A stretch of 62,190 bases of DNA from contig CANQDJ010000005.1 in the NCBI GenBank assembly GCA_947592005.1, forward strand, positions 1-62,190, read 5' to 3'. The stretch comes from an uncultured Anaeroplasma sp. GTDB taxonomy: Bacteria > Bacillota_I > Bacilli_A > Acholeplasmatales > Anaeroplasmataceae. How positions within the stretch are numbered: position 1 is the first letter of the stretch; each line of letters begins with the position of its first letter. Under the pieces are notes generated by a model. The model saw only the letters and a program-made list of their open reading frames with translations, made no database searches and was not told the origin of the DNA. Positions 1 through 62,190 of this stretch are shown here, one piece after another. The position numbers and the translations under genes are program-made.

Positions 1-71
1 CGGATTTTTCTCTTTCAAGACTCTTTTTAAAAGTTACAACCTTTGTCAGCGGAATTTACTTTTATAATTAA
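1..71 (+). other. possible 3' tail of an upstream gene
   Basis: Two forward frames are open from the window edge. One ends at TAA 65-67 and the other at TAA 69-71. The second ends in the residues SGIYFYN and is followed 12 bases later by a hairpin terminator, as expected for the end of a gene. Too little is visible to identify a product or to decide between the frames. Confidence 0.3.
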
Positions 72-83
72 CTTTGTTTGTAT

Positions 84-116
84 AAATCTATGTGTAAGCA
101 TAGATTTTTATTTTAA
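84..116 (+). terminator. hairpin terminator of the upstream gene
   Basis: A perfect 9-bp stem (AAATCTATG 84-92 with CATAGATTT 99-107) around a 6-base loop is followed by a T-rich tract. It separates whatever lies before the window from pgi. Confidence 0.6.
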
Positions 117-130
117 TTTAGAAAAATAAG

Positions 131-139
131 TGATATAAT
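131..139 (+). promoter_or_regulatory. extended -10 promoter of pgi
   Basis: TG at 131-132 and TATAAT at 134-139 form the TGnTATAAT extended -10 seen at many genes in this window. The -35 at 111-116 (TTTTAA) is weak. A strong Shine-Dalgarno AGGAGGG lies at 163-169. Confidence 0.5.
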
Positions 140-175
140 AAGAAATAAAGAAAGACTATTTTAGGAGGGTTTTAT

Positions 176-1507
176 ATGCAAAAAAAATTAAGTTTGGATA
201 TTTCTCAAACGGCTTCATTTTATAATAAGAAGTTATTTGAAGAAGTAAAAAAAGAAGTGGTTGCCGCTCATAAACTTCTACGCAGTAAAAAAGGAGCGGG
301 AAATGACTTTTTGGGTTGGTTGGATTTACCGGTATGTTATGACAAAGAGGAATTTTCCAGAATATTAAAAGCGGCGGAGAAGATTAAGAAACAATCTCAA
401 GTTTTATTGGCAATCGGTATTGGCGGATCTTATTTGGGTGCCAAATCCGCAATCGAAATGTTGAAAAGGTATTTTAATCCTACGGGAGTAGAAGTTATAT
501 TTGTGGGAAATCAAATTTCTTCTACATACACTTCTCAATTATTAAAATATTTGGAAGATAAAGATTTTTCCATCAATGTTATATCTAAGTCTGGAACAAC
601 GACGGAGCCGGCGATTGCTTTCCGAATTTTTAAAGAGTATATGGAACAAAGATATGGCAAAGCCGAAGCGAAGAATCGTATTTACGCAACGACCGATAAG
701 GCAAAAGGTGCTTTAAAAGGATTGGCTACGGAAGAAGGATATGAAACATTTGTGGTACCGGACGATGTCGGAGGAAGATTTTCCGTATTGACTGCTGTAG
801 GATTGCTTCCGATTGCGGCAAGTGGAGCGGATATTGTTGAAATGATGGCAGGGGCTAAACAAGCATATGAAGATTATAAAGAAGAAGATGTCGATAAGAA
901 CGATGCATTGCAATACGCTTTGATACGAAATGTTTTATATCGTAGTGGTAAGAAGATAGAAATGCTTGTGAATTACGAACCAAAATTGAATTATTTCAGT
1001 GAATGGTGGAAACAATTATATGGCGAATCCGAAGGAAAAGACGGAAAAGGCATTTGGATAACTTCCGCATCATTCTCTACAGATTTACACTCTTTAGGTC
1101 AAATGATTCAACAAGGAGAGAGAACCTTATTTGAAACGGTGATCAATGTGGAGAATCCGGAAGAAAACATTGAAATTAAATCCGATAAAGATAATTTAGA
1201 CGGATTGAATTTCTTAGCCGGTAAAACGATGGATTATGTAAATAAAATGGCGATGACGGGAACGATGTTGGCCCATGTAGATGGTGGCGTTCCGAATATC
1301 AAAGTTACTGTACCGAATGTTTCGGCTTATACATACGGATATATGGCATATTTCTTTGAACTTGCTTGTGGAGTATCCGCATACACGTTGGGAGTAAATC
1401 CGTTTAATCAACCGGGTGTTGAAAATTATAAGAAGAATATGTTTGCTTTATTAGGTAAGCCGGGATATGAAGATATGAAGGCAGCCTTAGAGGCAAAATT
1501 GAAGTAA
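176..1507 (+). CDS. pgi: glucose-6-phosphate isomerase
   Basis: Cytosolic enzyme interconverting glucose 6-phosphate and fructose 6-phosphate in glycolysis. The 443-residue protein has the usual length of the short bacterial PGI class. The two sugar-isomerase signatures are visible: [12 protein letters not shown] at residues 81-92, and the phosphate-binding SKSGTTTEP at 137-145. A later [11 protein letters not shown] segment is also typical of the family. ATG 176 follows AGGAGGG by 6 bases, an ideal start. The gene is monocistronic, closed by strong hairpins on both sides. No defect is seen. Confidence 0.97.
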
Positions 1508-1524
1508 AAAAAGGGATAAAAAGG

Positions 1525-1556
1525 TCCGGCAAGAGATTGCCGGATTTCTGTTTTTT
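1525..1556 (+). terminator. rho-independent terminator of pgi
   Basis: TCCGGCAA (1525-1532) pairs with TTGCCGGA (1537-1544) around GAGA, followed by TTTCTGTTTTTT. Confidence 0.92.
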
Positions 1557-1559
1557 AAT

Positions 1560-1590
1560 AAAGGGGCTTAGTTATGCCCTTTTTAATTTT
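1560..1590 (+). terminator. second hairpin after pgi
   Basis: AAGGGGC (1561-1567) pairs with GCCCTTT (1576-1582), with one G-U pair and an 8-base loop, then a T-rich tail. It looks like a backup terminator. The rest of the 337-base gap (about 1590-1790) is very AT-rich with no recognisable gene. Confidence 0.5.
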
Positions 1591-1790
1591 ACGGTTTTTG
1601 CTTTATAAATTAAATTTATAGGAAATTGTCGATAAAAACAAAAATAAATCAAAATCTCGGACAAAATTTGTAAAATGTTTAATAATATTATACATTTTTA
1701 AAAGTCAATGAATTTTTTGACAAATTTCTATAAATTTTTGTTATGGAAAAGTTGTAAAAAATTAAAAAGAATAAATAAAAAATATAATCA

Positions 1791-1819
1791 TTGCACTATA
1801 TATAATTTAATGTTAAAAT
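1791..1819 (+). promoter_or_regulatory. promoter of the nrdDG-dut operon
   Basis: The -35 TTGCAC (1791-1796) is followed by a 17-base spacer and the -10 TAAAAT (1814-1819), with an upstream TG at 1811-1812. The Shine-Dalgarno AAGGGGTG lies at about 1832. Confidence 0.7.
1793..1808 (+). promoter_or_regulatory. candidate NrdR box
   Basis: The 16 bases match 13 of 16 positions of the NrdR consensus as I recall it (acaCwAtATaTwGtgt). They lie between the -35 and -10 elements, where a repressor would block RNA polymerase. I see only one copy, while NrdR usually uses two spaced boxes. The AT-rich background makes a chance match possible. Confidence 0.3.
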
Positions 1820-1844
1820 TCAAATTAATTAAAGGGGTGTTCTT

Positions 1845-3971
1845 ATGGATAATATTGTGATAATAAAAAAGGACGGCACCTTAGAACCCTTTAAATCTGA
1901 TAAAATAAAAAAGGCTGTTTCTAAATCTGCCGCTCGTGTAATGATTACATTCACAAATCAAGATTTGGATAATATTGTAAATACGGTATTAAAAAGTATT
2001 GAAGAAAAAAATTTAACACAAGTTACAATCGCCCAAATGCATAATTTTGTAGAAGGTTCTTTGGAAACCCATTTTCCTACGGTTGCCAAGAGTTATCGAG
2101 ATTACAGAAATTACAAACAAGACTTCGTTCATATGTTAGATGAAGTTTATATGAAAAGTCAATCTATTATGTATATTGGTGATAAAGAGAATTCCAATAC
2201 GGACAGTGCTTTGGTTTCTACGAAAAGAAGTTTAATCTACAATCAATTAAATAAAGAATTATTTAAAAAGTTCTTTTTAAATGTTGAAGAACTTCAGGCA
2301 ATCAACGACGGATATATTTACATTCATGATATGTCTGCGAGAAGAGATACGATGAATTGTTGTTTGTTTGATGTGGCTACCGTTTTAAAGGGTGGCTTTG
2401 AAATGGGAAATGTTTGGTATAATGAACCGAAGAGTTTAGATGTCGCATTTGATGTTATCGGGGATATTGTATTATCTACTGCCGCTCAACAGTATGGTGG
2501 TTTTACTGTTCCTTGTATTGATTTGATTTTGGAAGAATATGCGGAAAAGTCTTTCCAAAGACAATACCATAAATATGTGGGGTTAGGACTTACTCGGGTT
2601 AAAGCCAATGAACAAGCGATAGAAGATGTTCGAATCGAATTTAAACAAGGTTGGCAAGGATTGGAATATAAGTTTAATACGGTTGGCTCCAGTAGAGGAG
2701 ATTATCCGTTTATTACCGTTACGTTGGGAACGGGAACTTCTCGGTTTGCCAAGATGTGTACGATTGAGTGTTTAAAGGTTAGAAGAGGTGGGCAAGGAAA
2801 GCCGGGAAGAAAACGTCCGGTATTGTTCCCTAAAATTGTCTTTTTATATGATAAAGATTTACATGGTCCGGGTTGTATCAATGAGGATTTGTTTGAGGAA
2901 GGGCTATTATGTTCTTCTAAGACGATGTATCCAGATTGGTTAAGTTTGACCGGAGAAGGATATGTAGCCTCTATGTATAAAAAATACGGTGCGATTATTT
3001 CGCCGATGGGTTGTAGAGCCTTTTTATCTCCGTGGTATGAACGAGGGGGTATGAATCCGGCCGATGATGACGATAAGCCTGTATTTGTTGGAAGATTCAA
3101 TATCGGTGCCATATCTTTACATTTACCGATGATATTGGCTAAAGCAAGAAAAGAATCCAAAGATTTCTATGAAGTATTGGATTATTATTTGGAATTGATT
3201 CGGAAATTACATTGTAGGACGTATGAATATTTAGGTGAAATGAGAGCCTCTACCAATCCGCTTGCCTATTGTCAAGGTGGATTCTATGGTGGACATTTGG
3301 GATTGCATGATAAGATAAAGCCTTTATTAAAAAGTGCTACGGCTTCTTTCGGTTTTACAGCATTGAATGAATTACAAGAATTGTATAATGGAAAATCTAT
3401 CGCTCAAGACGGGCAGTTTGCGTTAGATGTTATCAAATATATCAATGAAAAGATTACGCAATTCAAGAAAGAAGACGGACATCTTTATGCGATGTATGGA
3501 ACCCCTGCGGAGAGTTTATGTGGACTTCAAATTACACAATTTAGAAAGAAATATGGTATCATTGAAAATGTTTCTGATCGTCCGTATGTTTCCAATTCTT
3601 TCCATTGTCATGTTACGGAAGATATTTCACCGATTCAGAAACAGGATTTGGAACAAAGATTTTGGGATTATTCCAATGGTGGTAAGATACAATATGTTAA
3701 ATATCCAATCGATTATAATATTGATGCGATTCGTACTTTGATTCGTAGAGCAATGGATAAAGGATTTTATGAAGGTGTGAATTTATCTTTGGCATATTGT
3801 GAAGATTGTGGGCATCAAGAACTTTCTATGGACGTTTGTCCGAAGTGTGGCAGCAAGAATTTGACTAAGATTGAAAGAATGAATGGATACCTTTCTTATT
3901 CTAGAGTGAATGGAAATACGAGATTGAATGATGCGAAAATGGCGGAGATAGCGGAAAGGAAGAGTATGTAA
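1845..3971 (+). CDS. nrdD: anaerobic ribonucleoside-triphosphate reductase, class III
   Basis: Makes dNTPs from NTPs without oxygen using a glycyl radical. The N-terminal ~90 residues form an ATP-cone (IIKKDGTLEPFKSDKI), the allosteric module sensing ATP/dATP. The C-terminus has a zinc site of four cysteines (residues 652, 655, 665, 668). The radical loop RVNGNTR puts the glycyl radical at about Gly690. The length of 708 residues is normal for the family. It is followed directly by its activase nrdG, with the stop and start sharing one base (TAATG). Oxygen sensitivity of this class implies an anaerobic lifestyle. Confidence 0.97.
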   Translation: MDNIVIIKKDGTLEPFKSDKIKKAVSKSAARVMITFTNQDLDNIVNTVLKSIEEKNLTQVTIAQMHNFVEGSLETHFPTVAKSYRDYRNYKQDFVHMLDEVYMKSQSIMYIGDKENSNTDSALVSTKRSLIYNQLNKELFKKFFLNVEELQAINDGYIYIHDMSARRDTMNCCLFDVATVLKGGFEMGNVWYNEPKSLDVAFDVIGDIVLSTAAQQYGGFTVPCIDLILEEYAEKSFQRQYHKYVGLGLTRVKANEQAIEDVRIEFKQGWQGLEYKFNTVGSSRGDYPFITVTLGTGTSRFAKMCTIECLKVRRGGQGKPGRKRPVLFPKIVFLYDKDLHGPGCINEDLFEEGLLCSSKTMYPDWLSLTGEGYVASMYKKYGAIISPMGCRAFLSPWYERGGMNPADDDDKPVFVGRFNIGAISLHLPMILAKARKESKDFYEVLDYYLELIRKLHCRTYEYLGEMRASTNPLAYCQGGFYGGHLGLHDKIKPLLKSATASFGFTALNELQELYNGKSIAQDGQFALDVIKYINEKITQFKKEDGHLYAMYGTPAESLCGLQITQFRKKYGIIENVSDRPYVSNSFHCHVTEDISPIQKQDLEQRFWDYSNGGKIQYVKYPIDYNIDAIRTLIRRAMDKGFYEGVNLSLAYCEDCGHQELSMDVCPKCGSKNLTKIERMNGYLSYSRVNGNTRLNDAKMAEIAERKSM

Positions 3972-4477
3972 TGCGATACCATAATATAACAAAAGATGAT
4001 ATGTTAAATGGTAGCGGATTACGGGTTGTATTATGGGTGGCAGGCTGTGGACATCATTGTCCGGGTTGTCATAATCCGATAACACATGATCCCAATGGGG
4101 GATTGGAGTTTGATGATTCGGCAAAGCAGGAATTGTTTCAAGAATTGAAAAAAGATTATGTGGACGGAATTACTTTCAGTGGAGGAGATCCGTTACACCC
4201 AATTCATGTAAATGAAATAGGAGAATTGATTGCCGAAATCAATGCGAAGTTTCCCAATAAGACCAAGTGGTTATATACTGGATATACCTATGAACAGATT
4301 TCTTCTCTACCGTTTATTTCAATGTTAGATGTTGTTTGTGACGGAAGATTCGAAATTGATAAGTATGATCCGAAATTGCATTGGGTGGGAAGTTCCAATC
4401 AGCGTGTTATTGATGTAAAAGCGACGAAAAAAGAAGGAAGAATAATTTGTTATCAGGACGGTTCGATCAGTGGATAA
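3971..4477 (+). CDS. nrdG: anaerobic ribonucleotide reductase activating protein (radical SAM)
   Basis: Radical-SAM enzyme that installs the glycyl radical on NrdD. The short form (168 residues) is typical. The iron-sulfur/SAM motif is Cys26-x3-Cys30-x2-Cys33 (AGCGHHCPGCHNP), and FSGGDPLHP follows at about residue 60. The start codon overlaps the nrdD stop and the 3' end overlaps the next gene by 8 bases, so the three genes are translationally coupled. Confidence 0.96.
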   Translation: MRYHNITKDDMLNGSGLRVVLWVAGCGHHCPGCHNPITHDPNGGLEFDDSAKQELFQELKKDYVDGITFSGGDPLHPIHVNEIGELIAEINAKFPNKTKWLYTGYTYEQISSLPFISMLDVVCDGRFEIDKYDPKLHWVGSSNQRVIDVKATKKEGRIICYQDGSISG

Positions 4478-4970
4478 TAGAAAGATAGCCAAATTTGAAT
4501 TTGTTCGTTTTGAACAATTCGCAAGTTGTTTTGAAAATACAGTAGATGTAAAACAAATATATGATCAATTAAAACTTCCTCGTCGAGCCACCAAAGGGTC
4601 TGCCGGATATGATTTTTATGCTCCGTTTGATATTGTTCTTGCTCCGAATGAAACGATTAAAATTCCTACAGGAATTCGTGTTTCTATGCGAGAAGATTAT
4701 GTATTGATGTTGTTTCCGAGAAGTGGATTGGGATTCAAATATCGCTTGCAATTAAATAATACGGTCGGAATTATCGATAGCGATTATTATTATTCCGATA
4801 ACGAAGGACATATTTTTGCGAAAATAACGAATGATTCCAACGAAAATAAGACCGTAGTTCTTCGACAAGGCGAAGGATTTATGCAAGGAATATTCTTGCC
4901 GTACGGAATTACAATAGAAGATGATACTACTGCTATTCGAAATGGTGGATTCGGTTCAACAACAAAATAG
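4470..4970 (+). CDS. dut: dUTP diphosphatase (trimeric dUTPase family)
   Basis: Hydrolyses dUTP to dUMP and PPi, keeping uracil out of DNA and feeding dTMP synthesis. All five trimeric-dUTPase motifs are present: AGYDFYA (45-51), PRSGLG (83-88), GIIDSDY (100-106), GEGFMQG (134-140) and RNGGFGST (157-164). Motif 4 differs from the common form. An extra N-terminal stretch of about 35 residues precedes motif 1. The start is GTG 4470, inside the end of nrdG, with AGGACG at 4455-4460 as ribosome site. Pairing with nrdDG makes a compact dNTP-supply operon. A dCTP deaminase-like activity is less likely, because the motifs are dUTPase-like. Confidence 0.88.
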   Translation: MDNRKIAKFEFVRFEQFASCFENTVDVKQIYDQLKLPRRATKGSAGYDFYAPFDIVLAPNETIKIPTGIRVSMREDYVLMLFPRSGLGFKYRLQLNNTVGIIDSDYYYSDNEGHIFAKITNDSNENKTVVLRQGEGFMQGIFLPYGITIEDDTTAIRNGGFGSTTK

Positions 4971-4973
4971 ATT

Positions 4974-5003
4974 AATCGATGGATAAAAACCATCGATTTT
5001 TTT
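4974..5003 (+). terminator. terminator of the nrdDG-dut operon
   Basis: AATCGATGG (4974-4982) pairs with CCATCGATT (4990-4998) around a 7-base loop, followed by Ts. Confidence 0.92.
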
Positions 5004-5085
5004 AGCGTCTATTTTAATTTTAAATTTCTATATATTATTTTTTTCTTTAAGAAATATGGAAATATATATGTTTTTGGATAAAGTA

Positions 5086-5094
5086 TGTTATAAT
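5086..5094 (+). promoter_or_regulatory. extended -10 promoter of the GH28 gene
   Basis: TG (5086-5087), T, then TATAAT (5089-5094); no good -35 is visible. The ribosome site AGGAGG is at 5101-5106. Confidence 0.55.
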
Positions 5095-5114
5095 CGAATT
5101 AGGAGGATAAAATT

Positions 5115-6512
5115 ATGGATTTTATTGTAGAAAGACCTACTTTTTCGGATAGGGAATATAATATTTTGGATTTCGGTGCGAAAAGCGACGGAATTTTCAA
5201 CAATCGAAAGGCGATACAAACCGCTATTGACACTTGTAGTAAAAACGGTGGTGGGAAGGTAGTTATTCCCAATGGGTATTTTTATACGGGTCCGATTGAA
5301 CTCAAGAGTAATGTTAATCTTTTTTTAATGGAAAATGCGTTTGTTAAATTCAGCAAAACAAAAGAAGAATATCCTTTGATTTGGACAGAATATGAAGGAA
5401 TTAAACGGATTCGAGCGATTTCTCCGATTACCGCCAAAAATTGTGAAAATATCGCCATTACCGGAAAAGGAATAATGGACGGATCTGGGGATTTATGGCG
5501 AGGAGTAAAACAGTTTAAATTAACCATAAAAGAATGGGAAAGATGTTTACAAAAAAGTCCTTATGTCATTCAGGGGAAAGAGTGTGGGATTTGGTGTCCT
5601 ACCAAAACATATTACGAAGGAGTTATAAAAGGAGAACCGGATTATAATGATCCGAATGCGTTAGAAATTGCGGGAGAAAATTGGGACGTATATCGACCGG
5701 TTTTTGTTTCTATTGTTCAATGTGATAAGGTTTTAATAGAAGGAGTAACTCTTCAAAATTCTCCTGCTTGGAATGTTCACCCTTTGTTTTGTACAAATTT
5801 TACAATGAATCAAGCGATTATTAAAAATAAATTTTCCGCTCAAAACGGAGATGGAATTGATTTGGAATCTTGTCGAAATTGTGAAATTGCCAATACAATT
5901 TTTGAGGTTGGTGATGATGGAATATGTATCAAAAGCGGGAAAAACAGAGAAGCGAGAAAAATCAAATTCCCGACCGAAAATGTATGGATTCATGGGTGTA
6001 AAGTATTCAATGCACATGGTGGATTTGTGGTCGGCAGTGAAATGAGTAGAGGTGTTCGGCATATTCTTGTAGAAGATTGCACATTCAGCGGAACGGATAT
6101 CGGCATTCGTTTTAAATCGACTATGGGACGTGGTGGTGTAGTGGAAGATATTCAAATCCAAAACATTCAAATGGCGGACATCATAGGAGAAGCGATGATT
6201 TTTACTATGGGATATGTATTGGTAAATATCGAAGATCCGAAGGAAGGGAAACAACAACCGGATAGGGAAGATATACCGGAATTTAAGAATATAACGATGG
6301 ATCATATTATATGTAATGGTGCTAAAATCGCAATGAAGATAGAGGGGTTGGAACAACTTCCAATACATAATATTACCGTAAAAAATTCACAATTTATTGT
6401 GGATAATGCGATGGATTTACATTTATGCGAAGAAATATGTTTGGAGAACGTGGAAATTCAAACAAAAGAAAAACAATATAAATATAAGAAAGAAAAATTT
6501 TCGGCAAATTAG
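5115..6512 (+). CDS. glycoside hydrolase family 28 (polygalacturonase-like)
   Basis: Right-handed beta-helix enzyme expected to hydrolyse galacturonosyl bonds of pectin fragments. The N-terminus LDFGAKSDG (19-26) and IPNGYFYTGPI (51-61) are family hallmarks. The active-site strand motifs are NGDGID (244-249), GDDGICIKS (266-274, paired Asp 267/268), HGGFVVGSE (301-309) and IRFKS (331-335, the R-x-K pair). There is no signal peptide, so it probably acts in the cytosol on imported oligogalacturonides, as exo-acting members do. It is a single gene between the dut terminator and rplS. Endo versus exo specificity cannot be read from sequence alone. It links with the pectate lyases at 38249 and 41808. 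Confidence 0.9.
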   Translation: MDFIVERPTFSDREYNILDFGAKSDGIFNNRKAIQTAIDTCSKNGGGKVVIPNGYFYTGPIELKSNVNLFLMENAFVKFSKTKEEYPLIWTEYEGIKRIRAISPITAKNCENIAITGKGIMDGSGDLWRGVKQFKLTIKEWERCLQKSPYVIQGKECGIWCPTKTYYEGVIKGEPDYNDPNALEIAGENWDVYRPVFVSIVQCDKVLIEGVTLQNSPAWNVHPLFCTNFTMNQAIIKNKFSAQNGDGIDLESCRNCEIANTIFEVGDDGICIKSGKNREARKIKFPTENVWIHGCKVFNAHGGFVVGSEMSRGVRHILVEDCTFSGTDIGIRFKSTMGRGGVVEDIQIQNIQMADIIGEAMIFTMGYVLVNIEDPKEGKQQPDREDIPEFKNITMDHIICNGAKIAMKIEGLEQLPIHNITVKNSQFIVDNAMDLHLCEEICLENVEIQTKEKQYKYKKEKFSAN

Positions 6513-6521
6513 GAAATAGGC

Positions 6522-6550
6522 TTGCAAAAGAAAATCGGATATGTTAAAAT
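6522..6550 (+). promoter_or_regulatory. rplS promoter
   Basis: TTGCAA (6522-6527), a 17-base spacer and TAAAAT (6545-6550) with TG at 6542-6543. Confidence 0.8.
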
Positions 6551-6555
6551 AATTA

Positions 6556-6632
6556 GGCTGTTATATTAACAGTAAAGCACATTACTCCGCTGGCAACATG
6601 GGATTATGGCTAAGAGTTTTGTTATTAGGAGA
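6556..6632 (+). ncRNA. candidate L19 leader (ribosomal protein autoregulatory 5' UTR)
   Basis: The leader between promoter and rplS starts with a tight hairpin (CTGTTA 6558-6563 with TAACAG 6567-6572). A GC-richer conserved-looking stretch (CTCCGCTGGCAACATGGGA, about 6585-6603) and AGGAGA at 6627-6632 follow. L19 leaders are known upstream of rplS in low-GC Gram-positives. I assign this by position and general shape only; a covariance-model search would decide. Confidence 0.5.
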
Positions 6633-6639
6633 TTAAGTC

Positions 6640-6990
6640 ATGGCAAAAGGTCAAGAACTGATTAAAGAAATTACAGCACAATATTTAAAAGATCGTCCTG
6701 ATTTTCGTCCCGGCGATACTGTGAAAGTGCATGTAAAGATCGTGGAAGGTAATACGCATCGTATTCAGATTTTTGAAGGTTTGGTTATCAAACGTCAAGG
6801 ATCCGGTGTGTCTGAAACCTTTACAGTAAGAAAGATTTCTTACGGAATCGGTGTTGAACGTACATTCCCTATTCATTCACCGAATATCGACCATATTGAA
6901 GTAACTAGAAAAGGAAAGGTTCGTAGAGCGAAATTGTTCTATATTCGTAACCTATCCGCAAAGGCTTCTCGTATTAAGGAACGTCGATAA
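6640..6990 (+). CDS. rplS: 50S ribosomal protein L19
   Basis: Protein of the large subunit at the subunit interface. The 116 residues match the family length and carry the typical [16 protein letters not shown] and [17 protein letters not shown] (L19 C-terminus) segments. It has its own promoter, leader and strong terminator. The usual neighbours (rimM, trmD, rpsP) are absent here. AGGAGA is 7 bases before ATG 6640. Confidence 0.97.
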
Positions 6991-6992
6991 CA

Positions 6993-7027
6993 TAAAAGCC
7001 AACTGTCGAGTTGGCTTTTATTTTTTT
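6993..7027 (+). terminator. rplS terminator
   Basis: A 12-bp stem (6993-7004 with 7009-7020) closed by a GTCG tetraloop is followed by seven Ts. Confidence 0.95.
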
Positions 7028-7051
7028 AAATATTAAAAGAGAGGAAAAAAC

Positions 7052-7465
7052 ATGAATATTTTGACATTATTAACACCAAAAGATAAAACTTTTTATTTAA
7101 ATTCTGATTCATCTATACGGCAGGTATTGGAAAAATTCGATTATCATAAATTTACGGTTGTTCCATTGATTGATGAAGAAGGACGATATCTTTCGACGAT
7201 TTCCGAAGGAGATATATTACGTTATATTAAAAATAATTGTAATTTTAATTTGAAATATGCCGAGAATACCAAAATTGTCGATATTGAAATTTATCGGGCA
7301 TATAAGGCTTTGGATATTAATTGTTCGGTAAAAGAAATTATCGAGTTATCTTTGAATCAAAATTTTATACCGATCGTTGATGATAGGGGAATGTATATAG
7401 GGATTATTAAGAGAAAAGATGTTATTTCGTATTTTTATATGAAATATTCAAAAACAAATATATAA
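7052..7465 (+). CDS. CBS-domain pair protein
   Basis: A stand-alone Bateman module: two CBS domains at about residues 1-65 and 70-137, with no catalytic domain. Such modules bind adenine nucleotides. Similar small proteins in Firmicutes (YkuL/CbpB type) bind c-di-AMP, but that ligand is only a possibility here. The second CBS domain shows the usual FIPIVDDRGMYIGIIKRKDV pattern. The ribosome site GAGAGGA is 7 bases before ATG 7052. It lies 3 bases upstream of the broken ohrR-like gene and may be cotranscribed with it. Confidence 0.8.
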   Translation: MNILTLLTPKDKTFYLNSDSSIRQVLEKFDYHKFTVVPLIDEEGRYLSTISEGDILRYIKNNCNFNLKYAENTKIVDIEIYRAYKALDINCSVKEIIELSLNQNFIPIVDDRGMYIGIIKRKDVISYFYMKYSKTNI

Positions 7466-7468
7466 AAA

Positions 7469-7889
7469 ATGGAAGAGTATAATGAATTAAAGTTGGAAAA
7501 TCAAATTTGTTTTCCTTTATATGCTTGTTCAAAGGAAATCATTCGCCGATATAAACCATTTTTAGATGCGTTGGATTTGACATATACACAGTATATTACA
7601 ATGATGGTTTTATGGGAATGTAAAAGATTTGGGAGAAAAGATATATTTGGATTCCGGAACATTGACACCGGTTTTAAAAAAATTGGAAAACAAGAGATAT
7701 ATCGAAAGGAATCGTTCTAAAGAAGATGAACGGAATTTGATTGTTTGTATTACCGAAAAAGGGTTGGAGTTAAGAAAAGAGGCAAAAAAGGTTCCCAATC
7801 AAATTGCCCAATGTATTCCGTTGGATTCTTCTCAGGCTAAGGAATTGTATCAATTATTGTATAAAGTATTGAAATTAATGAAACAATGA
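7469..7889 (+). pseudogene. frameshifted OhrR/MarR-family regulator
   Basis: Two overlapping frames together make one MarR-family protein close to the peroxide sensor OhrR. The first (7469-7618) encodes LKLENQICFPLYACSKEI, including the N-terminal cysteine that senses organic hydroperoxides, and ends [14 protein letters not shown]. The second resumes at 7620 as [19 protein letters not shown] and runs through the DEDER-type wing (SKEDERN) to the stop at 7887-7889. OhrR proteins have five residues between LWE and VK; here a single base (T7619) remains. A 14-base deletion at about 7619 therefore shifts the frame inside the DNA-binding domain. No ohr peroxidase gene is nearby. An assembly error is possible. 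Confidence 0.85.
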
Positions 7890-7892
7890 GAG

Positions 7893-7925
7893 AAAGATAT
7901 AGAGGGGTCTATATCTTTTTTATAG
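7893..7925 (+). terminator. terminator after the ohrR-like pseudogene
   Basis: AAAGATATAGA (7893-7903) pairs with TCTATATCTTT (7908-7918) around GGGG, followed by Ts. Confidence 0.85.
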
Positions 7926-8035
7926 ATAAAACAAGGGATATATGATAAAATAAATCAATAGGGGGAATAACCTGAAAAAAAATAAATTTATTACAAGTTT
8001 TCATGGCCATGTGTGCCTTGAACGAAGGGAAAGGA

Positions 8036-8785
8036 ATGAAACTTAAAATGAAATACTTTTATGAAAAGAAATATGAAATCGGGTTTTCACATTTAGACAG
8101 TAATTTTAATTTAAGTGTCATAAGTGCGTTGGATTTTGTGGAAGATATGATGACCGAATATTTGGGGACTATGAAAAGCGATAATCTTTATTTGAGGCAA
8201 TATTGTCAAGCATTATGGGTTGTAACAAAGACAAAGATTTGTTTTTGTAAAAAAATTCAATGGCGAGATGTGTTATTTGCCAAAAGTAGTATTGTGGGAA
8301 TGAAATCCATTCGTATAGAATTGGAAACCGAATTTAGAGATAAGTGTAATGAGATTGTATTTATAGCGAAACAAGAATTATGTCCGATTGATTATATCAA
8401 TAGAAAAATAAGAAGAATTCAAACGATATCCTTTCCTTCTGATTTGGAATGTACGGCGAGTTCTATGCCTGAACCTACAGATTTTCAACATATTAAAAAC
8501 GACATTCCTATGGATTTGGTTCAACAAGTTCGGGTCTTATATACGGAAGTCGATCATAATGGGCATACCAATAATGTTTCTTATATTAGATATATTTTAA
8601 ATACGATGGATAGTGCGTTTTATGAAAAACATGAGATCAAAGAATTGGAAATTCATTATTTAAAGGAAAGTATGGAAGAAAATACGTTAGATGTTTATAA
8701 GGCAGTCGATTCAGGAAATTATATTTATCAAATTCAAAAAGAAGGCCAATGTATTGTAGAGGCCATATGGAAGACGGAAGAATAA
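8036..8785 (+). CDS. acyl-ACP thioesterase (FatA/FatB-like, double hotdog)
   Basis: Releases fatty acids from acyl carrier protein in the cytosol. The first hotdog starts YEIGFSHLDSNFNL. The second carries the catalytic segment DHNGHTNNVSYIRY (about residues 175-188), matching the family N-x-H-x-N-N-x-x-Y pattern. The length of 249 residues is normal for bacterial members. The open frame extends upstream to 8003, but ATG 8036 follows AAGGGAAAGG and removes non-family residues; ATG 8048 is also possible. An extended -10 (TG 7943-7944, TAAAAT 7946-7951) and a strong AGGGGG at 7960-7965 lie upstream. Confidence 0.87.
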   Translation: MKLKMKYFYEKKYEIGFSHLDSNFNLSVISALDFVEDMMTEYLGTMKSDNLYLRQYCQALWVVTKTKICFCKKIQWRDVLFAKSSIVGMKSIRIELETEFRDKCNEIVFIAKQELCPIDYINRKIRRIQTISFPSDLECTASSMPEPTDFQHIKNDIPMDLVQQVRVLYTEVDHNGHTNNVSYIRYILNTMDSAFYEKHEIKELEIHYLKESMEENTLDVYKAVDSGNYIYQIQKEGQCIVEAIWKTEE

Positions 8786-8825
8786 AGACTGAAAAAATAT
8801 AAAAAATAATAGTAGGTGATAGATA

Positions 8826-9797
8826 ATGTGTACGGCAGTATCTTTTTTAACGAAAGATCATTATTTCGGTAGAAATTTGGACTTGGAGTTTTCCTATCAT
8901 GAAACGATAACGATAACCCCCAGGAAGTATCCTTTTGTTTTTAAAAACGGAGAACAATTAAAAAATCATTATGCTATAATCGGAATGGCATATGTGGTAA
9001 AAGAGTACCCGTTGTATTATGATGCGACAAATGAAAAAGGGTTGAGTGTTGCCGGTTTGAATTTTCCCAACATGGCGGTTTATCAAGAGCCTTCCGAGAA
9101 TAAAATCAATCTTGGTTCTTATGAATTTATTCCTTGGCTTCTTTGTAAATATGGTTCTGTTGCGGAAGTAAAAGAAGTTTTAAATGATATTCAAATAGCG
9201 AATTATCATTTTTCTGAAGAACTTCCCGCTTCTCCGCTTCATTTTATTATTTCGGATAAAACAGAATCTATTGTGGTAGAACCGGTGAAAGAAGGATTGA
9301 AAGTTTATGATAATCCGATTGGTGTTTTAACCAATAATCCGGATTTTAATTATCATTTGATGAATGTTTCGAATTATATGAATGTAACTAGAGAAGAAGT
9401 AAGAAATCAGTTTGCGGAAGGTTTGGAATTAAAACCATATAGTCGAGGAATGGGAGGTATCGGTTTACCGGGAGATCTGTCTTCCGCTTCTCGTTTTATT
9501 AAGGCAAGTTTTACCAAATGGAATTCAGTTTGTAATGATACGGAAGAAGAAAGTGTTACTCAGTTTTTTCATATTTTGGATTCGGTTTATCAACAGAAAG
9601 GGTGTTGCCGAGTTGGGAAGAAATTCGAATACACGATTTATTCGTCCTGTTGTAATACGGATAAAGGAATATATTATTATAAGACGTATGAGAATAATCA
9701 AATTACAGCGGTGGATTTAAGGAAAGAGAATATGGATTCTGAAATATTGAAGTTATATCCTTTAATTCAAACTCAACAAATTAAATATCAAAACTGA
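8826..9797 (+). CDS. choloylglycine hydrolase family protein (bile salt hydrolase-like)
   Basis: Ntn-hydrolase cleaving linear amides; by resemblance a bile salt hydrolase, with penicillin V acylase as the alternative. After removal of Met1 the nucleophile is Cys2 (MCTAVSF). The other catalytic residues fit: Arg16 and Asp19 (GRNLD), Asn79 (GLNFPN), Asn171 (LTNNPDF) and Arg223 (ASRFIKA). The length of 323 residues matches BSH. There is no signal peptide, so it is intracellular. AGGTGAT (8814-8820) precedes ATG 8826. A small membrane-protein gene follows 12 bases downstream. BSH-like enzymes are typical of gut bacteria. Confidence 0.92.
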   Translation: MCTAVSFLTKDHYFGRNLDLEFSYHETITITPRKYPFVFKNGEQLKNHYAIIGMAYVVKEYPLYYDATNEKGLSVAGLNFPNMAVYQEPSENKINLGSYEFIPWLLCKYGSVAEVKEVLNDIQIANYHFSEELPASPLHFIISDKTESIVVEPVKEGLKVYDNPIGVLTNNPDFNYHLMNVSNYMNVTREEVRNQFAEGLELKPYSRGMGGIGLPGDLSSASRFIKASFTKWNSVCNDTEEESVTQFFHILDSVYQQKGCCRVGKKFEYTIYSSCCNTDKGIYYYKTYENNQITAVDLRKENMDSEILKLYPLIQTQQIKYQN

Positions 9798-9809
9798 GGT
9801 AGTGGTTGT

Positions 9810-10382
9810 ATGGTAAGAAAAAATGAAATAGAACAAATAAAACAAGAAATTGAAGAATATGTTCGGGAAGATAACGGAGTATATAAAGAAGATAAAGAAA
9901 CTTCTACGATTTTAATTTATTTTTCCAAAGATATGTTGGCGGATTCTTATGGTGGAAAAGCAGTATTGGGAGAAGATATTTTTCATTATGTGGAAAATAC
10001 GTTTAAATTAGTGAATAAAAAGAAAAAAATAGAACTTGAATTTATCTTTGGCGAAGAAATAGAACCAAAAGAACAAGAAGAAGTAATAAAACTTTTTAAA
10101 ATGCATTACGCTATTGAAATTGTTCAATGCCGTAAACAATTAGTTAAAACGAGAATTGTAAGTGGTATTTTATTATTGGTAGGTATTTTGTTTTTAATTG
10201 TATATGGGGTGGTTGCGTATGGAAATAAAGATTTTATATTCGAAAATGTTCTTGAGATTGTATCGTGGGTATTTATTTGGGAGGCTGCCAATCAGTTTTT
10301 CTTTGAAAATGCTTCTAATAAAAGGGATATGATTCGTAATATTTGTTTATTTCGGGCAGAAATAAAAAAAGGGAAACAGTAG
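9810..10382 (+). CDS. small two-helix membrane protein, unknown function
   Basis: I do not recognise this 190-residue protein. The first ~110 residues are charged and look cytosolic. Two hydrophobic segments follow at about 113-137 (GILLLVGILFLIVYGVV) and 143-163, then a basic tail. GAGGTAGTG lies just before ATG 9810, and the gap to the choloylglycine hydrolase is only 12 bases, so the two are probably one transcript. No secretion or lipoprotein signal is visible. Confidence 0.75.
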   Translation: MVRKNEIEQIKQEIEEYVREDNGVYKEDKETSTILIYFSKDMLADSYGGKAVLGEDIFHYVENTFKLVNKKKKIELEFIFGEEIEPKEQEEVIKLFKMHYAIEIVQCRKQLVKTRIVSGILLLVGILFLIVYGVVAYGNKDFIFENVLEIVSWVFIWEAANQFFFENASNKRDMIRNICLFRAEIKKGKQ

Positions 10383-10425
10383 GAGTTTGGAAGAATAAAA
10401 TTATAATAGAAAAAGGGATAAAAAT

Positions 10426-10468
10426 AAAAGCGAATAGGTCAAATAGTAGATTGACTTCTTCGCTTTTT
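10426..10468. terminator. bidirectional terminator between convergent genes
   Basis: AAAAGCGAA (10426-10434) pairs with TTCGCTTTT (10459-10467), and inside it GTCAA pairs with TTGAC. The A-tract on the left and T-tract on the right suit both strands. The right arm overlaps the last codons of the minus-strand MFS gene. Confidence 0.75.
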
Positions 10469-11590
10469 GTATAATAAGAAATAAATAAGAAAGTAAATAA
10501 AGGATATAATGGAAATAATCCAAAGAATACCATAGAAACGAGGGTATCCGATGTAATCGATAATGTATCCTCCGCAAAGTTTGAAAATGGAAGTGAATAT
10601 TCCGAGGCCGAAGGTAACAAGAACGATTCCTCTTGTCGATTTGTCGAAGCCAAGAAGAATGACAACAAAGATGGAGTTCATAGATAAAGAAATACCCCAA
10701 ACGATCCCCCGTAACATTTGAGCGGCAATCAGCATAGGAATATTGGCGGTAGGAATCATTTGAATGGCTAAACGTAATACCAAACAACCGGAGGCGATAA
10801 AAAAGGAAGAGATTCCTAATTTTTTATACCAGAATTTGTAGGTAAACATCACAAGGATTTCCACGCAAACAAATCCCACCATAACAAAACTGTATATATA
10901 ATCGGGACTTCCTTTGGATTGTAAATATAAAGAAAAGAAGTCGTCTGCGACTTGCATACTGCCGATTAGGAGTATATAGAATAGAAGATATCCGATAAAA
11001 AATTTATTGGAAAAGATTTCTTTGAAAGAAGGTTTTTCACCTTTTTGTTCATTTTCGGGAGCCTTTAAGAATAAATATAGTATCCCCGAACAGATAAATA
11101 ACCCTACCGCAATAAAGAATAAGATGGTGTATCCGCAAAATTTAATTATTAAAGAAGAACTTAAAACACCTAAAGTATAAGATACACTGCCGAACAAGCG
11201 AATAGAAGCGAAAGTTTTTCCTTTTTGTCGACAAGTTAATGCCATAAGGCTTTCGAAGAGTCCGTAATTGGAACTGGAAAAGATACCGATAAAGATTAGA
11301 CTAATCAGTGAAATGGAGAATTGTTTGGTCAAAAGGAGTAATACAATAAAGAGCGGTTCAACAAACGTCATTATCGTCAAAGTGATTTTGGCCTGTTTCG
11401 GTGTTTTACAAATGATAGAATAGATAGGAGCACATAATAGAGAAGTAATGGGAATGACGGCAATACATATTCCGATTTGATATGTAGTTAAGCCGATACG
11501 GGAAAGGTATAAACTAATAAAGGGAAAAAAGAAGGCTTCTCCCAAGAAACGAATAAAAACCAAAAGTCGTAATTTGTTGAAGTTATTCAT
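10439..11590 (-). CDS. MFS transporter, 12 membrane helices
   Basis: Inner-membrane permease of the major facilitator superfamily, 383 residues, about 12 hydrophobic segments, with the central basic/charged loop (KAPENEQKGEKPSFKEIF) between helices 6 and 7. The layout resembles the LacY/nucleoside-type oligosaccharide permease group. The gene overlaps the end of the upstream glycosidase gene by 8 bases, so they form one operon. From that context it probably imports the glycoside the enzyme cleaves. The substrate is not readable from the sequence. Confidence 0.85.
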   Translation of the reverse strand: MNNFNKLRLLVFIRFLGEAFFFPFISLYLSRIGLTTYQIGICIAVIPITSLLCAPIYSIICKTPKQAKITLTIMTFVEPLFIVLLLLTKQFSISLISLIFIGIFSSSNYGLFESLMALTCRQKGKTFASIRLFGSVSYTLGVLSSSLIIKFCGYTILFFIAVGLFICSGILYLFLKAPENEQKGEKPSFKEIFSNKFFIGYLLFYILLIGSMQVADDFFSLYLQSKGSPDYIYSFVMVGFVCVEILVMFTYKFWYKKLGISSFFIASGCLVLRLAIQMIPTANIPMLIAAQMLRGIVWGISLSMNSIFVVILLGFDKSTRGIVLVTFGLGIFTSIFKLCGGYIIDYIGYPRFYGILWIISIISFIYFLIYFLLYKKRRSQSTI

Positions 11591-12854
11591 GGTGAACCTC
11601 CAAAATTAAAAGCCAATCGTTGGATAATTCTCTTTTTTTGGTTGGACGAAAAGTATATATGGTTCCTCCAAGTAATGTTGTAAAATAACTTTTGGAATTG
11701 TTTTCCGGATTTTGCCAATATCCATCTAGGGTTTTTCCTTTGTAGGCTTCTAAATTTAAATCGAATTTATCTCCCATATAGGTATAACATATAATATAGT
11801 TTTTTGAAGCGAAACAACTGACTCGATGATGCCGTTCTTTTTGATTTAAAATATATTCTGGGTGTGGTTGACCGGTTGATAAATGGCAAGTATAAAACAA
11901 TTCTTTTACATATTGCATTTCGGCACCGCCTACGGCATGAAGTGCTTGTTTCCAAGTTTCCCGTACTCCGTAATTCCCACTTTCATTTTTTTCGTGGAAT
12001 TGCATAATAGCGTTGTTTCCGTAAGTGAATCCGCAAGCCCCTTCTAAAACGCTCCAATACGCATAGCGACGAATTTGTCGGGCTTCCCAATAAGGTTCGT
12101 CCCAGTCATGTAATCCTTGAACGATTCCTTCATAGGAAGGTTCTCCGTCCAAAATTGGTTTTATCGGAGAGTAGGTTCGGCTTTTCTGAATATATTTATA
12201 ATTATCTTCTCCGAAAGAATCTTCGTTGTCTTTTTGATCGTCTTTGGCATTTAAAATCATTTGATCGTATCTTCTATGTCCGGATTGAAACATATTAAAA
12301 TCAAGCCAATCGGCATCATTGAACCATAGATAAGATCCGGTTCGACCGAAAGGGTGAAAGGTAATTAAGGTATATGGCATTTTCTCTTTTAGTGTTTTTC
12401 CTAAGATTTGATAGGTTTTTATATCGAAATCTCCTCTCGCATCTCCGCCTAAAATCCAAAGGATATTATCACAATCTTTGAAAAAATCACTTAAAAACAA
12501 AGCGTATTTCAACGCATTATCGGAATGTAATATTCCTTTTTTGACTACCGAACCCCAACAAGGTAAAAGTCCAAAAACCAATCCCAATGTTTTGGCGTAA
12601 TGAACGATGTCTTTGACGAAGTTCCAATAGGATAATGAATGGATATTTTTGTTTTTTGTGGTAGTTGGATCATCAGAGTCTTTGATGTAAACCAATACGG
12701 ATTGAATGACGGTATATCCGAGTGATTTCCTGTTTTTTAGGTATAATTGTATATCCTCTTTTTCTAATTTATCGAATAATAACCATGCGGTATCTCCTAA
12801 ATAAAAAAAGGGTTTTTCTTCTTCATATAAATAAGTTCCTTTTACGTTTAACAT
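11583..12854 (-). CDS. DUF4038 apiosidase-like glycoside hydrolase (GH140-like)
   Basis: TIM-barrel enzyme of the DUF4038 family, whose characterised members (GH140) remove apiosyl groups from the pectin rhamnogalacturonan II. The N-terminal FFYLGDTAWLLF and GYTVIQSVLV are family marks. Candidate acid/base and nucleophile are the Asp in ILGGDARGDF and the Glu in LDGEPSYEG. A C-terminal beta-rich domain (about 340-423) matches the usual DUF4038 tail. No signal peptide: cytosolic. The frame extends to ATG 12872, but the promoter's predicted start (about 12868) lies downstream of it. GAAGAGGAAAAG before ATG 12854 supports the shorter start. Confidence 0.85.
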   Translation of the reverse strand: MLNVKGTYLYEEEKPFFYLGDTAWLLFDKLEKEDIQLYLKNRKSLGYTVIQSVLVYIKDSDDPTTTKNKNIHSLSYWNFVKDIVHYAKTLGLVFGLLPCWGSVVKKGILHSDNALKYALFLSDFFKDCDNILWILGGDARGDFDIKTYQILGKTLKEKMPYTLITFHPFGRTGSYLWFNDADWLDFNMFQSGHRRYDQMILNAKDDQKDNEDSFGEDNYKYIQKSRTYSPIKPILDGEPSYEGIVQGLHDWDEPYWEARQIRRYAYWSVLEGACGFTYGNNAIMQFHEKNESGNYGVRETWKQALHAVGGAEMQYVKELFYTCHLSTGQPHPEYILNQKERHHRVSCFASKNYIICYTYMGDKFDLNLEAYKGKTLDGYWQNPENNSKSYFTTLLGGTIYTFRPTKKRELSNDWLLILEVHHE

Positions 12855-12874
12855 AGTCTTTTCCTCTTCCATAT

Positions 12875-12903
12875 ATTATATATTAATTTTTGTTATCTTA
12901 CAA
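12875..12903 (-). promoter_or_regulatory. promoter of the apiosidase-like/MFS operon
   Basis: Reading on the minus strand, TTGTAA (12903-12898) is followed by a 17-base spacer and TATAAT (12880-12875). Transcription would begin near 12868, which decides the ATG at 12854. Confidence 0.75.
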
Positions 12904-12943
12904 TTCTATTCTTTCTTTCCAAGGTATTTTCTGTTTTTTTTCG

Positions 12944-12976
12944 GCATAGTATTAGTAGGTGATACTATGCTTTTTT
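12944..12976 (+). promoter_or_regulatory. hairpin over the murC ribosome site and start codon
   Basis: GCATAGTAT (12944-12952) pairs perfectly with ATACTATGC (12962-12970). The loop holds the Shine-Dalgarno AGTAGGTG and the right arm contains the ATG (12967-12969). Six Ts follow at once, so the element also looks like an intrinsic terminator. A possible -10, TAGTAT (12947-12952), lies in the left arm; if used, the transcript would start inside the loop. Confidence 0.5.
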
Positions 12977-14199
12977 ATTTGATTGGGATTAAAGGAAGTG
13001 CTTTAAGTGCTTTGGCGGTGTTATTAAAGGAACAAGGGCATATTGTTCGGGGAGTAGACATAGATAAGGAATTTTATACGGAGAAGAATTTAAAAGAAAT
13101 TTCTATTGAACCATTTGCCAAAATGAAGTTAAGTCCGAATTATTACTATATTATCGGTAATGCGTATGTTCATCATAGTGTTACAAGGTATATAAAACAT
13201 TGTCATTTTTATTATAAAATTTATCCCGAATTTATAAAAAAGTATTTTAAAAACAATATTTTTCTTGCGGTAAGCGGAAGTCACGGGAAAACGACGACCA
13301 CTAAGATGGTTTCTACTTTGATTCCGGAGGCGAATTATATTATTGGTGATGGAAGTGGGAGTGGAAAGGGAAAAAATATTTTTTTAATCGAAGCGTGTGA
13401 ATATCGTAATACGTTTTTACATTATCAACCGAATATTTCTTTGATTTTGAATATCGATTATGATCACCCTGATTTTTTTAAGAATAAAGAACAATATCGA
13501 AAGTCGTTTGAAAGGTTTGCCAAACAATCGAAAATCGTTATAGTTAATGGCGATGATTTGGAAATTCAAAAGATAAAGGAATGTCGTTGTATTACGTATG
13601 GATTAAATTCAGAAAATGATGTTATATTTGAATATGAATTTTCTAAAGGTCATACGGTTGTTCGTATATTGGGTAGAGAATTTATTCTTCCGGTTTTGGG
13701 AAAACATTATGCGTATGATTTTGTAGGGGCGTATTTAATGGTGAAATTATTGGGATATACAGACGATGATATTGAACAAAAAATTTGTAGGTTTATTTTA
13801 CCGAAACGCAGACTTCAACAAAAGAAGGTAAAGGATATTGTTTATATACATGATTATGCACATCACCCTACGGAAATTAAAAGTGTATATGAATCGGTAA
13901 AATTGTTGTATCCTATGAAAAAGATTGTTTGTATATTTCAACCACATACGATAACCAGAAGTGTGGCGTTGATGGAAGAATTTAAAGATGCGTTAAAGGT
14001 GTTTGATGAAACATATATTCTTTCTATTTTTACTAGTGTTCGGGAAAATAGGAATCGAGAAGTGGAGGATTATATTTATTCGTATTGGAAGTATCCTTTG
14101 GTTTCCAAAGAAAGAATAATAGAGATGGAAAAGAATAAAAATATGATTTATTTGTTGTTGGGAGCGGGAGATATTGATACGGTTTTTTATGATTTGTAA
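12967..14199 (+). CDS. murC: UDP-N-acetylmuramate--L-alanine ligase (MurC-like)
   Basis: Cytosolic Mur ligase adding the first amino acid of the peptidoglycan stem peptide. The N-terminal Rossmann fold begins LIGIKGSALSALA. The ATP loop is SGSHGKTTTTK (103-113), followed by EACEYRNTF and the C-terminal DYAHHPTE (about 295-302). At 410 residues it is somewhat shorter than the usual 430-460. MurC fits better than Mpl or the other Mur ligases because of the HGKTTT and DYAHHP motifs. The gene stands alone, with ccpA downstream. Its start is buried in a hairpin, described separately. Confidence 0.87.
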   Translation: MLFYLIGIKGSALSALAVLLKEQGHIVRGVDIDKEFYTEKNLKEISIEPFAKMKLSPNYYYIIGNAYVHHSVTRYIKHCHFYYKIYPEFIKKYFKNNIFLAVSGSHGKTTTTKMVSTLIPEANYIIGDGSGSGKGKNIFLIEACEYRNTFLHYQPNISLILNIDYDHPDFFKNKEQYRKSFERFAKQSKIVIVNGDDLEIQKIKECRCITYGLNSENDVIFEYEFSKGHTVVRILGREFILPVLGKHYAYDFVGAYLMVKLLGYTDDDIEQKICRFILPKRRLQQKKVKDIVYIHDYAHHPTEIKSVYESVKLLYPMKKIVCIFQPHTITRSVALMEEFKDALKVFDETYILSIFTSVRENRNREVEDYIYSYWKYPLVSKERIIEMEKNKNMIYLLLGAGDIDTVFYDL

Positions 14200-14227
14200 A
14201 ATGTTTATTTTAAGCCATTATTTATTT

Positions 14228-14243
14228 ATGAAAACGATTTTAT
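14228..14243 (+). promoter_or_regulatory. candidate cre site upstream of ccpA
   Basis: ATGAAAACGATTTTAT matches 15 of 16 positions of the CcpA consensus WTGNAARCGNWWWCAW; only the C at position 14 is replaced. It starts 23 bases upstream of the -35 start, the same distance as at the lipoprotein operon (35123). Confidence 0.55.
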
Positions 14244-14250
14244 AAATCTA

Positions 14251-14279
14251 TTGAAATGCTATATTTGTTATGCTATAAT
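14251..14279 (+). promoter_or_regulatory. ccpA promoter
   Basis: TTGAAA (14251-14256), a 17-base spacer and TATAAT (14274-14279) with TG at 14271-14272; near consensus. Confidence 0.85.
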
Positions 14280-14303
14280 AGAATTACTCGAGAGGTGGAA
14301 ATT

Positions 14304-15293
14304 ATGGCAAATACAACAATTTATGATGTTGCCGGTGCGGCTAAAGTTTCTTTGGCTACCGTAAGTCGGGTTATGAATAATCCGGAAAAAGTGAATCCTG
14401 AAACAAGAGAAAAAGTATTGCAAGTGATAAAAGAATTGGGATATCGTCCAAACGCTATTGCCAGAGGTCTTGCAAGTAGAAAGACAACTACCGTCGGAAT
14501 TGTTATGTCCGATGTTTCACGTGCTTCCACCTCACAATTATTAGGTGGTATAATCGATATTGCGAAGCGATACAATTATGCCATCAAGATTTTCAGCATG
14601 ACGGAAACGGAAGATATAAAGGAAACGATGCGTGCAGTGGTTGCTGAACAAGTGGACGGAATTCTTTTTTTAAATGATGAATTGGGTCAAAACCAAATGG
14701 AAATGGTTATGAATTATATTCAAGATGCTCAAATTCCCGTTGTATTATGTAATGTGTTATATGGGGAAGATATTCCTTGCGTAAGTATTGATTATGAACA
14801 GGCAACGTATGACGTAACCAAAGAATTGATAAATATGGGTAGAAAAAATATTTATTTGATTTCGACAGTTCGTAGGTATTCTGTAAATAATCATAAGGTA
14901 AAAGGATATTCTATGGCTATGGAAGAAGCGGGAATGGAACCATTGATTTTCCGGACAAGCGGAGATGTAATGGTAAATAAATTGCATTTTAATGAATTTT
15001 TGAAAAATCATAAAGTAGATGGTGTAATTGCCGTAAGAGATAGTATTGCGGTAAGTTTTATGAATGAAGCGATCAATAATGGATTTTCAATCCCGAAAGA
15101 TATTTCGGTAGTAGGGCTTCAGAACACAAAATATGCGATTTTATCTCGTCCGAACTTGACATGTGTAGATACTCCGGTGTATGATATAGGGGCAGTTTCT
15201 ATGCGACTTTTAACAAAATATATGAAACATGAAAAAGTAACGGATAATAAGATCTTTTTGCCGTATCAAATTGTTGAAAGAGAATCCAAGTAA
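14304..15293 (+). CDS. ccpA: catabolite control protein A (LacI family)
   Basis: Global carbon regulator that binds cre sites together with HPr-Ser-P. The N-terminal helix-turn-helix reads TIYDVAGAAKVSLATVSRV, followed by the hinge GYRPNAIARGLASRKTTTVG, almost the CcpA signature. The effector domain keeps VTIDYEQA-like (VSIDYEQATYDV) and YDIGAVSMRLLTKYM segments, diagnostic for CcpA over sugar-specific LacI regulators. The frame opens at 14256, but ATG 14304 follows GAGAGGTGG and gives the normal N-terminus (329 residues). A cre-like box upstream suggests autoregulation. The ccpA-tyrS neighbourhood is also seen in other Firmicutes. Confidence 0.9.
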   Translation: MANTTIYDVAGAAKVSLATVSRVMNNPEKVNPETREKVLQVIKELGYRPNAIARGLASRKTTTVGIVMSDVSRASTSQLLGGIIDIAKRYNYAIKIFSMTETEDIKETMRAVVAEQVDGILFLNDELGQNQMEMVMNYIQDAQIPVVLCNVLYGEDIPCVSIDYEQATYDVTKELINMGRKNIYLISTVRRYSVNNHKVKGYSMAMEEAGMEPLIFRTSGDVMVNKLHFNEFLKNHKVDGVIAVRDSIAVSFMNEAINNGFSIPKDISVVGLQNTKYAILSRPNLTCVDTPVYDIGAVSMRLLTKYMKHEKVTDNKIFLPYQIVERESK

Positions 15294-15324
15294 ATATTTC
15301 TGTGAAGAGAACAAAGTAGTATTC

Positions 15325-15330
15325 TATAAT
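15325..15330 (+). promoter_or_regulatory. -10 of the tyrS T-box transcript
   Basis: TATAAT at 15325-15330; no clear -35. The T-box RNA begins just downstream. Confidence 0.5.
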
Positions 15331-15336
15331 ACTTAT

Positions 15337-15485
15337 AGAGAGTCTATGAATGGTGAAAATAGATATATTATGGAAATATGAATTACAATCTCGGAGAAAA
15401 TGAATAAAAGAGTGCCATATTTTTAATATGGAACTAAGGTGGTACCGCGATAAATCGTCCTTAGATATCTAAGGACGTTTTAATT
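15337..15485 (+). promoter_or_regulatory. T-box leader of tyrS (specifier TAC)
   Basis: A tRNA-sensing riboswitch. The leader contains the T-box core AAGGTGGTACCGCG (15436-15449) and a likely Tyr specifier codon TAC at 15384-15386, followed by A. The terminator stem pairs CGTCCTTAGA (15456-15465) with TCTAAGGACG (15468-15477) and ends in Ts. Uncharged tRNA-Tyr would stabilise the antiterminator and switch on tyrS. Confidence 0.93.
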
Positions 15486-15507
15486 TTATATAAAAAGGAG
15501 AATGAAT

Positions 15508-16728
15508 ATGGGTATTTATGAAGAATTAGAATGGAGAGGATTGATTAAAGATGTATCCGATCCGACATTAAAAGAAAAACTGAACGCCGGAGGAATGACG
15601 TTTTATATTGGGACAGATCCGACGGGAGATTCATTGCATATAGGACATTTTTCCAGTTTTTTAATCAGCAAACGATTAAAAGATGCCGGACATCACCCTA
15701 TTTTACTTGTCGGTGGAGGAACGGGATTAATCGGAGATCCGAAACCGGATAGTGAACGTCCGATGATTACGAAAGAAGAGGTAGATCATAATTTCGAATG
15801 TCTTAAGCGACAAGCCATTTCATTATTCGGTTTTGAAGTGGTAAATAATTATGATTGGTTAAAAGATATTAATTTCATTGATTTTTTAAGAGATTACGGG
15901 AAATATTTCAATGTTAATTATATGTTGAATAAAGATATCATCAAAAGAAGATTAGATGCCGGAATTACATATACGGAGTTTTCATATATGATTATGCAAG
16001 CGATGGATTTTTGGTATTTGAATAAACAAAAGAATGTTACTCTTCAAGTGGCAGGTCAAGATCAATGGGGGAATATTACGGCAGGAATTGAATTGATTCG
16101 GAAAAAAGAAGGAAAAGAAGCGTATGGATTTACTATGCCTTTGTTGACGAAAAGCGATGGTTCTAAGTTCGGGAAGACGAATGGAAAGGCAATTTGGTTG
16201 GATATTCATAAAACTTCCGCTTATGAGATGTATCAATTCTTTATTAATTCGGAAGATGATAAGGTAATTGATTATTTAAAATTTTTGACTTTCTTATCCA
16301 AAGAAGAAATTGAGGCATTGGCAGAGAAAAATCGGATTCAACCACATTTACGGGAAGCTCATAAGGCTTTGGCAAAAGAGGTTATTACATTTATTCATGG
16401 GGAATCTGCGTATAATCAAGCAGTTAAGATTAGTGAAGCGTTATTCAGCGGGAGTATTCAAACGTTGACGGCAGAAGAGATTGCCATGGGAATGAATGAT
16501 TTGCCTTCGATTGAAGGGCATGAATGTCATTTGGTGGAAGCGTTGATTGAAACCAAATTGGCATCTTCGAAAAGAGAAGCCAGAGAATTTATTAAAAACG
16601 GAGCGGTTTTGGTAAATGGGAATCGTATCACAACGGAAGATGCTGTTATTAATAAAGAGATGGCAATAGAACAAAAGTATGTGGTTATTCGAAGAGGAAA
16701 GAAGAATTATGCTTTGATTCGATTTTAA
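15508..16728 (+). CDS. tyrS: tyrosyl-tRNA synthetase
   Basis: Class I synthetase charging tRNA-Tyr. HIGH is at residues 44-47 (DSLHIGHFSS), the second motif is KFGKT (GSKFGKTNGKAIW), and an S4 RNA-binding domain closes the protein (SSKREAREFIKNGAVLVNG). The length of 406 residues fits the eubacterial TyrRS type. ATG 15508 is 7 bases after AAGGAG (15495-15500); the upstream in-frame ATG 15502 is only one base away from it and is rejected. It is controlled by the preceding T-box and closed by a strong terminator. Confidence 0.97.
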   Translation: MGIYEELEWRGLIKDVSDPTLKEKLNAGGMTFYIGTDPTGDSLHIGHFSSFLISKRLKDAGHHPILLVGGGTGLIGDPKPDSERPMITKEEVDHNFECLKRQAISLFGFEVVNNYDWLKDINFIDFLRDYGKYFNVNYMLNKDIIKRRLDAGITYTEFSYMIMQAMDFWYLNKQKNVTLQVAGQDQWGNITAGIELIRKKEGKEAYGFTMPLLTKSDGSKFGKTNGKAIWLDIHKTSAYEMYQFFINSEDDKVIDYLKFLTFLSKEEIEALAEKNRIQPHLREAHKALAKEVITFIHGESAYNQAVKISEALFSGSIQTLTAEEIAMGMNDLPSIEGHECHLVEALIETKLASSKREAREFIKNGAVLVNGNRITTEDAVINKEMAIEQKYVVIRRGKKNYALIRF

Positions 16729-16732
16729 TCAT

Positions 16733-16772
16733 AAAAAAGAGGCTAAAGTATATAAAAGTAAGCCTCTTTTTT
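16733..16772 (+). terminator. tyrS terminator
   Basis: A perfect 12-bp stem (16733-16744 with 16761-16772) contains GAGGCT/AGCCTC, with a 16-base loop and a T-rich right arm. Confidence 0.85.
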
Positions 16773-16888
16773 ATGCAAAATATTTTTATAAAATAATAAG
16801 AAATATGATTTTGTTTTGAAAAAATTGTATAAAAAACAGGTTTTTATAACATTTTTTGTATTTTCTATATGGGAAACGATACGATGTA

Positions 16889-16897
16889 TGATATAAT
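16889..16897 (+). promoter_or_regulatory. extended -10 promoter of the citrate operon
   Basis: TG (16889-16890), A, TATAAT (16892-16897); the -35 is poor, which suggests an activator. An imperfect inverted repeat (TATAAAAA with TTTTTATA, about 16828-16849) lies upstream and could be an operator. Confidence 0.5.
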
Positions 16898-16928
16898 TTA
16901 AAAATAAGAATGGAAAGGGAAGATGTAA

Positions 16929-18794
16929 ATGAAACAGAGTTTGACCTATAAAATATTAAATGCACATAAAGTAGATGAAGATTTAATCAATCATACTATG
17001 CGTATTAAAATCGATCAAACGTTGACGCAAGATGCGACAGGGACAATGGCGTATCTTGAATTTATCGGTTTCGGATTAGATAGGGTTAAAACGGAATTGT
17101 CTGTCAGTTATGTGGATCATAATACTTTGCAAAACGGGTTTATGAATGCCGATGATCATAAATTTTTACAGACGGTGGCGGATAAATATGGAATTGTTTT
17201 TTCCAAAGCGGGAAACGGAATTTGCCACCAAGTGAATTTAGAGCGGTTTGCTAAGCCGGGAAAGACGATTTTGGGTTCGGATTCTCATACTCCGACATCT
17301 TCGGGAATCGGGGCTTTGGCGATTGGTTCGGGTGGACTTGATGTCGCTTGTGCTATGGCGGGAATGCCATTTTCCATTGTTTGTCCGAAAGTTGTAGGAG
17401 TAAAACTTATCCATCGATTGAGAAATGGAGTTTCGGCAAAGGATATTATTATTACTTTGATTGGTAAACTTACTGTGAAAGGCGGTGTGAATAAGGTTAT
17501 CGAATATTATGGAGAAGGTGTAAAAACTTTATCGGTTCCCGAACGTGCTACTATATGTAATATGGGAGCGGAATTGGGAGCGACTTCTTCTGTATTTCCG
17601 TCTGACGAAAGAACGAGAGAGTTTTTACGGCTACAAGGAAGAGAAGAAGATTATATTCCTCTTTCTCGAGATGAGGATTGTGTGTATGATGAAAATATTG
17701 TATTGGATTTAAGTACTTTAGAACCGGTGGCTTCTGCTCCGAATTCACCGGATAATGTTGTGAAAATAAAGGATTTGGCAGGAGTTAAAGTCGATCAGGT
17801 TTTGATTGGAAGTTGTACGAATTCTTCTTATTCCGATTTTGTGAAGGTAGCGTCTGTATTAAAGGGAAAACACGTTCACCCCGATGTATCGTTGGGAATT
17901 GCCCCCGGATCTTTACAGGTTCTACAAATGATAACGGAAAATGGTATTTTGGCGGTATTATTGGAGGCGGGTGCGAGAATATTGGAATCGGCTTGCGGGC
18001 CATGTATCGGCATGGGTCAATCTCCCGCAACAGATGCGGTATCTTTGAGAACATTCAATCGTAATTTTTACGGAAGAAGCGGAACAAATTCCGCTAAGGT
18101 ATATTTGGTATCCCCTGAAGTGGCGGCAATTTCCGCTGTTAAGGGGACGATAAGTTCTCCGATGGATTTACCGTTGGATTTGTTTTCTATCGATGTGGTT
18201 TATCCGAAATGTAATAGTTTAATATATTATCCGACGTTTACCAAAGAAGTTGTGATGGGACCGAATATTAAACCATTGCCTAAATTTGAACCTATTCCTT
18301 CGGTTATAGAAGCCAGAGTTATGATTTCTTTGGGAGATAATATCACTACGGATCATATTATGCCTGCCGGTGCGAAAGTTTTACCTTATCGGAGTAATAT
18401 AGAAAAAATCAGTGAATTTGTTTTTTCCAATACGGATAGTTCTTTTACGGAAAGATGTAAAGAATTTGGGAAAGGAATTATTGTTGCCAAAAATAATTAC
18501 GGGCAAGGATCTTCCAGAGAACATGCGGCAATCGCTCCGAGATATTTGGGGATTCAGGCGGTTATTGCTACTTCTTTCGCAAGAATTCATAAAAAGAATT
18601 TAATTAATTTCGGTATATTACCGATTGAACTTACAATAGATGGCGATGTGTTAGATGATTTAAAAATCGAATGGGATAAGGATAAAATAACGGTAATCAA
18701 TCAAACTAAAAATCAAAGTTATGTATGTAAAAATACACTTACGAAAGAAGAAATGGAATTGATAGGTTGCGGAGGATTATTAAATACAGTTTAA
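16929..18794 (+). CDS. acn: aconitate hydratase
   Basis: [4Fe-4S] enzyme isomerising citrate to isocitrate. Three catalytic segments are clear: [20 protein letters not shown] (about 117-136), [12 protein letters not shown], and [15 protein letters not shown], which supply the three cluster cysteines. The C-terminal swivel domain has [13 protein letters not shown]. At 621 residues it is the compact aconitase type found in clostridia and archaea, not the ~900-residue AcnA. First gene of a tight block with citrate synthase and isocitrate dehydrogenase, the oxidative branch giving 2-oxoglutarate. Confidence 0.93.
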
Positions 18795-18806
18795 GGAGAT
18801 GAAATT

Positions 18807-20108
18807 GTGGAAGATTTTCTTTATGAAAAATATACCGATCTATTAAAAGATGGGAAAATAGATTTGGAATTATATGATTTGTATGCGGTAAAAAGAGGAT
18901 TGAGGAATAATAATGGTACGGGTGTTTTGGTTGGACTGACTAAAGTAAGCGAAGTATCGGGATATACGATGGAGAATAATGAGAAATGTCCGAAAAAAGG
19001 ACATTTGTATTATCGGGGATTGGATATCCGTAAGGTTGCGGAAAAAACGAAGGATTTCGGGTATGAAAATACTTGTTTCTTGTTGTTGTTCGGACATTAT
19101 CCGAATAAGGAAGAAAGTTTGAAATTCAAACAGATAATAAAAGAAAATTATGATTTGCCGGACGGTTTTTTGGAAAATATTATTTTAAAAAATCCATCTC
19201 AATCTTTAATGAATCATATATCTCGCTGTATTTTATCCTTGTATTCTTTTGATTCTTCTCCGGACGATATTACGCCATATGCGTTAATTTTAAAAGGTGT
19301 GTCTTTGATTGCGAAAATGCCGGCGATTATATCGTATTCTTTACAGGCAAAAACGCATTATTTGGATCGGGATTCTCTTCATATTCATTTTCCGAAAAAA
19401 GAATATAGTTTCGCTGAAAATATTTTATATCTTTCCCGCAATGATGGTAAATTTACGGAATTGGAAGCCAAAACATTGGATATGTGTCTAATGGTTCATG
19501 CCGATCATGGTGGAGGAAACAATTCGGCTTTTGTGGGAACGGTCGTATCTTCTACTTTAACCGATTTATATTCTATGATCTCTGCCTCGATGGCTTCTTT
19601 GAAAGGTCCAAGACATGGTGGAGCGAATATGGCGGTGTTGGATATGATGCAGGTATTGGCAGAAGATATCGGGTTGGACGCCGAAGAAGAGGTTATATTG
19701 GATCGAATTGAGAAATTATTGAATAAGGAATATTTCGATCGTTCGGGATTAATTTATGGTATTGGTCATGCGATATACACGATATCGGATCCGAGATGTG
19801 AATTATTGAGAGAAAAGGCTAGAGCGTTAGCCATTCAAACGAAAAATAAGAAATTTCAATTTTATGAAAGATTTGAAAAATTGGCTATACAAGTTTTACA
19901 ATCGAAGAAGAATATGCAATGTTGTGCCAATGTGGATTTTTATTCGGGATTGATTTATGAAATGTTGAATATTCCGAGAGATTTATTTATACCTATTTTT
20001 GCGAGTGCTCGTGTGGTGGGTTGGATTGCCCATGATATAGAAAATCTTTTATATTGTAATAAAATAGTACGTCCTGCGACGAAGTATGTAGGAACAAAGG
20101 AGGAATAG
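18807..20108 (+). CDS. citrate synthase
   Basis: Condenses acetyl-CoA and oxaloacetate. Conserved histidine segments are visible: HADHGGGNNSAFVG, SLKGPRHGGANMAV and GIGHAIYTISDPR, as well as FASARVVGWIAH near the C-terminus. At 433 residues it is longer than the Bacillus CitZ type, with an N-terminal extension of about 50 residues. The start is GTG 18807, 8 bases after AAGGAG, which overlaps the acn stop. 2-Methylcitrate synthase is an alternative, but the aconitase/IDH neighbours favour citrate. Confidence 0.93.
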   Translation: MEDFLYEKYTDLLKDGKIDLELYDLYAVKRGLRNNNGTGVLVGLTKVSEVSGYTMENNEKCPKKGHLYYRGLDIRKVAEKTKDFGYENTCFLLLFGHYPNKEESLKFKQIIKENYDLPDGFLENIILKNPSQSLMNHISRCILSLYSFDSSPDDITPYALILKGVSLIAKMPAIISYSLQAKTHYLDRDSLHIHFPKKEYSFAENILYLSRNDGKFTELEAKTLDMCLMVHADHGGGNNSAFVGTVVSSTLTDLYSMISASMASLKGPRHGGANMAVLDMMQVLAEDIGLDAEEEVILDRIEKLLNKEYFDRSGLIYGIGHAIYTISDPRCELLREKARALAIQTKNKKFQFYERFEKLAIQVLQSKKNMQCCANVDFYSGLIYEMLNIPRDLFIPIFASARVVGWIAHDIENLLYCNKIVRPATKYVGTKEE

Positions 20109-20109
20109 A

Positions 20110-21099
20110 ATGACGGATATCGTTTTATTAAAGGGAGATGGAATCGGACCGGAAATTGTCGATTCGGTTTGTGAGATATTAAATGCCGCAGGAGCGGATT
20201 TGGTATATCATACTTATGATATCGGACAAACTTCTTTTGAAAAGACGGGGAAACTTATTCCCGATGAAACATTAGAAGCGATAAAAAAATATAAAGTGGC
20301 ATTAAAAGGCCCTGTAACAACACCGATTGGAAAAGGATTTCGTTCGGTAAATGTTTATTTGCGGTTGACGTTTGATTTATATGTCAATTTGCGACCGGTA
20401 TATTCATTTAAGAATATATCTACTTATCCGAATGTAGATATTGTTATGGTAAGAGAAAACACAGAGGATTTATATATCGGAGAAGAATATGAAATCGAAA
20501 ATGGATTTGAAGCGAAAAAACGAATTACGTTGTCGGCAACGGATCGAATTATACGATATGCGTTCGAATATGCGGTAAGAAACAATAGAAAAAAGGTTAC
20601 TTGTGTCCATAAAGCGAACATTTTGAAAAAAACCGATGGTTTATTTTTGGCTAGATTTAAAGAAATTGCCAATGAATTTCCACAAATCGAAGCGGAAGAT
20701 AAAATCATAGATAATATGTGTATGCAGTTGGTTATGTATCCGCAAAAATATGATGTGGTCGTTGCCCCGAATTTATATGGAGATATTCTTTCCGATTTAA
20801 TCGCCGGTCTTGTCGGTGGATTGGGATTGGTTGCCGGAGCGAATTTGGGAAAAGAAGTGGCTATTTTCGAGGCGGTTCATGGTTCGGCACCGGATATTGC
20901 CGGAAAAGGAATTGCCAATCCGATTGCGTTATTACAGGCTGCGGTTATGATGTTAGAACATATCGGGAAAATCGATGTAGCGAATAAGATTAAAACGGCA
21001 ATCATTCGCACGTTGAAAGACGGGAAATGTTTAACACAGGATTTGAACGGAACAGCGACAACGAAAGAATTGACTAATGCGATAATAAGGAATTTATGA
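20110..21099 (+). CDS. icd: isocitrate dehydrogenase, NAD-type
   Basis: Oxidatively decarboxylates isocitrate to 2-oxoglutarate. The family motifs are LKGDGIGPEIV (7-17), the substrate loop SVNVYLR, VRENTEDLYIGEE, and GSAPDIAGKGIANP near the cofactor site. At 329 residues it resembles the short NAD-dependent/IDH3-like class and the related isopropylmalate and homoisocitrate dehydrogenases; the operon context settles on IDH. The citrate synthase stop and this ATG are one base apart, with AAGGAGG just upstream. Confidence 0.88.
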   Translation: MTDIVLLKGDGIGPEIVDSVCEILNAAGADLVYHTYDIGQTSFEKTGKLIPDETLEAIKKYKVALKGPVTTPIGKGFRSVNVYLRLTFDLYVNLRPVYSFKNISTYPNVDIVMVRENTEDLYIGEEYEIENGFEAKKRITLSATDRIIRYAFEYAVRNNRKKVTCVHKANILKKTDGLFLARFKEIANEFPQIEAEDKIIDNMCMQLVMYPQKYDVVVAPNLYGDILSDLIAGLVGGLGLVAGANLGKEVAIFEAVHGSAPDIAGKGIANPIALLQAAVMMLEHIGKIDVANKIKTAIIRTLKDGKCLTQDLNGTATTKELTNAIIRNL

Positions 21100-21100
21100 T

Positions 21101-21988
21101 ATGGTAAAAATCGGTATATTCGGAATGGGTGCGGTAGGGTGTGCCCTTTATTCGGAATTATGCAGTTATGAACAATTATACGTTTTGGCGGACGAGGAAA
21201 GAATTCAGCGGTATTTAAAAAAACCATTGGTAATCGAAGATAAGATTTACACACCGAATTATACTTCCTCAATGAAAATGGATATTATTTTTGTTTGTGT
21301 TAAAAATTATCAATTAGAATCGGCTTTGATAGATTTGGAAGTGTTTGTAAAAGAAGGTACGGTATTGCTTCCACTGATGAATGGGATAACAGCACACGAT
21401 ATTTTGTTAAATCATTTTCCGAAACAAAAAGTGATATATGGTGTTATAAATGTAGAAGCGAATAAAGTAGGTTCTGTCGTTCATACCGGCAAAATAACGC
21501 AAATTCAATTCGGAGAAGATCATACGCAAAATTATACGGAGGAAGTACGTTTTTTGGATTCGTTTTTTCAAACGTATGCCGTTCGACATCAAATGCGAAA
21601 TGATATGAAACGTCGAGTTTGGCAAAAATGGATGTTAAATATGGGAATCAATCAAATTTCCGCTTTATGCGATGCGACATATAAAGATATGGCACACCCA
21701 TATATTCAAAAAGTATTATTTCAGATTTTCGAAGAAGTTTATACAGTGGCACAAGCGTATCAAATCGAATTGACAAGGGAAGATGTGGAAGAAGCCAAGA
21801 ATCGATGTAAATCGTTTGATTCTAACCGAGTAACGTCGTTGACGTTGGATTTTCGACAACATAAAAAGACGGAAATCGATTCGTTTTCTTATATTTTGAT
21901 TCAACTTGCGGAAAAGAAGAATATAAAAGTGCCCATTAATTCTTTATTGTATGCCTTATTAAAAGCAATGGAGGACAATCATCGGTGA
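21101..21988 (+). CDS. ketopantoate reductase (PanE/ApbA) family protein
   Basis: NAD(P)H-dependent reductase of the 6-phosphogluconate dehydrogenase superfamily. The Rossmann loop is GIFGMGAVGCAL (4-15); VCVKNYQLESAL and LMNGI are family segments, and KWMLNMGINQISAL is the catalytic lysine region. It begins 1 base after the icd stop, so it is cotranslated with the citrate enzymes. No other pantothenate genes are here. The substrate may therefore be another 2-oxo acid rather than ketopantoate. I would not assign panE with confidence. Confidence 0.8.
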   Translation: MVKIGIFGMGAVGCALYSELCSYEQLYVLADEERIQRYLKKPLVIEDKIYTPNYTSSMKMDIIFVCVKNYQLESALIDLEVFVKEGTVLLPLMNGITAHDILLNHFPKQKVIYGVINVEANKVGSVVHTGKITQIQFGEDHTQNYTEEVRFLDSFFQTYAVRHQMRNDMKRRVWQKWMLNMGINQISALCDATYKDMAHPYIQKVLFQIFEEVYTVAQAYQIELTREDVEEAKNRCKSFDSNRVTSLTLDFRQHKKTEIDSFSYILIQLAEKKNIKVPINSLLYALLKAMEDNHR

Positions 21989-23067
21989 GATATCAAACGG
22001 ATAAAAATAAAAATACTCCCGTATATATTCAACTGTATCAACAAATAAAAGAAGATATTATCGGGGGTATTTATCCTTATCAAAGTAAATTGCCTTCGAA
22101 ACGAATCGTTTCGGCGGAACTTCAAATCAGTATTATAAGTGTAGAACACGCTTATGAATTATTATGTGATGAAGGATATATAGAAGCCCGCGAAAGAAGC
22201 GGATATTTTGTTATTTTCAAAGAAGAAGACGGATTTGTTCATACATCGATTTCTTTACCCAATCCGTCTGTCTTTGCCAAAGATGATTCACAACTTCCGA
22301 TTTCGGTATTTGAAAAAGCGATTCGGTATGTTATGAGAGAATACGGATCTACGGTATTAAATGAGCGTTCGACGTTGGGAAGTTATCCGTTTAGAGAAGC
22401 GATTCGTCAGTATTTGGTCAGAGGACGAGGAATTGATGTAGATGTTGATCAAATCGTTGTAGGTTCCGGTTCGGAACAATTATATGGTCGTATTGCAGAA
22501 TTATTAGGAAGAGATAAAATATTTGCCATAGAAGATCCTTCTTATAAAAAAATAGAACAAGTTTATCAGGCATTGCATTGTGTATATCTTAAACTTCCTC
22601 TTATGGAACTCGGTATCGAAAGCGGTGCTTTATGGGAGTGTAAAGCGGATATTTTACATGTCACACCATATAGAAGTTATCCCAGTGGAGTAAGTACGGT
22701 GGCTTCGAAAAGATATGAGTATTTAAGATGGGCTGAGAAAGGTCAGCGGTATATTATCGAAGACGATTTTGAGTCTGAATTTACAGTTTCTATGAAAATG
22801 GGGGAAACTTTATTTTCTTGTACGAAAAAAGAAAATGTCATTTATATGAACAGTTTTTCCAAAACGATTTTTCCTTCGATACGAGTGGCATATATGGTTT
22901 TACCGAAACATTTGGCACAAATTTATCAAGAAAAATTGGGATTTTATTCTTGTACCGTACCGGCATTGATTCAATATACATTGGCGGTTTTATTGTCCAA
23001 TGGAGATTTTGAAAGGCATATCAATCGTATAAGAAGAAAAAAGAGAAAAGAAATGGATTTAAAATAA
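21985..23067 (+). CDS. MocR-type GntR regulator, C-terminally short
   Basis: A GntR winged helix (residues 1-75: YIQLYQQIKEDII ... LPSKRIVSAELQISI) is fused to a type I aminotransferase fold. The PLP lysine segment is SFSKTIFPSIRVAY, so cofactor binding looks intact. MocR regulators are usually 440-480 residues. This one stops at 360, right after HINRIRRKKRKEMDLK, and lacks the final ~100-residue small domain. GTG 21985 overlaps the stop of the PanE-like gene (GTGA). It may regulate its own operon in response to an amino acid or PLP, which is inference. Confidence 0.85.
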   Translation: MRYQTDKNKNTPVYIQLYQQIKEDIIGGIYPYQSKLPSKRIVSAELQISIISVEHAYELLCDEGYIEARERSGYFVIFKEEDGFVHTSISLPNPSVFAKDDSQLPISVFEKAIRYVMREYGSTVLNERSTLGSYPFREAIRQYLVRGRGIDVDVDQIVVGSGSEQLYGRIAELLGRDKIFAIEDPSYKKIEQVYQALHCVYLKLPLMELGIESGALWECKADILHVTPYRSYPSGVSTVASKRYEYLRWAEKGQRYIIEDDFESEFTVSMKMGETLFSCTKKENVIYMNSFSKTIFPSIRVAYMVLPKHLAQIYQEKLGFYSCTVPALIQYTLAVLLSNGDFERHINRIRRKKRKEMDLK

Positions 23068-23070
23068 AGC

Positions 23071-23106
23071 CAAAAGAGGCCGAAAATCAGCCTCTTTTGT
23101 TTTTTT
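23071..23106 (+). terminator. terminator of the citrate operon
   Basis: CAAAAGAGGC (23071-23080) pairs with GCCTCTTTTG (23090-23099), 9-base loop, then Ts. Confidence 0.92.
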
Positions 23107-23148
23107 GGGAGAGATTATTTCATATTTACACTATTACTATACCACATA

Positions 23149-23163
23149 TGAAAGCGCTTGTCA
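23149..23163 (+). promoter_or_regulatory. candidate cre site
   Basis: TGAAAGCGCTTGTCA carries the perfect cre core TGAAAGCGCTT, with a weaker right end. Its 3' half overlaps a possible -35, TTGTCA (23158-23163), paired with TTTAAT (23180-23185) at 16 bases. That is a repression geometry. Confidence 0.45.
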
Positions 23164-23211
23164 AATTCTTTTTTATGTTTTTAATATTCCTTTTCTTCTC
23201 GGTTTATCTTG

Positions 23212-23220
23212 TGATATAAT
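23212..23220 (+). promoter_or_regulatory. extended -10 promoter upstream of the CvfB operon
   Basis: TG (23212-23213), A, TATAAT (23215-23220). GGTGAT begins only 6 bases later, so the transcript would start essentially at the ribosome site. Confidence 0.55.
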
Positions 23221-23235
23221 AAAAGCGGTGATATT

Positions 23236-23688
23236 ATGCAACGAAGAACAATTATTATGAATTTACGGAATAATGGAAAACTGAAGGGGGTAAAACCTTG
23301 TTTTATCAGTATGAAAAATAATTTAGGTAAAATTTATACGGAGGGACAAGCCGATTTTGTGATGTCTATAAAAAACGATAAGTTGTATTTTCAAAAATTG
23401 ACGTTTTTTTTAAGAAGGCTTAAACCGGCAGACGACTTTTCGTTAGATATAAGAACGTTGAGAAGTTATGCGTTATTTGAAAAACCATATCATAATATTT
23501 TATATTTATATGATGTGAATAAAAGATTTCTCGAAATCCATTATTTTAAGGGAACTCCGGATATGTATCCTACCGAAGATAACATACTTCGTATTATTAA
23601 AGTATTGGAAGAACGAGGGATTAAAAAATGGAATCCGGAGGAAGAAATCGATGAAGAAGATGACACAAAAAGAAGTGGAACTGATTAA
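23236..23688 (+). CDS. conserved-looking protein of unknown function
   Basis: I do not recognise this 150-residue protein. It is basic in the first half, with alternating hydrophobic stretches (ADFVMSIKNDKLYFQKLTFF) that suggest a beta-rich fold, then a short helix (ILRIIKVLEERGI) and an acidic tail (EEEIDEEDD). GGTGAT (23227-23232) precedes ATG 23236. It overlaps the following 45-residue gene by 38 bases and shares a transcript with the CvfB-like gene, so a role near RNA or translation is conceivable but unproven. Confidence 0.7.
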   Translation: MQRRTIIMNLRNNGKLKGVKPCFISMKNNLGKIYTEGQADFVMSIKNDKLYFQKLTFFLRRLKPADDFSLDIRTLRSYALFEKPYHNILYLYDVNKRFLEIHYFKGTPDMYPTEDNILRIIKVLEERGIKKWNPEEEIDEEDDTKRSGTD

Positions 23689-23788
23689 AAAATATGAATC
23701 GAAAAGAAGAAAACAAAGTTTTGAAGAAAAAAAAGAAATGTATTTGAAACAGACGGATAGGAATTATAAGGACGGGGATCGAAATTGA
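23651..23788 (+). CDS. small charged protein, 45 residues
   Basis: A short frame with a good ribosome site (GGAGG at 23637-23641, 9 bases before ATG 23651) lies between two coding genes and overlaps both: 38 bases of the upstream gene, and the start codon of the downstream CvfB-like gene. The product is lysine/glutamate-rich (MTQKEVELIKKYESKRRKQS) and probably one helix. Its 4-base overlap with the TTG start of the next gene suggests translational coupling. Function unknown. Confidence 0.6.
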   Translation: MKKMTQKEVELIKKYESKRRKQSFEEKKEMYLKQTDRNYKDGDRN

Positions 23789-24639
23789 TAGTATTGGGAG
23801 AATATAATACGTTACGGGTAATTCGTAAAAGCGATTTGGGATATATGCTTACGGACGGAAAACAAGAAGTATTGATGCATTATAAACAAGCCGATGGGGA
23901 ATTGGAAATCGGGGAAGAAGTAAAAGTATTTGTTTATGCGGATAAAGAAAAGCGTCCAACAGCGACAAGAAAAGACGGGATTGTTACAACGAAACAGGCG
24001 GGTTTTGTCGAGGTGACGGAAGTGTTAAAAGGCGTTGGTGTTTTTGTCGATATTCATACGCCGAAAGATATTTTGATTTCTAAAGATTATTTACCTTTTG
24101 ATGAGAAGCTTTGGCCTTTGGAAGGAGATCAATTGCTTATTCGTTTAAAGATAAAAAAAGATACTTTGGTTGGAAAACCGTTAAATCGGTATGAAATTGA
24201 TGAATTAAATGAAAATATAAGGTATGCGGATTATGAATATCGGGAAGGATATATTTGCCGAATTACGGATAAAGGAATCGGGATAGTTACTACCGATTAT
24301 GCGTATGTTTTCGTTCCTACACATCAATATCGAGGACCGATTCGGTTGGGGCAGGCGGTACGTGTTTGTATTACGAAGTCTTTGGAAAAGGAATTTTACG
24401 GAACATTGAATGCCCATAAAGAAGAATTGATGACGACAGATAAGGAGATTCTTTTAGAATATATGAAAAAAAATCATGGGGTTATGTATTTAACTGCCAA
24501 ATCTTCTGCAGAAGAAATAGAAAGAATCTTTCATATCAGTCGAAAAGCGTTTAAGAGAGCGTATGGAAATCTTTATAAAGATAGAGTTATTGATTTTGAT
24601 GATGAAAAGACGTATTTGATGGAGAATTTGAAAAAATAA
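23785..24639 (+). CDS. cvfB: CvfB-like S1 RNA-binding protein
   Basis: A protein of tandem S1-like OB domains ending in a winged helix, like CvfB/YitL of Firmicutes, which binds RNA and affects virulence and stress genes in Staphylococcus. The order fits: beta-barrels at about 1-65, 70-130 and 150-215, then a C-terminal winged helix (AEEIERIFHISRKAFKRAYG, about 250-270). It has 284 residues. The start is TTG 23785, overlapping the stop of the 45-residue gene, with GGGGAT upstream. No defect is seen. Confidence 0.87.
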   Translation: MIVLGEYNTLRVIRKSDLGYMLTDGKQEVLMHYKQADGELEIGEEVKVFVYADKEKRPTATRKDGIVTTKQAGFVEVTEVLKGVGVFVDIHTPKDILISKDYLPFDEKLWPLEGDQLLIRLKIKKDTLVGKPLNRYEIDELNENIRYADYEYREGYICRITDKGIGIVTTDYAYVFVPTHQYRGPIRLGQAVRVCITKSLEKEFYGTLNAHKEELMTTDKEILLEYMKKNHGVMYLTAKSSAEEIERIFHISRKAFKRAYGNLYKDRVIDFDDEKTYLMENLKK

Positions 24640-24661
24640 CTTATAATTTTTATGAATTATA

Positions 24662-24690
24662 TTGAATTAATTAAAATTCTATCATATAAT
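24662..24690 (+). promoter_or_regulatory. promoter of the NfeD/SPFH operon
   Basis: TTGAAT (24662-24667), a 17-base spacer and TATAAT (24685-24690); CAAGGAGG follows at 24696-24703. Confidence 0.8.
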
Positions 24691-24710
24691 ATACTCAAGG
24701 AGGTAAAAAG

Positions 24711-25088
24711 ATGATAGAATTTTTTGATTTGAATACGACTGCGGGACTGGCGTCGATTTATGAAAATCATATTACTTTAAATAAAGCATTATTAAAATAT
24801 TTTAAAGATGCTTATAAAGTAAGAGTCGGAATAGATAAAGAAAATCAAAAAGTATTTATTTATATGATTAATAAAGATTATGCGTGTAGTGGAGAAATTC
24901 CCGAAAGTTCTTTATTATCTATATCTATTTCCAAAACGTATGCCAGAATTTGTTCTCGAGCGATGGTAGAATACGTATGTAATATGTTTGATATTAAAGT
25001 AGGGAAAAAGGAATATGTTCGATATAATGCGGAATATGATGAAAAGAATAGAGCGATTATTATCGATATGAAGGGAGTGGTAAGTTGA
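24711..25088 (+). CDS. unknown 125-residue protein leading the NfeD/SPFH operon
   Basis: Not recognised. It is soluble, with a mixed alpha/beta pattern; the segment LSISISKTYARICSRAMVEYV (about 67-87) looks like a strand-helix unit and may be the conserved core. Strong ribosome site CAAGGAGG before ATG 24711. The stop is 1 base from the NfeD start, so it is translated with the membrane-scaffold genes and may partner with them. Confidence 0.75.
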   Translation: MIEFFDLNTTAGLASIYENHITLNKALLKYFKDAYKVRVGIDKENQKVFIYMINKDYACSGEIPESSLLSISISKTYARICSRAMVEYVCNMFDIKVGKKEYVRYNAEYDEKNRAIIIDMKGVVS

Positions 25089-25089
25089 A

Positions 25090-25530
25090 ATGGAAACATA
25101 TATGATATGGGTGTGGCTAATAGCCTTTGTTATAGCGGTTATTGTTGAAGCACTAACCCAGGATTTAGTTTCTATTTGGTTTGCGGTCGGAGCGTTAATT
25201 ACTTTGATTATCAGTAATTGGGTGCCGATGTGGGCTGAATTTATTGTTTTCAGTGTAATATCTTTTATGACATTGTTTTTAACTCGACCTCTTGCCAAAA
25301 AGTTAACACAACGAGCGGTACGATATACCAATGTAGATGAATTTGTAGGTAGAAGAGTTAAAACGGAAAAGGAGATTTCCAAATTCAATGCCGGAGAAAT
25401 CAAAGTAAATGGAATAATTTACTCTGCTGTGTTGTTGGAAAACGAAGAGAAAACAATTCCGGTAGGGGCTACGGTGGAAATTGTTTCGTTAAAAGGAAAT
25501 AAAATTGTTGTTAAAGAAATTGAGGAGTAA
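25090..25530 (+). CDS. NfeD-like membrane protein with OB-fold tail
   Basis: Short NfeD (146 residues): two to three membrane helices in residues 1-70 (WVWLIAFVIAVIVEALTQ begins the first), then a soluble OB-fold (VGRRVKTEKEISKFNAGEIK ... GATVEIVSLKGNKIVVKEI). Short NfeD proteins pair with SPFH proteins in membrane microdomains, and the SPFH gene follows 14 bases downstream, as expected. Confidence 0.9.
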   Translation: METYMIWVWLIAFVIAVIVEALTQDLVSIWFAVGALITLIISNWVPMWAEFIVFSVISFMTLFLTRPLAKKLTQRAVRYTNVDEFVGRRVKTEKEISKFNAGEIKVNGIIYSAVLLENEEKTIPVGATVEIVSLKGNKIVVKEIEE

Positions 25531-25544
25531 AGGAGAAATTGTTT

Positions 25545-26495
25545 ATGTTTTTAGCAAGTAGCGCAAGTGTAATTGTAGCGATTGTCGTAAGTGTAATATT
25601 AATTGTGATTTTGGTTTATCTTATTACGAGAATCCGTATTGTTCGTCAAACCAATAAATATATAGTAGAACGTTTGGGTGGATTTCATGCCACATGGAAT
25701 GTCGGTATTCATTTTTTGTGTCCTTTTGTCGATCGAGTTTCGTTTATTGTTTCTATGAAGGAACAAGTAAAAGATTTTGATCCGCAGCCGGTTATTACAA
25801 AAGATAATGTTACTATGCAGATTGATACGGTAGTGTTTTTTCAAGTAACTGACCCGAAATTGTTCGCATATGGTGTTGAAAATCCTATTGCCGCAATCGA
25901 GAATTTATCTGCTACAACGTTGCGGAATATTATCGGAGAATTGGATTTGGACGAAACGTTGACCAGTAGAGATATAATCAATACCAAAATGCGGTCTATA
26001 TTAGATGAGGCTACCGATCCTTGGGGTATTAAAGTAAATCGTGTAGAAGTAAAAAATATATTGCCTCCTAAAGATATTCGTGATGCGATGGAACGCCAAA
26101 TGCGTGCAGAGCGGGAACGTAGAGAAAAGATTTTGCTTGCCGAAGGAGAGAAAAAGAGTCAAATTTTACTAGCGGAAGGTCAGAAAGAATCTCAAATTTT
26201 GCGTGCCGATGCCGAAAAGGAAGCCATGATATTAAAAGCAGAAGGAGAAGCACAGTCTATTTTAAAAGTAAAGACGGCTGAAGCCGAAGGTATTAAATTG
26301 ATTCGAGAAGCCGAAGCCGAAGGATTAAAGTCTTTGAAGTCTGCTGATGTAAACGAAGAAGTTTTAAAATTAAAAAGTTACGAGGCTATGCAAAAAGTTG
26401 CTGAAGGAAACGCTACGAAAATTATCATTCCTTCCGATATGCAAAATTTAGCCACTACTGTTACGGCTATAAAAGAACTTGCGAAAGATAAGTAA
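25545..26495 (+). CDS. SPFH/prohibitin-family membrane scaffold protein
   Basis: Stomatin/QmcA-like protein: one N-terminal membrane helix (about residues 5-28), an SPFH domain (RQTNKYIVERLGGFHATWNV to about 190), then a long charged coiled-coil rich in AEGE/AEAE repeats (about 190-280) and a short hydrophobic tail. It organises membrane microdomains or membrane protein quality control. The frame can open at TTG 25539, but ATG 25545 lies 9 bases after AAGGAG and is preferred. Partner of the upstream NfeD. Confidence 0.92.
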   Translation: MFLASSASVIVAIVVSVILIVILVYLITRIRIVRQTNKYIVERLGGFHATWNVGIHFLCPFVDRVSFIVSMKEQVKDFDPQPVITKDNVTMQIDTVVFFQVTDPKLFAYGVENPIAAIENLSATTLRNIIGELDLDETLTSRDIINTKMRSILDEATDPWGIKVNRVEVKNILPPKDIRDAMERQMRAERERREKILLAEGEKKSQILLAEGQKESQILRADAEKEAMILKAEGEAQSILKVKTAEAEGIKLIREAEAEGLKSLKSADVNEEVLKLKSYEAMQKVAEGNATKIIIPSDMQNLATTVTAIKELAKDK

Positions 26496-26503
26496 TACGG
26501 TAT

Positions 26504-26535
26504 AAGGTATGACAAAAAATCATACCTTTTTCTTT
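26504..26535 (+). terminator. terminator of the NfeD/SPFH operon
   Basis: AAGGTATGA (26504-26512) pairs with TCATACCTT (26520-26528), 7-base loop, then Ts. Confidence 0.9.
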
Positions 26536-26574
26536 TTCCTGAAAATAAAATCGGCAGTAAAAGCGGAAAAACAC

Positions 26575-26603
26575 TTGAATAAAAAAAGGCTATATGCTAT
26601 AAT
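26575..26603 (+). promoter_or_regulatory. tRNA promoter
   Basis: TTGAAT (26575-26580), a 17-base spacer and TATAAT (26598-26603) with TG at 26595-26596. Confidence 0.85.
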
Positions 26604-26621
26604 AAACAAGCGTTGACAGAT

Positions 26622-26697
26622 GGTTCGGTGGTGTAGTGGTTAACATGCTAGTCTGTCACACTGGAGATCGCGGGTTCAAGTCCCGTCCGAACCGCCA
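26622..26697 (+). tRNA. tRNA-Asp (GTC)
   Basis: Full cloverleaf: acceptor GGTTCGG pairs with CCGAACC, the anticodon loop CTGTCAC gives GTC, the T arm has GGTTCAAGTCC, and CCA is encoded (26695-26697). Confidence 0.97.
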
Positions 26698-26709
26698 AAG
26701 GTAGAATAC

Positions 26710-26786
26710 GCACCCATAGATCAATTGGATAGATCGTTTGACTACGGATCAAAAGGTTAGGGGTTCGAATCCTCTTGGGTGCGCCA
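26710..26786 (+). tRNA. tRNA-Arg (ACG)
   Basis: Acceptor GCACCCA pairs with TGGGTGC, the anticodon stem TTTGA/TCAAA encloses CTACGGA giving ACG (read as ICG), the T arm has GGTTCGAATCC, and CCA is encoded (26784-26786). Confidence 0.97.
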
Positions 26787-26789
26787 GTT

Positions 26790-26845
26790 AAAAAAGGTTG
26801 TGAAAACCTAGTCTTTAAAAAGTAGGGTTTCACAGCCTTTTTTGC
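26790..26845 (+). terminator. terminator of the tRNA pair
   Basis: A long imperfect stem (26790-26810 with 26823-26843) has AAAAAAGG on the left and CCTTTTTT on the right. The following 240 bases (26845-27084) show no convincing gene, only a -10-like TATAAT at 27053-27058 for the next gene. Confidence 0.85.
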
Positions 26846-27084
26846 TTTTTATACAAAAAACGCTTGGGGGAATTGAATGCGAAGGATATTGCTTTTTGTG
26901 TTGGGTTAATCGCTAAACGAAAATTAAAATATTTCTCTAGAAATTCGCTTAACTTCCGCTGTTTCCAAAAATAGTTATATTTTCTATATAATTAAAAAAT
27001 ATGATATTTATTATAATTATGAAATAGAATAGAAGTTTTTCTTTTTTTATTGTATAATGAAAGAAATAGAAAGGAAGATATAAA

Positions 27085-27639
27085 ATGAGAAAAACCATAA
27101 AAACAACAAAGGCGATATTTCCTATGCCTGTATTAATGATTGCGACATATAACGAAGATGGAACGATTGATGTTATGAATGCGGCATGGGGAACGATGTT
27201 TGACGAAAAACAGGTTCTTATAAATTTGGACGAAGAACATAAGACAGTTAAAAATATTAAAAATAGGAAAGGATTTACAGTTAGTTTTGCCGATGCCAAG
27301 CATATTATAGAAGCGGATTATTTTGGTGTTGCTTCCGCAAACAACACAAAGAATAAGTTTGAAAAAAGTAAATTATCTGCTATAAAATCTCAATATGTAG
27401 ATGCCCCGATTATCAATGAGTTTCCTATTTGTTTGGAATGCGAGTTTGTTAGTATGGATACTAATGGATTATTGATTGGAAAAGTGGTAAATGTTACGGC
27501 GTTGGATAGTGTTATGAACGGGGATATAGTTGATATAGAAAAAGTAGAGGCAATCGCTTATGATTCTTATACGCATGGGTATTATTTGGTTAATAAACGT
27601 GTCGGAAATGCTTTTAAAGACGGATTTAAAATAAGATAA
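27085..27639 (+). CDS. flavin reductase-like (flavoredoxin) FMN-binding protein
   Basis: FMN-binding split-barrel protein of 184 residues. The N-terminus reads FPMPVLMIATYNEDGTIDVM with NAAWG following, the usual start of flavoredoxin-like proteins. Later come KTVKNIKNRKGFTVSF and ANNTKNKFEKSKL, the conserved N-K-F-E/S-G-like loop. Expected role: electron transfer or flavin reduction in the cytosol of an anaerobe. It is followed 22 bases later by the DUF815 gene with AGGAGG, so the two are likely cotranscribed. Confidence 0.87.
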   Translation: MRKTIKTTKAIFPMPVLMIATYNEDGTIDVMNAAWGTMFDEKQVLINLDEEHKTVKNIKNRKGFTVSFADAKHIIEADYFGVASANNTKNKFEKSKLSAIKSQYVDAPIINEFPICLECEFVSMDTNGLLIGKVVNVTALDSVMNGDIVDIEKVEAIAYDSYTHGYYLVNKRVGNAFKDGFKIR

Positions 27640-27661
27640 AAGAAAATAGGAGGAACATTTT

Positions 27662-28840
27662 ATGTTTTACTTATTTCACCCCAAACAAAAAGAAGATATT
27701 TTTAATACTTTTGTCGAGGGATTGTATTCCGATGAAGAAAGTTTGCATAAAAAGGCTATTTCCAAATTGATTGAATTTTCTATTGAAAAAGGATTACAAG
27801 GAAATCTTTGGAAAAATTTTATTATATATACTTTGATATTTAATGATAATCCGTTTACGAGAAGTATCGAAAGAAATAAAACAATAAATATCATTCGTGT
27901 CGTACAAGAGGATTTATTGGAATATTATCGGTTATATACGGCAAAGATGCCTTGGATGGAATCGATTTGTTCTTTTACATATGCCTCTAAAAAGACCGAG
28001 TTGGTTTCTATAATCGAAACGATGGTTTCGAAGATTACCGATTATAAAACATTTGAAAAAACCATATTGAATTTCTATATGGATAAAGGAATTGGGGATA
28101 TGGCTTTGTATAAGGCTTTTCGTGTAGAAAATGGAGAATTATATCCAATATATAATGTGTTGGACGTTTCTTTTGATGATTTAATCGGATATGATTTTCA
28201 AAAGAAACAATTAATCGAAAATACGGAAAATTTTATAAACGATCGGTTTTTTAATAATGTTTTATTGTATGGAGATTCGGGAACGGGAAAATCTACTTCC
28301 ATAAAAGCGTTGTTAAATACCTATTTTGATCAAGGGCTTAGAATTATTGAAATTTATAAACATCAAATGGAAGAGATTTCTAAGATTATTTCCGTATTAA
28401 AACAAAGACCATATCATTATATTATTTATATGGACGATTTATCTTTCGAAGAAGATGAAATAGAATATAAATATTTAAAAAGTATTATCGAAGGTGGAAT
28501 TGAACCAAAACCAACCAATGTAGCGATTTATGCGACCTCAAATCGTCGTCATTTAATTAAAGAAACGATAAATGACAATGAAGATCTTCACCGCAATGAA
28601 ACGCAAGCAGAAAAACTTTCTTTGGCATATCGATTCGGGTTACAAATATATTATAGTTCCTTATCTGCCAAAGAATTCAAAACGATGGTTTTGGCATTGG
28701 CTTCTAAAAATAATATTATAATGGCGGAAGAAGAACTTTTAAGTGAAGCCGGAAAATGGGAATTGACGTATGGTTCTTTATCCGGTCGTTGTGCTACGCA
28801 ATTCATACAATATATTTCGAATAAAATTTCAAAAAAATGA
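27662..28840 (+). CDS. DUF815-family AAA ATPase
   Basis: P-loop ATPase of the DUF815 family. The Walker A loop is GDSGTGKST (about residues 204-212) after LIGYDFQKKQLIENTE. Walker B is YMDDLSFEEDEIEYKYLK, and sensor 1 is YATSNRRHLIKE (about 296-307). The N-terminal ~170 residues are helical and family-specific. At 392 residues it has the normal length. The cellular function of DUF815 is not established; it resembles IstB/DnaC-type ATPases. Probably cytosolic. Confidence 0.9.
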   Translation: MFYLFHPKQKEDIFNTFVEGLYSDEESLHKKAISKLIEFSIEKGLQGNLWKNFIIYTLIFNDNPFTRSIERNKTINIIRVVQEDLLEYYRLYTAKMPWMESICSFTYASKKTELVSIIETMVSKITDYKTFEKTILNFYMDKGIGDMALYKAFRVENGELYPIYNVLDVSFDDLIGYDFQKKQLIENTENFINDRFFNNVLLYGDSGTGKSTSIKALLNTYFDQGLRIIEIYKHQMEEISKIISVLKQRPYHYIIYMDDLSFEEDEIEYKYLKSIIEGGIEPKPTNVAIYATSNRRHLIKETINDNEDLHRNETQAEKLSLAYRFGLQIYYSSLSAKEFKTMVLALASKNNIIMAEEELLSEAGKWELTYGSLSGRCATQFIQYISNKISKK

Positions 28841-28849
28841 TAAATATTG

Positions 28850-28877
28850 TTGACTTATTTTGTTATTTGAATATAAT
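28850..28877 (+). promoter_or_regulatory. promoter of asnB
   Basis: TTGACT (28850-28855), a 16-base spacer and TATAAT (28872-28877). Confidence 0.8.
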
Positions 28878-28887
28878 ATAAATAAAT

Positions 28888-29133
28888 ACAAGGAAAAAGA
28901 GTAGTATTATAGAATTTTATTTTAAGCGAATCGTGATTGGTGTAAGACGATAATAAACCTATAAGAAAAACACTTTGGAGTAGCCCACCGAAATGGAAGT
29001 AGATTGGGACGGGAAGCCCGTTATAGCGAAGATCTTTGATAGAAGATTAGAGAGATTGTCGTTGACAATAAATTAGGTGGCACCGCGGATTACAGTCATT
29101 CGTCCTAAAATATAGGATAATGGCTGTTTTTTT
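28888..29133 (+). promoter_or_regulatory. T-box leader of asnB (likely specifier AAC)
   Basis: The 304-base gap before asnB is a T-box riboswitch. The core AGGTGGCACCGCGG lies at 29075-29088. The terminator arms ACAGTCATT (29092-29100) and AATGGCTGT (29119-29127), with inner TCCTA/TAGGA, end in seven Ts. The likely specifier is AAC (28969-28971, followed by A), matching Asn, though stem I was not folded in full. Low charged tRNA-Asn would turn on asparagine synthesis. Confidence 0.92.
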
Positions 29134-29144
29134 ATGGAGGATAT

Positions 29145-30725
29145 ATGTGTTCGATTATTGGGTTTGAGAAAAAAGAAAAAGAGTTAAACAAAGTAGCCAA
29201 TGCCTTTGCCAAAAGTGATTCGAGAGGGCCGGACGGTACGAGATTTTTTGAAGGAGAAAACTGTTTGTTGGGATTTAAACGATTGGCGATTATGGGGCTT
29301 ACGATAGAAGGTATGCAGCCATTTCAATCGGGAAATACGGCGATTGTTTGTAATGGAGAGATATATGGGTTTGAATCGATTCGAGAAGAATTAAAAACAA
29401 AAGGGTATTCTTTCTTTTCGGATTCGGATTGTGAAGTGTTATTGCCGTTATATAAGGAATATGGAGTGGATTTGTTTGCTAAACTAGATGCGGAATTTGC
29501 TTGTATTTTATATGATTCGGAAAAAGATGATATTATTGCCGCCAGAGATCCGATTGGAATTCGACCATTGTATTACGGAATATCCAAACAGACCAAAGGG
29601 TATGTATTCGGCAGTGAGCCGAAAATTATCCTGGATTTTGTCGATCGGGTTTATCCGTTTCCGCCGGGACATTATTTTGAAAATGGCAAATTTATTCGTT
29701 ATGCCGACTTGACCACTGGGAGTCCGAAGTATTTTAATATGCCATCTATTTTAAAAAATATTCATGATAAATTGACTGCCGGTGTAATCAAACGATTGAA
29801 TGCGGACGCACCGATTGGTTTTTTATTATCCGGAGGATTGGATTCCTCTTTGGTATGTTCGATTGCTGCTAAATTTTTGAATAAACCGATAGAAACCTTC
29901 GCAATCGGTATGGATAAAGATGCCATCGATTTAAAATATGCCAAAGAAGTGGCTGATTATTTACATACCAATCATCATGAAATTATTATTACAAAAGAAG
30001 AAGTATTATCGGCTTTGGAAGAGGTTATATATCTATTGGGGACATATGATATTACGACGATTCGGGCTTCTATCGGAATGTATTTGTTATGTAAGGCAAT
30101 TCATTCTCAAACGAAAATAAGAGTTATATTGACGGGAGAAATTTCCGATGAGTTATTTGGTTATAAATATACGGATTTTGCCCCAAACGCAGAGGAATTT
30201 CAAAAAGAATCCAAGAAAAGAATCGACGAAATTCATATGTATGATGTATTAAGAGCTGATCGTTGTATTTCAGTCAATTCTTTGGAAGCCAGAGTTCCTT
30301 TTGGGGATTTGGATTTTGTAAGATATGTGATGGAAATCGATCCTCATCTTAAAATGAATGTATATCATAAAGGAAAATATCTACTGCGTAAAGCATTTGA
30401 AGGGGATTATCTTCCGCAAGATATTTTATATCGAGAAAAAGCGGCGTTTTCCGATGCGGTAGGACATTCTATGGTGGAAGATTTAAAAGAATATGCGGAA
30501 AAAGCGTATAGCGATGAAACATTTAAAACGTTATGTTTGAAATATGAATTTGCCCGACCATTTACAAAAGAATCATTATTGTATCGGGAAATTTTTGAAA
30601 AGTATTATCCGAATCAAGCGGAAATGGTTTGTGGATTTTGGATGCCAAATCCGAATTGGGAAGGGTGTAAGGTTAATGATCCTTCCGCAAGAGTGTTATC
30701 GAACTATGGAGATTCTGCAAAATAA
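29145..30725 (+). CDS. asnB: asparagine synthase (glutamine-hydrolysing)
   Basis: Two domains: an N-terminal class II glutaminase (nucleophile Cys2 in MCSIIGF; NGEIYGF and SDCEVLLPLY follow) and a C-terminal synthetase with the pyrophosphate loop LLSGGLDSSLV (about residues 227-237). Converts aspartate, ATP and glutamine to asparagine in the cytosol. At 526 residues it is close to the E. coli AsnB type. TGGAGG precedes ATG 29145. Monocistronic, under T-box control. Confidence 0.95.
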   Translation: MCSIIGFEKKEKELNKVANAFAKSDSRGPDGTRFFEGENCLLGFKRLAIMGLTIEGMQPFQSGNTAIVCNGEIYGFESIREELKTKGYSFFSDSDCEVLLPLYKEYGVDLFAKLDAEFACILYDSEKDDIIAARDPIGIRPLYYGISKQTKGYVFGSEPKIILDFVDRVYPFPPGHYFENGKFIRYADLTTGSPKYFNMPSILKNIHDKLTAGVIKRLNADAPIGFLLSGGLDSSLVCSIAAKFLNKPIETFAIGMDKDAIDLKYAKEVADYLHTNHHEIIITKEEVLSALEEVIYLLGTYDITTIRASIGMYLLCKAIHSQTKIRVILTGEISDELFGYKYTDFAPNAEEFQKESKKRIDEIHMYDVLRADRCISVNSLEARVPFGDLDFVRYVMEIDPHLKMNVYHKGKYLLRKAFEGDYLPQDILYREKAAFSDAVGHSMVEDLKEYAEKAYSDETFKTLCLKYEFARPFTKESLLYREIFEKYYPNQAEMVCGFWMPNPNWEGCKVNDPSARVLSNYGDSAK

Positions 30726-30729
30726 TGTG

Positions 30730-30765
30730 TCGGTATGAGCCACTTGGTATCATACCGATTTTTTA
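30730..30765 (+). terminator. asnB terminator
   Basis: TCGGTATGA (30730-30738) pairs with TCATACCGA (30750-30758), 11-base loop, followed by six Ts. Confidence 0.9.
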
Positions 30766-30785
30766 TATATTTTATTTAGAAAATA

Positions 30786-30794
30786 TGATAAAAT
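30786..30794 (+). promoter_or_regulatory. extended -10 of the HEPN-like gene
   Basis: TG (30786-30787), A, TAAAAT (30789-30794). GGTGAT starts 6 bases downstream, at the predicted 5' end of the RNA. Confidence 0.55.
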
Positions 30795-30810
30795 AAATAT
30801 GGTGATACCT

Positions 30811-31896
30811 ATGGATAATATGATAAAAGAAAATGAAAAACGGATAGAACGATTTGATGCGAAATTTTATTTAGAAAATAAAAATTATGCGATTGCGTCG
30901 GCATTATATGCGTTGGAAACTACCAATGAAATACAGAAAAGTTTTTTTAAAAAAGAAGAGAATATGACGCAAGCCGATTACACGTTGAAATTATATGCTT
31001 TACTACAAGGACTTTTTGTATCTATTGACTCGCTATATGCTTTGGCTTTATGTTTGACGAAAAGTAAAAGTTTTATCAATATTAATGCCAATAAAGATTT
31101 AAGAGAATTAAAATATATTCGAAATGATGTTGTAGGACATCCTGCAAATCGAATTTTACATAGTGAAACGATTGCGTATTGTATTTTAGATACATCTTCG
31201 ATAACTCAAGATGGGTTTTCTTATCGAATTTATACGAAAGATTCTGTTCAAAAAAAAGACATATCTATCCTTACTCTATTGACGGCGTATTATCAGGAAG
31301 CGAATGCTTTGTTAGATGAACTGTATCATATCGCTTTAAGTAATAAGAACAAGAGTGTTTTGGAAATTCAAATAACCAATGTGTTGGACGCTTATTATTT
31401 AGATGATGATTATATGAATAAATTGGAACTTTTTATCCAAACATATCGTAAACTTTATCCGACATCGAAAAGAGGACAACATCGTATTATATGGCGATAT
31501 GAGATTATTTTAAAATTACAGACATATCAAAATCAAGATAAAGAGAAAATGCAAGTCGTTTATTATTGTATAGGGTCGGAATTAAGTAAGATGTATGAGT
31601 TGATTTTTCAAACGAAATATAATGTAAAATTATTGAAAAAAATACCATCATATATTGTTTCTTTTTATAGATTTATGAATAAAAATAAAGATTTATATAG
31701 TTGTTTGAGTTATATGAAATCTATGGATCACCCTTATTTTTTATCTTATTTGAATCAAATATATGAAAGAGTGAAAAAGAATAATATAAAACAAGCCCAA
31801 AAGTATTTGGATATGATTAAAGAAGCGTATGCTCAAAATGAAATGGATTTGGTATATGCGTTGGCATTGCCGATAAAAGAATACAAAAGAAAATAA
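30811..31896 (+). CDS. orphan protein with a HEPN-like R-x5-H motif
   Basis: Not a family I can name. The helical N-terminal half contains ELKYIRNDVVGHP, with Arg104, polar Asn105 and His110, which fits the R-polar-x(3-5)-H motif of HEPN RNases and nucleotide-transferase partners. The preceding helix (LKLYALLQGLFVSIDSLYAL) suits the HEPN bundle. The second half (about 180-361) is helical and lysine-rich without known motifs. ATG 30811 is used, because GGTGAT (30801-30806) sits just before it and the predicted transcript starts there; the frame opens at 30799. It is monocistronic between asnB and typA, with no antitoxin-like partner. The HEPN call is inference. Confidence 0.6.
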   Translation: MDNMIKENEKRIERFDAKFYLENKNYAIASALYALETTNEIQKSFFKKEENMTQADYTLKLYALLQGLFVSIDSLYALALCLTKSKSFININANKDLRELKYIRNDVVGHPANRILHSETIAYCILDTSSITQDGFSYRIYTKDSVQKKDISILTLLTAYYQEANALLDELYHIALSNKNKSVLEIQITNVLDAYYLDDDYMNKLELFIQTYRKLYPTSKRGQHRIIWRYEIILKLQTYQNQDKEKMQVVYYCIGSELSKMYELIFQTKYNVKLLKKIPSYIVSFYRFMNKNKDLYSCLSYMKSMDHPYFLSYLNQIYERVKKNNIKQAQKYLDMIKEAYAQNEMDLVYALALPIKEYKRK

Positions 31897-31905
31897 GTAA
31901 ATCTA

Positions 31906-31934
31906 TGGAAAAGTAAATAAATATTTGATATAAT
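31906..31934 (+). promoter_or_regulatory. typA promoter
   Basis: TGGAAA (31906-31911), a 17-base spacer and TATAAT (31929-31934) with TG at 31926-31927. Confidence 0.7.
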
Positions 31935-31967
31935 TAGTTTGTTTTTTGAAAATACGAGGTTGAGATT

Positions 31968-33800
31968 ATGGAAATTAGAAATATTGCGATTATAGCCCAT
32001 GTCGATCATGGGAAAACGACGTTGGTGGATAAATTATTAAAAAGTTCCCATACGTTTAGAGAAAATCAAGTTGTCGAAGATAGGGTATTGGATTCCAATG
32101 CGATTGAAAGAGAACGGGGAATTACGATATTGGCAAAAAACACGGCAATTATTTATAAAGATACCAAAATCAATATATTGGATACTCCCGGCCATGCTGA
32201 CTTTTCGGGAGAAGTAGAACGGATTATGAAAATGGTAGATGGTGTTGTTTTGGTAGTAGATGCCTATGAAGGAACAATGCCACAAACGAGATTTGTTTTA
32301 AAAAAGGCGTTTGAAGCCCATTTAAAACCGATTGTTGTTATTAACAAAGTAGATAAACCTTCTGCCAGACCATTAGAAGTGGTTGATGAAGTTTTGGAAT
32401 TGTTTATTGATTTGGGTTGTGATGAATCCGAGTTGGATTTTCCGATATGTTATGCCTCTGCGATTCAAAATACTTGTTCTTTGGATAGTGATATTTCTAC
32501 TCAAAAAGAGGGAATGGAACCGTTGTTGGATATGATTATAAAATATATTCCTGCTCCGAGTATGGATAAGGATTCTCCATTACAACTTCAACCGGCTTTA
32601 TTGGATTATACGGATTTTGTCGGAAGAATCGGTATCGGAAGAATCACAAGAGGAACAATTCACGCAAATGAAGTGGTTTCTTGTTGTCGGTTAGATGGTT
32701 CTATTAAGTCATTTCGTGTTCAAAAATTATTCGGTTTTTTGGGATTGGATCGAATCGAGATCAAAGAAGCGTATGCGGGAGATATTGTAGCCGTATCGGG
32801 ATTGGGAGATATTTCGGTCGGAGAAACGATTTGTACGGTGGGAATGGAAGAACCTTTGGAAAAAATTCATATTTCCGAACCGACGGTGCAAATGACGTTC
32901 GGAACGAATACTTCTCCGTTTTGCGGAAAAGACGGGAAAATGGTTACGGCCAGTAAAATAGAGGATCGATTATTTAAAGAAGTTCAAAAAGATGTGTCTT
33001 TGCGAGTCAGTCGTATTCCGACGACGGAAGAATGGATTGTTTCGGGAAGAGGAGAATTACATTTGGGAATTTTGATTGAAACGATGCGTCGAGAAGGATA
33101 TGAATTTCAAGTTTCTAGACCGAGAGTTATTATGAAGACGATAGATGGTGTGTTATGTGAACCGTATGAGTATTGTGTGATAGATGTTCCGAATGAAAGT
33201 GCGGGAAATGTGATTGAAATGATGGGAAATCGACATGGAATTATGGAAACGATGACAAATACAGAAACACAGACTCGATTGATCTATTATATTCCGTCTA
33301 GGGGATTGATTGGATTTAATACCGCTTTTATGACTTTGACAAAGGGATATGGGATTTTAAATCATAGTTTTTCAGATTATCGTCCAATGGAAAGTGTTAT
33401 GGTTGGAGAGAGAACAACGGGAGTGTTGGTTTCTATGGCAGACGGACAATCTACAGCGTATTCTATTGGGGCTTTGGAAGATCGAGGAACGATGTTTATC
33501 GCTCCCGGAGAAGAAATATATGAAGGAATGATTGTCGGTGAAGCGAATAAAGATTTGGATTTGGCGGTGAATGTAGTAAAAGCCAAACAACAGACCAATA
33601 CCCGTTCTTCCAATAAGGATATGACAGTTGTGTTAAAAAAGCCGAGAGTTTTGACATTGGAGAATTGTTTGGAGTTTATTAATGATGATGAATTGGTTGA
33701 AATTACTCCTAAGCATATTCGATTAAGAAAACGGATTCTTGACACCGTAGAACGCAAGAAATATGATGCGAGAATCAAAGCGGAGAAGGAAAATCAATAG
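31968..33800 (+). CDS. typA: ribosome-associated GTPase TypA/BipA
   Basis: Translational GTPase involved in 50S assembly and stress or cold adaptation. The G1 loop is AHVDHGKTT (residues 10-18), the switch II region is DTPGHADFSGEVER, and the G4 motif is NKVD. Then come elongation-factor-like domains II, III and V, and the BipA-specific C-terminal domain (about 500-610). At 610 residues it is full length. GAGGTTGAG precedes ATG 31968. A cold-shock gene follows under its own promoter. Confidence 0.97.
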   Translation: MEIRNIAIIAHVDHGKTTLVDKLLKSSHTFRENQVVEDRVLDSNAIERERGITILAKNTAIIYKDTKINILDTPGHADFSGEVERIMKMVDGVVLVVDAYEGTMPQTRFVLKKAFEAHLKPIVVINKVDKPSARPLEVVDEVLELFIDLGCDESELDFPICYASAIQNTCSLDSDISTQKEGMEPLLDMIIKYIPAPSMDKDSPLQLQPALLDYTDFVGRIGIGRITRGTIHANEVVSCCRLDGSIKSFRVQKLFGFLGLDRIEIKEAYAGDIVAVSGLGDISVGETICTVGMEEPLEKIHISEPTVQMTFGTNTSPFCGKDGKMVTASKIEDRLFKEVQKDVSLRVSRIPTTEEWIVSGRGELHLGILIETMRREGYEFQVSRPRVIMKTIDGVLCEPYEYCVIDVPNESAGNVIEMMGNRHGIMETMTNTETQTRLIYYIPSRGLIGFNTAFMTLTKGYGILNHSFSDYRPMESVMVGERTTGVLVSMADGQSTAYSIGALEDRGTMFIAPGEEIYEGMIVGEANKDLDLAVNVVKAKQQTNTRSSNKDMTVVLKKPRVLTLENCLEFINDDELVEITPKHIRLRKRILDTVERKKYDARIKAEKENQ

Positions 33801-33808
33801 TTTTTATC

Positions 33809-33826
33809 AAAAATTCCGAATTTTTT
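33809..33826 (+). terminator. weak hairpin after typA
   Basis: AAAAATT pairs with AATTTTT around CCG, with one further T after the right arm. The stem has no G-C pairs, so termination may be inefficient. Confidence 0.4.
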
Positions 33827-33855
33827 AAAAAAAATGAAAAAATATTAGAAAAATG

Positions 33856-33884
33856 TTGTTAATTTTAGAATTATAGTGTATAAT
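33856..33884 (+). promoter_or_regulatory. csp promoter
   Basis: TTGTTA (33856-33861), a 17-base spacer and TATAAT (33879-33884). The short 5' UTR has a 6-bp hairpin with a GAAA tetraloop (33892-33907). Confidence 0.8.
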
Positions 33885-33926
33885 TTGTCGTATAGAAGAA
33901 ATTCTATTGTTTTGAAAGGAGTAAAT

Positions 33927-34124
33927 ATGAAAGGGAAAGTAAAATGGTTTAATGCCGAAAAGGGATATGGTTTTATTATATCCGAAGAAGGTAAAGATGT
34001 ATTTGTTCATTTTAGTGCTATTGTGGCAGATGGCTATAAAACATTAGAAGAAGGACAAGAAGTTACTTTTGAAATTGAGAATGGGGATAGAGGCCCATTA
34101 GCAAAGAACGTACAAAAGGCATAA
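33927..34124 (+). CDS. csp: cold-shock protein, CspA family
   Basis: Single-strand RNA/DNA-binding OB-fold chaperone of 65 residues. RNP1 is KGYGFI (about residues 13-18) and RNP2 is [11 protein letters not shown] 33927 follows AAAGGAG and gives the canonical MKGKVKWFN start; the upstream extension to 33876 lies within the leader and is rejected. Unlike E. coli cspA, its 5' UTR is only about 35 bases. Confidence 0.96.
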
Positions 34125-34125
34125 A

Positions 34126-34160
34126 ATAATGAGGTCAATGGGTTGACCTCTTATTTTTTT
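34126..34160 (+). terminator. csp terminator
   Basis: GAGGTCAA (34131-34138) pairs with TTGACCTC (34143-34150) around TGGG; the outer A/T arms extend the stem and end in Ts. Confidence 0.9.
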
Positions 34161-34168
34161 AAATAAAT

Positions 34169-34220
34169 AAATCACACTCGATGGAGAAAAATCATACATT
34201 ACAATGGAGTGTGATTTTTT
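34169..34220 (+). promoter_or_regulatory. terminator-like hairpin abutting the dapA start
   Basis: AAATCACACTC (34169-34179) pairs perfectly with GAGTGTGATTT (34207-34217), loop 27 bases, then Ts right up to ATG 34221. The only ribosome site (GGAG 34206-34209) lies in the right arm. Folding would both hide it and look like an intrinsic terminator. No promoter is visible between the csp terminator and dapA. Confidence 0.55.
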
Positions 34221-35090
34221 ATGGTTGGAAGCATTGTCGCTTTGGTAACGCCTTTTGACAGTAATAATTCCATCGATTATGATCAAGTAGATGCATTATG
34301 TGATTTCCATTTAGAAAATCGCACAGATGGACTTTTATTGTTGGGGACGACCGCAGAAGCGGAAGCGTTAAGTACAGAAGAGAAAAAAGAACTTGTTTAT
34401 TATATTTATCATAAGGTTTATCCGAATATAAAGATAATGGTCGGAATTATTTCAAATATAACAAATGAAGTGGTGGAACAGGCAAAATTATATGAAGATT
34501 TGGATATTGATTCTTTTTTAGTTATTAATCCGTATTATAATAAAACAAATCATTCCGGTTTGTTAAAGCATTTTACCTATATTGCCGATCATGTTCATAA
34601 GCCGATTGTTCTTTATAATGTACCGAAAAGAACGGGTATGGCTATTCCTGTTGAAGTGGTTCGGGCATTATCGTATCATAAGAATATTAAAGGAATAAAA
34701 GAAGCATCGGGAGATTTTTCTTATCAAATTCAAATTGCTTCTTTTACTTCAAAGAATTTTGAATTGTATTGCGGAGATGACGCAACGATGTTGTTGTCGC
34801 TATCTTTGGGAGCGAGCGGAGTTATTTCAGTTATCGGAAATGCTTTTCCAAAAGAGGTTAAATTGATTTATGATTCATTTTTAAAGAATCCCGAAATCAG
34901 TAGAACGACGTTTTATAAACTTTTGGATTTGATTCAGGTTATGTTCCAAGAAGTATCTCCAATCGGTATTAAATATATTATGTATATTTTAGGATTATGT
35001 GATGTTAGATATCGTATGCCTTTAGATGAGCCATCTAAAGAATTAAAGAGAAAAATAGAATGTGAAATGTTGAAATTAATAGACGATTAA
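34221..35090 (+). CDS. dapA: 4-hydroxy-tetrahydrodipicolinate synthase
   Basis: Schiff-base aldolase joining pyruvate and aspartate semialdehyde on the way to diaminopimelate and lysine. The length (289) is typical. The active site fits: LGTTAEAEALS (the GTT-x-E loop), YYNKTNHSGL, YNVPKRTG (Tyr and Arg) and IKEASGD (Schiff-base lysine). The GTTAE variant of the common GTTGE is mild. N-acetylneuraminate lyase is a less likely reading. It stands alone, without other lysine genes. Its start is hidden in a hairpin. Confidence 0.85.
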   Translation: MVGSIVALVTPFDSNNSIDYDQVDALCDFHLENRTDGLLLLGTTAEAEALSTEEKKELVYYIYHKVYPNIKIMVGIISNITNEVVEQAKLYEDLDIDSFLVINPYYNKTNHSGLLKHFTYIADHVHKPIVLYNVPKRTGMAIPVEVVRALSYHKNIKGIKEASGDFSYQIQIASFTSKNFELYCGDDATMLLSLSLGASGVISVIGNAFPKEVKLIYDSFLKNPEISRTTFYKLLDLIQVMFQEVSPIGIKYIMYILGLCDVRYRMPLDEPSKELKRKIECEMLKLIDD

Positions 35091-35113
35091 ACGGCATTTT
35101 TGTCGTTTTTTTC
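35089..35113 (+). terminator. dapA terminator
   Basis: AAACGGC (35089-35095) pairs with GTCGTTT (35102-35108), one G-U, followed by Ts. Confidence 0.75.
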
Positions 35114-35122
35114 TTATGCTTG

Positions 35123-35138
35123 ATGAAAACGTTTTCGT
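35123..35138 (+). promoter_or_regulatory. cre site upstream of the pectin lipoprotein operon
   Basis: ATGAAAACGTTTTCGT matches 15 of 16 positions of WTGNAARCGNWWWCAW. It starts 23 bases before the -35 start, so CcpA bound here would sit at about -50. Confidence 0.65.
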
Positions 35139-35145
35139 TTTTTTA

Positions 35146-35174
35146 TTGCAATGACTAAATAAATACGATATAAT
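35146..35174 (+). promoter_or_regulatory. promoter of the pectin lipoprotein operon
   Basis: TTGCAA (35146-35151), a 17-base spacer and TATAAT (35169-35174). Confidence 0.85.
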
Positions 35175-35217
35175 AAAAATATATGACATAAAACATATTT
35201 TTTGAAAGGGGAATTTT

Positions 35218-38169
35218 ATGAAAAAGAAAAATATCTTTTTGGGAGTTCTTGTTGCAGGAATGGTATTTAGTATAGCCGGCTGTAAAAAGGATAAGAAAAA
35301 AACAGAACCGGAAAACCCAACACCGCCTGTTACAGAACAACAGACATATACGGTTACATTTGATTCCAAAGGGGGAACTGCCGTAGCAAAAGCGACGACA
35401 AATACAGACGGAAAAGTAGCAAAACCAGAAAATCCGACAAAGACGGATTTTGATTTTGGTGGTTGGTTTACAGATTCCGAATGCCAAAACGCATTTGATT
35501 TTGATACTAAAATCACACAAGATACTACTTTATATGCAAAATGGACTGCTAAAACACCGAGTGGGGGGGGCAGTGATACTCCAAGTGGTGGCGAAGGAAG
35601 CCAAACACCGAGTGATAGTGACACGAAAGAAAAATGGAAGGTTGAATTTTATTTATCTGCCGAAAATACGGAAACATATACGATTATCGAAGATGTAGAA
35701 GATAACACTACGGTTACGTTGCCAACGGAACCGATGGTTACTGGTAAAGTATTTTTAGGTTGGAAATTGGAAAGTGGAGAAGATTTTACTGCCGAAACGA
35801 AAATTACGGCAAATACCAAAGTTATAGCCTCTTTCAGAGATATGACAATATATGAAAAACTTGTGGCTGATGAAGGTCATGTTTTGCATGAGGATTTTGA
35901 GAGTTATACGGCAACGGATTCTTTGGAAACGTTTGATACGACTTGGCAAAACAAAGGTATTTATACATATACCAATAATCCAGAGGGTGCTACCGCTAAT
36001 TATGTTGGCTTGGGAAATGGAGTTGCCACATTGGTAGATACTACAGACAAAGCGACCAATATGGTTGTTTCTTTGGGTGAAGATCGTGCAATTTATGGTA
36101 AAGTAGAAGGCTACTTTGAAATGAAGTTCAGTGGTTCGGGAAATAGTTGGACTCCGGTACAATTCAATGGAATTTATGACGATGAAACTTCAATTAAAGA
36201 ATTTTTCGGGTTCCGAACCGATGGCGGTTTGATTAAATTCAGACTGAAAGGCGGATCAGCATTATCTGCGGAAACGGAAATCGCTTCGAATGATACGACG
36301 ACGTATAAGGTACATTTTATATTCGATATAGAAAATAATACGGTTACGATTACTATAAATGAACAACCATATTTAACGAATTACGCTTTATATGTAGAAG
36401 GAGATGCGAATCGTACAATTCATTTGAAAGCCATTGTCGGTTATAAATTCGTAAGTAGTGATAATGGAAGTAAATTAATTACAATGGATAATGTTGCCAT
36501 CGCAAAACAGGATCCTGATTTTAATGTTTTCAAAGAGAAAACTCTATCACAGATTAATCAAACATCTGAATCTTTCGCAACAGGATATACGTATTGTGCG
36601 AGTGATATTGAAGCATTTTTAGATAATATAAAAGTCGAAATCAATGCGGCAACAACGGTTGCTGAAATAGTTGAAGCAATCAGCGAAATTTCTCAATTAT
36701 CTCAATTTTTAGACGATGCTACTATTGATACCAATGTTGCGGAAATCGAAAATGCAATTACGGCTTTACCGGCAGTAGAATCATCCAATGCCATTATTTT
36801 AGCGAATGGAGATGATATTAATTCGGCTTATGAATTATATACAAATGCCAAAGAAGTGGTTAAAACTCGTGTAAATTCCGATTTGGTAACGAAACTTACT
36901 ACATTAAAAGAAAAATTAGATTATGCGATTGCGAATCCGGATTATTTGGATATGGTAGAAGCAGAAGTAACTTCTGCCAAAGAAGAGTTAGAAGAAATTT
37001 ATACTGTTTATGATGTGGCAACGAATTATACAACAAATGGTACGGAATTGACTCAAATCAAAGAACAAGCGTGTGAACAATTAGATGGCATATTAACTGC
37101 GGCACGAGCAGAAAGTTCTGTTTCTCAAGATAGTTATAATGCCTATGCCATTCAAATCAATTCAATTAAAGAACAAGCAATAGAAGATATGAGTGAAGTG
37201 TTAAGCGACTTGGATCAGGCTAAAATAGATAAAAAGGATTCTATTCAACAGTATTATAATGATAATTTATCAAATTATTCACAAGAGTATAATTTAGAAG
37301 CATTTAATACAGCATATCAAGCATTAATAGAATCTGTAGATTCCGCTACAACGGTAGATGAAGTAAATGCGATTACTACGGAAAGTTTAGAAAATATCAG
37401 GACCGATGCGGAAGAAATTGAATACAATAATAAACCGGTAACCACACTGAGTGAATTGGCTCCATGCACAAAATCATTTGATGGAAAGATACATAGCGGA
37501 GAATCAAAAGATACAACAATAACGGCCGGAACGAAGGCAGGAACCGATGATTTCTTAACGTTTACCAGCGTAACGAAGTGTAAATATTCTAAGAGCGGGT
37601 ACTTATCTTTTAACGGAGGTGGGACTATAACATTTACGACAAATTCTGCAAACGCTAAAATAACATTTGTTTATACAAGTACTTCTACAGATCGGTCATT
37701 TACGATAACCAATTCAACTTCCACATTTGAACAATCATATACTCCTCATAATTGGTCAAATAAGACGATGATGATTACGTTAGATGTTGCGGATACCTAT
37801 ACCATTACTTTTGATACTATGGAACATAAGATTGGTAGTATTACGTTAGAAGATATGGAAGTTCAAGATGTTGAATATAAAGTCTTATCTATTACAGCCG
37901 AGATTACAGGTTCTGATTTTACAACGCTTCTTGCGTTAAAAGAAGCAATTCAAATCACTTTGAATTTAGAAGGAGAAAAGACAAAAACTTTGAGCGGAAC
38001 AGATTCTTCATTAGTAATTCAATTATTTGCGGAATCTGATACAGAATTTGAATCACCGATTGAAGAAGAATCTATTACGGCTACAACGTATAAAGTAAGA
38101 ATTACATATACAAATTTGGATAAATCTATTTCAGTTGTTGAAACTGTATCAATGAATCCTACAGAATAA
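35218..38169 (+). CDS. large surface lipoprotein with two InlB-type repeats
   Basis: 983 residues. The signal peptide ends in the lipobox FSIAGC (Cys22), so it is lipid-anchored outside the membrane. Two InlB/Listeria-Bacteroides repeats follow (about 43-111: TVTFDSKGGTAV ... TLYAKW; and 139-210), separated by a Gly/Ser/Pro linker. Next is a jelly-roll-like region (about 225-435: EDFESYTATDSLETFDTTWQ) that may bind carbohydrate, then a long helical region (about 440-740) and a beta-rich C-terminal module (about 750-880). No catalytic motif is recognised. AAAGGGG precedes ATG 35218. Context with two pectate lyases suggests pectin binding or display. Confidence 0.8.
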   Translation: MKKKNIFLGVLVAGMVFSIAGCKKDKKKTEPENPTPPVTEQQTYTVTFDSKGGTAVAKATTNTDGKVAKPENPTKTDFDFGGWFTDSECQNAFDFDTKITQDTTLYAKWTAKTPSGGGSDTPSGGEGSQTPSDSDTKEKWKVEFYLSAENTETYTIIEDVEDNTTVTLPTEPMVTGKVFLGWKLESGEDFTAETKITANTKVIASFRDMTIYEKLVADEGHVLHEDFESYTATDSLETFDTTWQNKGIYTYTNNPEGATANYVGLGNGVATLVDTTDKATNMVVSLGEDRAIYGKVEGYFEMKFSGSGNSWTPVQFNGIYDDETSIKEFFGFRTDGGLIKFRLKGGSALSAETEIASNDTTTYKVHFIFDIENNTVTITINEQPYLTNYALYVEGDANRTIHLKAIVGYKFVSSDNGSKLITMDNVAIAKQDPDFNVFKEKTLSQINQTSESFATGYTYCASDIEAFLDNIKVEINAATTVAEIVEAISEISQLSQFLDDATIDTNVAEIENAITALPAVESSNAIILANGDDINSAYELYTNAKEVVKTRVNSDLVTKLTTLKEKLDYAIANPDYLDMVEAEVTSAKEELEEIYTVYDVATNYTTNGTELTQIKEQACEQLDGILTAARAESSVSQDSYNAYAIQINSIKEQAIEDMSEVLSDLDQAKIDKKDSIQQYYNDNLSNYSQEYNLEAFNTAYQALIESVDSATTVDEVNAITTESLENIRTDAEEIEYNNKPVTTLSELAPCTKSFDGKIHSGESKDTTITAGTKAGTDDFLTFTSVTKCKYSKSGYLSFNGGGTITFTTNSANAKITFVYTSTSTDRSFTITNSTSTFEQSYTPHNWSNKTMMITLDVADTYTITFDTMEHKIGSITLEDMEVQDVEYKVLSITAEITGSDFTTLLALKEAIQITLNLEGEKTKTLSGTDSSLVIQLFAESDTEFESPIEEESITATTYKVRITYTNLDKSISVVETVSMNPTE

Positions 38170-38188
38170 GAAGTAACAAAATATAACA

Positions 38189-38223
38189 AAGGAATGATTT
38201 TGTTTATTTGAAAATCATTCCTT
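38189..38223 (+). other. intercistronic hairpin
   Basis: AAGGAATGATTTT (38189-38201) pairs with AAAATCATTCCTT (38211-38223), a 13-bp perfect stem without a proper T-run. It may stabilise the upstream mRNA or partly terminate, tuning lyase expression. Confidence 0.6.
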
Positions 38224-38248
38224 CTGTTTGCCTTTAAAGGAGAGTAAT

Positions 38249-41200
38249 ATGAAGTTAAAAAAATTGTTTTTATTTTTATTTTTAATATTTGGGTTGGTAT
38301 CGATTACATCTTGTCGATATAAACAAGAAGAACCGAAAGATGAACCACAAATACCGACGGAACCAAGCGATTCGAATGGTAATGAAAGTGAGGAAAATAC
38401 CAACGATAATACCGATAAGGAAGATGAAGGAAACACGAGTGGCAACACAAGTGGAAATACCGATAACGAAAACACAGGAAACGAAGGAAACACGAGTGGT
38501 AACACCGATAAGGAGAATGAACAAAATCCTTCAAAACCGAGTGATGGAGAATCTGTCACGCAAGGGGAAATCAAGATTAAGAGTTATGGTGGTTATAATG
38601 AGGCCGCTTATGTGGAATTTGAGAAATCGCAAGTAAATACAGCGACATATAATGTTTATATTGCGGATACCAAAGATGGTAATTTTAAATTATTGGATTC
38701 TAAATCCGTTTATATACGAAATCTTTCTTCTGTTGTTCGTGCTGATTTGTTTGGATTGGCAAAAGGAGAATATAGAATTAAGATTGTTCCTGTTATAGCA
38801 GGAATGGAAAGTAATGCTAAACCAAGTACTTGTATTGTTAATGTAAAAGAATATGATCGTTCCGGATATGCTCATTTTAAATATACGGAAGGTGTTGGAG
38901 CGTATAAAGACGACGGAACATTAAAAGATGACGCTATTGTTGTTTATGTAACAGAAGAAAACAAGGATACGATAATGGGCGATATCCCTCAATTACAACA
39001 ATATATGTTTCAAGTTCCGGGACCGGATTGGGGAAATAAAAAGGCTACAAGTATCGGTTGGTGGTTAAACAATGCCCAATATACAAAGAAAGATTCCAAA
39101 GGAAATCCTGGAAATACATATTCTGCCTCTGGGAAGACATTGGGATTATATAGTGTAGTGGAAAATCACCCGATTGTGTTCCGTTTCGTTGGTACGGTTA
39201 CTACTCCGGAAGGCTGTACGGCGTATGATTCTTTGAATGAAGGCGGAAGTGAAGGAGATAACGGGCATATGGCTCGTATGAAAGATTTACGAAATGTTAC
39301 TTTAGAAGGTGTCGGAAATGATGCCATTATCGATGGCTGGGGTTTTCATTTTATGGCAAGTGAAACCACAGGGGAACGGGGTAAAAATTTTGAAGTTCGG
39401 AATTTGACTTTCGTTAATAATGCCGAAGATGCGGTAGGTATGGAAGGCGTTCAATTATCAAGTAATGTAAATTCGGAAATAACTGCCCCTGTGAAGAATT
39501 GTTGGGTTCATCATTGTACCTTTTTCCCAGGATATTCGGCAAAACCTGCCGAATCGGATAAAGCAGAAGGCGATGGATCTTGTGATTTTAAACGTGGTTT
39601 TAATTTTACATTATCTTATTGTTATTTTGAATATTGTCATAAAACAAATTTATTTGGATCTTCCAGTACGTCTTTACAATATAATATATCTATGCATCAT
39701 AATATATGGTATAATTGCGGTTCGAGAATTCCGCTTGTTCGTAATTCTAATGTTCATTTTTATAATAATTTGGTTACGGCTGATGGTAAGGCATCAACAA
39801 AGACAGCGAGTCGTATTCATTCAACCGTAGGAATGGAAAGTAGTCCTAGTTATGTTTCTTCTTTACGAGCAAATGCGTTTATGTATTCCGAAAATAATTA
39901 TTTTGATGGAGCAAAACAAGTATTTGAAACAGGTGAAGGCGGCGGGGTAGCCAAGTGTTATGGAAATATTTATGTATCTTGTTATCAAAAGCCGGTTGGA
40001 GCAACGGAAGTTACGGAAAGAACCACTACTGTAAGTAATACATGTAAATATGCTTTCAAAGGGATAGATTATTCTTCTTTTGATACAAATCCGAATATTT
40101 TCTATTACGATTCCGTCAACGGCAAATCGGATTGTTATTTGACATCGGCTGTGGTAGCGAGAGAAGAATGTTTAAAATATTCGGGGTCATTATTCCGAAC
40201 GGAGTTAGATGGAACTTCTTTGGGGTTAAAAACCGAAGCAAATGAGGTTACTCCTGAAAGTGCGGTTGTTTTATCCGATACTAAATTTGTAGCACCTTTC
40301 GCTTCTGTAAAAGGAACATCGATAAAAGATAATATTTATTTTTATAATATTTCAGGTTTTGACTCTAATTCTTGTAAGTTTAAAGGTCAAGGTGTAACAT
40401 TCAAATTAGAAGAATACGCTACAGTTACAATCGAATTGTCGGCATCTGTTAATGGATATTCGACAGGATATTTAGTATCTTCCAAAGGAGATTTGCTTCT
40501 TTCCGGAAGTGGTAGTGTTGTTTTAGAGCCGGGAATTTATTTTATAACTTCCTTCCAAAAAGATAAAGAAACAGTGCTTACGAAATTGGAATTTGAGAAA
40601 TATGATTCTGATGAATTAAAACAAAGGAAATTAGAGGAGTATAACACAAAAGTTTCTTTGATTCCGTCGACGATTACATATGATAAAGATTGTTATGCTC
40701 TTATCAAAGACGCAATGAATGCGTATGAAGCATTGGGTAAAGATTTACAAAATGAAGTCGATAATACCCGAGTTGTTTCGGCGTTGAATGAATATGTTGC
40801 GTTAGGAAAAGCTCAAGTTGAAAATTATATTTCTTTAATTGGAACGGTAGATGCTTCTAGTGGAGCGGCTATTCAATTAGCCCGTAGGGAATATGAGTAT
40901 TTAAAGAGTATTGATTCTATGGTTGTTATTTCTAATTATGATATATTAGTGACTGCGGAAACGGCATTTTCTTCCTTTGCAGTTCAATCTTGTATAGATA
41001 AGATTGAAGCGATTGGTGTCGTTACATTAGATAGCAAAGATGCGATTGAATTGGCTCGTGCGGAATATGATGCATTGACGGAAGAGCAAAAGAATTTAAT
41101 AACCAATTATAATGTTTTGTTAAAGGCAGAACAAGATTATAGAACTTTAGAAGAAATAATGGAAGTAAATAATCAAATTCAAGAAGCGGATTTAAATGAT

Positions 41201-41803
41201 ATGGCTTCTATGAAAGCGGCAATTCAAGCATTTAATGCTTTAACCAACGATCAACAAAATCAAATTACGGAAACAGAAAAATTATCTCAAATAAAGGTTA
41301 CATACACCAAGAAGTTGATTGATTCTATTCAAACGGTTACCCTTTCTTCAGGACAAATCATTGTTGAAGCGGAAGAGATGTATGCTTCCTTAAGCACAGT
41401 AGAGCAAGGATTAATCGATAATTACGATACGCTTCTTTCTGCAAGACAAAAGTATAATGAACTTGCCTCTACCGTTCACGAAAAAACATTTGAGAATGGT
41501 TTGACGGACGATATATTTACTATTGAAGGAAATTTGAGTAGCAAGTCATTATCTAAAGAGTATAATGGAAAAACGTATACTAAAGCAATGAAGATGGAAA
41601 GTTCTACTACCATTCGGTTTAATACGACTACGACAAGAACACTTGTGATTGTAACCGATGCGGCAAGTGGTGCTAAAATTAAAATTGATAATGTTTCTCA
41701 AACAGTAGATGCAGATGGAGTTTTAAGAATAACCATTCAAGCAGGAGAACATACCATCGGAAAGGATACATCATTAAATATTTTTGCATTAATTTTGGAG
41801 TGA
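38249..41803 (+). CDS. PL1-type pectate lyase lipoprotein with helical repeats
   Basis: 1184 residues. The lipobox is VSITSC (Cys22), then a Glu/Asn/Thr-rich linker (about 25-105) and an FN3-like domain (about 108-205). The beta-helix lyase domain (about 300-550) contains VTLEGVGNDAIIDGWGF, WVHHCTF, KAEGDGSCDFKRG and the PL1 arginine motif R-x-P-x-x-R (RIPLVRNSNVHFYNN). Helical repeats with the pattern NYD-x-L-x-x-A follow (about 794-1077), then a C-terminal beta module (about 1080-1184) shared with the next gene. ATG 38249 follows AAAGGAGAG; the upstream extension to 38228 is rejected. It would cleave pectate at the cell surface. The helical repeats may span the wall. Confidence 0.87.
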   Translation: MKLKKLFLFLFLIFGLVSITSCRYKQEEPKDEPQIPTEPSDSNGNESEENTNDNTDKEDEGNTSGNTSGNTDNENTGNEGNTSGNTDKENEQNPSKPSDGESVTQGEIKIKSYGGYNEAAYVEFEKSQVNTATYNVYIADTKDGNFKLLDSKSVYIRNLSSVVRADLFGLAKGEYRIKIVPVIAGMESNAKPSTCIVNVKEYDRSGYAHFKYTEGVGAYKDDGTLKDDAIVVYVTEENKDTIMGDIPQLQQYMFQVPGPDWGNKKATSIGWWLNNAQYTKKDSKGNPGNTYSASGKTLGLYSVVENHPIVFRFVGTVTTPEGCTAYDSLNEGGSEGDNGHMARMKDLRNVTLEGVGNDAIIDGWGFHFMASETTGERGKNFEVRNLTFVNNAEDAVGMEGVQLSSNVNSEITAPVKNCWVHHCTFFPGYSAKPAESDKAEGDGSCDFKRGFNFTLSYCYFEYCHKTNLFGSSSTSLQYNISMHHNIWYNCGSRIPLVRNSNVHFYNNLVTADGKASTKTASRIHSTVGMESSPSYVSSLRANAFMYSENNYFDGAKQVFETGEGGGVAKCYGNIYVSCYQKPVGATEVTERTTTVSNTCKYAFKGIDYSSFDTNPNIFYYDSVNGKSDCYLTSAVVAREECLKYSGSLFRTELDGTSLGLKTEANEVTPESAVVLSDTKFVAPFASVKGTSIKDNIYFYNISGFDSNSCKFKGQGVTFKLEEYATVTIELSASVNGYSTGYLVSSKGDLLLSGSGSVVLEPGIYFITSFQKDKETVLTKLEFEKYDSDELKQRKLEEYNTKVSLIPSTITYDKDCYALIKDAMNAYEALGKDLQNEVDNTRVVSALNEYVALGKAQVENYISLIGTVDASSGAAIQLARREYEYLKSIDSMVVISNYDILVTAETAFSSFAVQSCIDKIEAIGVVTLDSKDAIELARAEYDALTEEQKNLITNYNVLLKAEQDYRTLEEIMEVNNQIQEADLNDMASMKAAIQAFNALTNDQQNQITETEKLSQIKVTYTKKLIDSIQTVTLSSGQIIVEAEEMYASLSTVEQGLIDNYDTLLSARQKYNELASTVHEKTFENGLTDDIFTIEGNLSSKSLSKEYNGKTYTKAMKMESSTTIRFNTTTTRTLVIVTDAASGAKIKIDNVSQTVDADGVLRITIQAGEHTIGKDTSLNIFALILE
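38429..38513 (+). repeat. short repeats encoding the Asn/Thr/Ser linker
   Basis: The unit GGAAACACGAGTGG recurs (about 38429 and 38486) with related AACACAAGTGG and ACCGATAA blocks, giving the NTSGNTD-type linker. Such tracts can change length by slippage. Confidence 0.6.
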
Positions 41804-41807
41804 TTTT

Positions 41808-44090
41808 ATGAGAAAAAGAATGTTTTTCTTCATGATAAGTTGTTTTCTATTTTTAACGATTACATCTTGTCGAAATAAACAACAAACAGATCCTGTTACA
41901 CCGGAAGTTCCCGAACCTCAAGAGCCACAAGAACCGGAGAATAATACTGGTAATACCAACACCCCTAGTAGTGGCGATACAGGAAATATAGAAGGCCCGA
42001 ATACCCCTAGTAGCGGTGACACAGGAAATACAGAAGGCTCGAACACCCCTGGCGGTGGCGGAAACACAGGGGAACCCAATACGCCGGAAGTGAAACCAAT
42101 CGATCCAAATGATCAAGTAGAAGTGCTAGAAGTGGAAGGATATTTGGAATCTGCATATATAGAATGGAAACGGGTAGATGGGGCGGATTCTTATAATGTC
42201 TATTATAAAAGTAAGAATTCTTCCACATATAAAAGAATCGATGATATGTTGATTCGAGGATATAAAGAATATATGCGTGCCGATGTTTTGGGTTTGAAGG
42301 AAGGCGAATATACTTTAAAAGTTATTCCGGTAGACGAAGGGAAAGAAGCGGATATTTATGCCGAAAGAAATGTAACGGTGGTTTCTCATAATCGTTCCGG
42401 CTTTGCGTTTTCTTCGAAATCGCCGGTTAAAACGGCTTCCGGTGCGTATAATGACGATGGTACGTTAAAAGAAAATGCCCAAGTAATTTATATTACTTCC
42501 AAAACGGCTAAGACTTGTCAGGCAAGAGTCAATGGTCAAACGGTTGTTGGTTTTCAAGCGATTTTAAATGCCAAACAGAAAAAGGGAACGAGTGGCGATA
42601 TTTTGTGTTTTAGAATTATCGGAAAAGTTTCTTTAGCGGATTTGGATAGCATATCCAGTAGTGAAGAAGGGCTTCAAGTAAAAGGGGCAGCGGCTTATTC
42701 GGAAATGAATATTACTATTGAAGGCATCGGAGAAGATGCCACCATTCATGGTTTTGGATTTTTAATTCGAAATTGTGCGAATGTGGAATTTAGAAATTTC
42801 GCAATAATGGCTTTTATGGACGATGGTGTTTCAATAGATACCAATAACTGTAATATTTGGGTTCATAATTTGGATATTTTCTATGGCTCAACCGGTGGAG
42901 ATGCCGATCAAGCCAAAGGAGATGGTTCGGTAGATATTAAGGGTAAATCAACATATATTACAGTATCTTATGTTCATTTTTGGGATTCGGGAAAATGTTC
43001 TTTATGCAGAATGGGCGACAGTGAAGAATTTTTGGTAACGTATCACCATAATTGGTTTGATCATTCGGATTCCAGACACCCAAGAATTCGGAAGGCTTCC
43101 GTCCATATTTATAATAATTATTTTGATGGAAATTCCAAATATGGTGTAGGTGTAACCAATGGAAGTTCGGCTTTTGTAGAGGCAAATTGTTTTAGAAAAT
43201 GTAAGAATCCGATGATGTCTTCTTTACAAGGAACAGATTTGTTAGGAAAGGGTACTTTTTCTGGTGAATCGGGAGGTATGATTAAGGCCTACAATAATAA
43301 AATTATCGGAGCACATAGTTTGATTTATGCCAATTCCGATTTAGGAACGACAAGTGGAAACGCAACAAGTTTTGATGCATATTTGGCAACGTATAGAGAT
43401 GAAATTATTGCCGATTCGTTCCGAACAGTAGGGGGCGGAACCATATATAATAATTTTGATACAAGTGCCGATTATGATTTGGGAGTGAATCCGGAAGATA
43501 TCGATGATCCGGAAAATGTTGTGGAAATCGTTAAGAAATATGCGGGACGTATGAATGGTGGAGATGTTTCTTGGAATTTCGATGATGCGGAAGATGAGAA
43601 TTATAGTGTTATTTCGGGATTGAAAGAGTACATTGTTAATTATAAATCCTTGGTTTTAACGATTGGAACGGGGAATGTAGAAGAGTCCGGTTCAACGGGT
43701 GGAAATACAGAAGAAGAACCGGAAAAACCGACGAACCCTAGTATCAGTGGATCTGTAGTTCATAACTTTACAACCGATGATAAGAATAGTACTTTATTTT
43801 CTATAACCGGCAATACGTCAACCAGTAAGGGTACGGTAACGTATAAGGATTTGGTTCTTACCAAATGTTTAAAAATGGAAAGTTCCACTAGTATTAAATT
43901 CAAGATTGAAGAGGAAATGACGATTTATCTTGTTTTAATTGAAAAGAGTGGAAATATTAAAATAGATGACAAAAAATATACGGCTGTCGATGGAATTATT
44001 ACTTTGGATTTGACAGTGGGAGAACATGAAATAACCAAGGCCGATACGGCGAATTTGTATTATATTGAACTGGTTTCAAAAGTAAATTAA
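41808..44090 (+). CDS. PL1-type pectate lyase lipoprotein
   Basis: 760 residues. The lipobox is TITSC (Cys21), then a Pro/Glu and Asn/Thr/Gly linker with tandem repeats, and an FN3-like domain (about 105-200) like the one in the upstream gene. The PL1 beta-helix (about 225-530) has ITIEGIGEDATIHGFG, WVHNLDIFYG, KGDGSVDIKGKS, VSYVHFWDSGK, and the catalytic arginine motif RHPRIRKASVHIYNNYF. A C-terminal beta module (about 647-760: KMESSTSIKF ... GEHEITKADTANLYYIEL) is paralogous to the upstream protein's tail. GGAGTGAT overlaps the upstream stop; ATG 41808. Expected to be a Ca-dependent pectate lyase on the cell surface. Confidence 0.9.
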   Translation: MRKRMFFFMISCFLFLTITSCRNKQQTDPVTPEVPEPQEPQEPENNTGNTNTPSSGDTGNIEGPNTPSSGDTGNTEGSNTPGGGGNTGEPNTPEVKPIDPNDQVEVLEVEGYLESAYIEWKRVDGADSYNVYYKSKNSSTYKRIDDMLIRGYKEYMRADVLGLKEGEYTLKVIPVDEGKEADIYAERNVTVVSHNRSGFAFSSKSPVKTASGAYNDDGTLKENAQVIYITSKTAKTCQARVNGQTVVGFQAILNAKQKKGTSGDILCFRIIGKVSLADLDSISSSEEGLQVKGAAAYSEMNITIEGIGEDATIHGFGFLIRNCANVEFRNFAIMAFMDDGVSIDTNNCNIWVHNLDIFYGSTGGDADQAKGDGSVDIKGKSTYITVSYVHFWDSGKCSLCRMGDSEEFLVTYHHNWFDHSDSRHPRIRKASVHIYNNYFDGNSKYGVGVTNGSSAFVEANCFRKCKNPMMSSLQGTDLLGKGTFSGESGGMIKAYNNKIIGAHSLIYANSDLGTTSGNATSFDAYLATYRDEIIADSFRTVGGGTIYNNFDTSADYDLGVNPEDIDDPENVVEIVKKYAGRMNGGDVSWNFDDAEDENYSVISGLKEYIVNYKSLVLTIGTGNVEESGSTGGNTEEEPEKPTNPSISGSVVHNFTTDDKNSTLFSITGNTSTSKGTVTYKDLVLTKCLKMESSTSIKFKIEEEMTIYLVLIEKSGNIKIDDKKYTAVDGIITLDLTVGEHEITKADTANLYYIELVSKVN
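41958..42072 (+). repeat. 42-base tandem repeat in the lyase linker
   Basis: A 42-base (14-codon) unit encoding NTPSSGDTGN-x-EG-x occurs twice in full (41958-41999 and 42000-42041) and once in degenerate form. It keeps the frame, so copy number could vary without breaking the gene. Confidence 0.8.
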
Positions 44091-44149
44091 AAAACTTTCC
44101 GAGCAGGGAATTATTTCCGTTTTGAATGACTCTGTTTGGAAGGTTTTTT
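44089..44149 (+). terminator. terminator of the pectin lipoprotein operon
   Basis: AAAAAACTTTCC (44089-44100) pairs with GGAAGGTTTTTT (44138-44149), one G-U, with a long structured loop. Confidence 0.8.
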
Positions 44150-44204
44150 CTTTGTTTTTTTATAAGATATTATAAAAATGATAGGTTTTACAAAGGGATA
44201 GTTA

Positions 44205-44233
44205 TTGATTATTTTTATTAAAAGTTTTATAAT
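44205..44233 (+). promoter_or_regulatory. nifJ promoter
   Basis: TTGATT (44205-44210), a 17-base spacer and TATAAT (44228-44233). Confidence 0.75.
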
Positions 44234-44273
44234 AGATATTGACAAAATATTTAAACTCATTAGGAGGGAAAAA

Positions 44274-47200
44274 ATGAGCAATGAAATTAAAAGAATGGCA
44301 ATAGACGGAAACTATGCTGCAGCATATTCCTCTTATGCCTTTACTGAGGTTGCCGGTATTTATCCGATTACCCCATCTTCACCAATGGCGGAATATACGG
44401 ATGAATGGGCTTCTCAGGGAAAGAAAAATCTTTTCGGAATGCCTGTTCGAGTTGTAGAAATGCAATCTGAAGGTGGAGCAGCCGGAACAGTTCACGGTTC
44501 TTTACAAGCAGGAGCATTAACAACAACTTATACGGCTTCTCAGGGATTGTTATTAAAAATTCCGAATATGTATAAGATTGCGGGAGAATGTTTACCAGGA
44601 GTAATTCATGTTTCTGCACGTACACTTGCGGCACAATCTCTATCTATTTTCGGTGATCATCAAGACGTAATGGCTTGTCGTCAAACCGGCTTCGCTATGT
44701 TGTGTTCCGGTTCTGTCCAAGAAGTTATGGATTTAGCCGGTGTTGCACACTTGACGGCGATTAAGACAAGTATTCCATTCTTACACTTCTTTGATGGTTT
44801 TAGAACATCTCATGAGGTAAATACGATTCATCCTATCGATTATGAGGTATTCGATAAGTTATTGGATCGAGATGCGGTGGCTAAATTTAGAAGCAACGCA
44901 TTAAATCCGGCTCATCCGAAAACTCGTGGTACGGCACAAAATGATGATGTTTATTTCCAAACAAGAGAATTACAAGCCAAAAAATATGCCGATGTTGTAG
45001 ATGTTGCGGAAAAATATATGGCTGAAATTGGAAAAGTAACCGGACGTACCTATAAAGCATTCGATTATTATGGAGCAAAAGATGCTGAATATGTAATCGT
45101 AGCAATGGGTTCTGTTACGCAATGTGCAGAAGAGGTTATTGATTATTTAACTGCCAAAGGAGAAAAGGTTGGTATTGTTAAAGTTCATGTTTATCGTCCT
45201 TTTGACACGAAGAGATTTTTGGCGGCAATGCCTAAAACAGTAAAGAAAATCGCAGTATTGGATAGAACGATTGAACAAGGTGCATTATACGAGCCTTTAT
45301 GCTTAGATGTTAAATCCGTATACTATGGAATGAACAATGCTCCGGTTATCGTTGGTGGACGGTATGGTTTATCTTCTAAAGATACTACTCCGGATATGGT
45401 AAATGCCGTATTTACAAACTTAAAGAATAAAAAGCCTATGGATCATTTCGTAGTTGGTATCGAAGATGATATCGATCATACATCTTTACCTCTTGGCAAG
45501 AGTATCGATGTTGCCGATCCTACAACGACCGAATTGTTATTCTTCGGTTTGGGTTCAGATGGAACGGTTGGAGCATGTAAAAACATTTCTAAGATTGTAG
45601 GAGATTACACTTCTTACTATTCACAAAGTTATGCAGCATATGACTCTAAGAAATCCGGTGGTTCTACTCGTTTGCATTTACGTTTCTCTAAAAAACCGAT
45701 TCGTTCTACTTACTTAGTAAATCAACCACATTTCGTATCTTGTTCACTAGATGCATATTTAGATAAATTTGATATGATTTCCGGTTTACGTGATGGTGGT
45801 ACGTTCTTATTGAATACAGTTGTAGATAAGGATCATATCGAACAACGTTTACCGAATAGTTATAAGAGAATCTTAGCCCAAAAGCATGCGAAATTCTACA
45901 TAATTGCCGCAAATGCTGCCGCAAGAGAATGTGGGTTCCGTCCGGGCTTAGGTGTTAATACCATTATGCAATCTGCATTCTTCAAATTAAATGAACAAAT
46001 TATGGATTATGAAGAAGCAAAAGAGCATATGAAAGAATTTGCTACAAAGACTTATTTAAGAAAAGGTCAAGAATTGGTTGATCAAAACCATAAGGCAATC
46101 GATATGGGTGGCTCAAGATTGGTAGAAGTAGAAGTTAAACCGGAATGGGCTAATTTGAAAGACGAAGTTAAGAAAGTAGATATGTCAAGACCTGAATTCG
46201 TTAGAGAGATTTCCGATGTAATCAATTCTATCAAAGGTGATTCTTTACCATTATCCGCATTTGCAAAATATGGTGATGATTGTCATATGCCACAAGGAAC
46301 AGCCGCTTATGAAAAGCGTGGTGTTGCGACAGATGTACCTCTATGGAATCCAGATAACTGTATTCAATGTAATCAATGTGCATTTGTATGTCCACATGCT
46401 TGTATTCGTCCGTTCTTATGTACGGAAGAAGAAGTTAACAATGCACCTGCCGAAGCAAAATTTTTACCTGCTACAGGATTTAAGGATTATAAATACACAT
46501 TACAAATTTCCACATTGGATTGTACGGGTTGCGGTGTATGTTTGACGGTATGTCCTGGCAAGCCTAAGACAGCAGAAGATGGAACAAAAACGAAATCTCC
46601 TGCATTGACTTCTCATACTATGGCACAATCTCGTGAAAATAAAGAAGCAGAAACTTGTGCTTACTTCTATGATCATGTTTCTTATAAAGGCGATATTGCC
46701 GGAACAAACAACGCAAAGAATGTTCAATTTTCTAAACCGTTATTTGAATTCTCCGGAGCCTGTGGCGGTTGTGGTGAAACTCCGTATGTTAAGGCTGTTT
46801 CTCAATTATTCGGCGATAGAATGATGGTTGCCAACGCAACAGGTTGTACCTCTATTTATTCCGGTTCTTATCCGTCTAGCCCATATACGACTAACGCAGA
46901 AGGTCGTGGACCAGCATGGGCAAACTCTTTGTTTGAGGATAATGCGGAATTTGGATTTGGTATGAGAATGGCAGTAGAAACTTTAAGAGATAGAATTCAA
47001 ACCGTAATGGCTTTGAATAAAGAAGAAATGCCTGCCGATGTACAACAATTATGTACCGATTGGATTGAAAATCGTGCTGATGGTGAAAAAACGAAAGAAT
47101 TGGCACCGAAGATTGTAGCCGCAATGGAAAAAATCCATGCTCCATACGCAAAAGAGATTTTATCATTGAAGGATTATTTGGTTAAGGTTTCTCAATGGAT

Positions 47201-47852
47201 TATCGGTGGTGATGGTTGGGCTTATGATATCGGGTATGGTGGATTAGATCATGTGATTGCCAATAATCAAGATGTCAATATTTTGGTTGTAGATACTGAA
47301 GTTTATTCTAATACCGGTGGTCAAGCATCTAAGTCTTCAAGAACCGGTGCGATTGCGAAGTTTGCTGCCGCAGGAAAACCGACTTTCAAAAAGGATTTGG
47401 CTTCTATCGCAATGTCTTATGGTCATGTCTATGTAGCGACAATTTCTCATGGATATAATCAAAATCAAGTAATTAAAGCGTTGAAAGAGGCAGAGGCTTA
47501 TCATGGTCCATCTATTGTAATTTGTTATGCACCATGTATTGCTCATAACATTAAGAAAGGATTATTTATGTCACAAATGGAGGCTAAGAAGGCAACAGAA
47601 TGCGGATATTGGCCTACATTCAGATACAATCCGGACTTGGCTAAAGAAGGAAAGAACCCATTCACAATGGATTCTAAAGAACCAGATTGGTCAAAATACA
47701 ATGACTTCTTAATGAATGAAGGAAGATATGCTCAATTAGTTAAGGTAAATCCGGAAAAGGCTCAAGAACTTCTTGAGTGGAATTTAAAGGACGCTCAAAA
47801 GCGATATGCAAATTATATGGCACTTGCGAATAGAGAGTTTCCGAATAAGTAA
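44274..47852 (+). CDS. nifJ: pyruvate:ferredoxin (flavodoxin) oxidoreductase
   Basis: Single-chain PFOR, 1192 residues: pyruvate + CoA + oxidised ferredoxin to acetyl-CoA + CO2 + reduced ferredoxin. The order is standard: domain I (YPITPSSPMAEYTDEW), domain III-type gamma region, two [4Fe-4S] ferredoxin motifs (CIQCNQCAFVCPHACIRP and CTGCGVCLTVCPG), then the TPP domain with GACGGCGETPYVK and GDGWAYDIGYGGLDHV. ATG 44274 follows AGGAGGG. Codons here favour strongly expressed forms. It is oxygen-sensitive, supporting an anaerobic lifestyle, and supplies acetyl-CoA to citrate synthase. Confidence 0.97.
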   Translation: MSNEIKRMAIDGNYAAAYSSYAFTEVAGIYPITPSSPMAEYTDEWASQGKKNLFGMPVRVVEMQSEGGAAGTVHGSLQAGALTTTYTASQGLLLKIPNMYKIAGECLPGVIHVSARTLAAQSLSIFGDHQDVMACRQTGFAMLCSGSVQEVMDLAGVAHLTAIKTSIPFLHFFDGFRTSHEVNTIHPIDYEVFDKLLDRDAVAKFRSNALNPAHPKTRGTAQNDDVYFQTRELQAKKYADVVDVAEKYMAEIGKVTGRTYKAFDYYGAKDAEYVIVAMGSVTQCAEEVIDYLTAKGEKVGIVKVHVYRPFDTKRFLAAMPKTVKKIAVLDRTIEQGALYEPLCLDVKSVYYGMNNAPVIVGGRYGLSSKDTTPDMVNAVFTNLKNKKPMDHFVVGIEDDIDHTSLPLGKSIDVADPTTTELLFFGLGSDGTVGACKNISKIVGDYTSYYSQSYAAYDSKKSGGSTRLHLRFSKKPIRSTYLVNQPHFVSCSLDAYLDKFDMISGLRDGGTFLLNTVVDKDHIEQRLPNSYKRILAQKHAKFYIIAANAAARECGFRPGLGVNTIMQSAFFKLNEQIMDYEEAKEHMKEFATKTYLRKGQELVDQNHKAIDMGGSRLVEVEVKPEWANLKDEVKKVDMSRPEFVREISDVINSIKGDSLPLSAFAKYGDDCHMPQGTAAYEKRGVATDVPLWNPDNCIQCNQCAFVCPHACIRPFLCTEEEVNNAPAEAKFLPATGFKDYKYTLQISTLDCTGCGVCLTVCPGKPKTAEDGTKTKSPALTSHTMAQSRENKEAETCAYFYDHVSYKGDIAGTNNAKNVQFSKPLFEFSGACGGCGETPYVKAVSQLFGDRMMVANATGCTSIYSGSYPSSPYTTNAEGRGPAWANSLFEDNAEFGFGMRMAVETLRDRIQTVMALNKEEMPADVQQLCTDWIENRADGEKTKELAPKIVAAMEKIHAPYAKEILSLKDYLVKVSQWIIGGDGWAYDIGYGGLDHVIANNQDVNILVVDTEVYSNTGGQASKSSRTGAIAKFAAAGKPTFKKDLASIAMSYGHVYVATISHGYNQNQVIKALKEAEAYHGPSIVICYAPCIAHNIKKGLFMSQMEAKKATECGYWPTFRYNPDLAKEGKNPFTMDSKEPDWSKYNDFLMNEGRYAQLVKVNPEKAQELLEWNLKDAQKRYANYMALANREFPNK

Positions 47853-47870
47853 AAATTAAAAACAATAAAG

Positions 47871-47910
47871 AAAAATGCTATGTATCTTTCGGTATATAGC
47901 ATTTTTTATT
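47871..47910 (+). terminator. nifJ terminator
   Basis: AAAAATGCTATGTA (47871-47884) pairs with TATATAGCATTTTT, one G-U, 8-base loop. Confidence 0.85.
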
Positions 47911-47962
47911 TTTCAAAGAAATAGAGAAAAATGGATTCTATTTTCTTTTTATTCGTAAAAAT

Positions 47963-47991
47963 TTGTCTTTTTTATAGAAATATGATATTAT
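47963..47991 (+). promoter_or_regulatory. promoter of the Thg1-like/nfo operon
   Basis: TTGTCT (47963-47968), a 17-base spacer and TATTAT (47986-47991) with TG at 47983-47984. A second TATAAT lies at 48001-48006. Confidence 0.6.
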
Positions 47992-48021
47992 AAAAAATAA
48001 TATAATTTTAAGGATAATACT

Positions 48022-48738
48022 ATGAATTACTCGTATAATCAAATAATAACAGAAAATGAAAAATATAAAATAACCGAAGAAAAATTTAATAAGATATTAG
48101 ATAAAAATCATATTTATATCGCTCGTTTTGACGGAGTACATATGGCTAAAAAGTTATCTTCGAAATCCGAGAATAAAAAAATATTTCAAACGATTTTTTC
48201 TTCTGCTACCGAAGAATTTATAAAATGTTATCCGCAAATTAAATTCGGATATTGTTTCAGTGATGAAATATCTATTATTTTAGAGCATTCTTTATTGAAT
48301 TTATATAACTATCGGATTGAAAAGATTTTATCGGTTCTTACTAGTAAATTAACTTCTTGTTTTATTATGGCAGTGTTAAAAAAGGGATATAATCTTCAAG
48401 AATCAATTCCGGGATTTGATTGTCGGATTTTATCTTTTCAAACAACAGAAGAAGTTACGGATTATTTTATTTCTAGGCAGGCTTTTTGTATAATAAATCA
48501 TCTTTATTATTTAAGAAATAACAAATTGATAAAATATAATTTAACGAATTCTTATCAAATTATCGGAGAGTTAAATAAGATTCATTTTAATTATTATACG
48601 GTGCCTGTTGAAGAAAAATATGGTTTTTTATGGATAAATAAAGGGTATCAAAGAGTTTATGAATTTAAAAAAAATTCCGCTCGATTTCTCCTTTCTATTA
48701 AATATAGAAAGAATTGGAATTATAAAAAAAGAAAGTAG
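48022..48738 (+). CDS. Thg1-like protein (3'-5' nucleotidyltransferase)
   Basis: Resembles tRNA-His guanylyltransferase and its bacterial Thg1-like relatives, which add nucleotides to RNA 5' ends in the 3'-5' direction and can repair truncated tRNAs. The first metal-site motif is ARFDGVH (34-40; RxDG-like, Asp37). The second is FSDEISIIL (79-87; the SDE triad with Asp81 and Glu82). Then FDCRILSF (132-139) and the C-terminal DYFISRQAFCIINHLYYL (147-164), matching the Thg1 DY-x3-RQ-x5-N block. The length of 238 residues is the usual size. AAGGAT precedes ATG 48022. It is followed 12 bases later by endonuclease IV. Activity and RNA target are unknown. Confidence 0.82.
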   Translation: MNYSYNQIITENEKYKITEEKFNKILDKNHIYIARFDGVHMAKKLSSKSENKKIFQTIFSSATEEFIKCYPQIKFGYCFSDEISIILEHSLLNLYNYRIEKILSVLTSKLTSCFIMAVLKKGYNLQESIPGFDCRILSFQTTEEVTDYFISRQAFCIINHLYYLRNNKLIKYNLTNSYQIIGELNKIHFNYYTVPVEEKYGFLWINKGYQRVYEFKKNSARFLLSIKYRKNWNYKKRK

Positions 48739-48750
48739 GTTTGAAAAAAA

Positions 48751-49581
48751 ATGTTTAAAATAGGGTGTCATTTATCCATCAGCAATGGATTTTTAAGTGC
48801 CGGAAAAGAGATTGTGTCTATCGGTGGTAATGTGTTTCAATATTTTTCTAGGAATCCGCAAGGCGGAGGAATGAGGGCTTGGAATCAAAAAGATTTTGAC
48901 GATTTTATGATTTATGCTGAACAAAATCATATCGAAACTTTATTATGCCATGCTCCATATACTTTAAATGCTTGTTCGGCAAAGCCGGATACGAGAGATT
49001 TTGCTAGAAGATGTTTTAAAGAGGATATCGCTATGTTGGAACATTTTCCTCACGCATATTATAATTTTCATCCGGGTAGTCATACCGGACGGGGAGTGGA
49101 AATTGGAATTGCCGAAATTGCGGAAGTTTTGAATGAAGTATTATATGAAGATATGAAGACTACCGTTGTTTTAGAATGTATGGCAGGAAAAGGGAGCGAA
49201 ATCGGCAGAAGTTTTGAGGAGATAGCCGAAATTATTTCGAAAGTAAAATTAAAAGATAAATTGGGTGTATGTTTGGATACTTGTCATGTTTATTCGGCAG
49301 GATATGATATTGTGAATCATTTGGACGATGTTTTAAAAGAATTTGATGCGATTATAGGATTAGATCGGTTGAAGGCGATTCATTTGAATGATTCGAAAAT
49401 GCCGTTTGCGTCCAATAAGGATCGCCATGAGAAAATAGGACAAGGAACGATAGGGTTAGAAGCCATTCTTCGAATCATCAATCACCCGAAGTTAAGGGAT
49501 TTGCCTTTTTATTTGGAAACGCCGAATGAATTGGAAGGGTATAAAGAAGAAATTGAACTTTTAAAATCAAAAAGAATATAA
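48751..49581 (+). CDS. nfo: endonuclease IV (AP endonuclease)
   Basis: Zn-dependent TIM-barrel enzyme nicking DNA at abasic sites in base-excision repair. Typical segments are GCHLSISNGF (5-14), VFQYFSRNPQGG, LLCHAPYTLNACS, YNFHPGSHTG, LECMAGKG, LGVCLDTCHVYSAGYD, and IHLNDSKMPFASNKDRHEKIGQG, which supply the metal ligands. At 276 residues it is normal length. It shares a transcript with the Thg1-like gene, and AGGT before the start overlaps that gene's stop. Confidence 0.95.
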   Translation: MFKIGCHLSISNGFLSAGKEIVSIGGNVFQYFSRNPQGGGMRAWNQKDFDDFMIYAEQNHIETLLCHAPYTLNACSAKPDTRDFARRCFKEDIAMLEHFPHAYYNFHPGSHTGRGVEIGIAEIAEVLNEVLYEDMKTTVVLECMAGKGSEIGRSFEEIAEIISKVKLKDKLGVCLDTCHVYSAGYDIVNHLDDVLKEFDAIIGLDRLKAIHLNDSKMPFASNKDRHEKIGQGTIGLEAILRIINHPKLRDLPFYLETPNELEGYKEEIELLKSKRI

Positions 49582-49585
49582 GTGG

Positions 49586-49617
49586 TCCGAAAATCTAATT
49601 TTCGGATTTCTTTTTTT
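49586..49617 (+). terminator. terminator after nfo
   Basis: TCCGAAAAT (49586-49594) pairs with ATTTTCGGA (49598-49606), 3-base loop, then Ts. Confidence 0.92.
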
Positions 49618-49642
49618 CTTTCTTTTTAGTGATACTTTTTCC

Positions 49643-49671
49643 TTTAAAAAATAAAATATAGGAATTATAAT
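49643..49671 (+). promoter_or_regulatory. promoter of the ABC exporter operon
   Basis: TTTAAA (49643-49648), a 17-base spacer and TATAAT (49666-49671). Confidence 0.6.
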
Positions 49672-49693
49672 AAAAACAAAGAGTGTGAGAAAT

Positions 49694-51439
49694 ATGTTCA
49701 AATTTGTCAAGAGTATGGGTTGGTTTATAAAAAAGAACTGGTATAGATATATATTGGTTTTGGTTTTGGGAATAACGTTGACTTTAATCAATTTGATTCC
49801 GGCTACATTAACAGGTCGCTTGGCATCGGGAATTGAGAATAATGAGTTATCTAAAAATTTTTTGATTTATACGATTATGATTCCTTATTTGATTACTGTT
49901 TTGGGAATTTATATTGTCGCAAGTTCGAAAAGAGTGGCTCAAAATCGATTAACTACAACGCTTTATTATGCTTTACAAGTTCGTTATATGGAAAATATTT
50001 TGGTTCAAGACGCTACTTTTTTTGAAAAATTTCAATCCGGAGATTTGCTTACTCGAGCGTTGGGTGATGTCAATACGGTAAAATTTAGCGGAGGGAATCG
50101 TCTTTTAAATATTTTTGTTGAAACTTTGACGGTCATTGTAACGTTTATTGCGATGTCGTTTATCCACCCTTTATTGGCTGTATGTTGTTTTATACCGCTT
50201 ACTTGTATCTTTTTTGCGAATTTCTTTTTACGGGCAAAAGTGAAAAGAAATTGGAAATTGGTAAGAGAAAAGAACAGTGAAATGGGAAATGTGATTTTAG
50301 AAAGTATTACGAATGTTCGAACGATTCGGGCGTTTTCGAAAGAAGAAGAAAATTATCAAAAGAATTTAAAATATTCTCAAGAAGCGTATGAGGTGGAGAA
50401 AGCGAATTTAAAAATCAATGTTGTTTTTCAACCGATGTTTCAATCTATCGTTGCCGTATCTATGATTATTTGTTATGGACTAGGAGCGTATTTTTATTCT
50501 TTGGAACAAATCAATCTTGCCAATTTATTACAATTTGTCATTTATTTGAATTTATTCCAATCTCCGTTAACCAATATAGGAAATATGTTGAATAATTTCT
50601 ATCAATCTTTGATTTCTGCCGATCGATTGAATGAGGTTTATCACTCAAAAAGCGTAGTGGTGGATAGTCAAGATGCGTCAGAATTACAAGAAGTAAGAGA
50701 GATTGAGTTTAAAGATTTTTCTTTCCGGTATCAAGGGGATACAAGTGATGTTTTAAGTCATATCAATTTGAAAATCAAAGAAGGTCAAACTATAGGAATT
50801 GTCGGACATACGGGAAGTGGTAAATCGACTTTGGTAAGGCAGTTGGTTCGGCAATTACCGATTTGTGAGGGATCGTTATTTATCAATGATATGCCGATTG
50901 AAAGTTTTGAACAAGAAACGGTTAGAAGTAGAGTGGGTTATGTTCCCCAAGAACATATTTTGTTTTCGAGAAGTGTAGAAAGAAATGTGGCTATCGGTGC
51001 GTCATCGGCTTCGGAAGAAGAGATAGAACAGGCAATCGCTTTAGCGGATTTTGCCAAAGATATTGAAAATTTACCTCAAGGATTGGATACGATTGTTGGG
51101 GAATATGGGGTAACCTTATCGGGTGGTCAGAAACAAAGATTGGCAATAGCGAGAGCGTTTTTAAAAGATGCCGATGTTTTGGTGTTGGACGATTCTTTAT
51201 CGGCGGTAGATGGAAAAACAGAATCAAATATTATTCAGACATTAAAGAATTATCGAAAGCGAAAAACGAATATTATCGTTGCCCATCGGTTATCTGCGGT
51301 TATGCATGCCGATGAAATTATCGTTTTGGATAAAGGAAAGATTATAGAGCGTGGTACGCATCAACAACTTATGGATTTAAAGGGTTGGTATTATACGCAG
51401 TTTATTTCTCAACAAATGAATACAAAGGAGGGAAAATAA
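49694..51439 (+). CDS. ABC exporter half-transporter, degenerate-ATPase subunit
   Basis: Six-helix membrane domain (about 1-310) fused to an ABC ATPase. Walker A is GHTGSGKST (about 370-378), the signature is LSGGQKQR (about 475), and Walker B is VLVLDDSL (about 495). The residue after Walker B is Asp instead of the catalytic Glu, as in the BmrC/YheI-type subunit of heterodimeric multidrug exporters. The frame also opens at GTG 49685; ATG 49694 is chosen, with only a weak ribosome site (GAGTGTGAG). The partner gene follows after one base. Confidence 0.9.
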   Translation: MFKFVKSMGWFIKKNWYRYILVLVLGITLTLINLIPATLTGRLASGIENNELSKNFLIYTIMIPYLITVLGIYIVASSKRVAQNRLTTTLYYALQVRYMENILVQDATFFEKFQSGDLLTRALGDVNTVKFSGGNRLLNIFVETLTVIVTFIAMSFIHPLLAVCCFIPLTCIFFANFFLRAKVKRNWKLVREKNSEMGNVILESITNVRTIRAFSKEEENYQKNLKYSQEAYEVEKANLKINVVFQPMFQSIVAVSMIICYGLGAYFYSLEQINLANLLQFVIYLNLFQSPLTNIGNMLNNFYQSLISADRLNEVYHSKSVVVDSQDASELQEVREIEFKDFSFRYQGDTSDVLSHINLKIKEGQTIGIVGHTGSGKSTLVRQLVRQLPICEGSLFINDMPIESFEQETVRSRVGYVPQEHILFSRSVERNVAIGASSASEEEIEQAIALADFAKDIENLPQGLDTIVGEYGVTLSGGQKQRLAIARAFLKDADVLVLDDSLSAVDGKTESNIIQTLKNYRKRKTNIIVAHRLSAVMHADEIIVLDKGKIIERGTHQQLMDLKGWYYTQFISQQMNTKEGK

Positions 51440-51440
51440 T

Positions 51441-53222
51441 ATGGCCAAGAAACAAGAAATATTATCGAAATCCACATTATTTCGAAAGACGCTTCCTTAT
51501 ATATTCAAAGAGAAAAAATTGTTTTTAATAACGGTTTTATTTAGTTTTATCATTGCCGTTTTAACTGCCATTACTCCGTTTATAACCAAGCGGATTTTAG
51601 ATGATTTTTTACCTTCTCACCAATATATTAAAATCGTATATGCTTTATTGATTTATGCCGGTATTACGATAATTATGGTATTAAGTCGATACGCTTTCCA
51701 ATATTTGAATACGTTGACGGGTATGCATATTGAAAAGACCATTCGGGAAGAAGCGATTCGGAAAATAGATTATTTGCCGGTAGATTATTATTCTTTGGAA
51801 CCTGATGGAAAGATTGTCGCTAAGATTACTTCGGATAGTGCGGGTGTTCGAACGTTTTATATGACGATGTTTTCTATTTTTAATGCGTTGTTGAATATAG
51901 TTATTATTTATATAGGTGTTATCATTTTGGAGCCGATGTTGGGATTGTTGATTTTGATATTAGTTCCTATTCTATCTTTATGGATTACCGTTTATCGAAG
52001 GAAAGTGCATAAATATTATGTGGAATTGAGGGAAACGGGGTCACAGATTACAGGAAAGTTAAATGAGTTGATTACCGGAGCGTTGATTATTCAAGATTTT
52101 AATCAAGAAGAAAATATGTTGGAAGATTATCGTTCGTTGGTAAGAAGGTATGTTCATAATGACCGAAAAGCGAATACGATCAATAATTATTTCGGTTGGG
52201 AATTGTTGTCTTTTATTAAACGGTTGGCAGAGATTGGATTATTATTGTTTCTGGGATTTTCTTCTATATCCGCAGGGGGAGTTACCATAAGCGTTGGATT
52301 GATTTCGGCTTTCAGTGAGAATTTGGATAAAATGATTAACCCTGTTAACGCTATTTTTAACAATTTGAATGAATTAGAGGATTCTATGGTTGGGGCAACA
52401 CGAGTATATATGTTTATCGATGAAGCGAATGATTCTAAGATTTTAGATGGAGAAGAAGCCCCACAACAGATAGAAGGAACGGTTGATTTTAAGCATATTC
52501 GCTTTGCGTATGTGGAAGATAAATATGTATTGAATGACATTAATTTACATGTTGATGCCGGTAAAACCATAGGAATTGTTGGGCATACAGGTAGTGGTAA
52601 ATCTTCTATGATGAATTTGTTGTTGCGGTATAATGATTATCAAGAAGGATCTTTATGTGTTGATGGAATCGACATTCAAAGATATAATAAAGCGTCTTAT
52701 CGAAAGAATCTTGGTATCGTTCTTCAAACTCCGGCTTTATTTGCGGGAACGATTAAATCCAATATTACGATGGAAAGAGATTGTTATAGCGATGAACAAG
52801 TTATCGATGTATTAAAAGCGGTCGGAGCGGGATATATGTTGGATAAATCGGAATATGGAATTTATATGCCGATTAGTTTTAGAGGGGAAAATCTTTCTTT
52901 GGGCGAGAAACAACTGATTTCTTTTGCTAGAATTTTATTGAGGAATCCCAAGATTTTGGTGTTGGACGAGGCGACAGCGAATATTGATTCGGAAACGGAA
53001 GAGCAAATCAAGCACGCAATGGATATTGTTTCCAAAGGTAGAACGACTTTTATTATTGCCCATAGGCTTTCTACGATTAAAAATGCCGATGAAATTATTG
53101 TTTTGGATAAAGGACAAATTGTCGGTCGTGGAAATCATGATTCCTTATATCAGGATTGTCTGCAGTATAAAGATATGTATGATAGTCAATATAAAGAATT
53201 ATTAAAGAAATCCAAGGGATAA
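51441..53222 (+). CDS. ABC exporter half-transporter, catalytic subunit
   Basis: 593 residues: six-helix exporter domain (about 1-320) and ATPase. Walker A is GHTGSGKSS (about 380-388). The signature is LSLGEKQ instead of LSGGQ, and Walker B is ILVLDEAT with the catalytic Glu intact. With the upstream subunit this leaves one competent and one degenerate ATP site, the standard asymmetric heterodimer (BmrCD, TM287/288). A drug, lipid or peptide may be exported; the substrate is not readable. A terminator hairpin overlaps the last codons. Confidence 0.92.
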   Translation: MAKKQEILSKSTLFRKTLPYIFKEKKLFLITVLFSFIIAVLTAITPFITKRILDDFLPSHQYIKIVYALLIYAGITIIMVLSRYAFQYLNTLTGMHIEKTIREEAIRKIDYLPVDYYSLEPDGKIVAKITSDSAGVRTFYMTMFSIFNALLNIVIIYIGVIILEPMLGLLILILVPILSLWITVYRRKVHKYYVELRETGSQITGKLNELITGALIIQDFNQEENMLEDYRSLVRRYVHNDRKANTINNYFGWELLSFIKRLAEIGLLLFLGFSSISAGGVTISVGLISAFSENLDKMINPVNAIFNNLNELEDSMVGATRVYMFIDEANDSKILDGEEAPQQIEGTVDFKHIRFAYVEDKYVLNDINLHVDAGKTIGIVGHTGSGKSSMMNLLLRYNDYQEGSLCVDGIDIQRYNKASYRKNLGIVLQTPALFAGTIKSNITMERDCYSDEQVIDVLKAVGAGYMLDKSEYGIYMPISFRGENLSLGEKQLISFARILLRNPKILVLDEATANIDSETEEQIKHAMDIVSKGRTTFIIAHRLSTIKNADEIIVLDKGQIVGRGNHDSLYQDCLQYKDMYDSQYKELLKKSKG

Positions 53223-53240
53223 AATCCTTTGGATTTTTGG
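53208..53240 (+). terminator. terminator overlapping the ABC gene end and degV promoter
   Basis: A 13-bp stem (53208-53220 with 53224-53236, one G-U) around AAA includes the stop codon of the ABC gene. Its right arm overlaps the -35 of the next promoter (53228-53233). Confidence 0.8.
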
Positions 53241-53256
53241 GTTGGTATGATATAAT
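53228..53256 (+). promoter_or_regulatory. degV promoter
   Basis: TTTGGA (53228-53233), a 17-base spacer and TATAAT (53251-53256) with TG at 53248-53249. AGGTGAT follows 6 bases later (53263-53269). Confidence 0.65.
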
Positions 53257-53273
53257 GGAAACAGGTGATAGAA

Positions 53274-54101
53274 ATGAAAACCAAAATATATGTTTGTAGT
53301 AATTCGGGAATCGATTATATTCCGCACCCTACGTCTATTGGGACAATACCAATCATTTTAAAATTGTCGGACGAAGAGGAATATGAAGATTATTCCGATG
53401 TTACAGCGGACGCTTTTTATAATCGTTATCGAATGGATACGAATGTAAAAGTTACGGCGGTTTCGCAAAATTATTCTAAAATATCGATGTATATTACTTT
53501 GGCAAAAGAAGAAGGATATGGAAGAATACTTTTTATTTTATCCGCCAAGGAATTTAGTGATTTATATATTCCTATTTCTATTGCCATAACTGAAAATGAA
53601 GATATAGAGTGTGAAATTTATAATTCCAATACTTGTTGTTATCCTTTGGCTTATATGGCATTGGAGGCGAATACCGCTTTTGAACAAGGTTTGGAAACGG
53701 AAGAGGTTTTTTCAAGATTGGATTTTTTAAAAAAGAATCATAAAATATATTTTTTTACTCCGAAATATAAAGATGAAATTCATAATAAGAATTATAAAGC
53801 GGGAAGTATTTTGGAATTGGAAAAGGGAAAATTATTACCGGTAATAAAAGAGAAGAAAACGGAAAGTTATGATCAATTATTCGAAATATTGGGAAGAGAA
53901 ATGAATGAACAAGATATACCGTTTATATTATATACAGATAAAACTTCGAAATATATTCATCATTTGGAAAATTCTTTGTTACGTTTAAATTCTTCGTTTA
54001 AAAAGATAAAATCTTATTCTATCCCACCGGCTGTGGGTGTTCAAGTCGGTAAGTATGCGGTAGGAGTCGGATATATTTTGAAAAATGATCAAAGCAAGTA
54101 G
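53274..54101 (+). CDS. DegV family protein (fatty-acid-binding type)
   Basis: DegV/FakB-like lipid-binding protein, 275 residues. FakB members deliver fatty acids to the kinase FakA for phospholipid synthesis. Family features: an N-terminal CSNSGIDY strand-loop, YSDVTADAFYNR, the central SNTCCYPLAYMALEA and the C-terminal SIPPAVGVQVGKYAVGVGYI, matching the usual G-x-H-x-GPGA-like ending. The frame opens at GTG 53265, but ATG 53274 with AGGTGAT before it is preferred. The acyl-ACP thioesterase at 8036 might supply free fatty acids; no fakA is in the window. Confidence 0.82.
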   Translation: MKTKIYVCSNSGIDYIPHPTSIGTIPIILKLSDEEEYEDYSDVTADAFYNRYRMDTNVKVTAVSQNYSKISMYITLAKEEGYGRILFILSAKEFSDLYIPISIAITENEDIECEIYNSNTCCYPLAYMALEANTAFEQGLETEEVFSRLDFLKKNHKIYFFTPKYKDEIHNKNYKAGSILELEKGKLLPVIKEKKTESYDQLFEILGREMNEQDIPFILYTDKTSKYIHHLENSLLRLNSSFKKIKSYSIPPAVGVQVGKYAVGVGYILKNDQSK

Positions 54102-54181
54102 TTTTTCTTGAAAAAAGATGGAAATATGGTATCATTATTATAATAAACTAAAAGATTTTACGCAGAAAGAAGAGTGAAATT

Positions 54182-55195
54182 ATGATTATTCGGGCAAAAC
54201 AAACTACGACCGATGAAGAGTTTGAACATTTAAAAGAAACTATTACGAATATGGGGTTTCAAGTCAAAGATATTTCGGGAGAAACGTTTAAGGTAATCGG
54301 TGTTGTTGGAGATACTTCGAAAATAGATGAAAGAACGTTGTATTCTATTCCGGGAGTAGAAGAAATTACTCGTATTCAATCTCCTTATAAAAAGGCGTCT
54401 AAGATATTTCACCCTGAACCTACTGTTATTCATGTTAAAGGGGTTCAGATAGGTGGAGGAACATTTACCGTTATGGCGGGACCTTGTTCTGTAGAAAATC
54501 ACGATCAAATAGTAAGCATCGCCAAAGATGTAAAAGCGAGTGGAGCGAATGTTTTAAGAGGAGGAGCGTTTAAACCGAGAACTTCTCCGTATGCTTTTCA
54601 GGGGTTGGAATTGGAAGGCTTGGAATTGTTGAAAGAAGCCAAAGAAGAAACAGGATTGCCGATTATAACGGAGATTATGTCGGAAGATATGATTGATAAA
54701 TATGTTAAAGATGTGGATATTATTCAGGTTGGTGCCAGAAATATGCAGAATTTCCATTTATTAAAGGCTTTGGGAAAGATAGATAAACCGATTCTTTTAA
54801 AAAGAGGATTATCAGCTACGATTGAAGAATGGTTAATGGCTGCCGAATATATTATGGCAGGTGGTAACGAAAAAGTTATTTTATGTGAACGGGGAATACG
54901 GACTTTTGAAAAATATACGAGAAACACGTTGGATTTATCCGCCGTTTTGGCAATAAAAGAATTATCTCATTTGCCGGTTATAATCGATCCATCGCATTCT
55001 GCCGGAAAATGGAGTATGGTGGAAGGACTTTCTCAGGCCGCACTTGCGGTTGGAGCGGACGGAATTATTGTTGAAGTTCATAATAATCCGGAATGTGCGT
55101 TATGCGATGGTGCCCAAAGTTTAAAACCGAAACGGTTTGATACGATGATGAAAAAGTTACGGTTGATTGCCCCAATCGTAGATAAGAAGATGTAA
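54182..55195 (+). CDS. aroF: 3-deoxy-7-phosphoheptulonate synthase (DAHP synthase, type I-beta with regulatory domain)
   Basis: First enzyme of the shikimate pathway, joining PEP and erythrose 4-phosphate. An N-terminal ferredoxin-like regulatory domain (about 1-70: FKVIGVVGDTSKIDE) precedes the TIM barrel, as in Thermotoga DAHPS, where Tyr binds the extra domain. Catalytic segments are VMAGPCSVEN, LRGGAFKPRTSPYAFQG, ILLKRGLSAT, LCERGIRTFEKYTRN, IIDPSHSAGKW and VEVHNNPE. Feedback control by an aromatic amino acid is likely. It leads the aro operon; TATAAT at 54139-54144 and AGAAGAGTGA lie upstream. Confidence 0.95.
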   Translation: MIIRAKQTTTDEEFEHLKETITNMGFQVKDISGETFKVIGVVGDTSKIDERTLYSIPGVEEITRIQSPYKKASKIFHPEPTVIHVKGVQIGGGTFTVMAGPCSVENHDQIVSIAKDVKASGANVLRGGAFKPRTSPYAFQGLELEGLELLKEAKEETGLPIITEIMSEDMIDKYVKDVDIIQVGARNMQNFHLLKALGKIDKPILLKRGLSATIEEWLMAAEYIMAGGNEKVILCERGIRTFEKYTRNTLDLSAVLAIKELSHLPVIIDPSHSAGKWSMVEGLSQAALAVGADGIIVEVHNNPECALCDGAQSLKPKRFDTMMKKLRLIAPIVDKKM

Positions 55196-55197
55196 GT

Positions 55198-56028
55198 ATG
55201 AAAGTTTTGATTGTAGGATTGGGTTTGATAGGCGGGGCGTATGCATATCGGTTAAGTCAAAAAAAGTATGAAGTATATGGGTGTGATATTGATTCGGAGG
55301 CTATTTCGTATGCCGAGAAGAAACAGTATATTTTGGAAGGCAGTACCGATCCGAAAAAATATATTGAACAATGTGATTGTATTATTTTAGGTATTTATCC
55401 TCAGGCCATTTTACATTTTTTGGAAACGTATCGAAAATATTTTAAAAAGAATCAATATATTACCGATGTATGTGGAGTTAAATCTTCTTTTGTGGAACAA
55501 GCGACAGTGCTTGCCGAACCGGCAATATATTGTTCCCATCACCCGATGGCCGGAAAAGAAAAGGTAGGGATTTCTTATTCGGAAGAATGTGTATTCGAAG
55601 GTGCTAATTTTTTGATTACGCCGTTGGATAGGACACCGAAATCTATTGTGGAATTTTTAAAAGGATTGGGAAAAGATTTGGGTTTTTCCAAAATAACGGT
55701 TATTTCTATAGATCGACACGATAAAATGATAGGATTTACCAGTCAGTTGACGCATGCGATAGCGGTGGCATTGGTAAATAGCGATGAAGATATGGAAACG
55801 AAGAATTTTATTGGGGATTCCTATCGGGATTTAACGAGAATCGCTGAGATCAATGAAAGATTATGGAGTGAACTTTTTTTGGAAAATCGGGAGTATCTTT
55901 TAGATCATATTCGTCATTTTGAAGAGAAGTTAAATGAAATTCAAACGGCTTTGATACAAAAGGATAAAGAAGCATTAAAAACAATATTCATAGCGTCTGC
56001 GAAAAAGAGAAGAGAGATGGAAAAGTGA
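55198..56028 (+). CDS. tyrA: prephenate dehydrogenase
   Basis: NAD(P)-dependent oxidative decarboxylation of prephenate to hydroxyphenylpyruvate for tyrosine. The Rossmann loop is IVGLGLIGGAYA (4-15), followed by DVCGVKSSF, the active-site HHPMAGKEK (about 114-122) and FTSQLTHAIAVAL. At 276 residues it lacks a C-terminal ACT domain, so feedback control may rest on DAHP synthase. It starts 2 bases after aroF and overlaps aroB by 4. Confidence 0.94.
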   Translation: MKVLIVGLGLIGGAYAYRLSQKKYEVYGCDIDSEAISYAEKKQYILEGSTDPKKYIEQCDCIILGIYPQAILHFLETYRKYFKKNQYITDVCGVKSSFVEQATVLAEPAIYCSHHPMAGKEKVGISYSEECVFEGANFLITPLDRTPKSIVEFLKGLGKDLGFSKITVISIDRHDKMIGFTSQLTHAIAVALVNSDEDMETKNFIGDSYRDLTRIAEINERLWSELFLENREYLLDHIRHFEEKLNEIQTALIQKDKEALKTIFIASAKKRREMEK

Positions 56029-57065
56029 AAAAATTAGAGATTCAATTAAAGGATAATTCCTATACTATTATAATTGAAGATGGTTTGCTTTCCCATCTTT
56101 GTTTTTATTTAGAACAAGTTTATTCGAATAAAAAAATATTTATTTTAACAGATGATATTGTTAAAAATCTTTATTTGGATAAAGTGATAAATGAATTGAA
56201 GAAAAAATACGAAGTGGATTATGTGGTTGTCCCTAACGGAGAAAATTCCAAGAGTATTATGACTTACACAAAGGTTTGTGAAGAATTTTTGAATAAAGGA
56301 ATCCGTCGAAACGATTTACTGTTGGCATTGGGCGGTGGTGTAATCGGGGATTTGTGTGGTTTTATAGCCGGAACGATATATCGGGGGATTCCGTATGTGA
56401 ATGTTCCGACGACTTTATTGAGCCAAATGGATTCTTCTATTGGCGGAAAGACGGGAATTGATTTTGCCGATAGAAAGAATATTTTGGGTGTGTTTAAACA
56501 ACCGATTATGGTATGTATTGATCCGAAAACGTTGGATACGCTAAATGATCGAGAAATGAATAATGGTATGGGAGAATTGATTAAACACGGAGCGATTGGA
56601 AATAGAGCGTTGTTGATGAAGTTAAAGGATAAACCCAAAATCGACGAAACGATTATATATGAGAGTTTGTCTGTAAAGAAAAAGGTAGTAGAAAAGGACG
56701 AGTTCGATTTAAAGGAGCGAATGACGTTGAATTTCGGTCATACGTTTGGCCATGCCATTGAATTAAAATACGGATATAAACATGGAGAGGCTGTAGCGAT
56801 TGGAATGTTGATGGCGGTTCGAATGGGAATGGATTTAAAAATTACGGATTCTTCTTGTTATCCGGAATTAAAACAGATATTACAAATCTATCATTTACCG
56901 ATAGAGGAGTATGATTATAGAGAATATTTAAAAGATACGGTATTGGATAAGAAGAATATTGCGGGAATTGTTCATTTTATTTTTTTAACGCATTTGGGGG
57001 AATGTAAGATTTATCCGATTACCGAATCACAGATAAAGGAGAGATTCTATGAATGTGATAATTAA
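56025..57065 (+). CDS. aroB: 3-dehydroquinate synthase
   Basis: Converts DAHP to 3-dehydroquinate with NAD and a metal. Motifs: VPNGENSKS (about 66-74), LALGGGVIGDLCGFIAGTIYRG, VPTTLLSQMDSSIGGKTGID, and the metal-binding LNFGHTFGHAIE. At 346 residues it is typical. The start is GTG 56025, overlapping the tyrA stop (GTGA), with GAGAGATGG upstream. Its 3' end overlaps aroA by 17 bases. Confidence 0.96.
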   Translation: MKKLEIQLKDNSYTIIIEDGLLSHLCFYLEQVYSNKKIFILTDDIVKNLYLDKVINELKKKYEVDYVVVPNGENSKSIMTYTKVCEEFLNKGIRRNDLLLALGGGVIGDLCGFIAGTIYRGIPYVNVPTTLLSQMDSSIGGKTGIDFADRKNILGVFKQPIMVCIDPKTLDTLNDREMNNGMGELIKHGAIGNRALLMKLKDKPKIDETIIYESLSVKKKVVEKDEFDLKERMTLNFGHTFGHAIELKYGYKHGEAVAIGMLMAVRMGMDLKITDSSCYPELKQILQIYHLPIEEYDYREYLKDTVLDKKNIAGIVHFIFLTHLGECKIYPITESQIKERFYECDN

Positions 57066-58314
57066 ACCTAAAAAATTAGAAGGGAATGTTCAAATTCCTC
57101 CATCTAAGTCTTTATCTCATAGAGCGATTATAGCCGCTTCTTTGGCGGAAGGAAAGAGTATTGTATCGAATATTTTGTATTCTAAAGATATTCTCGCTAC
57201 GATAGAAGCGATGCGGGCTTGTGGGGCAGAGATTACGGAACATAAAGATTTTTTGGAAATTTGCGGAAGTCCGGTTCGAAGAGTAAAATCGGTAATTGAT
57301 GCCAATGAATCCGGATCTACGATTCGGTTTATGATTCCTATCGCTTTGGTATGTGGAGAACCGATTACGTTTATCGGTAAGAATAATTTGGTTAAAAGAC
57401 CTTTGGAACCATATTTTAAGATTTTTGATGAACAGGGAATAGAATATCATAAACAACAAAATGATTTGCCATTGGAAGTAAAAGGAGGATTAAAATCCGG
57501 AAGATATAGAATTCAAGGAGATATTTCCTCTCAGTTTATAACGGGGTTGTTGTATGCTTTACCACTTTTAAACGGGGATAGTGTAGTTGAGGTTACCACC
57601 AAATTGGAATCTGTGGGATATGTGGACTTAACGTTGGATATGTTAAAGAATTTCGGAATTGAAATAGAGAATAAAGGCTATAGAGAATTTTATATACGGG
57701 GAAATCAGAAGTATAAAGCGTGTGATATTACGGTAGAAGGAGATTTTTCTCAATCCGCATTCTTTTTGGTGGCGGATACGTTGGGAGCGAATATCGAACT
57801 TTCGGCAATGAATATGAATTCTCTTCAAGGAGATAAAAAGATATTGGAAGATATAACAGCGTTTGGCGGAAAGATCGGGTATGAAAAAGAAAGATTAAAG
57901 GCTTTACCGAAGAAAACCAAGGGGTGTGTGATTGATTTTTCGCAATCTCCCGATTTGGGACCGGCTTTGACGGTGTTGGCTGCATTAAGCGAAGGGGTTA
58001 CGGAATTTGTTCATGCTTCTCGGTTGAGAATAAAAGAATGTGATAGAATTACATGTATGAAAGAAGAATTGGAAAAACTCGGAGCGAATATTGTGGAGTT
58101 TCCCGATGGAATGAGTATAGTCGGAGTAAAGAGTTTAAAGGGTGGAACGGTGGATTCGCATAACGATCATCGTGTCGCTATGGCATTGGCGATGGCCTCT
58201 ATAAAAGCGACGGGAAATATTCGTATATTGAATGCGGAATGTGTATCGAAGTCGTATCCGAATTTTTGGGAAGTTTTTGAATCTATTGGCGGTGATATTA
58301 TATATGAAAACTAA
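57049..58314 (+). CDS. aroA: 3-phosphoshikimate 1-carboxyvinyltransferase (EPSP synthase)
   Basis: Adds PEP to shikimate 3-phosphate. Signatures: PPSKSLSHRAI (17-27), NESGSTIRFMIPIAL (the segment around the LxNxGTxxR-like motif), GDISSQFITGLL, EGDFSQSAFFL, RIKECDR and HNDHRVAMALA. At 421 residues it is normal. The SGSTIRF variant (in place of GTAxR) indicates the class II-like Gram-positive form. AAAGGAGAG precedes ATG 57049 inside aroB. Confidence 0.95.
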   Translation: MNVIIKPKKLEGNVQIPPSKSLSHRAIIAASLAEGKSIVSNILYSKDILATIEAMRACGAEITEHKDFLEICGSPVRRVKSVIDANESGSTIRFMIPIALVCGEPITFIGKNNLVKRPLEPYFKIFDEQGIEYHKQQNDLPLEVKGGLKSGRYRIQGDISSQFITGLLYALPLLNGDSVVEVTTKLESVGYVDLTLDMLKNFGIEIENKGYREFYIRGNQKYKACDITVEGDFSQSAFFLVADTLGANIELSAMNMNSLQGDKKILEDITAFGGKIGYEKERLKALPKKTKGCVIDFSQSPDLGPALTVLAALSEGVTEFVHASRLRIKECDRITCMKEELEKLGANIVEFPDGMSIVGVKSLKGGTVDSHNDHRVAMALAMASIKATGNIRILNAECVSKSYPNFWEVFESIGGDIIYEN

Positions 58315-58576
58315 ATTGGAAGAGGCAAGAGAAATTATAAATAGCGTAGATAAGGAAATGATTGATTTATTTATTTTGCGTATGTCTGCCGGTGCGATGG
58401 TAGCGGAATATAAAAAAGAGAATCATTTGCCGATATTAGATGAAAAGCGGGAACAAGAATTGAAAAAGAAAAATTTATCTTTATTGAATCGCCCTGATTT
58501 GGAAAAATATTATGCTATATTTTTTGAAGGTGTTTTGAATGCTTCCAAAGAATATCAAAAGGATAAAATAAAATGA
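58304..58576 (+). CDS. aroQ: chorismate mutase (AroQ type)
   Basis: Small all-helical enzyme, 90 residues, rearranging chorismate to prephenate. It begins KLEEAREIINSVDKEMIDLF, followed by RMSAGAMVAEYKKEN and LDEKREQELKKK, the usual AroQ pattern of active-site Arg, Lys and Glu. The frame is open from 58232, but ATG 58304 follows GGTGAT (58291-58296) and gives the family N-terminus. It overlaps aroA by 11 bases and aroE by 4. The symbol denotes AroQ-type chorismate mutase, not type II dehydroquinase. Confidence 0.9.
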   Translation: MKTKLEEAREIINSVDKEMIDLFILRMSAGAMVAEYKKENHLPILDEKREQELKKKNLSLLNRPDLEKYYAIFFEGVLNASKEYQKDKIK

Positions 58577-59337
58577 AACGATATGCATTAATCGGGAAAC
58601 AGTTATCGCATAGTTTTTCTCCTATGATTCATAGGGAAATATATAAGGATTTTGATATTTGTGCGGAATATGAATTATTGGAAGTAAAAGAAGAAGAATT
58701 GGGCGATGTTATAGAACGATTAAGGAAAAAAGAGTTTTCCGGATTGAATGTTACCATTCCGTATAAGAAAGAAATTATAAAGTATTTAGATGAATTATCT
58801 GAAGAGGCAGAGGCGATTGGCAGTGTAAATACCATTGCCTTGGTTCATGGGAAAATCATTGGATATAATACGGATTATTTTGGATTTTATCAGTCGGTTC
58901 TAAATTATAATATCGAGGTAAAAGGAAAACATTGTTTTGTGTTGGGAACAGGCGGAGCGGCTTTGGCAGTATATAAGGCTTTAAAGGATTTAGGGGGATA
59001 TGTTCGATATGTTTCCCGCAATCCTAAAAATGAAGATATGATTTCTTATCGACGTTTGGAAGAGGAACAAATAGATGTGTTGGTAAATACCACACCGATT
59101 GGAATGTATCCGAATGTGGAAGAATGTCCGGTTACAGATAAGGTTATTCAAAAGGCAAAGTATGTAATGGATATTATTTTTAATCCGCTTCAAACGGTAT
59201 TGTTGAAGAAGGCGGATTCTACTATGAATGGATTGGATATGCTGGTAGGGCAAGCGATAAAAGCGGAAGAAATATGGCAAAATAAAAAACTGTATTCTTC
59301 TCGGGATTTATTAAAAAGGATAGGAGATTTATTATGA
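58573..59337 (+). CDS. aroE: shikimate dehydrogenase
   Basis: NADPH-dependent reduction of 3-dehydroshikimate. The N-terminal LIGKQLSHSFSPMIH (6-20) is the substrate site, NVTIPYK carries the catalytic lysine, and the cofactor loop is VLGTGGAALAVY (about 117-128). NTTPIGMYP and NGLDMLVGQA follow. At 254 residues it is slightly short. Cotranslated with its neighbours (4-base overlaps at both ends). Confidence 0.95.
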   Translation: MKRYALIGKQLSHSFSPMIHREIYKDFDICAEYELLEVKEEELGDVIERLRKKEFSGLNVTIPYKKEIIKYLDELSEEAEAIGSVNTIALVHGKIIGYNTDYFGFYQSVLNYNIEVKGKHCFVLGTGGAALAVYKALKDLGGYVRYVSRNPKNEDMISYRRLEEEQIDVLVNTTPIGMYPNVEECPVTDKVIQKAKYVMDIIFNPLQTVLLKKADSTMNGLDMLVGQAIKAEEIWQNKKLYSSRDLLKRIGDLL

Positions 59338-60329
59338 ACCATATCGGAAGATTATTTCAATTAAATATATTCGGAGAAAGCCATGGGAATTCGGTTGGTA
59401 TTTTGTTAGATGGTGTACCATGTGGTATTGCGTTAAAGGAAGAAGATTTTACAACGGATTTAAAGAGAAGAAAAGCGGGATTAAAAGGGACTACGAATCG
59501 GATAGAGCCCGATGAAATAATAATAGAATCCGGAGTGTTTAACGGATATACAACAGGTATGCCTATATTAATTCGGTTTTTGAATACCAATACCATCAGT
59601 AAAGATTACTCTAATTTGGTTTCTCACCCAAGACCTTCTCATGCCGATTTCACGGCGAAAGTCAAATATAACGATTTTCAAGATTATCGAGGTGGAGGTC
59701 ATTTTTCCGGAAGATTGACATTGGGTCTTGTCAGTGCGGGAGTTGTTGCCAAAAAGATATTGAAAACTGTGCAGTTTGAAACGAAGTTGGTCAATTTGGG
59801 TGGTTGTGAAGATCCGAATCGGTTTTCCGATATATTGGATAAAGTGATAGAACAAAACGATAGTATCGGAGGAATTGTGTCGTTGAAAGCGACGGGGGTT
59901 GATATCGGATTGGGAGAGCCTTATTTTGATTCTTTGGAATCGACGATTTCACATCTTTTATTTTCGGTAGGAGGAGTAAAAGGTGTTGAATTTGGTTTGG
60001 GTTTTCGAGGAGTTGATCGAATGGGGAGTGCGTTTAATGATTGTATCATAGACGAATTCGGAAAGACAAAAACGAATCATAGCGGAGGAATCAATGGGGG
60101 AATTTCGAATGGCAATGCCATTGAAGTTCGTGTTTTTGTCAAACCGACTTCTTCTATAGGAGTTTGTCAGGAAACGTTTAATTTCGAAACAAAAAAAGTA
60201 GAATCTTTAAAAATAGAAGGACGTCATGATTCGGCAATTATATTACGGGCAATGGTTGTGTTGGAGGCTTGTTTGGCGATTGCGTTATGTGATGCGAAAT
60301 TAATAGCGAATGCGTATAAAGGAGAATAA
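59334..60329 (+). CDS. aroC: chorismate synthase
   Basis: FMN-dependent formation of chorismate from EPSP. Motifs: FGESHGNSVG (13-22), RRKAG, the RPSHADFTAKVKY segment (about 100-112), YRGGGHFSGRLT, and HSGGINGGISNGN. At 331 residues it is shorter than the usual 350-390, the difference spread along the middle; all active-site histidines and arginines are kept. Last committed enzyme of the cluster. Overlaps aroE by 4 bases. Confidence 0.94.
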   Translation: MNHIGRLFQLNIFGESHGNSVGILLDGVPCGIALKEEDFTTDLKRRKAGLKGTTNRIEPDEIIIESGVFNGYTTGMPILIRFLNTNTISKDYSNLVSHPRPSHADFTAKVKYNDFQDYRGGGHFSGRLTLGLVSAGVVAKKILKTVQFETKLVNLGGCEDPNRFSDILDKVIEQNDSIGGIVSLKATGVDIGLGEPYFDSLESTISHLLFSVGGVKGVEFGLGFRGVDRMGSAFNDCIIDEFGKTKTNHSGGINGGISNGNAIEVRVFVKPTSSIGVCQETFNFETKKVESLKIEGRHDSAIILRAMVVLEACLAIALCDAKLIANAYKGE

Positions 60330-60330
60330 T

Positions 60331-61620
60331 ATGGAAAGGGAATGGAATGCACCAAAGGATTTAACGGAAGAAGAAGCCATTGTTGAAGCGAAACGTTGTT
60401 TATCTTGTAAGAATCCTCTTTGTCAAAAAGGGTGTCCTACCAATATGAGAATTCGGGATTTTATTTTCGAATTGAAACAAAATCATATAGAAGAAGCGGC
60501 AAAGATTATTGCGGAATGTTCGTCTTTATCTCCTATTTGTTCTTTGGTATGTCCTCATGAAAATCAATGTGTTGGGCATTGTGTTTTAAATCATAAAAAT
60601 CAACCGATACCAATCGGTAAATTGGAGCGATATGTTCAGACAAGAGAAAAGATAATCAAAGAAAAACAAGAAAAGAAATCGTATAAGATTGCCGTAATAG
60701 GGGCAGGCCCTGCAGGACTTTCTGCAGCCAAAGAATTATTGTCTTATGGCTTTTCTGTCGATATTTATGAACAAGAAGCGGTAGCGGGCGGTGTTATGAC
60801 TTACGGAATACCGTCTTATCGATTGGGGTATAAAGAAGTGGTTCAAATTGTTGAGGAAGTAAAAGAATTGGGTGCGAATTTTTATTTCGGCAAAAAGATG
60901 ATGGAATCGGATATTTTGAAATTAAAAGAATCATACGATTATGTTTTTGTGGCGATTGGATTAACCAAAGTTCGTAAATTGGGAATACCCAATGAGAATC
61001 TTTTACAGGTAATGGACGCTTTGGATTTTTTGAAAAAAGTAAATTATGCGGTTAAATTGAATCAAGGAAGTTTGCCAAAATTATATGGAACGGTACTTGT
61101 CGTAGGAGCGGGAAATGTGGCAATGGACGCCGCAAGAAGTGCGGTTCGTTTGGGAGCGGAAAAGGTTATGATTGTGTATAGAAGAAGTTTGGAGGAGGCT
61201 CCTGCCACAAGACATGAGATTGCCGAAGCCCAAGCCGAAGGGGTTGAATTTCGTTTTTTAACCAATCCGGTTGCCGTAATAGGAGAAGATTGTGTTACAG
61301 CAATGAAATGTGAAATAATGGAATTGGGGGAAGCGGACGCTTCCGGAAGAAGAAAACCAATCGGGACACAACAATATGTGGAAATTCCTTGTCAGTTTAT
61401 TATTTCCGCTATCGGACAGATTCCCGAAAATATATTTGATGCAAAAATATTAAAAACGGATTATAATTATATATGTGCAGAGAATTTGAAAACCAATATA
61501 GATGGTATTTATACCGGCGGAGATATTCATTTGGGTGCGAAAACGGTTGTGGAAGCCATGCGATGCGGTCGTGAATTTGCCCGAATGGTGTTATATAATT
61601 ATCAAAAAGGAGTGAATTAA
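60331..61620 (+). CDS. GltD-like NAD(P)H oxidoreductase (glutamate synthase small-subunit family)
   Basis: 429 residues. An N-terminal iron-sulfur domain has two Cys clusters (RCLSCKNPLCQKGCPTNMRI and SPICSLVCPHENQCVGHCV). An FAD loop VIGAGPAGLSAAKELL (about 122-137) and an NAD(P)H loop VVGAGNVAMDAARSAVRLGA (about 253-272) follow. The GltD family transfers electrons from NADPH to partner enzymes such as GltB, but no large subunit is present here. It lies 1 base after aroC, with AAAGGAG before ATG 60331 (the frame opens at 60310). A stand-alone glutamate synthase or ferredoxin:NADP-type role is possible. Confidence 0.87.
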   Translation: MEREWNAPKDLTEEEAIVEAKRCLSCKNPLCQKGCPTNMRIRDFIFELKQNHIEEAAKIIAECSSLSPICSLVCPHENQCVGHCVLNHKNQPIPIGKLERYVQTREKIIKEKQEKKSYKIAVIGAGPAGLSAAKELLSYGFSVDIYEQEAVAGGVMTYGIPSYRLGYKEVVQIVEEVKELGANFYFGKKMMESDILKLKESYDYVFVAIGLTKVRKLGIPNENLLQVMDALDFLKKVNYAVKLNQGSLPKLYGTVLVVGAGNVAMDAARSAVRLGAEKVMIVYRRSLEEAPATRHEIAEAQAEGVEFRFLTNPVAVIGEDCVTAMKCEIMELGEADASGRRKPIGTQQYVEIPCQFIISAIGQIPENIFDAKILKTDYNYICAENLKTNIDGIYTGGDIHLGAKTVVEAMRCGREFARMVLYNYQKGVN

Positions 61621-61938
61621 ATGTATTGTCCGAATTGTGGTCATGAAGTAACAGAAGAATCTAAGTTCTGTAGTAATTGTGGAGCGTCTATCAATCATTA
61701 TGAATATTTTACGGATAATTCCACGCAAATTTCTTGGGAAAAGAAAGATATATCCAATGCGGGATATACGGTATTGGGTGCGTTTTTCCCGGTATTGGGG
61801 TTGATTATGTTCCTTTGTTTACGAAAAGAGATGCCGAATACGGCGAGAAGTTATAAATTGGGCTTTATTATCGGATTTGTTTTATATGCGATAATGGCAC
61901 TTTTGTTTATTTTATTTTTTATAGCGTTTTTGAAATAA
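61621..61938 (+). CDS. zinc-ribbon protein with two membrane helices
   Basis: 105 residues. An N-terminal zinc ribbon (CPNCGHEVTEESKFCSNCGA, Cys3, 6, 17, 20), a short linker, then two hydrophobic helices (about 48-66 and 80-104). Such proteins are common in Firmicutes with no settled role. Its ATG directly follows the stop of the GltD-like gene, with AAGGAGTGA upstream, so it is cotranscribed with the aro operon. Confidence 0.82.
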   Translation: MYCPNCGHEVTEESKFCSNCGASINHYEYFTDNSTQISWEKKDISNAGYTVLGAFFPVLGLIMFLCLRKEMPNTARSYKLGFIIGFVLYAIMALLFILFFIAFLK

Positions 61939-61991
61939 AAAGAGACTGTGAACCGAACTAATAAAGTAGGTTTCACACAGTCTCTTTTTTT
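61937..61991 (+). terminator. terminator of the aro operon
   Basis: AAAAAGAGACTGTG (61937-61950) pairs with CACAGTCTCTTTTT (61976-61989), loop 25 bases, then Ts. Its inner part (GTAGGTTTCACA) resembles the tRNA terminator at 26790. Confidence 0.92.
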
Positions 61992-62032
61992 GTGTCTAAA
62001 AATTAAAATATACTATTTTCTTATGAAAATGA

Positions 62033-62048
62033 ATGAAAACGACATAAA
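62033..62048 (+). promoter_or_regulatory. weak cre-like sequence
   Basis: ATGAAAACGACATAAA matches 14 of 16 positions of the cre consensus but lacks the C at position 14. It would serve the next gene beyond the window. Confidence 0.25.
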
Positions 62049-62113
62049 TATCATTTTATTTTTAAAATTTTGCCTTTTTCTTACTATTTATTATATGAAG
62101 GGGGAAAAAGGAT

Positions 62114-62155
62114 ATGTTAAAGGATAGGTTTATTTTCTTTCTTAATTATGGTTAA
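62114..62155 (+). CDS. possible 13-residue leader peptide
   Basis: ATG 62114 is preceded by AAGGGGG (62098-62104). The frame reads MLKDRFIFFLNYG and stops at TAA 62153-62155. Three Phe and one Tyr in 13 residues, just after an aromatic operon, recall attenuation leaders. The last Phe codons lie in the left arm of a large hairpin. No downstream gene is visible, so this is tentative. Confidence 0.3.
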   Translation: MLKDRFIFFLNYG

Positions 62156-62190
62156 ACCATATCTATTGTTAAACCATACATGAAAGAAAG
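62133..62190 (+). promoter_or_regulatory. competing hairpins at the window edge
   Basis: TTTCTTTC (62134-62141) pairs with GAAAGAAA (62182-62189), and TATGGTT (62147-62153) with AACCATA (62172-62178), forming a long interrupted stem. ATGGTT-A-AACCAT (62148-62160) is an alternative local palindrome; GTTAAACCATA is also a direct repeat (62151-62161 and 62168-62178). Confidence 0.45.

What the first reader, a model, noticed from the sequence alone, without database searches (positions are those of the whole stretch)
48022..48738. Bacterial Thg1-like 3'-5' polymerase next to endonuclease IV
The protein shows ARFDGVH, FSDEISIIL and the DYFISRQ block, the hallmarks of the Thg1 superfamily, the only known enzymes that extend RNA in the 3'-5' direction. 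Bacterial members are scattered and mostly repair tRNA 5' ends. Here the gene is in a likely operon with the AP endonuclease nfo, which suggests a nucleic-acid repair setting. A Thg1 relative in an anaerobic gut Firmicute with a large divergent C-terminus is worth attention. Sequence motifs are seen; activity is inferred.
Basis: partly seen in the sequence, partly recalled or inferred. Interest (0 to 1): 0.75.

Follow-up and report, generated by a model that had tools for sequence, protein, structure and literature searches.

The report
Divergent bacterial Thg1-like RNA-end polymerase
A gut bacterium carries a recently inserted gene for a small, divergent relative of the only known enzymes that lengthen RNA "backwards" (3'-5'), probably to mend damaged tRNA 5' ends; it belongs to a known family and its DNA-repair neighbour is probably there by chance.

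Summary
ORF 48022-48738 (+, 238 aa) is a Thg1-superfamily protein (Pfam PF04446 E 1.9e-17, above the curated cut-off). All 32 significant PDB matches of its AlphaFold model are Thg1/TLP structures. The metal carboxylates (D37, D81, E82) and other catalytic residues are kept, so it is probably active. The nfo link is not conserved: the two nearest relatives have por directly next to nfo without this gene, and no other Thg1 locus found lies by nfo. The gene has the lowest G+C of the window's 44 larger ORFs (24% against 35%), suggesting recent acquisition. The C-terminus is short, not large, but divergent. tRNA-His encodes G-1 opposite C73, so G-1 addition would be redundant. The protein belongs to a supported clade of short TLPs, patchy in gut Bacilli (2 of 27 genus genomes), distinct from the long TLPs common in viral contigs. 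Two clade members lie beside defence-type genes. Best reading: a solitary, probably mobile TLP doing template-dependent 5'-end RNA repair. New member of a known kind, divergent sub-branch. U5:U68 acceptor mismatches in two own tRNAs are an unproven lead.

The parts
48022..48738 (+). Thg1-like protein (TLP) gene, 238 aa; R35, D37, G38, S80, D81, E82, K101, D133, R135, R152, Q153 match superfamily-wide conserved residues
   Evidence: Pfam PF04446 E 1.9e-17; PHROG 4717; PDB sequence hits; fold matches; alignment with archaeal and viral TLPs
48130..48132 (+). codon of D37, predicted metal ligand (BtTLP D30, human D29)
   Evidence: alignment; role from PMC3701042
48262..48267 (+). codons of D81 and E82, predicted metal-site carboxylates (BtTLP D75, E76)
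   Evidence: alignment; role from PMC3701042
47963..47991 (+). promoter-like site TTGTCT-17-TATTAT upstream of the TLP gene (consensus match only; such matches are common in this AT-rich region)
47870..47907 (+). terminator-like hairpin after por, separating it from the TLP gene
44205..47852 (+). upstream neighbour, pyruvate:ferredoxin oxidoreductase-like gene (por; named from the sequence by eye), left border of the insertion site
48751..49581 (+). downstream neighbour nfo (deoxyribonuclease IV), right border of the insertion site; positional neighbour, not part of a conserved unit
   Evidence: TIGR00587 E 6.8e-87; empty site in relatives
49584..49608 (+). terminator-like hairpin just after nfo

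Best explanation
The gene encodes a small Thg1-like protein (TLP), a template-dependent 3'-5' RNA polymerase. It would adenylylate (or guanylylate) the 5' monophosphate of an RNA whose 5' strand is short of its 3' partner, then add NTPs that pair with the 3' strand, restoring a full acceptor stem. Its substrates are most likely 5'-damaged or 5'-truncated tRNAs or similar structured RNAs, not tRNA-His lacking G-1. It is a solitary accessory gene that arrived recently between por and nfo and is probably co-transcribed with nfo only because of its position. Shown here: family, fold, retained active-site residues, an encoded G-1 on tRNA-His, an empty site in relatives, patchy spread. Inferred: catalytic activity, tRNA repair as the reaction, and mobility as the cause of the patchiness.
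For: Thg1 profile and structure matches. Counterparts of the metal carboxylates and of ScThg1 R27, S75, K96 and R133 are kept (roles from PMC6471195 and PMC3701042). The Asn of eukaryotic Thg1 (ScThg1 N161) is absent, as in TLPs, which do templated repair. The model ends in a long beta hairpin (E202-216, E219-231) like the arm with which MaTLP holds the T arm. tRNA-His encodes G-1:C73. Purifying selection in the clade: dN 0.16, dS 1.0 between G047b and G044. Lowest G+C of 44 ORFs and an empty site in G002 and G004.
Against: No activity has been shown for any member of this clade. The KP-[YFN]-D motif carrying the activation lysine (BtTLP K43) is degenerate: K48 is only a tentative counterpart, and the clade profile aligns another residue there. 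The Trp of WRQ is Ser. No polynucleotide kinase, MACRO or RNA ligase gene adjoins it, and no RtcB was found in the genome. Mean model confidence is modest (pLDDT 72, C-terminal blocks 50-76).
Confidence: 0.62

Rival explanations
1. The clade is a conflict-related RNA-repair gene, carried in variable islands and kept because it reverses tRNA or RNA damage caused by phage, toxin or self-inflicted defence nucleases.
For: In G159 the gene overlaps by 4 bp a KAP-type NTPase that resembles defence candidate PDC-S49, beside a resolvase. In G047 one copy is next to an Mko-like helicase, an RNase III-like gene and a Schlafen/NB-ARC protein. Patchy, at changing sites. RNA-repair roles were proposed for bacterial and phage Thg1 (PMC2904730, PMC7824862).
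Against: Two loci only and no enrichment test; the window copy and the G022 and G044 copies have no such neighbours; PADLOC does not list the protein.
Confidence: 0.2
2. It edits tRNAs that are encoded with 5'-side acceptor mismatches, as TLPs do in slime-mould mitochondria.
For: Own tRNA-Arg(CCT) and tRNA-Thr(GGT) have U5:U68. TLP-less G004 has a paired Arg(CCT) with the same 3' strand. tRNA-His of TLP-bearing G159 has U5:U68 and U6:U67.
Against: 3 of about 101 tRNAs in TLP-positive against 0 of about 74 in negative genomes, one-sided Fisher p 0.19, on an incomplete sample; none seen in G022, G044, G047 or G050. Known editing is at the first positions, not position 5; U:U can be tolerated.
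Confidence: 0.06
3. It forms a functional DNA/RNA-repair operon with nfo.
For: 12-bp spacing to nfo and no terminator-like site found between them.
Against: Two relatives lack the gene at the same site; no other Thg1 locus found has nfo beside it in the flanks read. 10 of the 12 genus genomes in which nfo was found have no Thg1; G022 has both, unlinked.
Confidence: 0.03
4. It matures tRNA-His by adding G-1.
For: Superfamily name and chemistry.
Against: G-1 and C73 are encoded here and in all TLP-positive and TLP-negative relatives checked; most congeners live without the gene.
Confidence: 0.04

Closest known systems
Bacillus thuringiensis Thg1-like protein BtTLP (PDB 4kgk, 4kgm)
   Same: Best profile match among solved structures, E 2e-17; fold match over about 230 columns; same metal carboxylates.
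   Different: About 20% identical in the fold alignment; KP-FD motif degenerate, WRQ replaced by SRQ, slightly shorter (238 aa).
Archaeal TLP: MaTLP of Methanosarcina acetivorans (PDB 5axk-5axn) and Methanoperedens relatives (L010-L014)
   Same: Templated-repair type; 26% identity to L010; the model's C-terminal hairpin resembles the MaTLP arm.
   Different: The archaeal helical segment after RQ-x-E-x-W-RN is shortened or missing; separate branch of the tree.
Long phage TLPs (PHROG 4717; L041, L068, L069, L080-L159)
   Same: Same superfamily and core motifs.
   Different: Different clade; about 250-300 aa with inserts; very common in viral contigs, where the window clade was not found.
Eukaryotic Thg1 (human 3otb, 7cv1; Candida 3wbz)
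   Same: Fold and catalytic carboxylates.
   Different: Lacks the Asn equivalent to ScThg1 N161, and G-1 addition is not needed here, so it belongs with TLPs. The IINHLYY stretch resembles HINNLYN, but clade mates do not share it.

Membership tests
Thg1 superfamily (PF04446) | Significant match to the family profile | tested here: met
   E 1.9e-17, 63.9 bits against a cut-off of 29.2
Thg1 superfamily (PF04446) | Three active-site carboxylates (D, D, E) | tested here: met
   D37, D81, E82 aligned with the superfamily columns
Thg1 superfamily (PF04446) | Thg1 palm and fingers fold | tested here: met
   32 of 32 PDB hits at E <= 0.001 are Thg1/TLP, TM-scores 0.5-0.67; model confidence modest
Thg1 superfamily (PF04446) | Two aspartates close enough to share the metal ions | not testable with these tools
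   model coordinates are not exposed
Thg1 superfamily (PF04446) | 3'-5' nucleotide addition | not testable with these tools
   needs an enzyme assay
Thg1-like proteins (TLP) | No Asn at the ScThg1 N161 position (eukaryotic Thg1 marker) | tested here: met
   Y163 stands there by motif register in the alignments; marker from PMC6471195
Thg1-like proteins (TLP) | Conserved activation lysine (BtTLP K43, ScThg1 K44) | tested here: inconclusive
   K48 aligns in phmmer with the KP lysine of 3wbz, but the clade profile has another residue there
Thg1-like proteins (TLP) | Host tRNA-His already encodes G-1 (typical of bacteria with TLPs) | tested here: met
   G-1 and C73 in the gene
Thg1-like proteins (TLP) | Templated repair of 5'-truncated tRNAs | not testable with these tools
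   needs an enzyme assay
Bacterial Thg1 RNA-repair operons (PNK, MACRO, RNA ligase; PMC2904730) | Adjacent polynucleotide kinase, MACRO domain or RNA ligase gene | tested here: not met
   Immediate neighbours in the window are por, nfo and ABC transporters. In G047 a MACRO-SIR2 pair lies next to one TLP but on the opposite strand.
Anti-phage defence systems (PADLOC) | Match to a listed defence protein | tested here: not met
   no PADLOC hit for the window protein; defence-like neighbours only in G047 and G159

The most novel reading that the evidence does not exclude
This clade of short TLPs is a mobile, single-gene RNA-repair or editing function of gut Bacilli: either a defence-linked repair enzyme, or the first bacterial enzyme that restores acceptor stems encoded with 5' mismatches (U5:U68 in tRNA-Arg(CCT) and tRNA-Thr(GGT) here, U5:U68 and U6:U67 in tRNA-His of G159).
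Probability: 0.12. Interest if true: 0.78.

Novelty: new member of a known kind. Interest (0 to 1): 0.36.

Why it matters
What bacterial Thg1-like proteins do in cells is still open. This locus gives a natural experiment: close relatives with and without the gene at the same site, encoded G-1 in both, and a compact enzyme for biochemistry. If the acceptor-mismatch lead held, 5' tRNA editing would extend to bacteria.

Tried and rejected
Operon or functional link with nfo: rejected by the empty site in G002 and G004 and by the absence of nfo at other Thg1 loci. G-1 maturation as the need: rejected as unnecessary, since G-1 is encoded. Phage origin of this gene: close relatives were sought in viral contigs three times and in phage and plasmid records without a close match (two weak, distant phage hits only); the phage TLPs found with the canonical profile are a different clade. 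A repeat or transposon frame around the insert: only AT-rich repeats that look like chance. A gene remnant in G024 (L077) was not supported by tblastn. Weak hits L008 and L078 were not followed: L008 is a GGDEF-like sequence by eye, and L078 held no recognisable Thg1 ORF. RtcB as a partner: not found. Two apparent acceptor mismatches (L201, L207) were contig-edge artefacts. Mismatch enrichment in TLP-positive genomes: p 0.19, not shown.

Full report
What is there. Pfam assigns residues 18-138 to Thg1 with E 1.9e-17. The viral family PHROG 4717 'tRNA-His guanylyltransferase' extends the match to residue 219. NCBIfam names neither this protein nor the relatives tested. phmmer finds the solved Thg1/TLP structures, and a profile of six clade members finds 4kgk, the Bacillus TLP, at E 2e-17. 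An AlphaFold model (mean pLDDT 72, palm blocks mostly about 76-87) gives 32 PDB hits at E <= 0.001, all of them Thg1 or TLP, many aligned over 230 or more columns. The C-terminus is therefore divergent in sequence but of the same fold, and it is short rather than large.

Is it likely to be active? In an alignment with archaeal and phage TLPs, R35, D37, G38, S80, D81, E82, K101, D133, R135, R152 and Q153 are invariant. Several of their counterparts bind the metals or serve activation and transfer in Thg1 and BtTLP (PMC3701042, PMC6471195). Two features differ from the usual pattern. The KP-[YFN]-D motif with the activation lysine is degenerate, with K48 a tentative counterpart, and the Trp of WRQ is Ser. 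The Asn that marks eukaryotic Thg1 is absent, as in TLPs. Between two close members of the clade, dN is 0.16 against dS 1.0, so the clade appears to be under purifying selection.

The nfo neighbour. Endonuclease IV starts 12 bp after the stop codon, and a terminator-like hairpin separates the TLP gene from por upstream. Co-transcription with nfo is plausible. But the relatives with the most similar nfo, G002 (86%) and G004 (80%), have por directly followed by nfo with a gap of about 120 bases and no Thg1 gene. In most other congeners nfo follows a different gene, conserved among them (by eye a pyruvate kinase; no family search), so the por-nfo pair is itself recent. None of the other Thg1 loci has nfo in the flanks read. 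The TLP gene has the lowest G+C of the 44 window ORFs of 150 aa or more: 24.4% against a mean of 34.7%. The simplest reading is a recent single-gene insertion between por and nfo. Loss in both relatives is possible but less economical.

Distribution and kin. Thg1 matches occur in 2 of 27 genus genomes and 8 of 55 family genomes, the window's own included in both (one of the eight is a weak GGDEF-like hit and one lies on a phage-like contig), 10 of 160 order genomes and 10 of an even draw of 395 class genomes. Two main kinds were found. Long TLPs on phage-like contigs (G029, G268, G291, G432) match a group that is very common in IMG/VR (at least 587 stretches). The window protein, with those of G022, G044, G047 (two copies), G050 and G159, forms a separate clade of short TLPs (support 95/84; window and G022 sisters 95/88), though branches are long and the bootstrap had not settled. 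A further truncated copy in G043 was not in the tree. The clade was not found in viral contigs, phages or plasmids. Its genes sit at different places in different genomes, even for the two sister copies of this genus.

Contexts that hint at conflict. In G159 the TLP gene overlaps by 4 bp a KAP-type NTPase resembling the defence candidate PDC-S49, next to a resolvase. In G047 one copy is beside a helicase resembling Mko proteins, an RNase III-like gene and a Schlafen/NB-ARC protein, and the other is beside a MACRO-SIR2 pair on the opposite strand. Anantharaman and colleagues linked bacterial Thg1 to polynucleotide kinase, MACRO and RNA ligase genes and proposed RNA repair (PMC2904730). Jumbo-phage Thg1 has been read the same way (PMC7824862). 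Two loci are a hint, not a test, and the window copy has no such neighbour.

What it does not need to do. tRNA-His here and in every TLP-bearing and TLP-less relative checked encodes G-1 opposite C73, so G-1 addition is redundant. No RtcB ligase was found.

An unproven lead. Two of the 26 tRNAs found in this genome have a U5:U68 mismatch in the acceptor stem, Arg(CCT) and Thr(GGT). The TLP-less G004 has a paired Arg(CCT) with the same 3' strand. tRNA-His of TLP-bearing G159 has two U:U mismatches. After contig-edge artefacts were removed, 3 of about 101 tRNAs in TLP-positive genomes and none of about 74 in negative ones carry such mismatches, p 0.19 on an incomplete sample; initiator tRNA, normally unpaired at 1:72, was left out. 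This does not show editing. It names two tRNAs whose mature sequences would decide it.

Verdict. A genuine, probably active, divergent Thg1-like protein. Best explanation: a solitary, probably recently acquired template-dependent 3'-5' RNA polymerase for 5'-end repair of tRNA or similar RNA. It is a member of a known kind, in a sub-branch that the family libraries used here do not name separately.

Noticed in passing
L032:1501-1577 and L036:1501-1574 (G000:C45 and C1); L168 tRNA-His (G159:C25): U:U mismatches at acceptor position 5:68 (and 6:67 in G159 tRNA-His) in genomes that carry a short TLP; sister G004 has a fully paired tRNA-Arg(CCT). Not significant on the sample read (3/101 against 0/74, p 0.19).
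   Followed up: partly
L067:1-2473 (G159:C52): A short-clade TLP gene overlaps by 4 bp a KAP-type NTPase gene resembling defence candidate PDC-S49, beside a resolvase and DUF3825 and DUF4145 proteins.
   Followed up: partly
L043:2820-9577 and L043:13557-16449 (G047:C5): Two TLP copies 13 kb apart in one genome: one beside an Mko-like helicase, RNase III-like and Schlafen/NB-ARC genes, the other beside a MACRO-SIR2 pair.
   Followed up: partly
L065:1453-2163 and L066:1456-2163 (G376, G192): Very divergent Thg1-family proteins of about 235 aa with altered active-site motifs (YDDK, DDEF in place of SDE); possibly inactive or of changed function.
   Followed up: no
window 9810-10382 and L044:10032-10619: A conserved protein of about 190 aa with no Pfam or NCBIfam match; its relative in G050 (43% identical) directly follows or overlaps the TLP gene there, while in the window it lies 38 kb away.
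   Followed up: partly
window 38228-44090: Two large pectate lyase proteins with C-terminal CBM77 modules in tandem, just upstream of por; pectin degradation.
   Followed up: no
viral loci L080-L159; L041 (G029:C1): Long TLPs are very common in IMG/VR viral contigs (587 or more stretches), many on large contigs; few were detected in the INPHARED phage records with the window query.
   Followed up: partly
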